Virus record (IMG/VR): IMGVR_UViG_3300008267_000270
Span: 1 to 27,851 of that record
Reading direction: 5' to 3' (one strand)
Source: a virus
Length of the DNA: 27,851 bases
In this document: positions 1 to 27,851 of the stretch, piece by piece
How positions within the stretch are numbered: the first letter of the stretch is position 1
Layout of the letters: every line of letters begins with the position of its first letter
Made by a program: the position numbers and the translations under genes
The notes under the pieces: generated by a model
Database searches by the model: none
The model's input: only the letters and a program-made list of their open reading frames with translations
Told to the model about the DNA's origin: nothing

Positions 1-629
1 GGTAGTTCTCTTAAGTTAGTTGATGATTTAAATTTATTACCATTAACTTGTGATTCTGTTGCAATTCCGGCATTTATTAGATCTTGTGGTGATAATGAAA
101 AACAACCAATGTCAGATAAATCAACATCCATAAACACGGTTTGAGTTCCTGTTGGAACTCCGAATATCATATAATCACCACTTTCATTTGTTTTTACGGT
201 AAATTTATAATATTTATCATACACCTCAACCAATGGACTATTAACTAAAACATCTTCTCTTGATGGAAATGTTCCTGTTGCGGCGTGTCCTTGATATGAT
301 GGTTCATATGGTAATAAATTATATCTATATCCATCTTCATTCACATCATCAAGAGATGTATATGGATATAATTCAGAAATAATTGGATTATTTTGATCTT
401 CTTCTGATATTGGAATAAAGATTGAAACTTTTGCATTTGGGACACCAAATCCACCATTAACTAATACTCTACCAACAACAACACCATAATCAGAACAAAC
501 TCTTGTATATATATCACTTTGGAGTATCTTAAGTGATAAGATCTCCAAGTATTCAAAATCCTGATCTAATTGTATTTTAATGGACTTATCAACACCCGGT
601 TGTGTCCTTATTCTATATGATTTAGGCAT
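1..629 (-). CDS. Virion/baseplate structural protein with carboxypeptidase-regulatory-like domain (3' part outside window)
   Basis: I read an uninterrupted frame of 209 codons from ATG 627-629 down to the window edge, so the C-terminal part is missing. The N-terminus (MPKSYRIRTQPGVDKS) is followed at about residues 48-70 by GVVVGRVLVNGGFGVPNAKV, the G-x-V-x(5)-G-x-P-x-x-x-A-x-V pattern of carboxypeptidase-regulatory-like (transthyretin-type) beta domains. A second beta part at about 150-175 has T-N-E-S-G-D-Y-x-x-x-G-V-P-x-G, the closing strands of that fold. Such domains are common in Bacteroidetes surface proteins and in phage tail or fibre proteins. The gene follows gp25 and the gp6/J wedge protein, so I infer a large baseplate or peripheral tail role. 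A TATTTAT element lies 16 nt upstream of the start. The beta domain is well supported; the virion role is inferred from position. Confidence 0.75.
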   Translation of the reverse strand, partial: MPKSYRIRTQPGVDKSIKIQLDQDFEYLEILSLKILQSDIYTRVCSDYGVVVGRVLVNGGFGVPNAKVSIFIPISEEDQNNPIISELYPYTSLDDVNEDGYRYNLLPYEPSYQGHAATGTFPSREDVLVNSPLVEVYDKYYKFTVKTNESGDYMIFGVPTGTQTVFMDVDLSDIGCFSLSPQDLINAGIATESQVNGNKFKSSTNLREL

Positions 630-645
630 CAATTAATCTTTTTTG

Positions 646-652
646 ATAAATA
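646..652 (-). promoter_or_regulatory. TATTTAT element upstream of the structural gene at 629 (candidate promoter)
   Basis: The minus strand reads CTATTTATCAA, ending 16 nt before the ATG at 629. It is one of seven copies of TATTTAT placed just upstream of start codons in this window. It could be the -10-like element of a phage-modified polymerase; no -35 element is evident. Confidence 0.35.
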
Positions 653-702
653 GTTTATTTCCTATTTTCAAAAAATAATTCTTTTATTGTAAAAATAAAT
701 CA

Positions 703-2541
703 TCAAGAGAAATTCACCGTAGCAAGATTAAGAACTCTAACATTAATATCTGTGTTAGGGTATCTTATTTGATATATTTGGGTCGGTTCTGCAAATATAG
801 TATCAGCAACTAACCCTATCTCTCTTGTTGTAGGATCAGAATATGATTGTGAAGTTTGTGATGATGAATATTGACCCCCAACTTGATTAAAGAACTTCAT
901 GTCAGAAATACTAATAACCCCATTTTCACTTTGTATTTGTCTTCTTAATTCTGAAACATATACATTTTCACCCATTTGCCTTTGTAAGGGGCTAAAATAA
1001 TTTGTTATAAGTTCAATAATTTTTGCAACCACAACTCCTTGATTTTGACTTGCATCAAGAACCACATCAACATTAACACTCAAATCAATAACATTTGCCG
1101 ATTCAATTGAGATATAATCGTTTATCATTCTATAGTTTGATAAATAATTTGCAACATTATTTTTTAATGTGTTTGATATAACTTCAGTTAATTTACCTGT
1201 TGAGTCGTATGATAACATTTTAACTTTAATTTTATTATTTTCTTCGGTAATTGCAACTTTACCAGGAGCACCAAATTGTGAAGGCATATTTCTTATAATT
1301 GATTCATAATCATTAATCGTAACCGCCCTATTTTGAGCGGCAAAGTTATAACTAACATATTGTCTAACTTCCTCCGTTGTCGGAGCATTTGATCCTCCGA
1401 TTGCTGCGGTAACATTGTTACAAGTTAAAGAATTAACGACAGTTGTGTTTGTTGATTCAGAAGGCCCATTCACAAAAAATGACACAGTTCCAATCTGATT
1501 TATAACGTTAACACCTAAATTGGTTGCTTGCCCACCACCAACTCTATATTGTACAAACAAGGTTGTATTTGCCTTTAATGCGGATCCAAGGGCTAAATTA
1601 TTTATATACTTACTTAAATCCAAATTAAAACCATTTCTCGCAAATTCTCTTAATTGTTCATCAGCGGAAACATTACCACCACCAAAAGTCATTTTTAAGA
1701 AACCTTCAGGAGTATATTCAGTTATAAATTTACTATCTGTTGTTATATATTTCCCAACTTTAACCCCTGGTTGATCTGACACTTTTGTTGGGTCTTCAAT
1801 GAAGACTCTGTTTTCTGCTAACGCAGGAACTTCATACCACCTGTTATTTAATCCCAAGAATTCTTGAGCTGTCGGTACATTAGTATATTGTGTCCCATCT
1901 TTTAATAAAACACTTGTTATACCTAATACATTTTTTTCAGGTAAAAATAATTCAAAGAATGGTTTAATATCATTTGGACTTATTGTTCTTTTGAATACCT
2001 TTGTAATTCCATTTACAACAACTTCTCGTTTAACTATGGTGTAGTTTAGTAATTTACCACTACCATCAAAATTAGGTATTTTTAGTCTATTTGGGGATCC
2101 TTCAGCATTTACCGCAGAAGAAAAATCAATATCATAAACCGTTTCAAATGGTTGACCAGCCCCATTAACCTGTGATCCTCTTCTTAATATTCCACAATAT
2201 CTTAAATCTTCTTTATCACCAAACGCAGGAACTGTAATTGAGAAATCAACCAAAGCAACAGATGGTCTTTGTCCCGGTATTTTTAAACCATAAGTTCTTG
2301 CAATATTATATATTGATGATTTTTGTTGAGCATATTGTAATACAGTTTCTTGTATACTTCTATCAATATTAAAATGTAGGTTATCAGTAACCGCAGCATT
2401 TAAATCTAATAGAACGGAGAAAATACCCGCATCATTGAAGTTTTGGATTAGATCGGGGTAATAAGTTCTTGTAAAATTAATTAATTCGGTTCTTATCCCT
2501 TGAAAATCTCTGGTTGTATATGATATTTTTTTGTTTGCCAT
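703..2541 (-). CDS. gp6: Baseplate wedge protein, gp6 / baseplate J family
   Basis: This 612-aa protein resembles T4 gp6 (660 aa) and the baseplate J/gp47 family, which form the wedge ring that drives baseplate opening. The N-terminus (YTTRDFQGIRTELINF, then DLNAAVTDNLHFNIDRS at about 46-62) has the usual start of gp6/J proteins: a 'DF..I' segment, then a helix describing a bearer of many wedge contacts. The C-terminal half carries the family-typical TTEEVRQYVSYNFAAQNRAV-NDYESI segment (about 391-415), close to the 'A...R.VT..DYE' motif of J proteins. It starts 5 nt after the stop of gp25, so the two are translationally coupled, the usual gp25-gp6 pairing of contractile phages. No catalytic role is expected. 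Assignment to the family is firm; residue-level T4 equivalence was not tested. Confidence 0.88.
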   Translation of the reverse strand: MANKKISYTTRDFQGIRTELINFTRTYYPDLIQNFNDAGIFSVLLDLNAAVTDNLHFNIDRSIQETVLQYAQQKSSIYNIARTYGLKIPGQRPSVALVDFSITVPAFGDKEDLRYCGILRRGSQVNGAGQPFETVYDIDFSSAVNAEGSPNRLKIPNFDGSGKLLNYTIVKREVVVNGITKVFKRTISPNDIKPFFELFLPEKNVLGITSVLLKDGTQYTNVPTAQEFLGLNNRWYEVPALAENRVFIEDPTKVSDQPGVKVGKYITTDSKFITEYTPEGFLKMTFGGGNVSADEQLREFARNGFNLDLSKYINNLALGSALKANTTLFVQYRVGGGQATNLGVNVINQIGTVSFFVNGPSESTNTTVVNSLTCNNVTAAIGGSNAPTTEEVRQYVSYNFAAQNRAVTINDYESIIRNMPSQFGAPGKVAITEENNKIKVKMLSYDSTGKLTEVISNTLKNNVANYLSNYRMINDYISIESANVIDLSVNVDVVLDASQNQGVVVAKIIELITNYFSPLQRQMGENVYVSELRRQIQSENGVISISDMKFFNQVGGQYSSSQTSQSYSDPTTREIGLVADTIFAEPTQIYQIRYPNTDINVRVLNLATVNFS

Positions 2542-2546
2542 AACAA

Positions 2547-3005
2547 TTATATATTAATGATCACAAAATCACTTGATTCAAATGCTGAATTTGTGTTTTT
2601 ATAATCTATTCTTATTTTTGCGGTATGTTCCAATTGAGATATGTTTGGTACGGTATACTCTCTATTACCTTCACCATTCACATAAGTCCCTTTGTTTTCC
2701 TCCCCATCGGAAGCGTCGGTTATTTTTATATTAGTTATTGTTATTCCAGGTAAATAGGTTTCAACCGATTGTCTTATTTCTGATTCAATTTCACTGAACG
2801 TAGGCCCATCTAATGGTTCAAAAATGTATTCATACAATCTACTACCAAAATCAGGTAAAAAATATCTAGTACCTTTTTTACTTAAAAGTAGATGAACCAA
2901 ATTATTTCTTATTTCCTCATCAGGTGTGTCAGAACAATCCAAATATTTACCAACGTAAGAATCTAAAAAAGGAAAACTAATACCATATGTAATACCATTT
3001 GCCAT
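2547..3005 (-). CDS. gp25: Baseplate wedge protein gp25 (GPW/gp25 family)
   Basis: This 152-aa protein fits the GPW/gp25 family (T4 gp25 is 132 aa), the conserved wedge component that nucleates sheath assembly. Family features seen are an N-terminal helix region with NNLVHLLLSKKGTRYFLPDFGSRLYEYIFEP spread over about 34-64 (the 'L.T..GER...P.FG..L...lFe' signature), then an amphipathic helix FSEIESEIRQSVETYLPGI at about 70-88 and C-terminal beta strands ending in DYKNT..FVIINI. It is the first gene after the 3044-3072 terminator, so it needs its own promoter; a TATTTAT element lies only 5 nt before the ATG. It is followed at 5 nt by the gp6-like gene. Confidence 0.9.
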   Translation of the reverse strand: MANGITYGISFPFLDSYVGKYLDCSDTPDEEIRNNLVHLLLSKKGTRYFLPDFGSRLYEYIFEPLDGPTFSEIESEIRQSVETYLPGITITNIKITDASDGEENKGTYVNGEGNREYTVPNISQLEHTAKIRIDYKNTNSAFESSDFVIINI

Positions 3006-3010
3006 ATAAC

Positions 3011-3017
3011 ATAAATA
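3011..3017 (-). promoter_or_regulatory. TATTTAT element upstream of gp25 (candidate promoter)
   Basis: The minus strand reads GTATATTTATGTTATATGG. The element lies between the 3044-3072 terminator and the gp25 start, a place where a new promoter is required. Its distance to the ATG (5 nt) is the shortest of the seven copies and would imply a nearly leaderless mRNA, which weakens a simple -10 reading here. Confidence 0.33.
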
Positions 3018-3043
3018 TACTGTTAGAATATTTTTAATTAAAT

Positions 3044-3072
3044 AAAAAAATCACAACTCATTGTTGTGATTT
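3044..3072 (-). terminator. Intrinsic terminator at the end of the replication/RNR cassette
   Basis: On the minus strand AAATCACAAC pairs with GTTGTGATTT (10 bp, left arm 3063-3072, right arm 3048-3057) around a 5-nt loop, followed by a run of seven T (3044-3050). The TGA stop codon of the DUF5522-like gene (3058-3060) lies in the loop, so terminating ribosomes would cover the hairpin. Confidence 0.85.
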
Positions 3073-3285
3073 CTGTAAGTTTGTAGTACCTCTCTGATGT
3101 CTAGGTTCATATGGACAATTTAAACATCCACTACCGCAACATTTACCTCTTCTTATGTGATAAGATTCGGTCATAACCATTCTTCCTTCTTTATCGTAGT
3201 AAAAATCACTTGGAAGGAGTTTGGGTGTTACAAACTCCTTCACAAATAATTCTTGTATCCAATCTTTAGATGAGTGAACTGTCAT
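3058..3285 (-). CDS. Small Cys4 protein, DUF5522-like
   Basis: This 75-aa protein carries C49-C50-G-S-G-C54-x-x-C57-P-Y, the CCGxxCxxCPY signature of the DUF5522 family, which is of unknown function and best known from Bacteroidetes. The preceding DYYD-like segment (DFYYDKEGRMVMTESYHIRRG) also fits that family. Four clustered cysteines suggest metal (zinc or Fe-S) binding; this is inference. It begins 3 nt after the ribonucleotide reductase stop, with no Shine-Dalgarno sequence, so translation is probably coupled to the reductase. Its stop codon sits in the loop of the terminator that ends the operon. A helper role for the reductase is possible from position only. The cysteine-free tail after residue 62 is short and basic. 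Confidence 0.75.
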   Translation of the reverse strand: MTVHSSKDWIQELFVKEFVTPKLLPSDFYYDKEGRMVMTESYHIRRGKCCGSGCLNCPYEPRHQRGTTNLQKSQQ

Positions 3286-3288
3286 AAC

Positions 3289-5148
3289 TTATACTATTTC
3301 ACAAGCTCCACCGGCACAAGCCGCCTCACCACGAAGATCTGTATTATCTTGTAATTCAACAACCTTTGTTAAATCTACATCATTTAATGTATTAAGTAAT
3401 TTTTCAAAGGTTTCTTTATCACAATCCTCAAACGGTGCTTGGGTATATGTCCCACCATTATAGGGTAATACCGAAAGACCATTATAATGATCTCTGTTAT
3501 TCCACATCCAATCACCAACAAGATCCCACTCATCTTCCTTAATAGAAACTGTTGCAGATACGTTGTGAGTATTTTGACCAGTTCTATGTCCAGATCTAAC
3601 CCATTCTTGTGAAACTTTCTGCACTCTTTCCAACTTTTGGAATACAGATTCGTGTCTCAATATTGATCCTTCAGGTGATTTTTGAGGGATTGTAATAACC
3701 GCAGTATCATGAGGTCGGAAGAACTCATCTTCAATAAGTTCAGGATGATAAATTGATAGGTAAGTATAGATCGCCTCATTCTTACCTACTCTAATTCTTC
3801 TTAGATAATAATCATTATGCCAAGCATGAATACCCGATGAGGTTCCAAGGACAAGTGATGATGTTCCTGAAGGTTTTACTGTTGTTGTTCTTGCGGCTTT
3901 ATTAATACCAATCAAAGAAGCAACTCTCTCATTCTCCTCTTTAACCGCCTTTGCTGCTGCTTTCATATCATAACCCAAAACAACACCAGATCCAATACCC
4001 GTCATTCCAACACCAATAAGGGCATCCTTTTCCGTTGTTCTTTTCCATACATCACGAAGATAATGGAAATCGGTATAACCCGCCTGTAGAGTACCAATAA
4101 AAGCCGCTCCTCTAACTCTCTTATCAAAATCCTCTTGTGATTCAATATCAGAAGCATTTACCTCACAAAGATTACAGAACTGATATGGACGAAGTGCAAT
4201 CTCACAACATGGGTTTGTACCCCAATCCTTATCGTTAGATAGGTAAATACCCGGTTCACCCGCTCCTGACAATTCAATTCTCTTCCATAGATCCATAAAA
4301 TATTCTTGAGTAATTTTATGTCTCAAAAGAACCGCAGAATTGTTTGCTCTACCTCTTTGTGGGTTTTGTTCCCACCACGCCCCAGACTTACATGAAATCA
4401 TTTCATCATCATCTGCGGAGAATAGTGAAATAAGTGCCGCTCTACGAATACCTCCCGCAAGAACCGCATCCGCAATATGACATACAATATCATGTACTTC
4501 AATAGGGGAAAGTTTCTCATTATCATTCTTTGCGTCCAAAACTTTTTTAATGTTATGAATACAATCTTTAAGTGGTTGAGGTCCTGGTGCTTTTCCTCCT
4601 GATGTTACTAAAAGAGCTCCTTTATGACGAATATCAGAAAAATCAAAAATAGGTGTTGATGACTTGTGTCCAAAATATGACTCAAGTAATACTTTAATTG
4701 CATCTGCCCACCCTTCAATACTATCACCGATCAGATATCTTCTTGTTCTATTTGGATTTGGTTTTAAAATTTCAGGTAGTTTGTCTACGTGATGTTTTTG
4801 TACTGAGAACCCAACTCCAGTTCCACCTAAAAGAAGGAACATTGTTTCTGAAAACGCATCCACATGATCAATAGGTAGATATGCACAATTGTAGATTCTA
4901 TTTGGTGAAATTTCAATTGGTTTACCTCCAAACTGAAGTGATCTCATAGATGGTAAAATCTTTTTATCGTACACCATCTTATATACCTCTTCAATCTCAT
5001 CTTTAATTTGAGGGTATTTTTTTTGGTGCATTTCTTTATTTCTTGTCACCAGTTCTTCCCAAGTTTCTCTTCTTTGTTTTTCGGGATCATATTTCGCATA
5101 TTTCATATACACGGTAATATCACTCAATATTTTCTGTGAAATGTCCAT
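3289..5148 (-). CDS. nrdJ: Adenosylcobalamin-dependent (class II) ribonucleotide reductase
   Basis: This 619-aa single-chain enzyme reduces ribonucleotides to deoxyribonucleotides for phage DNA synthesis, using B12 instead of a second iron subunit. All five functional cysteines of the Lactobacillus leichmannii enzyme have counterparts: C88 (NCAYLP, C119 equivalent), C314 in NPCCE (thiyl radical, C408), C325 exactly 11 residues later (C419), and C611/C616 in the C-terminal CAGGAC, with the same spacing of 5 as C731/C736. E316 matches the catalytic glutamate. GGTGVGFSVQ (108-117) and LAGGIRRAAL (230-239) are family motifs. It is shorter than the 739-aa model enzyme and has no N-terminal ATP cone. 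It follows the helicase by 22 nt with an A-rich leader and is followed at 3 nt by the Cys4 protein. Substrate level (NTP or NDP) cannot be told from sequence alone. Confidence 0.92.
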   Translation of the reverse strand: MDISQKILSDITVYMKYAKYDPEKQRRETWEELVTRNKEMHQKKYPQIKDEIEEVYKMVYDKKILPSMRSLQFGGKPIEISPNRIYNCAYLPIDHVDAFSETMFLLLGGTGVGFSVQKHHVDKLPEILKPNPNRTRRYLIGDSIEGWADAIKVLLESYFGHKSSTPIFDFSDIRHKGALLVTSGGKAPGPQPLKDCIHNIKKVLDAKNDNEKLSPIEVHDIVCHIADAVLAGGIRRAALISLFSADDDEMISCKSGAWWEQNPQRGRANNSAVLLRHKITQEYFMDLWKRIELSGAGEPGIYLSNDKDWGTNPCCEIALRPYQFCNLCEVNASDIESQEDFDKRVRGAAFIGTLQAGYTDFHYLRDVWKRTTEKDALIGVGMTGIGSGVVLGYDMKAAAKAVKEENERVASLIGINKAARTTTVKPSGTSSLVLGTSSGIHAWHNDYYLRRIRVGKNEAIYTYLSIYHPELIEDEFFRPHDTAVITIPQKSPEGSILRHESVFQKLERVQKVSQEWVRSGHRTGQNTHNVSATVSIKEDEWDLVGDWMWNNRDHYNGLSVLPYNGGTYTQAPFEDCDKETFEKLLNTLNDVDLTKVVELQDNTDLRGEAACAGGACEIV

Positions 5149-5170
5149 TTTTTTTAATTTAATTTGTTTA

Positions 5171-6550
5171 TTAATTTTTTGATTCTTTTTGTTTTCTTTT
5201 TTCCATCAACTCTTTAACTCGTTGACGTTGTCTTTCTTCTTTTTGTTCTTCAATACCTAAAAATGTCATTGAACTTTCGGTATCAATCTCAAGCATTGAG
5301 TTGTCAAACTTACAATTTTCAAACACCACACCATCATCTCCGATACGAGACTTGGTAATTGCAATTGTGGCTAATTTTAGTTCTTTCTGTTGTAATGTTT
5401 TTGCAACAGAAATAATTACGTGTCCAACTTGAGCTTTTTTAATTGATCCTCCCATTTGATCTGTTGTAACAACTTCCGATGAGATTGAAGATCTATTTCC
5501 TTGAGTTGCAGTCCATCCAACAATGTTCAATTCATGACACATTGCTTCAAAACCTCTCATTACAGATCCTTCGCTCTTCCATTCATCACCTAAATTTTTG
5601 TCAGGAACAACACAATCAATATAATCTAAAACAACCATATCTATTTTATTACCATCTGCAATCATTTTTCTGATTTCGTTTTTGATCTGCAACATTGTTT
5701 TTGTGTCAGATGGTAATTTTTTTAAGATTAGTTGATTAGGCATTTCTTTTTGAATCTCATCCAATTTGTTGAGAACTTCTTCTTTTTTGTCTGACAATTC
5801 GTCAGGATGAATCTTAGTCCAAAGAGTAATGTGTTTACGCTGAATTATCTTTGGGTTATCCTCAAAAAAGATCTGAAGTACGTTATTACCTAAGTTAAAT
5901 GCGTGATTTGAGATCTTGGTTAAGAATGTTGATTTTCCAACCCCAGTTGGTGCCAATATAACACCAATCTCACCCTTAGCCAAACCACCTTTTAGTAGTC
6001 TGTCAATACCAGGAATTCCCATTGGGATTGGGTGTCTGTAATCATCATCCAACACCTGATCCAAATTACTAAACACATTTAAATTACTAATGTCTTTTTC
6101 ACCAACCTGAAGAGCTTCTCTAAACATTTCCTCAATGGTATCATAACTTTCAAATTCTCCACCATCAACAATTTTTTGAGCTTTGGTCATTACTTTAACA
6201 ACCTCTTGTTGCTTACAAAATTTAAGAGCCTTTTCTTGTACAAAATCCCCTCCATCTATAGGTGCGTCCTTAATTTTACCGATCATATCCAATACAATTT
6301 TGGATGCAACCTCTTGTTGTAATTCGGATTTAGTAATTTGTTCTAGTGTGTCAAATGAAGGTGTGTGGTTATACTTTTTATAGTATTCCTTAATCATTTG
6401 GATGATTAATTTAAAGTACTTATTTTCAAAATAAGTTGGTGAAATTACATCAATAATAGAATGTGCAAATTCTTTGTCTAAAATAATTTGATTCAATAAT
6501 TGAATCTGAAAATTACTCCCTAAATAATCAAAATTTTTCTTTGTCGCCAT
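5171..6550 (-). CDS. gp41: Replicative DNA helicase, DnaB/gp41 family
   Basis: The 459-aa protein matches the size of T4 gp41 (475 aa), the hexameric 5'-3' helicase of the replisome. Residues 1-150 form the helical N-terminal domain. Walker A is APTGVGKST (200-208, K206), Walker B is MVVLDYID (305-312), and TATQGNR (347-353) is the H3/sensor glutamine motif of DnaB helicases, followed by the K..H..ISVAKT strand. The C-terminus is a basic charged helix (EERQRQRVKELMEKRKQKES). The upstream gap holds TATTTAT 23 nt before the ATG and the only SD-like GGAG I noticed (10 nt spacing). It stands between an unknown 152-aa gene and the RNR. No primase domain is fused and no gp61-like primase is seen in this window. 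Confidence 0.92.
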   Translation of the reverse strand: MATKKNFDYLGSNFQIQLLNQIILDKEFAHSIIDVISPTYFENKYFKLIIQMIKEYYKKYNHTPSFDTLEQITKSELQQEVASKIVLDMIGKIKDAPIDGGDFVQEKALKFCKQQEVVKVMTKAQKIVDGGEFESYDTIEEMFREALQVGEKDISNLNVFSNLDQVLDDDYRHPIPMGIPGIDRLLKGGLAKGEIGVILAPTGVGKSTFLTKISNHAFNLGNNVLQIFFEDNPKIIQRKHITLWTKIHPDELSDKKEEVLNKLDEIQKEMPNQLILKKLPSDTKTMLQIKNEIRKMIADGNKIDMVVLDYIDCVVPDKNLGDEWKSEGSVMRGFEAMCHELNIVGWTATQGNRSSISSEVVTTDQMGGSIKKAQVGHVIISVAKTLQQKELKLATIAITKSRIGDDGVVFENCKFDNSMLEIDTESSMTFLGIEEQKEERQRQRVKELMEKRKQKESKN

Positions 6551-6573
6551 AGTTTTTTTTCTCCCTTGTAAAG

Positions 6574-6580
6574 ATAAATA
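6574..6580 (-). promoter_or_regulatory. TATTTAT element plus GGGAG upstream of the helicase
   Basis: The minus strand reads GTATTTATCTTTACAAGGGAG, followed by A8, CT and ATG. TATTTAT ends 23 nt before the start. GGAG with a 10-nt spacer is the one Shine-Dalgarno-like site noticed in the window. Confidence 0.33.
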
Positions 6581-6583
6581 CTA

Positions 6584-7042
6584 TCAAGCTATATTAAATC
6601 CAGCGTATTCAAAATTAAAATTTTTACCTGAAAAAATGTCAGTTAGATCAGATAATATACCTTTTAGGTACGGGCGTAGGTCTACGGTGTATCTTACCTT
6701 TGGTGGGTATAGTTTAGCGTCAAATATTCTATGACAAATTGTCATATCTGATGTCTTAATAATCATATGATAATTCTCATCTCCATCGGTATAAGACGTA
6801 TTTAAAATTTCAGGATTCTCCTGAATTTCGTATTGATTTTCCAACATATAAACAACCGTTCTCATCTTGAGATCTTTTTTCATGTTGTCGCATACCTGTT
6901 TTACATAATCATATAATTCCATAGATTTTTTAGATTCGGGATTAAAATCTCTAACATTAAAAAATCTTTGTACGATAATACTCTCGTTACATTTCAAAAG
7001 GAATTCAACTTTTGTAAATTCTTGTTCTCTCATACTTTTCAT
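6584..7042 (-). CDS. Conserved-looking phage protein of unknown function in the replication operon
   Basis: I do not recognise this 152-aa protein. It is acidic to neutral with no signal peptide, no membrane segment and only two conserved-looking motif stretches: an N-terminal strand/helix part (EFLLKCNESIIVQRFFNVRDF at about 13-33) and a C-terminal part with the pattern D-L-R-P-Y-L (about 121-126) before a final helix. Its start overlaps the exonuclease stop as ATGA (7039-7042), so the two are translationally coupled; a second Met four codons in (7033) is an alternative start. Its place between exonuclease and helicase suggests a replication accessory role such as helicase loader or mediator, but nothing in the sequence shows it. 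T4 gp59 (217 aa) and UvsY (137 aa) are candidates by position only. Confidence 0.7.
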   Translation of the reverse strand: MKSMREQEFTKVEFLLKCNESIIVQRFFNVRDFNPESKKSMELYDYVKQVCDNMKKDLKMRTVVYMLENQYEIQENPEILNTSYTDGDENYHMIIKTSDMTICHRIFDAKLYPPKVRYTVDLRPYLKGILSDLTDIFSGKNFNFEYAGFNIA

Positions 7043-8046
7043 TTTTTGTTTCTGTAATTTGTTTTTTCTTTTCTTGTTAATTTTAAAAATGGTTTTAAAA
7101 ACTCAACCCAATTGTCATCACCTTTTGGTAAGTACTTAAAAAATCCGTCATCCATCATCATTCTAATCAGATTTCTATATCCTCTACCATCAGGATCTAA
7201 ACTTTCGGAATAGTATTGTTTAACCAATTCTTTACCTTCTTCTGTTATCATTGGTTTAGATAAATCAACCAACTTTTCATTTATTTCATAAAACTTATTC
7301 CCAAAAATACCATCTTTTGTTTTACCAACTATTAGATTGTTTAAAACAACACTTTTAGTTTGTTCTTGGAGTAATGTTTTACCCTTTGTTAAAATATCAG
7401 TAAATGAAATCTCTGAATCAAGTATTTCAGGGAATAATTTTATTAATGTTTTTTCTCCCATTAAACTTATTCCATCAATATTATCGGATGTATCACCAGC
7501 AAGTATTTTAAATGTTTTTACGTTGTAGTGTGGTATACTACAATCCTTAAATTTAATGTTATCCCCAACCCTATAATATCTTTTTTGTTGTGGTGAATAT
7601 ATGGATACATTACTTGAAATTAATTGCGTGAGATCCTTATCGCTTGAGAATATAGTTTTGTGTTCATCTGATGATATTTGACAATAATAAGCAATTAAAT
7701 CATCCGCTTCAGCATTTTCAACTTCAAGTTGTCTAACAAACATTTCTTCCAAATATTGTTTTATTCTATTTTTTTGGTTAAGAAATGAATTTTCTTTTTC
7801 TTCAGTATATGAAGACTTTCTATTTCCCTTATACTTTGGGTATAATAGTTTTCTTTGGGATGAATTTTTATCTCCATCCCAAAAGACAACTACTTTATTA
7901 AAGTTTGTTTCCTCTAAAAATTTACGTAAGGTGTTTAAAAAATGCCAAGTTCCACCAACGTGTTCTGATCCATTAAAGAAATCTTTAACACCGTGAAATC
8001 CTATTTTTAACAAATTGTTACCATCAACAATAAGTGTTTTGGTCAT
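7039..8046 (-). CDS. rnh: 5'-3' exonuclease / RNase H, FEN family
   Basis: The 335-aa protein belongs to the FEN/5'-3' exonuclease superfamily (T4 RNase H is 305 aa), which removes RNA primers and 5' flaps. The metal ligands are visible: D8 in LIVDGNN, D57 in FWDGD, E113/D115/D116 in AEADDLIAY, D136/D138 in SSDKDL, and D185/D188 in AGDTSDNI, followed by the helix-hairpin-helix part GISLMGEKT. KYKGNRK (71-77) is the usual basic arch. I chose the ATG at 8046; an in-frame TTG at 8076 would add ten residues (including KQFKKII) that are not part of the family fold and lie inside the recA stop region. The upstream leader is A-rich. It is downstream of uvsX and overlaps the next gene by 4 nt. Confidence 0.9.
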   Translation of the reverse strand: MTKTLIVDGNNLLKIGFHGVKDFFNGSEHVGGTWHFLNTLRKFLEETNFNKVVVFWDGDKNSSQRKLLYPKYKGNRKSSYTEEKENSFLNQKNRIKQYLEEMFVRQLEVENAEADDLIAYYCQISSDEHKTIFSSDKDLTQLISSNVSIYSPQQKRYYRVGDNIKFKDCSIPHYNVKTFKILAGDTSDNIDGISLMGEKTLIKLFPEILDSEISFTDILTKGKTLLQEQTKSVVLNNLIVGKTKDGIFGNKFYEINEKLVDLSKPMITEEGKELVKQYYSESLDPDGRGYRNLIRMMMDDGFFKYLPKGDDNWVEFLKPFLKLTRKEKTNYRNKK

Positions 8047-8072
8047 TATAATTTTTTTAAATTGTTTGACAA

Positions 8073-9068
8073 TCAATCTTCTTCTTCATTGGTGGATACA
8101 TACTCATCTTTAAACTTAATTTCTCCATCTCCTCCAAGAATTTTATTCCAATAATCCGAATAATCCTTTTTATATGAATCCAACGCTGCTTTATCATCTT
8201 TTATATATCCTTGAGGTACGGCAATTATTTTACCGTCTTTATATGAAATACCATTTACGTGATTTTTAAGAACCGATATTTTCGTTCTAATCGCATAAGA
8301 CACGGTTCTACCGTTTTTAGTTGCGGTAATATGATTAATACCCGCCTTTTTCTGATTTCCAAATAGGAACACAAATGAACACGCCAACCAAAGTGCCTCA
8401 CCACCCTTTGCCTTGATTTCAGGCTGACCAAATGGGTTATCAGGTAGATCAACCCAAGGCTGATTAACAACAACCATTGTGTTATAGTATGGATAATCTT
8501 CCTTCTTTGATTTGGCAATCCTTGAGTGAATTCCCATACCTATTTTATCCGCCAAAGCCGCGGCATTGTGTTGTTTACCACCTTTACCATCATATGTCAT
8601 TTTACATGGGATAGATCCGACAGAGTCCCATAAAAATAACAAATTATAAGGTATATCCCCTTTTTCTTGAGCGTCAATCAAATCATTGATAAAATCAGTT
8701 ACTTGCTCAATATAATCAAAAGAATCATTAAAAATGAACATTCCATCCCAATCACCTTCTTCTGTTTGTTCCGCTTCTAACCCTAATTCAACTGCGTGTT
8801 TCCAAGACCATTTTCTTTCAGTAATGATAAAAACAGGAAGATGACCCTTTTTTTGTGCATCTGCCGCCGCCAAAATCATTGCGGTTGTTTTAGATGAATT
8901 TGAGTGTCCCAAAAACATATTTATACCACCCATAATAGGCCCAGGTAAACCACAAGCATCCATAAACGCTTCACCACAATTATAATATGACTCAGGTTTG
9001 TATTTTGTTTTTGTTGAGTATTTACTCTTTATTGACTCTAACGTTATTTCTTTTTTCTTAATTGCCAT
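8073..9068 (-). CDS. uvsX: UvsX/RecA-like recombinase
   Basis: The 331-aa protein is a RecA-family strand-exchange ATPase, shorter than T4 UvsX (391 aa). Walker A is GHSNSSKTT (54-62, K60, T61); as in UvsX (GPSKSFKS) the glycine before the lysine is missing. Walker B is LLFLWDS (143-149), and the stretch around 205-235 (NQPWVDL ... KAKGGEALWLACSF) corresponds to the DNA-binding L2 region and following strand. E84 in ITERKW (82-87) is in the place of the RecA catalytic-glutamate strand. The C-terminus is acidic (STNEEED). It begins 25 nt below the T-run of the terminator after gp32, so it depends on read-through. It would work with gp32, exonuclease and helicase in recombination-dependent replication. 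Confidence 0.9.
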   Translation of the reverse strand: MAIKKKEITLESIKSKYSTKTKYKPESYYNCGEAFMDACGLPGPIMGGINMFLGHSNSSKTTAMILAAADAQKKGHLPVFIITERKWSWKHAVELGLEAEQTEEGDWDGMFIFNDSFDYIEQVTDFINDLIDAQEKGDIPYNLLFLWDSVGSIPCKMTYDGKGGKQHNAAALADKIGMGIHSRIAKSKKEDYPYYNTMVVVNQPWVDLPDNPFGQPEIKAKGGEALWLACSFVFLFGNQKKAGINHITATKNGRTVSYAIRTKISVLKNHVNGISYKDGKIIAVPQGYIKDDKAALDSYKKDYSDYWNKILGGDGEIKFKDEYVSTNEEED

Positions 9069-9093
9069 AGTTAAATCTGTTTTTTAAAAAGAT

Positions 9094-9126
9094 AAAAAAA
9101 GGTAGTGACATTGTAAATCACTACCT
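9094..9126 (-). terminator. Intrinsic terminator/attenuator between gp32 and uvsX
   Basis: On the minus strand AGGTAGTGA (9118-9126) pairs with TCACTACCT (9100-9108 region) around a 9-nt loop and is followed by seven T (9094-9100). The stem is a perfect 9 bp. No promoter-like sequence fits in the 25 nt between the T-run and the uvsX ATG. Confidence 0.85.
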
Positions 9127-9147
9127 ACGATATAGGATATCTTTTTT

Positions 9148-10011
9148 TTAGAATGGTAACTCTTCATCTACCTCTTCATCTACTTGTGGATCAACAGATG
9201 GTTTTGACTCTGATTTTGTACCTCCAATTGATGTTTCCCCAACTTCGTCGTTTGAGTAAACGTATCCTCCTTTTTCGGAATCCCAACGTGGAGTTTCTCC
9301 TCTTGCAATTGCCTCAAGATACTCAACAGGTTTCTTTGAATAGACATCTTCCCAAGTTAATTCATCATTAACCCAAGAATCTGCAGTTTCCTTGTCTTCG
9401 TGGATTGGTGCAGGATCATCATACATTACTGTTTGGATCACAGTATAAACCGCACCTTTAGGTGTTTTCGCTTTGGTCAATTCCAAAATCAAATCACGTC
9501 CTTTATCAGAATCAGTAATATCACCTTTTGCCTTCCAAATAGGAATAATCTTATCAAGAATTCCTTCTTGTTTGTAATTGTGTTTAAAACGCCAAAATTT
9601 AACACCATCTTGCTCGTTATCACGATCAACTACTTTTACAATATAAAATTTACGAGCTTTATATTGTTTAGCAAGTTCTTTGTCGGAATCTTTTCCTGTT
9701 GACATAAGTTCCTCATAAACTTCATTAAGAGGTGAACGTTCATTGTCATTTTTTCCCGGATCATAAAACTTTTGCCATTTTCCGTCCACAAGGATCTCGT
9801 GGAACCATACTTCTTTGAACGGTGAAGATCCGTCTAATGTAGGTAGAATACGAACTCGTTTCTGACCTTGCTTTTCGCTGTCTTTAAGAATTGCCGCGAA
9901 ATACTTCTTCATTCTTTCATCTTGAGACATTTTTGAGGTAGAAGATGAACTACCTTGTTTTGAGTTCTCATACTGAGCCAAAACTGAATCTAAAACATTG
10001 TTTGTCGCCAT
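9148..10011 (-). CDS. gp32: Single-stranded DNA-binding protein, gp32-like
   Basis: The 287-aa protein has the order of T4 gp32 (301 aa): a Ser-rich N-terminal arm (NSKQGSSSSTS, 16-26), an OB-type core (KRVRILPTLDG ... FHEILVDGKW ... YIVKVVDRDN ... FWRFKHNYK), and an acidic C-terminal tail. There is no cysteine at all, so the T4 zinc site (His plus three Cys) is absent; the expected position reads NDNERSPLNEVYEEL. The tail ends DEELPF, like the DDDIPF tip by which bacterial SSB recruits partners. It has its own promoter (10038-10069) between two terminators, which fits high-level, discrete expression. The short A/T-only leader could allow T4-style autoregulation, which is speculation. Confidence 0.85.
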   Translation of the reverse strand: MATNNVLDSVLAQYENSKQGSSSSTSKMSQDERMKKYFAAILKDSEKQGQKRVRILPTLDGSSPFKEVWFHEILVDGKWQKFYDPGKNDNERSPLNEVYEELMSTGKDSDKELAKQYKARKFYIVKVVDRDNEQDGVKFWRFKHNYKQEGILDKIIPIWKAKGDITDSDKGRDLILELTKAKTPKGAVYTVIQTVMYDDPAPIHEDKETADSWVNDELTWEDVYSKKPVEYLEAIARGETPRWDSEKGGYVYSNDEVGETSIGGTKSESKPSVDPQVDEEVDEELPF

Positions 10012-10037
10012 ATATATTAAATTAAAAGTTTACGTAG

Positions 10038-10069
10038 AAAATATAACTGTATAAAAGTAAATTGTCAAA
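10038..10069 (-). promoter_or_regulatory. Promoter of gp32
   Basis: The minus strand reads TTTGACA, then TATATTTT. Read as sigma-70 it is TTGACA, 17 nt, TATATT (11 of 12 consensus bases). Read as the Bacteroidetes housekeeping promoter it is TTTG, 20 nt, TATATTTT (7 of 8 in TAnnTTTG). It lies between the 10071-10115 terminator and the gp32 ATG at 10011, giving a leader of roughly 20 nt. Confidence 0.75.
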
Positions 10070-10070
10070 T

Positions 10071-10115
10071 AAAAAATCGTAATTATGAAAGGGATTTCTC
10101 CCTTTCGTTATTACG
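10071..10115 (-). terminator. Strong intrinsic terminator after the tail/baseplate block
   Basis: On the minus strand CGAAAGGGA-type arm (GAAAGGGA, 10099-10106) pairs with TCCCTTTC (10087-10094) across a GAAA (GNRA-type) tetraloop. The stem extends outward as CGTAAT/ATTACG with two mismatches (10078-10115), followed by T6 (10071-10076). The stop codon of the 218-aa gene (10111-10113) lies within the outer stem. Confidence 0.88.
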
Positions 10116-10767
10116 GCATCATATCTTCGTCATCATAAGTATCAAAAGTTGTTTTAATTTCTTTTGGTGAAAAATCTTCAACCTCATCAGTAGTTAAAAC
10201 ATATTCATTTTTTCCAGATTTTTCCATGTCTTCCATTTTGTCATCAAAAAAATCTGATAATTTTTGATTAAATGGACCTGAATCCAAACTTCTCAATTCC
10301 AATTTTTCTTCAGGTGTTTTAGGTCTATATTTTTCAACTTTTTGTTCAAGTGAATTGATTGCCCCAACCAACTTATCCATCTCACCCAATCTACTCTCAA
10401 GATTTTCTAATTGACTAAATAATTGATTAAAATATTCTTCTTGTTTTTGTTCAAGATTTTTTTGAGAATCAACTAAATCAGTTATTTCAAGTTCCTCTTT
10501 ATCCTCTTCTTCTTTACCAACTTCTTCAACGTCAGGATCTGTTGCAACATCAATAGGTTGTGGTGTTTCAGCTGCCGGTGGTTCTGGTGCTGGAGGAACT
10601 GCCCCTTCAGGTGCGGGAGCTTCTCCTACGGGTGGAGCTCCAAGATCAGGTGCCGGAACTTCTCCGGTAGGTGGTGGTGGTAATTCACCAGCTTCTTGTT
10701 CTAAAATGTAGTTATTAATTGAATTGTGTCTTCTAATTTCTTCAATTATTCTATCGTCTATTTTCAT
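10111..10767 (-). CDS. Pro-rich, coiled-coil acidic protein (unknown; possibly structural or scaffold)
   Basis: I do not recognise this 218-aa protein. It has a short helical head (MKIDDRIIEEIRRHNSINNY, 1-20), a low-complexity Pro/Ala/Gly/Glu linker (about 28-75, with repeated APxPEGAxPP-like units), a strongly acidic patch (VEEVGKEEEDKEELE), a predicted coiled coil (about 98-145, QKNLEQKQEEYFNQLFSQLE onward) and an acidic C-terminus ending DDEDMMP. The linker is richer in G+C than its neighbours. It is the last gene before a strong terminator and is 3 nt downstream of the 74-aa gene. A virion assembly, scaffold or internal head role is conceivable from the composition, but there is no direct evidence. 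Confidence 0.75.
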   Translation of the reverse strand: MKIDDRIIEEIRRHNSINNYILEQEAGELPPPPTGEVPAPDLGAPPVGEAPAPEGAVPPAPEPPAAETPQPIDVATDPDVEEVGKEEEDKEELEITDLVDSQKNLEQKQEEYFNQLFSQLENLESRLGEMDKLVGAINSLEQKVEKYRPKTPEEKLELRSLDSGPFNQKLSDFFDDKMEDMEKSGKNEYVLTTDEVEDFSPKEIKTTFDTYDDEDMMP

Positions 10768-10770
10768 TTC

Positions 10771-10995
10771 TTAACCATTTAAAAGTTGTTTAATACCTGA
10801 CTTGGTTTCTACTTGTATTTTTTTATTTGTATTCATTGTATTATCAACTCTTTCAATTAGACCATCTTTCATTCTAACTGTATAACAATCTCCTGTGTCC
10901 AAATCACACACTTCTTTAAATCCGTTACCGGCATCTTTCTCTGATATTCTTGTGTTCTTACCAAGATAATTATCTAAAATAAATTTTACGCTCAT
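10771..10995 (-). CDS. Small protein of unknown function (74 aa)
   Basis: The 74-aa product has two beta-like halves: KEVCDLDTGDCYTVRMKDGLIERVD (about 27-51) has two cysteines eight... six residues apart around an acidic turn, and a basic tail ends in KQLLNG. There is no signal peptide or membrane segment. No family is recognised. The frame is supported by tight packing: its stop is 3 nt before the next start, and a TATTTAT element lies 15 nt upstream of its ATG. It follows the 2184-aa baseplate gene after 49 nt. Confidence 0.65.
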   Translation of the reverse strand: MSVKFILDNYLGKNTRISEKDAGNGFKEVCDLDTGDCYTVRMKDGLIERVDNTMNTNKKIQVETKSGIKQLLNG

Positions 10996-11010
10996 AATTA
11001 TTGTTTTATT

Positions 11011-11017
11011 ATAAATA
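11011..11017 (-). promoter_or_regulatory. TATTTAT element upstream of the 74-aa gene
   Basis: The minus strand reads GATATTTATAATAAAAC, ending 15 nt before the ATG at 10995. It would start a short transcript covering the 74-aa and 218-aa genes up to the strong terminator. Confidence 0.35.
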
Positions 11018-11044
11018 TCATTAATTACAGAAAAATTTACTTTT

Positions 11045-14000
11045 TTAACTTATCAATTGTATATACTCTTTATACGCAGATTCAAATATATTTTCAATCG
11101 TAGACTTATCTTGTTCAATTAATTTATCAAACAGATCTGCATTCTCTTTAGATGGGTAATTATCCATATAGAATTTTGTTAAACCTTGAGAATAGTAAAC
11201 ATCATTATTATTAAAATTAATACCATTTATTGATGTTATATATTTTGAGATCATAAATCTTACGTACGATTCAAACGTATTAAAAGTTGCTATCGGTAAA
11301 TTCTCACTCGCTTGACAAAAATATTTAGATGTCATTATATTATCTAAACCTTCACCAAATGGTTTTGTTAATGGTATTAAAGAATAATTGTTTCCATAAG
11401 TTTCAAATTTTTCAACAGGACTTAACATTAATGTCATTATACCGTAAATGAATCCTCCAACTTTTTTAGCCTCATTTTCCGGAATTTTAAATTCTGTATT
11501 CATGATATTAGTAATTGTTTGAGCCGCAGTTTTCTTATTAATATTGGTTTTTGTAATATTCTCATCAACCGTATAATTTTTATATGCCTCAGCCAAATAT
11601 GTAGAACAATTCTGATTTGAAGATAAAGTTGCATTATTGGTTCTTTTTGCATCATTGACTTTACCGCTTGTTTGTGATATTGTATTCAATTGATTTTTTT
11701 GAGATTCTCTATCTTTTTCTGTAATTTGTTCTTGTATGTTCTTTAAAATATTTGTTGTTAACGATTGGATATATGTCTCTATTTTAGGGATACTATAGAA
11801 TGGTTGTCTTTGACCTTCAAATGTCGTATCAAACCCATTTTCAGATATTCTATGTGTTACTTTTGTGATCATATAAGGCCCACTGAACATAGGAACGTTT
11901 CTTAAATTAAAATACATTGTTGGTTGTATAAGAGCATTACCCATCATATCAATAGAACACTTATAACTCCTATTCTTATATACATTATATAAGGAAACAC
12001 TTTGTGAATAACCCGCTCTGTTTCTAGATAAATTAGCCATTTGATTTAACACCTCCAAAGATTCTGCGGTTGGTTGACCAGGATCTTGTGATATATCAAA
12101 CTGCTTAAATATCTGTTGATTTTGAGGCCCAATATCAACATTAAATCCAACAACTTTGTTTGATTTATCCCAATTTGTCTTATTTGTTAAATTTTCTAAA
12201 AGAGGATTATCAGAAGATCTTCTCAAATCAAATGCATCGTCTCTATATCTATAATCAACATTCTCATTCAAATTTAAATGCTGACTTGGTTTCCAAGCGT
12301 AGATACATAAAAACTTTGGTGATGTTTCTCTATAATCAACATTTAAAAATGTTCCGAATAAAGAATTTGCAAATTCTAAAGTTCCTTCAGGTTTTGGTGT
12401 TGGGTTTTTACTTACATCTCTAACATTATAAAAATTAGCGTATGCCGGTAATGAAAAACTAACAAAGTTATTTTCTGTTAAAATTGTATTAACAATACTT
12501 AAAAGACTATTTTTATAATCAGAAGATTCAATCAAGTTTTTTAACTTGAAGACATCCACATATACTTGTTGACCAACGTCTCTACTTGCTCTATCCACAA
12601 TTAAAACATCTTCAAATAATGTTTTAGTTTTAAAATCTCCACCAGAAATCCATTTATCATTTATTGATTTAAATAATTCCCAAGTTTCATATCTTGTTTG
12701 TTCACCCTCAACTCTATCCGCTCTTACATTATTATTTACAGGACTAACATTAACTGAAGGTAATTTTTTCCTTAAGTTTGTTAATTCAATGTTTAATAGA
12801 GTATTAATGTATGTTGTATTTTTATTTAAATAATCATTCATTAAACCATAAAATTCGGTAGGTGTTATATTTGGGTTTTTAAGTTTTTGAGTTGTATATA
12901 TTTTAACTATTGGAGCAAATGTCTTTACACTTGTTTCAGTAAACTCAACATTCATATCCACAAAGAAATCCGTAATATAAGATCCATTATCCGTATACGC
13001 CAATTCAGGTATTTCAGAGAACCCAACATACGTTTCCAAATCTCTCCAAGTTTGTGGATTCTGAGTTTTAGATTGAGCAAGAGTTAATGATCCCCCTGCG
13101 GTTGGTAAACTATTTGGTGATCCTTGGAAATATCCCTGATATGTGTATGGATCCTCAATATATTGAGTTGAGAATGTATAAAACAATTTTCTATCAAAAA
13201 ATGATGGGTTTCCATGTTTAACAGTAACTTTATACTCCATAAAATTACTAATATATTTTGAGAAATTTGATATTTGTAATTCTTGTATTTCATCAATAAT
13301 AACATCACCATTTAATACATTACCAACAGGTTTTGTTAATTTCATAACTTGTCTCATCAAAGCTTGGAAATTTTGTTCTACTTTATATGAGGTTGGGTCT
13401 ACAGGTGAAGTTTCAGGTAATGTATTTGTAAAATCATATACAGATCTACTAAAGTTCAAAAATTCAGTTTCTAATATGTCTAATATTTCTTTATCAAAAG
13501 TAGTAAACATTTCACTTATTGAAGTGTAATCATCTGATGCTCCATTTATTGAAAAACTTTGTTGTTGTGATTCATTGTTAAAAATCTGTTTTAAATATTT
13601 TTCAGGAGTTGGTTTTGTTAGTTTACCATTATCAAAATATCCATAATTTGGTGCTTTCCAAAATAATCTAACGGATCCATTATACATCGCAGGATTATCT
13701 TTAACTTCGGTAAATAATTCACCATTTGTTTTAAAACATTCATCATTTGTTTGATTTACTCTTGATCCAAATGATGGTAAAGGATAAACACCAGTTCCAT
13801 CTGAGGTTTCAATATAACAACTCCAAGGTGTTATTTGTAAAGATCTATTTGGATTTCCATTATCAAAACCTGCGGATTTAACAATATTTGATGTTGTTGT
13901 TTTTTTAACATATAGTCCATTATTAATCGCATCTTGTATTGATGAACTTGTATATCCCGCAACAGAATAATTTGTCACAATAAACCCAATTGGTGAGGTA

Positions 14001-17000
14001 ATGTCCTGCGGAAAGTTAACGGTATAAGTACCAACACCACCTAAAGTACCATTTATTTGATTTATAATTGTTGTCCCTAATAACACACTATCACCACTTA
14101 ATACTAATCCAGGGAATAGGTCATTACTTGAAACTGATAATACCTCTAATGTAGTTCCTGATATTGTACAAGTTCCATTTATTTGTGCCACAGAACTGAA
14201 AGCTCTAACTCCCTGATAGAAGACATTAAAATCGTCAATAACTTTTGGATAGAATCCCGTATTAATATATGTTTGTGTTAATGATCCACTTACGATATCA
14301 TCTTGTAATATCATATTATATGGATTACCATCAATTTGTAATTGGTAATTTGTTGTACTTGCACTTGTTAAAGGATCAAAATTATCCAAATAATTAAAAT
14401 CACCCCAAACCTCATCTAAAAAGTCTACACCATTATTTATCCAATTTTTGTATCTATGCCATATACCACCATATTTTAATACCCAAGCATATGGTAATTT
14501 ATGAATCGCACCATACTTCTTAATTGTAGAAACAATATAATCTAAATCATTTGAGCTTTGATTTTCATTATATTCTTTATATTTTTCTCTTAAAGTTCCA
14601 AGCGGTAAACTATTCAAAAATAAATAAGCCGCTGATTTATATGGATAAAGATCATTTAAATTATACCTGTAATTATAAACACCTTTTTGAATTGCATTTA
14701 TAAAATATGGCGTATTCAACATTGAGGTCGTTTGATTTTCCACTAATTTGTTTGTGTAATCAAAATAGTTAACATTACCTTCAGTTATATATTGATCTTT
14801 TATTTCTCTGTTCTCATAAAAAGATTCTAGATTTGTTAAATCAAGTGTTTGGGTAAAAACATTACTATTACTCTTATAACAAAAAGATGTTACCGGTTGT
14901 TTGTCTTTACCATTTTGAATAAAATTTGTTATTATTTTATGTGTATTATTGTATTCTAAAACCTGAGTCGTTTTAAATACTTGTTCAGCATTTTGGATCT
15001 GATTAGCATCTGCCAAATAATTATTTACCCAACCCAAATTTGTTATTGGATATAGATCAGTAAAATCATAGTTTTCAACTATATTTGAATCTCCAAAATA
15101 TTTCTCAACCTGTTCAGTATTTTTTAGTGATGCTAATGGTTGAGATTTATCGTTATCAAATATATCTTGATTTATTAATAAAAAGGGTGTATTAACATCA
15201 TTTTTGATATATGGAGTATTAAACTCACCTCTAATATAATTTTGCCAAGAATCTCCAGATCCACCATTAGAAATATGCTTTAAGAAACCAACATAGTTAG
15301 AAGAATTTAAATCATACTCCTTAAGTTTTTTAGTTAAGAAAGGATTATCGCTCCCCAAAGCATTAATCATATTTAATACTTCCGATTCAGAATAAAATTC
15401 TGTCATATTATATAGGACATTTGAATCTCTCCCTAATTTACTATATAACGCATTTAATAGTAATCTTTCATATATTTCATAGAAAAATTTAACTTCTTCC
15501 GTATTTTGATAAACTTCATTATCTATAGGGAATTCAATAGCATTAAAACTCAATCTATTTGGTTTTGTTTGAGCGTTTGATAATGTTTGTGGAAATTGTG
15601 GTGGAACCTCTCTTTCAATTGTTGCCTTCAAAAACTCTTCCACAAATTGGACTTCAGGCCATATTTCAGGTGAGTACGCCCTAATTTTAGCGGCAATAGA
15701 ACTATTGCCAGGATAAACTAACTCATATTTATCTCCGTTATCTTTTAAATTGTTTTCAATAATTAATTGAGGCCAAGGATAAATTGGTGTATCTAACACT
15801 CCAATGTCTTTAATGTCAACACTATTAACCGTTGATGAGTTTGAATATATCGCCTGTTTACGATATATGTCATCCCTCAAGTCCCAAGCCTTTGTATGAA
15901 CCTCATCCATTAATCTTAAAAACGCTTCACCTTGAGCAAAGAATACCGCAAGTACATTTCTTACAGTTGGTGTAAATCCTAATCCACCATCTTTAACGCT
16001 TTTTGATATTTGATTAGTAAGATCTTTTGTTAAACCTTCCTCTACCGATTGTTTATTTTTCTGATAATTTTCAGCAATAGTTGATGTTTTATCTAAAAAA
16101 GAATTTTTACCTTCAAAATAAAATTTAGGCCCATCATTAAACTGAGTGTTTAAGTAAGAAATAAATTGAGTATTTCCAGTTCCAGGTAGTTCTTTATTAT
16201 TGTTCCTTTGAGAATATGTTCTTTTTTCATCAATATCATTGATTGTAAAATTAGAATAAAAAGTACTATTCTCAATTTTATTTATATCTAAACTTATGTT
16301 AACGGGTATACTATTTGGTTTTCCATCACCCAAAGTATTATTACCTCTTAAACCTGAATTAAATTTTTTAACAACACCAGAAAGTTCTGTTAATGCCGTT
16401 TGTCTTGCTTGTGGGTTATTATATTCTTTTTTAAATTGATAAATAACATACCCATTTTTTTGATTTGTTTGTGGTTTTGTTACAAATGGATTTTGGAAAT
16501 CTAAATATTTTCTTGCCCATCCTCCGTCCGAGTCAGAATAATAATAAACATAACCTTCATATTGTCTTAATACTTCAGCGTAATCTTTAAGATCATTTAA
16601 GACATTTAGATTTGTTTTTGAGTATTTGTCAATGATACTGGTTAATACTTTGTTTAAATTCACCTTTAACTCTTGTATTGTTAATTCAGGGAAATTATCA
16701 TCAATTAATCCTTTTGCCTTATATTCAGCATATAATTCTTTTATTTTAGAATACCCTCTACTAGACCAAGATTTTGTAACGGTACTATTTTTAGGTCCAT
16801 TACCTGTTGAACTTTGATCTGTTATTGTAACACTTGATTGATACATTAATGGTGTTGCCCACATCGCTCTCCAATTAATGTCGGACATTATTGTATATTT
16901 GTACGTATAAAGTTTTAAAGTTACTCTAAAATTGTGAGTCCCAGGATCAAAACTTGCGTTAAAACTCTGCAACATTAATGGAAGTTTTATTGCCTTACCT

Positions 17001-17599
17001 AAATAACCTTTTAATGTAAGATAGAATAATGGATATGGTAGTTGGAAGAATGCGGCGTATGGTGAGTTATTACCTCCTTCAAATAAAGCCCTACCTTTTA
17101 CATCTTCCAAGACAATGTCAATTACAGGTAAAAAGTCTAAACCATAAGATATGTTAATATTTGTTATACCTAATAATCCAGTATCTATAGACCCAACATT
17201 ACCATTTGATAGTGTTGTCTGTCTAAAAAAATAATCATTATCTTTACCTTCTATTGGAATTTGATCTATTCTTTGTTGATTGATCCCTTTACCAATTAAT
17301 GTATCTTTACCTGTTATCTCATCAGACCAATCAGTATTTAAAAATTTATTTCCACCCGGATTTAAAAAATTAATTTTACCAACAGATATTGTTCTTACAC
17401 TATCTTCTAAAGGAACCCCAAGAGCCAATTTAGTTCTTGGTAAAACCGAGCATTCCAAATTAGCGTAAAAAACAAGATTTTCTTGATTTATAAGTCTTTC
17501 CTTTGCATTACCATTCTCATCAATAATCTTGTTTGGATCAATTACAGATATGTTTTGGTAATCAAATTCTACTAATATATTTTCTCCGTTATCTACCAT
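11045..17599 (-). CDS. Giant baseplate/tail hub-type protein (2184 aa)
   Basis: This is a very large structural protein. The N-terminal 250 residues are beta-rich and include FRVTLKLYTYKYTIMSDI (about 217-235), typical of tail-hub beta domains. Residues of about 1140-1208 (TCTISGTTLEVLSVSSNDLF ... GTYTVNF) match a beta module, G-T-x-S-G-T-x-L-x-V-x-x-V-S-S-x, repeatedly found in phage virion proteins. About 1866-1933 (MYFNLRNVPMFSGPYMITKV, then GFDTTFEGQR) resembles the end of gp27/late-control D hub proteins. A charged helix (about 1945-1985) and a helical C-terminus follow. Its start overlaps the gp53-like stop by 11 nt. No lysozyme or peptidase motif was found. Hub-type assignment comes from the C-terminal motif and gene order; what the central 1500 residues do is unknown. 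Confidence 0.75.
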   Translation of the reverse strand: MVDNGENILVEFDYQNISVIDPNKIIDENGNAKERLINQENLVFYANLECSVLPRTKLALGVPLEDSVRTISVGKINFLNPGGNKFLNTDWSDEITGKDTLIGKGINQQRIDQIPIEGKDNDYFFRQTTLSNGNVGSIDTGLLGITNINISYGLDFLPVIDIVLEDVKGRALFEGGNNSPYAAFFQLPYPLFYLTLKGYLGKAIKLPLMLQSFNASFDPGTHNFRVTLKLYTYKYTIMSDINWRAMWATPLMYQSSVTITDQSSTGNGPKNSTVTKSWSSRGYSKIKELYAEYKAKGLIDDNFPELTIQELKVNLNKVLTSIIDKYSKTNLNVLNDLKDYAEVLRQYEGYVYYYSDSDGGWARKYLDFQNPFVTKPQTNQKNGYVIYQFKKEYNNPQARQTALTELSGVVKKFNSGLRGNNTLGDGKPNSIPVNISLDINKIENSTFYSNFTINDIDEKRTYSQRNNNKELPGTGNTQFISYLNTQFNDGPKFYFEGKNSFLDKTSTIAENYQKNKQSVEEGLTKDLTNQISKSVKDGGLGFTPTVRNVLAVFFAQGEAFLRLMDEVHTKAWDLRDDIYRKQAIYSNSSTVNSVDIKDIGVLDTPIYPWPQLIIENNLKDNGDKYELVYPGNSSIAAKIRAYSPEIWPEVQFVEEFLKATIEREVPPQFPQTLSNAQTKPNRLSFNAIEFPIDNEVYQNTEEVKFFYEIYERLLLNALYSKLGRDSNVLYNMTEFYSESEVLNMINALGSDNPFLTKKLKEYDLNSSNYVGFLKHISNGGSGDSWQNYIRGEFNTPYIKNDVNTPFLLINQDIFDNDKSQPLASLKNTEQVEKYFGDSNIVENYDFTDLYPITNLGWVNNYLADANQIQNAEQVFKTTQVLEYNNTHKIITNFIQNGKDKQPVTSFCYKSNSNVFTQTLDLTNLESFYENREIKDQYITEGNVNYFDYTNKLVENQTTSMLNTPYFINAIQKGVYNYRYNLNDLYPYKSAAYLFLNSLPLGTLREKYKEYNENQSSNDLDYIVSTIKKYGAIHKLPYAWVLKYGGIWHRYKNWINNGVDFLDEVWGDFNYLDNFDPLTSASTTNYQLQIDGNPYNMILQDDIVSGSLTQTYINTGFYPKVIDDFNVFYQGVRAFSSVAQINGTCTISGTTLEVLSVSSNDLFPGLVLSGDSVLLGTTIINQINGTLGGVGTYTVNFPQDITSPIGFIVTNYSVAGYTSSSIQDAINNGLYVKKTTTSNIVKSAGFDNGNPNRSLQITPWSCYIETSDGTGVYPLPSFGSRVNQTNDECFKTNGELFTEVKDNPAMYNGSVRLFWKAPNYGYFDNGKLTKPTPEKYLKQIFNNESQQQSFSINGASDDYTSISEMFTTFDKEILDILETEFLNFSRSVYDFTNTLPETSPVDPTSYKVEQNFQALMRQVMKLTKPVGNVLNGDVIIDEIQELQISNFSKYISNFMEYKVTVKHGNPSFFDRKLFYTFSTQYIEDPYTYQGYFQGSPNSLPTAGGSLTLAQSKTQNPQTWRDLETYVGFSEIPELAYTDNGSYITDFFVDMNVEFTETSVKTFAPIVKIYTTQKLKNPNITPTEFYGLMNDYLNKNTTYINTLLNIELTNLRKKLPSVNVSPVNNNVRADRVEGEQTRYETWELFKSINDKWISGGDFKTKTLFEDVLIVDRASRDVGQQVYVDVFKLKNLIESSDYKNSLLSIVNTILTENNFVSFSLPAYANFYNVRDVSKNPTPKPEGTLEFANSLFGTFLNVDYRETSPKFLCIYAWKPSQHLNLNENVDYRYRDDAFDLRRSSDNPLLENLTNKTNWDKSNKVVGFNVDIGPQNQQIFKQFDISQDPGQPTAESLEVLNQMANLSRNRAGYSQSVSLYNVYKNRSYKCSIDMMGNALIQPTMYFNLRNVPMFSGPYMITKVTHRISENGFDTTFEGQRQPFYSIPKIETYIQSLTTNILKNIQEQITEKDRESQKNQLNTISQTSGKVNDAKRTNNATLSSNQNCSTYLAEAYKNYTVDENITKTNINKKTAAQTITNIMNTEFKIPENEAKKVGGFIYGIMTLMLSPVEKFETYGNNYSLIPLTKPFGEGLDNIMTSKYFCQASENLPIATFNTFESYVRFMISKYITSINGINFNNNDVYYSQGLTKFYMDNYPSKENADLFDKLIEQDKSTIENIFESAYKEYIQLIS

Positions 17600-17912
17600 A
17601 ATAGAAGAAGTGGTTATCTAATGTTGTTTTATAGTCTTGTAAAGAACCTAATAAAGGAAAAGGAATTGTCAATACCGCACCATCGGGTATATTAAATTCA
17701 AGTCCAGTGTATTGAGGGTTTGCCAACATTATTAACCAACCAAAAAATGGTGAACCATAATATTGTTGTGAAACCTTATCTAATCTTGATATACCAACTT
17801 TATAAATATAGTTCTTGTCTGATGATTTTTTTGGTAAATTAACATACGGGACAACAGTCTGTTCTCCATTTAAAATAAATTGACTATATCTATTATAATA
17901 CTGTAGTGCCAT
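17589..17912 (-). CDS. gp53: Baseplate wedge protein, gp53-like (LysM-type)
   Basis: The 107-aa protein has the gp53 pattern: D-K-V-S-Q-Q-Y-Y-G-S-P-x-x-x-W-L-I-x-x-A-N (about 45-66) followed by IPDGAVLTIPFPL, the LysM-like turn that ends in a 'P-x-G-x-x-L-x-I-P' strand. T4 gp53 is longer (196 aa), so this is a compact version. It links wedge parts to the hub region. The start shares TAATG with the stop of the 1696-aa gene (17910-17914) and its stop lies 11 nt inside the 2184-aa gene, so the three are translationally coupled. Confidence 0.82.
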   Translation of the reverse strand: MALQYYNRYSQFILNGEQTVVPYVNLPKKSSDKNYIYKVGISRLDKVSQQYYGSPFFGWLIMLANPQYTGLEFNIPDGAVLTIPFPLLGSLQDYKTTLDNHFFYYGR

Positions 17913-20900
17913 TATACAAATTTAACTTTACCATTATATGTTTTATTACTTACATTCACATTAACATCTGAATATAAATTTTTTAATCTATTCTTTTTCT
18001 GTAAATTATTACCAATGTTATCGGTTGTATAAGAAACTTTAGTATCAAATTCAGTTATAGTAAAAGTTTCAAATTGTTTATATACTTCACCTTTTTCTAT
18101 GTCATCAAATTTTTTAATTTCGGCATCATGTTCTTTTTTGTGTTGCAATTTAATTTCCTCACAAGTTTGTTTTATCGCCTCAATTAAACTTTGATTATCT
18201 TTAACTTTATCAACAGAAGTTATTGAATCAACAAATGTATTATATTTATTATCATCTGTAAAAATTGAAGACATAACCATATAGAATCTGTTATTAGCAT
18301 TTATAGAAATATTGGTTGACGTATCAACAGGAACAAAAAGATTATTTTTTTCATTATAAACATTAGTATTAAATATCATTCCATTTAAAAATGAAATATC
18401 GTACCCAAGCAAAGCTCCACCAACATCAGTAATGTAAGTGTTTCGTATTTCGTTAATAACACTATCACCACTTATCAACGTATAAACTTTATAATCTCCA
18501 CCACCTAATTTAATACCATCAAAACTATCAGATATCACATCCATTTTTCTTAATGTGTAATTATAGTTTTCTTGATATGATGTCATTGTGTTAAGTGGGG
18601 TAATAATAGTTAAATTTATCTCTTCTTGCATTTTTGCAACTTCTTCTTGTATCTTTGTTTCTAAATTTCTAATTTGTGCGTTTGTAGCATTATTCTGTGT
18701 TTTATATTTATCTTTATTTGATGTTATTGGATCATTATTTAATTTTACATCATCTAATGTTGCTTCTATCAAACTTTTAACTCTTTTTTCAATAGAATTA
18801 GATTTACCATAAAGTGGTATGTTAGGTTGAGAATCGTTATACTCACTTATTTCACCTGTTGAAAAGTCTCTATCCAAATAAGCCAATCCCATAATACCAT
18901 AATTTGTGGTATTTGTTATTGTTTTCAACTGATTGAATATTGTTTTAAAATAGTTTTGTGTTCCGTTTGATAATTCGGTTATTAATGATTTATATTCTAT
19001 CTCACCAGTTTCAAAAGATCCGTCATTTTGAAGATTTGTAGATAATATCGTACCTACAGTACCTCCTCCAATTTGTGGTTGTTGATTATTTACCTGATTA
19101 GTCGTTACGGGAGCAATTGTTGTACTACCACCTTTTACTATTTTTTCAACCAATTGAGCGTCTCTTTCGCTAGTATCTTCAGTTGCAATAGATCTTTCAT
19201 CATATATTTCAGTATTACCATAATAATTAAATGATAATGCGTTTTGTAATTCTTTAACCGGACCAGCTAATCCGTGTCCACCAATAAAATCAAAATTTAA
19301 AGTTATTTTTGCAATCATTGGTTGTACACCAATTCCTTCAGGATTTATGTCAAAAACTAATGGTTCATAACTTATACTCAATGAGTTTGGAACTATTTTA
19401 GTATGATAAAAATCACCAATTCTTAATACTAATATTGGTGGAGCACCAAAAGCAGTATTTAACGAATCATTATATTTTGGTTTACCATCAGGCCCAATAA
19501 CAGGTATTGTTTGACCTGGTCTCATACATTGTTGTAAAAACGTTAATCTACTATTTAATCCTTCAGGTGTTGTTGAGTGGAAAGCCGGACTGAAATATCT
19601 AATCTTATCTCTTAAACTATCATATATCATAGGATCTGACTCCTTGATAACATCAAAGTAATCACATTCAGAAAATAAATGTCTTAATATTTTTTTAGAT
19701 ATACCATCTTTAACTTTTTGTATTGGATCAGGATTTGGTACAGGTTTAATAGGCGGTATATCCTTATTCAAATTTGCGTTAGAATCATCTTGAGTTTTAT
19801 TTTCTTCCTCAACCGTTACATTGTTTTCAATTTTTTCAACAGGTTTTCCAATTGTCGCTATTATCCCATTTATTTTTACTCTACGACAAGCCATAGCAGG
19901 AACAGAATACCATTCTCCACCATTTCTATTAATTGGGCCGTTTGGTGTATTATCTCTAATATTTACACCACAATTTATTTTAAATTGAGATCCTCCATCC
20001 TTTCCAATAGGACTTACTTCAGCGGTTTCTCCCTGTGGGACTGTCTTTATCATTAGTTTCTGATCTTTTATTAATTGATCAAAACTTGTCCCGTCAATGT
20101 TTTGTTTTTTAAACCATTTAATAACTGAATCAATTCTTCTATCAGATAAATATTGATTATATTGTACCTCTTGTATTGGTGATGCCGACCCAAACATCTC
20201 AAGTGTAACTGTACCTTTTTTATCAATAATAATTTCTTTTATTTTTGGTAAAAATTCATTTTTAATTTTTTCAAAATTATAAATTACCGTATCATCAAAA
20301 AATTTCTGTATACCTTCTTTTGTGAATGGTTCAGTGCTTCCTGACGCATAACATTTTTCAGGAGCCTTAGTAACATAAGCACTATCTCTTAAACTAAGAT
20401 AAAAATTATAATATTGTTCATAATCATAATTTTGGTTTGCACCTTGATTACTATATGCCCCTCTACCAAGTGGTCCTGCGATTTTCCATTCAGCAGGATC
20501 TTGAGGATTCTGTATGTCGGGATTATAATATGGAGAATCATTTTCAAAATAAAATGAATAATCTAAAAATCCGTTAAGATCTGAACAACTAATTTGTTCT
20601 TCAGGTGAAGATTCAATAGTAGTTTGACTATCTGGTTGAGTACCTTGTTGTGTATCGTCACTTCCTCCATTACCACCTGCGGTTGGTTCACTCGGTATTT
20701 GACTCAATATTATATCCGCCTCTTCTTTTGTGGTTCTCGGATCGTTTAATAATTGTTGATAAGTATATAACTGACTTGTTGGTATTGTATTAAACTTTAA
20801 CGCTAAATCATATATATCATATTTAACACATCCCGCAAAAAAGGAATCCATAATTGAGTTAACCTCATCCGCCTTTCTACCTTTTAATTGTTGACGAATG

Positions 20901-23002
20901 ATTGTATTCATTACAGATGGGTGATCCACAACTATTTTCCAACTTAAACTACCTGTTCTTTGGGTGTTTTTATATGTAAAAATTGGTTCGGGTCTACCTA
21001 AAAATGATGTCGGATTCCAATTCGCTCTACTATCTTCACTAAATGAAATATCATATGGTGGGAACCACATTATTCTACCTCCATTTGGTCCTTTTTCACA
21101 AGTCGGTAAATCATCATATCTAAAATTAGGTTCACTTGATGTTCTCCAAGCTAAATTCTCAATTGAGAACATATATTTTTTAACTTTATTATCTATGATG
21201 TTTGTTGATCCAGGATTTCTTAATGGTGCAATATTTAAATTGTATGTATTATCAAGAACTGAATTATGGAATTTTCTTCCTGATATTGTTATACCATCCG
21301 TTTTTTGTAAATCCGCATATGTAAAGTATGGTGTATCTTTTTGGAAAACACGACAATATTCTCTACCAACTTCAAACCCACTAACACCAATCGTATTATC
21401 ATTAGTTGATGAATCATAATAAGCAATAACTTGAGATCCTTTTGTCATTTCTTTATATCCGTCATTGAATACTTTAGATACCTGACTTATCGCATTACCA
21501 ACGTGTTTTAATCTTTTTGCCCCTTGTACATTATCAGCAGCATTAATTATTCTTTGGGTATTATCAAGTATAGATCCACCTTTATACTCAATCTCAGTTG
21601 ATTGATTTTGACTATATTGAGATTCAATAATATTAAATTCATCATCTTTCTCAAATACTTCACCCCCTCTACCAACTTTAAATCCCGCATCAGGTTTATA
21701 TTTAGGTGATGTCCAAACAAATTTACCATCAATACCATCTCCATCTTGAAATGATTTTGCCGCTAAACCAAAGTTTATCTTTCCTTCATTACCCTCATAT
21801 AGTTTACCTAATTCATCAGGCCCATAAACAATGGTTGCTTGTTGTTTACCAAACCTATCAACAGCAATTTCATTTGCGGGTGATGTAATTTGTGATGGTT
21901 CAGAAGTAACACTACCAACATAGTATCCTCCACCACCTTCACTTCCCTTGAATAGATTGTTGATTGCACTTGATACTCCTTGAATTAGGTTCTTTTGGTA
22001 CTGTGGTCTATATAAATTATAATCTAAATTTGCAAATAATATTGATTGTTGACCATTTCCAGTATTTGCTAAACATATCTCTGACGGGTTTCTATATTTA
22101 TTTAGGATTGGACCTAAAGCTCCACCCGTTAAATTGTTTGCAACATTTAATCCATTTGGTACATTTCCAATTGGGTCGTCTTCATTAAAATAATCACCAG
22201 GTATAAATGAAACAGGGAAATAAGTTCCCGATAATCTATTTGCAAATGATACCGCCGCTAATGCGGGATTTTCAGGGACAGTAATTTTCCAATTTTTTAT
22301 AAAAAATGGTTGTTGACCTGTCGCCAATAAACTCGCACTAAATGGATCTGATAATGTATCCAAATTAATTGACCCTATAGTCAATTGTTCTAATTCGGTT
22401 GCTATTCTATCTTCAAAATATCCTTTTAATTGAGCCGCACCAATTTTTGCAAGATATGAATCTTGAGATAGTAAACCATCACTTCCATTTGGATTATTAC
22501 TTGTTAATATTTCATATGGACTATAAACCGATGGGACGAATATTGACGGATCCCAATATGGTAAATAAAATTTATTTGATGTAATAACATCAGTTATAAT
22601 AACCAAATCTTTATAACCAGATTCAGGACCATATTTATTTTGGATATAAGCGGCGTCAATATAAAATTCATTAACTAAATCCAATATTGTGTCATTAGGA
22701 TCATAAGGACCTTTATTAGACTCCACAGGGTATGGTGCACCAGGTATTGTATACTTACCAATAAATCCACCATCGGGTCCGTATTCGTTTAACGGATAAA
22801 GTTGTTGTGCAAATTGATTTGTTGAGATATATACATCAGGAGAATCAATTACATTACTATTATTTAATGGTGAAACTTCATAGGTAACATTTCCTGCAGG
22901 AGGAGTATAAACCCCTTGTACTTGATATGGGGCTAAATTTCTAGCAATTAATGTGTTTCTAAATGATGCCGATGAAGCAAATGATAATACACTATCTGAC
23001 AT
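17912..23002 (-). CDS. Giant tail protein with embedded OmpA-like domain (1696 aa)
   Basis: The protein follows the tape measure, where contractile phages carry LysM/tube-initiator and hub genes. Two similar beta regions are seen: about 666-710 (FLGRPEPIFTYKNTQRTGSL, then SWKIVVDHPSV) and about 1184-1270 (LRIGDFYHTKIVPNSLSISY, then NPEGIGVQPM and GGHGLAGPVKELQNALSF), which resemble tail-tube/CIS LysM-adapter folds. Between them, after an acidic linker (about 774-804), lies an OmpA-C-like domain (about 810-1040): YSFYFEND first strand, GSASP...YNQYLSDRRIDSV core (about 935-960) and ACRRVKI closing strand. A Pro/Lys linker (1050-1100) and helices with coiled coil (1434-1467) follow. TATTTAT lies 16 nt upstream of the ATG. 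Its exact place in the tail (gp48/gp54-like or hub) is inferred. Confidence 0.78.
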   Translation of the reverse strand: MSDSVLSFASSASFRNTLIARNLAPYQVQGVYTPPAGNVTYEVSPLNNSNVIDSPDVYISTNQFAQQLYPLNEYGPDGGFIGKYTIPGAPYPVESNKGPYDPNDTILDLVNEFYIDAAYIQNKYGPESGYKDLVIITDVITSNKFYLPYWDPSIFVPSVYSPYEILTSNNPNGSDGLLSQDSYLAKIGAAQLKGYFEDRIATELEQLTIGSINLDTLSDPFSASLLATGQQPFFIKNWKITVPENPALAAVSFANRLSGTYFPVSFIPGDYFNEDDPIGNVPNGLNVANNLTGGALGPILNKYRNPSEICLANTGNGQQSILFANLDYNLYRPQYQKNLIQGVSSAINNLFKGSEGGGGYYVGSVTSEPSQITSPANEIAVDRFGKQQATIVYGPDELGKLYEGNEGKINFGLAAKSFQDGDGIDGKFVWTSPKYKPDAGFKVGRGGEVFEKDDEFNIIESQYSQNQSTEIEYKGGSILDNTQRIINAADNVQGAKRLKHVGNAISQVSKVFNDGYKEMTKGSQVIAYYDSSTNDNTIGVSGFEVGREYCRVFQKDTPYFTYADLQKTDGITISGRKFHNSVLDNTYNLNIAPLRNPGSTNIIDNKVKKYMFSIENLAWRTSSEPNFRYDDLPTCEKGPNGGRIMWFPPYDISFSEDSRANWNPTSFLGRPEPIFTYKNTQRTGSLSWKIVVDHPSVMNTIIRQQLKGRKADEVNSIMDSFFAGCVKYDIYDLALKFNTIPTSQLYTYQQLLNDPRTTKEEADIILSQIPSEPTAGGNGGSDDTQQGTQPDSQTTIESSPEEQISCSDLNGFLDYSFYFENDSPYYNPDIQNPQDPAEWKIAGPLGRGAYSNQGANQNYDYEQYYNFYLSLRDSAYVTKAPEKCYASGSTEPFTKEGIQKFFDDTVIYNFEKIKNEFLPKIKEIIIDKKGTVTLEMFGSASPIQEVQYNQYLSDRRIDSVIKWFKKQNIDGTSFDQLIKDQKLMIKTVPQGETAEVSPIGKDGGSQFKINCGVNIRDNTPNGPINRNGGEWYSVPAMACRRVKINGIIATIGKPVEKIENNVTVEEENKTQDDSNANLNKDIPPIKPVPNPDPIQKVKDGISKKILRHLFSECDYFDVIKESDPMIYDSLRDKIRYFSPAFHSTTPEGLNSRLTFLQQCMRPGQTIPVIGPDGKPKYNDSLNTAFGAPPILVLRIGDFYHTKIVPNSLSISYEPLVFDINPEGIGVQPMIAKITLNFDFIGGHGLAGPVKELQNALSFNYYGNTEIYDERSIATEDTSERDAQLVEKIVKGGSTTIAPVTTNQVNNQQPQIGGGTVGTILSTNLQNDGSFETGEIEYKSLITELSNGTQNYFKTIFNQLKTITNTTNYGIMGLAYLDRDFSTGEISEYNDSQPNIPLYGKSNSIEKRVKSLIEATLDDVKLNNDPITSNKDKYKTQNNATNAQIRNLETKIQEEVAKMQEEINLTIITPLNTMTSYQENYNYTLRKMDVISDSFDGIKLGGGDYKVYTLISGDSVINEIRNTYITDVGGALLGYDISFLNGMIFNTNVYNEKNNLFVPVDTSTNISINANNRFYMVMSSIFTDDNKYNTFVDSITSVDKVKDNQSLIEAIKQTCEEIKLQHKKEHDAEIKKFDDIEKGEVYKQFETFTITEFDTKVSYTTDNIGNNLQKKNRLKNLYSDVNVNVSNKTYNGKVKFV

Positions 23003-23018
23003 ATAATATCTTTATCTT

Positions 23019-23025
23019 ATAAATA
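23019..23025 (-). promoter_or_regulatory. TATTTAT element upstream of the 1696-aa tail gene
   Basis: The minus strand reads GGTATTTATAAGATAAAG, ending 16 nt before the ATG at 23002. It is preceded by an A/T-only hairpin just after the tape measure stop (23038-23054). Confidence 0.35.
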
Positions 23026-23037
23026 CCTAATTTGTAT

Positions 23038-23054
23038 TTTTTTATTGTAAAAAA
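23038..23054 (-). other. A/T-only hairpin after the tape measure stop
   Basis: The minus strand reads TTTTTTA CAA TAAAAAA, a 7-bp stem with a 3-nt loop that directly follows the stop codon. A shorter copy (TTTTA CAA TAAAA, 682-694) follows the gp6-like stop. Neither is followed by a T-run, so they are not ordinary intrinsic terminators; they could mark RNA processing or be chance in A/T-rich gaps. Confidence 0.3.
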
Positions 23055-23057
23055 GTG

Positions 23058-24848
23058 TTATGCTATTAACCCAGTGTTAATATTTTTAGCGGTCTTAACT
23101 ATAGCATCCGCATTAATAGGATTTGATGCCCATTCTGTCATTATTTTTGTAACTTCAGCGGACGTTAAATTAGGCGGTACTTTTGAAAAATCAAAAACGT
23201 GAGTTAATTGTATGTTTTGTGCGGTTTCAGTGGCAGTATTTATTCTTGTATTTGTTGATGAAATATTGGTTGCCGGACTTGTTATTGTATTTGTTGTTGC
23301 CGGTGTTGCGGTTGTTGTTCCTAATATATTTGACATATCAGGTAAATAATTTGTAACTCCTTTAATTTTATCACCAATACCATTAATAATATTTTGAAAC
23401 CCGCTTGTATCAATTCCCATAACGGCAGTATCAAGCGTTTCCATTAATTTCTTCATAACATTATCAAAATCTTTACTAACCAATTCAGGGGTAACAAATT
23501 TTCCTTTTTCAACAGTACTAATGATTGTATCAGTCGCTTCTTTATAACCTTTTTGCGCCGGCACTGATTTTGCAACACCATAAGTAATACTCGTCACCAA
23601 TCTATCAATTGATGTGTTTAATTGAACCAATTGTGATAATTGATTTCTTGCAATTCCTTCCGCGGTTTCTCCTTGTAGTAATTGTTCGTCTTTTAATGAT
23701 TTTATCTCATTAGCAGTTAATTGTCCGACTTCTTTTGTAATATATTCACCTGTCCATTCACCTGTCTTTTCATCAACTTCTCTAACTTGTATTTGTGCTT
23801 TTCCACCTTCATCAATCTGAGCCATGCTCGCAATTAATTCTCTATCCTCTTCTTTTATATCAGGGGAGAATTTAATTTGTTTTAACTTCATATCAAAATT
23901 AGCAGCATTAAGTGCCATTTTCTGAAGTTCACCTCCCGTCATTCCTATTGACTTGGCGATTTCATTCATCTGTCTTTTTGCTCCAGGTAATATCTCAAAT
24001 TGTTTTGTCTGCTCATTAAATCTTGTGAACTGTTTTGTCATATCAACAATTTGATTCTGAAGTTCAGTTGGGTCATTTTGTGCTAAATCCATTAATCTTA
24101 ATGGATCCAATAATTCACTTGTTTGAACTCCCAATCTTTGTAAACTAGCAGCAAAATCAATAGCACCTTCAGGATCAAATACTTTTTCTGTTATTTCAAA
24201 TATTTTACCCATATCAATACCTAAACGAGATGCTTGAGCCGCCATTTTCGCAAGACCTTTAACCCCTCCTTCAAAATTGAATAGGTTCATCTTATCCAAA
24301 TTTTTAACAACCCCCGCAGAAACACTTCCAACGGTAACACCAGCCTGATTTGCGATTTTAGCAACATCAACCATTCTTTCCCCAATTTGAGATATAGGTA
24401 CTCCAACATCTTGAAAAGATTTTGCCATAACCTTTCCTTCTTGACCTGTTATCTTTGCGGTTGCGGCAAGCTCAACAAGTTGGTCATCAGTCAAACTTAA
24501 ATTAACATTGAATGCATTAACTAAATCTTTATAATCGTCAGTAACATCACTAGCCTTTAAACCTAATTCAAGATATCTCGGTATTGTATCGGCAATTGTT
24601 GACGTTAATTCTTGTCCTCTTTTGGAACCAACCCCTAAAACTTGAATTAATTGTGCGGATTTAGCGTCAAGATCTAATATTGCTCTACCAATTTTTTGTG
24701 GGACTGACGCAATTTCACTTACTAAATTATTTAAGATGTTAGTAGGTTTTTCCCAAAATTCACCTAGTTTTTTTACCGCATCAAATTGTTCTGGATCATA
24801 TCCAGATGAAGAATCCGCCTTAACACCACTATCTTGAAAAAACATCAT
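23058..24848 (-). CDS. Tail tape measure protein
   Basis: The 596-aa protein is helix-rich with alternating Ala/Gly/Leu segments. About 80-220 (ELTSTIADTIPRYLELGLKA ... AATAKITGQEGKVMAKSFQDV ... VGSVSAGVVKNLDKMNLF) fits the TP901-type tape measure core, and the C-terminus has a Thr/Asn/Ala low-complexity stretch (about 500-545). At the usual 1.5 angstrom per residue it predicts a tail of roughly 90 nm, the same as T4 (gp29, 590 aa). It follows the tail tube and the gp26/chaperone pair and precedes tail-end genes, the expected tape measure place. It starts with two adjacent Met codons; the first (24848) and the second (24845) are equally possible. No peptidase or lysozyme domain is seen. Confidence 0.85.
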   Translation of the reverse strand: MMFFQDSGVKADSSSGYDPEQFDAVKKLGEFWEKPTNILNNLVSEIASVPQKIGRAILDLDAKSAQLIQVLGVGSKRGQELTSTIADTIPRYLELGLKASDVTDDYKDLVNAFNVNLSLTDDQLVELAATAKITGQEGKVMAKSFQDVGVPISQIGERMVDVAKIANQAGVTVGSVSAGVVKNLDKMNLFNFEGGVKGLAKMAAQASRLGIDMGKIFEITEKVFDPEGAIDFAASLQRLGVQTSELLDPLRLMDLAQNDPTELQNQIVDMTKQFTRFNEQTKQFEILPGAKRQMNEIAKSIGMTGGELQKMALNAANFDMKLKQIKFSPDIKEEDRELIASMAQIDEGGKAQIQVREVDEKTGEWTGEYITKEVGQLTANEIKSLKDEQLLQGETAEGIARNQLSQLVQLNTSIDRLVTSITYGVAKSVPAQKGYKEATDTIISTVEKGKFVTPELVSKDFDNVMKKLMETLDTAVMGIDTSGFQNIINGIGDKIKGVTNYLPDMSNILGTTTATPATTNTITSPATNISSTNTRINTATETAQNIQLTHVFDFSKVPPNLTSAEVTKIMTEWASNPINADAIVKTAKNINTGLIA

Positions 24849-24869
24849 TTGTTATTATTTTATATATTG

Positions 24870-24876
24870 ATAAATA
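24870..24876 (-). promoter_or_regulatory. TATTTAT element upstream of the tape measure
   Basis: The minus strand reads TTGATATTTATCAATATATAAA, ending 21 nt before the first ATG (24848). It overlaps nothing coding; the frame-shifted small ORF ends at 24884. Confidence 0.35.
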
Positions 24877-24883
24877 TCAAATA

Positions 24884-25051
24884 TTATTTTTTATTATCTT
24901 CAATAATCTTATCAATAAGATATCTTCTAACATATGTTGGCATAGACAAAAATTCCGAGTATTGTGTTCTCAGAAATTTTGACATAAAATAAAATTCATC
25001 AAGTAGATTTTTAGAGTGATCAGAAGAAAGGCCGAAAAAATTCCACCCCAA
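24884..25051 (-). CDS. Short overlapping ORF, gp51/tail-chaperone-like; TTG start or +1 frameshift product
   Basis: Reading the +1 frame past the gp26-like stop gives an open stretch from 25063 to TAA at 24884-24886. It translates as LGWNFFGLSSDHSKNLLDEF, then YFMSKFLRTQYSEFLSMPTY and VRRYLIDKIIEDNKK, a compact helical protein ending like T4-type gp51/small chaperone ORFs ('YSE..SMPTYVRRY.IDKII'). Only a TTG (25051) and a late ATG (24985, T-rich leader) are available as starts. The alternative is expression as a C-terminal extension of the upstream protein by a +1 shift at TTT-TTT-CGG (25032-25040), giving a 299-aa fusion. It lies just before the tape measure, where other phages encode frameshifted tail chaperones. 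That it is coding is likely; how it is started is unresolved. Confidence 0.6.
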   Translation of the reverse strand: MGWNFFGLSSDHSKNLLDEFYFMSKFLRTQYSEFLSMPTYVRRYLIDKIIEDNKK

Positions 25052-25784
25052 AAGTGATATTGGTCATCACTCTTTCTCCTGACGGGGCTATTACTTCTTT
25101 TGTTAGGTCTAATCTAGGTTCATTTTCCGCAATGAAATTCTTTATGTGTTTTGAATCCATTATAGGCATTGTTTCAATAAATTTGGAGATAAATCCTCTA
25201 TCATCATTTCCATCAATTGACACAATCATTTTATTTAATCTAATAGTTTGAGTTGGTGGTATTCTACCTGACGGATATTGATCAATGATACTATCAATCT
25301 CAATTAAATCTCCAATTGTCAATAATTTTAATTTAACCAAATTTCCACCTCTAGGTGATGTTGTTGTTAAATATCCATTTTCATCTGGTTTGGCATCTGT
25401 TTTTCTTATATTAAGTTCGTCCAATAAAATTGATGATGAAAATTCTTTTCCTGTTGCAGGGTCTTTTAGAAGGACATTATATTCAGGACCAAACGATGTG
25501 TTTCTTAAAAAGATCATTAAAGCCTCAATATCACCATCCAACATTTCGTCAGGTCTAAGGTCTGGTTCATAAACCTTACCTCTCAATAAAGGTAAAACAA
25601 TACTTTCTCTTATTGATTTATTAGGGTTAATATTTGATATGGTATTTTCATCAGTCGCAGTTAGATACCCAACTTTAACACTTTTCTTTTTTGATTTGTA
25701 AAAAATCCCATTAGATGGTAGTTTCACCACATCATGAGGTAAGTTAAAATCCATTTGACCATATTGATTAACATCTTGTTCCAT
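25020..25784 (-). CDS. gp26: gp26 / T4_baseplate-family protein (tail assembly or hub)
   Basis: The 254-aa protein has the layout of the T4_baseplate (gp26) family: LPSNGIFYKSKKKSVKVGYL near the start (about 20-40, the 'LPS.G..Y' motif), ATDENTISN, an IEALMIFLRNTSFGPEYNV segment (about 94-112, 'GPEY' motif), and a C-terminal LTIGDLIEIDSI helix ending in ITFGVEFFRPFF. In T4, gp26 acts in hub assembly and pairs with gp51. I chose the ATG at 25784; an upstream in-frame TTG (25829) would reach into the endonuclease gene. It lies before the tape measure, as tail-chaperone genes do, and is overlapped by the short ORF in the next frame. No Shine-Dalgarno sequence; the leader is A-rich. Confidence 0.8.
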   Translation of the reverse strand: MEQDVNQYGQMDFNLPHDVVKLPSNGIFYKSKKKSVKVGYLTATDENTISNINPNKSIRESIVLPLLRGKVYEPDLRPDEMLDGDIEALMIFLRNTSFGPEYNVLLKDPATGKEFSSSILLDELNIRKTDAKPDENGYLTTTSPRGGNLVKLKLLTIGDLIEIDSIIDQYPSGRIPPTQTIRLNKMIVSIDGNDDRGFISKFIETMPIMDSKHIKNFIAENEPRLDLTKEVIAPSGERVMTNITFGVEFFRPFF

Positions 25785-25809
25785 AATATTTTTTATTTTA
25801 AATAATAAT

Positions 25810-27405
25810 TTAATTTGTTTTTTTATCAATACTTAATTCCCATCTCGTATTACCACAATCGTATATTCTATATATTTTACGTTCAAACATAATTTCTTTT
25901 TCAGTTTTATTAGAATCAAATCCTTCTTTTATTAAAGATGATTTTTTAAAATTAAACCTATAATGTCTTTTATTTCCAATAACATACCAATAGTTTGGTT
26001 TTGATTGAGATATAAATTTGAAATTTAACTTTTCATATAAATCGCCCTTAAATAACCTAATATCAGAATATGAAATTATTTTTTTAGGGTTATTTATTTT
26101 TATAAAATTTTTTAATAGTTTTGATGCCGACCCAATAACATTAGTATTTAATTTATTACAAAATCTATTTAATTCCCATTCATCTGTTTTACCTCCCATT
26201 ATAATTCTCCCTTTTGAGAATGTCATAATAGAAACCATTTCGTCTTTAAAAAATAAACCTAATCTAACTCTTGAGTTAACGGATCCTTGAATATGGTTTT
26301 TCTCCAAAAAATCCTTACACTCTTTAAAACCAACTTCTCTTATTTCACATTTTCTAGCAAAAATTTTATTTTCAGATATTTTAATTTTATTTTTTATTAT
26401 TGATTTTATAATTTCTTGATTGTATATCCATTCATCTTCAAAAATATGAATTAATTCAATATTCTCACCCTCACATTTTATTGTTTTTTCTAAATGATAA
26501 AATGGTGTTTTAAATAACTCATTATGCCAATATAAACCATTAAATTCTATACCTAAATTATAATCCGGAATAAAAACATCAACTTCAGTTTTTTTATTTT
26601 TTAATTTAAAATTTGTTAGATATTTAACACCTATAACATCTAAAAAATCACAAATCTCATTCTCATATCCACTCCTTTGTTTAAACCCTAAAGGATTACA
26701 ATTTAAACAAACATCATAGTTTCTCTTATATCTTTCATATAATAATTGTTTTGTTAATTCAGACTTATTACCACATTTAGGACAATCAATTATAACAGAT
26801 CCTTTTTTCACCTCATTAAAATATATTTCGGAATATAAATTCTTATATTCTTGAGTGATTCTATTGTGATAATTATTTGATTTAGAATAATTATCTACAC
26901 CATATTTTAATTCGCAAGTTTTTTTATATTTTTCAATATTATTGTAATTTTCATTACCATAATTAATTAACTTTGTGTATTTACTTTTCTCAATGTTATT
27001 ATAATTTTCATCACCATAATTAATTAACTTTGTGTTTTTTTGTTTTTTAACAAATTCTTTGTGTTCTGGATAAAAGTCCACACCATATTTATCATTAAAT
27101 GTCTTTTTTTGTCTTTTGATTAATTCTTCTTTTGAAGAATTGGCACAAGATAAAGAACAAAAATCACCATATGGTTTGTCAAATCTGTTTCTAAATTTAA
27201 CTTCATTACCACACTTAAAGCATTTTGGTCTTTCTTTTAACTTATGAAAATAAAAATAAAGTTTCTCCTTGAAAGTTAGATCTTGATTTAAAGTTTTTGA
27301 GTATTCAATTATACTATTATATAATTCTAACTCATTTTTCATTAACCATTTTTCGTTGGTCTTATATCCTGATTTATTATTGATTGTGAAAAATGAAAAA
27401 TCCAT
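25810..27405 (-). CDS. Free-standing homing endonuclease, Vsr-like (EDxHD) with GNAT-like C-terminus
   Basis: The 531-aa protein starts with a Cys4 knuckle (C62, C65, C83, C87), then three tandem 19-residue units of the type K-x-T-x-L-x-x-Y-G-x-x-N-Y (about 124-178, plus a diverged KYGVDFY unit at about 106-112), a second Cys4 (C208, C211, C233, C236), and a Vsr-like nuclease core: E249 (YENEI), E274/D276 (TEVDVF), D281, E287 (IEFNGLYWH), H294 and H304. Residues of about 350-531 (CEIREVGFK ... HIQG ... RLGLFF ... SYSDIR) look like the GNAT-fold domain of phage Hef-type endonucleases. The gene is visibly richer in A+T than its neighbours. It sits between tail tube and gp26-like genes, with no coding loss seen. 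Homing at a tail gene is likely. Confidence 0.82.
   Translation of the reverse strand: MDFSFFTINNKSGYKTNEKWLMKNELELYNSIIEYSKTLNQDLTFKEKLYFYFHKLKERPKCFKCGNEVKFRNRFDKPYGDFCSLSCANSSKEELIKRQKKTFNDKYGVDFYPEHKEFVKKQKNTKLINYGDENYNNIEKSKYTKLINYGNENYNNIEKYKKTCELKYGVDNYSKSNNYHNRITQEYKNLYSEIYFNEVKKGSVIIDCPKCGNKSELTKQLLYERYKRNYDVCLNCNPLGFKQRSGYENEICDFLDVIGVKYLTNFKLKNKKTEVDVFIPDYNLGIEFNGLYWHNELFKTPFYHLEKTIKCEGENIELIHIFEDEWIYNQEIIKSIIKNKIKISENKIFARKCEIREVGFKECKDFLEKNHIQGSVNSRVRLGLFFKDEMVSIMTFSKGRIIMGGKTDEWELNRFCNKLNTNVIGSASKLLKNFIKINNPKKIISYSDIRLFKGDLYEKLNFKFISQSKPNYWYVIGNKRHYRFNFKKSSLIKEGFDSNKTEKEIMFERKIYRIYDCGNTRWELSIDKKTN
26946..27038 (-). repeat. Tandem 57-bp repeat within the endonuclease gene
   Basis: The plus-strand block beginning AATTTTCATTACCATAATTA at 26946 recurs nearly unchanged at 27003 (57 bp apart, one base differing in the first 33). 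It encodes the first two 19-aa units; the third unit is diverged. The near-identity points to recent duplication. Confidence 0.8.
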
Positions 27406-27419
27406 ACACTTATTTTTAA

Positions 27420-27426
27420 ATAAATA
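27420..27426 (-). promoter_or_regulatory. TATTTAT element upstream of the homing endonuclease
   Basis: The minus strand reads CATATATTTATTTAAAAATAAG, ending 14 nt before the ATG at 27405. It could give the inserted gene its own expression or serve the gp26/tape-measure genes behind it. Confidence 0.33.
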
Positions 27427-27464
27427 TATGGATTAATATTTTGGTTGTAAAGGGTATGTAAAAA

Positions 27465-27851
27465 CTAGTACACGAGTATACAACGATCCATACGAAGTGT
27501 TGCTGAAATATCCGCAAGAGCATCTTGACTATAAGATAATGAACCAAAGTTTACGTCAGTTAAAAAAGTTCCCTCCAATATCCATTTTTCAACAACAACT
27601 CCTGTTGGATCCAACATCTCAATATCAACATTTTTCTTATATCCCGCAGCATAACCCATACGACCTGTTACAGATTCAGCACATAAACGAACCCATTCCA
27701 TAAGAGCCTGTGATGCTGATGGTCCGATTGGGTCACGGAATTTAACCTGAATAGGATCCCAGTTAAATCTACCAGCAACAAATGTTGAGGTGTTTAAGAA
27801 TTGTATTTCAGTTGAACCGATTTTTATTGATGGTCTTGCGGCACTTTCCAC
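27465..27851 (-). CDS. gp19: Tail tube protein, gp19-like (5' end outside window)
   Basis: The visible 128 residues (the first codon in the window is GTG for Val, not a start) are the C-terminal part of a tail tube protein. FVAGRFNWDPIQVKFRDPIG (about 24-43), then WVRLCAESVTGRMGYAAGYK, NVDIEMLDPTGVVVEKWILE and GSLSYSQDALADISATLRMD fit the gp19/T4 tube family, the beta-sandwich that stacks into the inner tail tube. The T4 protein is 163 aa, so perhaps 30-40 N-terminal residues are missing. It stops with TAG (27465-27467). The gap to the endonuclease (59 nt) shows no terminator. Confidence 0.88.
   Translation of the reverse strand: MESAARPSIKIGSTEIQFLNTSTFVAGRFNWDPIQVKFRDPIGPSASQALMEWVRLCAESVTGRMGYAAGYKKNVDIEMLDPTGVVVEKWILEGTFLTDVNFGSLSYSQDALADISATLRMDRCILVY

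Follow-up and report, generated by a model that had tools for sequence, protein, structure and literature searches.

The locus studied here raises the question of whether two overlapping reading frames upstream of a putative tape measure gene encode one protein or two. They lie on the minus strand of a 27,851-nt viral DNA (the window, meaning the whole stretch analysed). The first frame encodes a protein related to gp26 of phage T4, and an open frame continues past its stop codon in the +1 phase. A sequence-only reading had proposed that a ribosomal frameshift at TTT TTT C joins the two, with a separate start codon or a sequencing error as alternatives. The features concerned are as follows.

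27465..27851, minus strand: tail tube gene, the 5' neighbour, incomplete at the window edge (phrog_4542, E 4e-24)
25810-27405, minus strand: HNH homing endonuclease gene, separating the tail tube and chaperone genes
25020..25784, minus strand: gp26-type short tail assembly chaperone, frame-0 open reading frame, 254 aa (phrog_150, E 2e-9; PF12322)
25034..25040, minus strand: slip site TTT TTT C, whose Phe-Phe makes up two of the six invariant columns in 45 gp26 proteins
25032..25034, minus strand: CGG, the frame-0 codon after the slip (one of 277 Arg codons)
24884..25033, minus strand: +1-frame extension, 49 codons starting with GGC and then TAA (matching the extension profiles of relatives)
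23058..24848, minus strand: putative tape measure, 596 aa, the next open reading frame (assigned by position)

Frame 0 runs from the ATG at 25784 to the TGA at 25022-25020, and its 3' end reads GAA TTT TTT CGG CCT TTC TTC TGA. The T6 run occupies 25040-25035, the second TTT 25037-25035, and the TTC of the +1 phase 25036-25034. The +1 frame is open until the TAA at 24886-24884, and the slip product would comprise 250 + 49 = 299 aa, with a junction reading EFF-GLSSDHSKNLLDEFYFMSKFLRTQYSEFLSMPTYVRRYLIDKIIEDNKK. We recomputed the coordinates, the 49-residue extension to the TAA at 24884 and the 299-aa product given in the sequence-only reading, and all agreed. The -1 frame, analysed in the near-identical locus L002, is shut after 16 codons; the window extension is in the +1 frame and not in the -1 frame as in cyanophages.

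The placement of the chaperone gene between tail tube and tape measure genes holds in the window, with the homing endonuclease gene inserted. The tape measure is assigned by its position; family profile searches with the 596-aa product gave a best match of only E 0.016, and the gene at the corresponding position is annotated as tape measure in the phages immuto and LIS04. Among 41 gp26 loci, the HNH endonuclease was found at this site only in the near-identical loci L002-L006. The gap between the tail tube and chaperone genes is about 100-220 nt in most gp26 relatives, and other inserts are present there in L017, L018, L024 and L025 (about 1000 nt) and in L042 (478 nt). The leaders of the 17 window ORFs are mostly A/T-rich and, over the 22 nt examined, lack a Shine-Dalgarno (SD) sequence, a pattern that may point to a host among the Bacteroidota. 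No tRNA genes were detected within the window.

Scans of viral contigs were used to collect close relatives of both parts of the gene. They yielded 41 loci for the gp26 part, all of which were retained, and 100 relatives for the extension, of which 80 were retained. In 39 of the 41 gp26 loci, the +1 extension is 35 codons or longer; one exception has no frame-0 stop inside the locus and the other ends directly past that stop. Over 36 codons, none of the 44 distinct extensions contained a stop in its own frame, and the other two frames were interrupted in 44 and 38 of them. In the same 44 sequences, pN/pS was 0.29 in the extension frame versus 0.85 and 1.60 for the two alternative frames, and that of gp26 itself was 0.39. 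These values indicate that the extension is under purifying selection. Column divergence was 0.05-0.09 across the 30-nt overlap versus about 0.2-0.45 in most flanking bins.

The sequence-only reading had looked to an alignment of homologues over the overlap as the check on frameshifting. Both frames are retained in this alignment. The junction codons of 71 distinct loci read TTT GGG GT(G/T/A) GA(A/G, C once) TTT TTT CG(G/C/T) CCT (GTT once) TTC (TTT once). TTT TTT C is kept in 71 of 71 distinct window-clade loci, although part of the invariance of G4 and T6 comes from the sampling, since the loci for the codon counts and for alignment A4 were picked by the motif GGGGTNGANTTTTTT, which contains both runs. 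This motif matches 120 of 121 loci; the one left out, L115 (GGGGCTGAATTTTTTC), has T6 too. Compared with the background of the same genes, codon use at the junction is strongly skewed: GGG in 71/71 (background 0.11), GTG in 61/71 (0.07) and CGG in 66/71 (0.00). Taken at the level of sequence comparison, the +1 recoding site of this T4 gp26/gp51-type chaperone is real and conserved, and we infer the mechanism below.

An indel in the T6 run had also been considered. T-runs are prone to error, but both frames are intact in 71 distinct sequences on many independent contigs, which rules out an error of sequencing or assembly as well as gene decay.

According to another proposal, the extension is a separate small protein, initiated at the TTG at 25051 or by reinitiation. 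A TTG is indeed found at this position in 70 of the 71 distinct loci. Its conservation is explained by the frame-0 Phe-Gly codons (TTT GGG), which impose TTG in the +1 frame. In L042, the +1 frame reads TTG GGG TAG ACT TTT TTC; a product begun at this TTG cannot reach the extension because of the in-frame TAG, and the extension is nonetheless retained. An independent ATG in homologues, named beforehand as evidence against frameshifting, was absent near the junction in the extension frame of 68 of 71 window-clade loci. In more distant groups described below, ATG, GTG and TTG are all missing from this region of the extension frame in 30 of 77 Mel-type loci and in 15 of 32 SP-15-type loci, the latter including L333-L335, which were scored as +1 and are truly -1. 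We consider a separately started protein very unlikely.

Two elements 5' of the slip site are candidate stimulators.

25045..25088, minus strand: 5' stem-loop, with covariation in its inner hairpin (alignment A4, 47 distinct sequences)
25044..25049, minus strand: SD-like GGGGUG, a possible stimulator overlapping the 3' arm of the stem, in the GGG and GTG codons counted above

The arms of the stem-loop are GCCCC (25088-25084) and GGGGU (25049-25045), its inner hairpin is formed by 25074-25065 and 25059-25050, and 4 nt lie between its 3' end and T6. The CCCC-GGGG pairing is present in 47/47 distinct sequences of the motif-picked set. In the inner 10-bp hairpin, 90.2% of cells are paired, and 21 cells are changed on both sides, compared with 5.8 ± 1.9 in shuffles, none of 500 being as high. 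Its covariation score of 0.256 likewise exceeded that of all 500 shuffles (0.188 ± 0.011) and of the slid controls, none of which went above 0.129. Less distinctive is the tally of pairs altered on both sides: 129 of 500 shuffles reach its value of 4, and two slid controls surpass it (5 and 6). Folding stability was no better than that of shuffles in four of eight sequences (z -0.4 to +0.8). No consensus structure was obtained in the other +1 groups examined, and the stem-loop belongs to the window clade only. A search of Rfam gave three sub-threshold matches, all to eukaryotic snoRNAs, which we regarded as chance. In T4 gene 60 bypassing, a 5' stem-loop works as a motor, according to a passage in PMC5009743.

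GGGGUG sits 3 nt 5' of the first TTT; a rule for the spacing between SD and shift site is given in section 36 of PMC5009743. It may simply be the arm of the stem, because most window ORFs lack an SD in the 22 nt upstream. The codon CGG had been called rare in this genome, and it proved rarer still than supposed: the one CGG among the Arg codons of the 17 window ORFs is that of the slip site. As a third candidate stimulator, a hungry codon, it is confounded by dual coding, since the Gly codon GGC of the +1 frame also forces CGG, and rarity alone is weak proof. A pseudoknot helix across the slip site, formed by UCAGGAGA (25075-25082) and UCUUCUGA (25020-25027), pairs well in the window and was rejected; a change on both sides was seen in just one of its 8 pairs, and pair 17-77 is broken in 18 of 47 sequences.

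The same +1 layout was found by tblastn and scans in distant relatives, namely Bacillus phage SP-15, Listeria phage LIS04, Streptococcus phage GXN1, Microcystis phage Mel-JY01, Flavobacterium phage immuto and Rhodothermus phage RM378. In the huge phage LR756508, the extension is likewise in the +1 frame, and the -1 frame is open for 38 codons as well. In these distant relatives, the extension begins directly past a Phe codon able to slip forward. The slip strings are TTTTTTC in SP-15, TTTTTTA in LIS04, TTCTTTC in GXN1, TTTTTTT in Mel-JY01 and RM378, TTTCTTT in immuto and AACTTTC in LR756508, and the codon at the CGG position is TGG, CAC, AGT or CTA. The extension is missing from the annotation of LIS04 and GXN1 and is annotated as a separate truncated ORF in SP-15, Mel-JY01, immuto and RM378; none of these six annotated phages carries a joined or frameshift annotation.

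Further scans for relatives surveyed the best 80 of at least 553 and the best 80 of at least 563 loci. Among the 80 Mel/immuto-type loci listed, only the +1 frame is open in 65, both frames are open in 11, neither is open in 3, and 1 is cut. The 35 SP-15-type loci, all retained, comprise 29 with a +1 extension, 3 with a -1 extension and 3 that are cut. UUU-Y is missing in 6 of 32 SP-15-type loci, in which the string is TTA TTT A, CTA TTC A or TTA TTC A. In these loci (L320, L323, L324, L325, L329 and L330), AAT CCC AGT follows and the extension is still in the +1 frame; they may slip elsewhere, for example at the Pro codon in CCC A. A Pro-codon slip was rejected as the general mechanism, because CCT is replaced by GTT in L042 and Pro is absent at this position in several relatives; it may act where UUU-Y is missing.

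The distant relatives bear on the main rival of a ribosomal shift, transcriptional slippage, in which the polymerase would omit one U in T6 with the aid of the nascent 5' stem-loop. In its favour, the stem-loop terminates 4 nt 5' of the run, and transcripts one base short arise at T5C5 beside a stem-loop in Roseiflexus IS630, as described in a passage of PMC5009743. However, ribosomal slippage is favoured because relatives carry a T-run of just three: six of 32 SP-15-type loci and GXN1 read TTC TTT C, and LR756508 reads AAC TTT C. The stem-loop is, moreover, missing from the other +1 groups, and for the polymerase to slip, a T6 run lacking such a context is short. We regard transcriptional slippage as unlikely.

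The same relatives bear on a -2 ribosomal slip like that of Mu, which would enter the same reading frame with one extra Phe. The A-site TTT could re-pair on the T-run, but the P-site codon would become AAT or AGT, which Phe-tRNA is unable to read, and the relatives with TTC TTT C and AAC TTT C disallow such a slip. A -2 shift is a very unlikely explanation.

A +1 ribosomal shift at UUU-C in a T4 gp26/gp51-type chaperone, producing a short and a long form, very probably accounts for the locus. Standard translation would give the 254-aa short form. In some ribosomes, the Phe-tRNA on the UUU before C would re-pair on UUC, moving +1 and giving the 299-aa long form, which would carry the extension as an added helical C-terminal part and be the counterpart of lambda gpGT beside gpG. 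The anticodon of bacterial Phe-tRNA is GAA, and the move from UUU to UUC improves pairing. The re-pairing of TTT (25035-25037) on TTC (25034-25036), as first suggested from the window, is supported as the simplest slip. The minimum common to the group would be a Phe-tRNA that moves from UUU to UUC or UUU, and in the window clade the 5' stem-loop, the SD-like GGGGUG or both probably stimulate the shift. The sequences themselves show that the site is conserved, that the overlap is coding in both frames, that the extension is under selection, that key homologues have no usable start codon and that each frameshift phage examined has a single such gene. From these comparisons we infer that the event is ribosomal, which codon slips, what stimulates the slip, how much of the long form is made and what the two isoforms do.

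Another branch of the family extends the protein in the opposite direction. A -1 extension at T TTT TTC was found in the cyanophages ACG-2014g and S-SRM01, Vibrio phage Va3, Stenotrophomonas phage Moby, Agrobacterium phage Atu_ph07, PA5oct and LR756511. Among the 80 cyanophage-type loci listed, 75 have only the -1 frame open, 3 neither, 1 both, and 1 is an in-frame fusion (L289); the three loci scored as neither result from a stop in the -1 frame directly 5' of the T-run. At positions 2200-2400 of L289, the -1 extension is fused in frame into a 297-aa protein with TCTTTTTGG for TCTTTTTTCGG, and the 236-kb contig has a single phrog_150 match. This locus may belong to a phage that makes the long form alone, may reflect a reversed arrangement or may result from misassembly. 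In L136 (Klebsiella phage 0507-KN2-1), an extension-like -1 frame is present at about position 2744 in the context GAG ATT TTC ATT TAA, which has no standard slip site; coupling or reinitiation may serve there.

T4 has two genes in place of a shift. Gene 26 (208 aa) and gene 51 (249 aa) lie on opposite strands, and both products match PF12322 over the full length. On phrog_150, gp26 ends at position 235, where the short form also ends, and gp51 continues to about 280-281 of 282. Across 22 records, T4 and RB43 have two phrog_150-type genes and each of the 19 others, frameshift phages included, has one, a count that may be incomplete for six contigs. A second phrog_150 match in S-SRM01 is its own -1 extension (profile positions 227-278, E 1.2e-9). 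The cyanophage extension also matches phrog_634, 'baseplate hub assembly catalyst' (E 8e-31). Gp26 and gp51 are hub assembly chaperones, and gp51 is described as essential and of unknown function in a passage of PMC3004832. The pair of short and long chaperone genes in T4-like phages was published by Vladimirov et al. 2022, as cited in a passage of PMC10885494, and a passage of PMC12846349 credits the same work with poly-T -1 signals in T4-like TAC-N genes. The link to T4 genes 26 and 51 proposed at the outset is upheld in that gp26, gp51 and the window protein share PF12322 and phrog_150, and it fails in that the long form does not result from fusing two T4-type genes. The short/long pair itself is not new, because that of T4 has been published (Vladimirov et al. 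2022, as so cited).

We then compared the direction of the shift with a 58-row tree of the short part. The 37 +1 rows fall together with the exception of one -1 row, LR756511, and the +1 label requires two changes on the tree. The -1 rows are in the T4-like half, plus Atu_ph07 and PA5oct adjoining the +1 group, and the four T4 and RB43 proteins cluster with support 92/56. LR756511 (L132, -1) and L309 (+1) are sister proteins with support 100/98, and their opposite directions point to a recent switch. On a simple reading, the family changed to +1 once and reverted to -1 once, the order of directions not being fixed by this tree, which was rooted at the midpoint and contains long branches (RM378, T4 gp26, 0507-KN2-1 and RB43 gp26).

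The assignment to this family was evaluated by profile and structure comparison. The phrog_150 family matched by the short form is labelled 'baseplate hub', and the PF12322 match, at 24.5 bits, equals the cut-off of 24.5 exactly. Profile comparison of the extensions gave match probabilities of 97.6% for the window and Mel types, 94% for the window and SP-15 types and 89% for the Mel and cyanophage types. The cyanophage extension matched the gp51 C-terminus with a probability of 70%, and the link between the window extension and gp51 passes through these relatives, because the direct comparison fails (0.3%). An AlphaFold2 model of the short form had a mean pLDDT of 87.6. With Foldseek, this model matched viral models in BFVD, including SP-15 (E 1e-17), other hub proteins and the T4-type gp26 of Aeromonas phage 25 (E 6.8e-6), and nothing in the PDB at E 0.001. 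A sequence search of solved structures gave nothing relevant (best E 0.25). The top VIA row was the HK97 tail assembly chaperone 2ob9, with 88 aligned residues, rmsd 5.5 and a Z of 5.1, which is under the level trusted by the tool; the predicted likeness to the HK97 chaperone fold is suggestive only.

Frameshifts in tail chaperone genes are among the best-conserved recoding events, and most of those described are -1. The window gene resembles lambda G/GT in its place before the tape measure gene, its two predicted isoforms and a low-complexity slip site close to where the short ORF ends. The direction differs: lambda shifts -1 and Mu -2, according to a passage in PMC5009743, whereas the predicted shift here is +1 at UUU-C in the T4 gp26/gp51 family. 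T4 and RB43, of the same family, use two genes without a shift where the window has one gene. The cyanophage and Schizotequatrovirus -1 site T TTT TTC shares the family, the Phe-Phe position and nearly the same TTTTTTC, and it is read in another phase and in the opposite direction.

Among +1 systems, prfB is alike in a single-tRNA slip on a pyrimidine codon with an SD-like sequence 3 nt upstream (here, of the first UUU). Its A site holds a stop codon, whereas that of the window holds TTT or CGG, with the stop four codons later. The 5' stem-loop of SARS coronavirus lowers -1 shifting and, in synthetic constructs, can increase shifting to +1, as stated in a passage of PMC5009743; the stem-loop lies 4 nt 5' of the site in both cases, and a natural +1 role in phage, a candidate only, would differ from that setting. 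The same source describes a very likely +1 shift for a G-T type protein of the haloarchaeal myovirus HSTV-2, an archaeal system that we liken by this description. Listeria phage PSA had been cited as a precedent for a +1 shift in a tape-measure chaperone. This precedent does not apply, as the +1 shifts of PSA given in the relevant passage of PMC5009743 are those of its capsid and tail-shaft genes.

In the CC-licensed PMC literature, we recognised no report of a +1 shift in the gp26/gp51 family, and Vladimirov et al. 2022 may list +1 cases. The +1 branch, the change of direction inside one family and the covarying stem-loop, the last in the window clade only, are apparently new. A fuller scenario is tentative and rather doubtful as a whole: a natural +1 shift in a bacterial virus, driven by a 5' stem-loop whose refolding on exit from the ribosome draws the mRNA back, within a family that has switched between -1 (T TTT TTC) and +1 (TTT TTT C) at the same Phe-Phe and in whose T4 lineage two genes have taken the place of recoding.

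The +1 branch covers phages of Firmicutes, Bacteroidota, a cyanobacterium and Rhodothermus. For the six annotated +1 phages, annotation should be corrected where the extension is missing (two phages) or given as a separate truncated ORF (four phages). The stem-loop of the window clade lets a forward push by a 5' structure be tested directly. The family as a whole, with the two-gene solution of T4 among its members, forms a natural series for comparing the direction, slip codon and stimulator of the shift.
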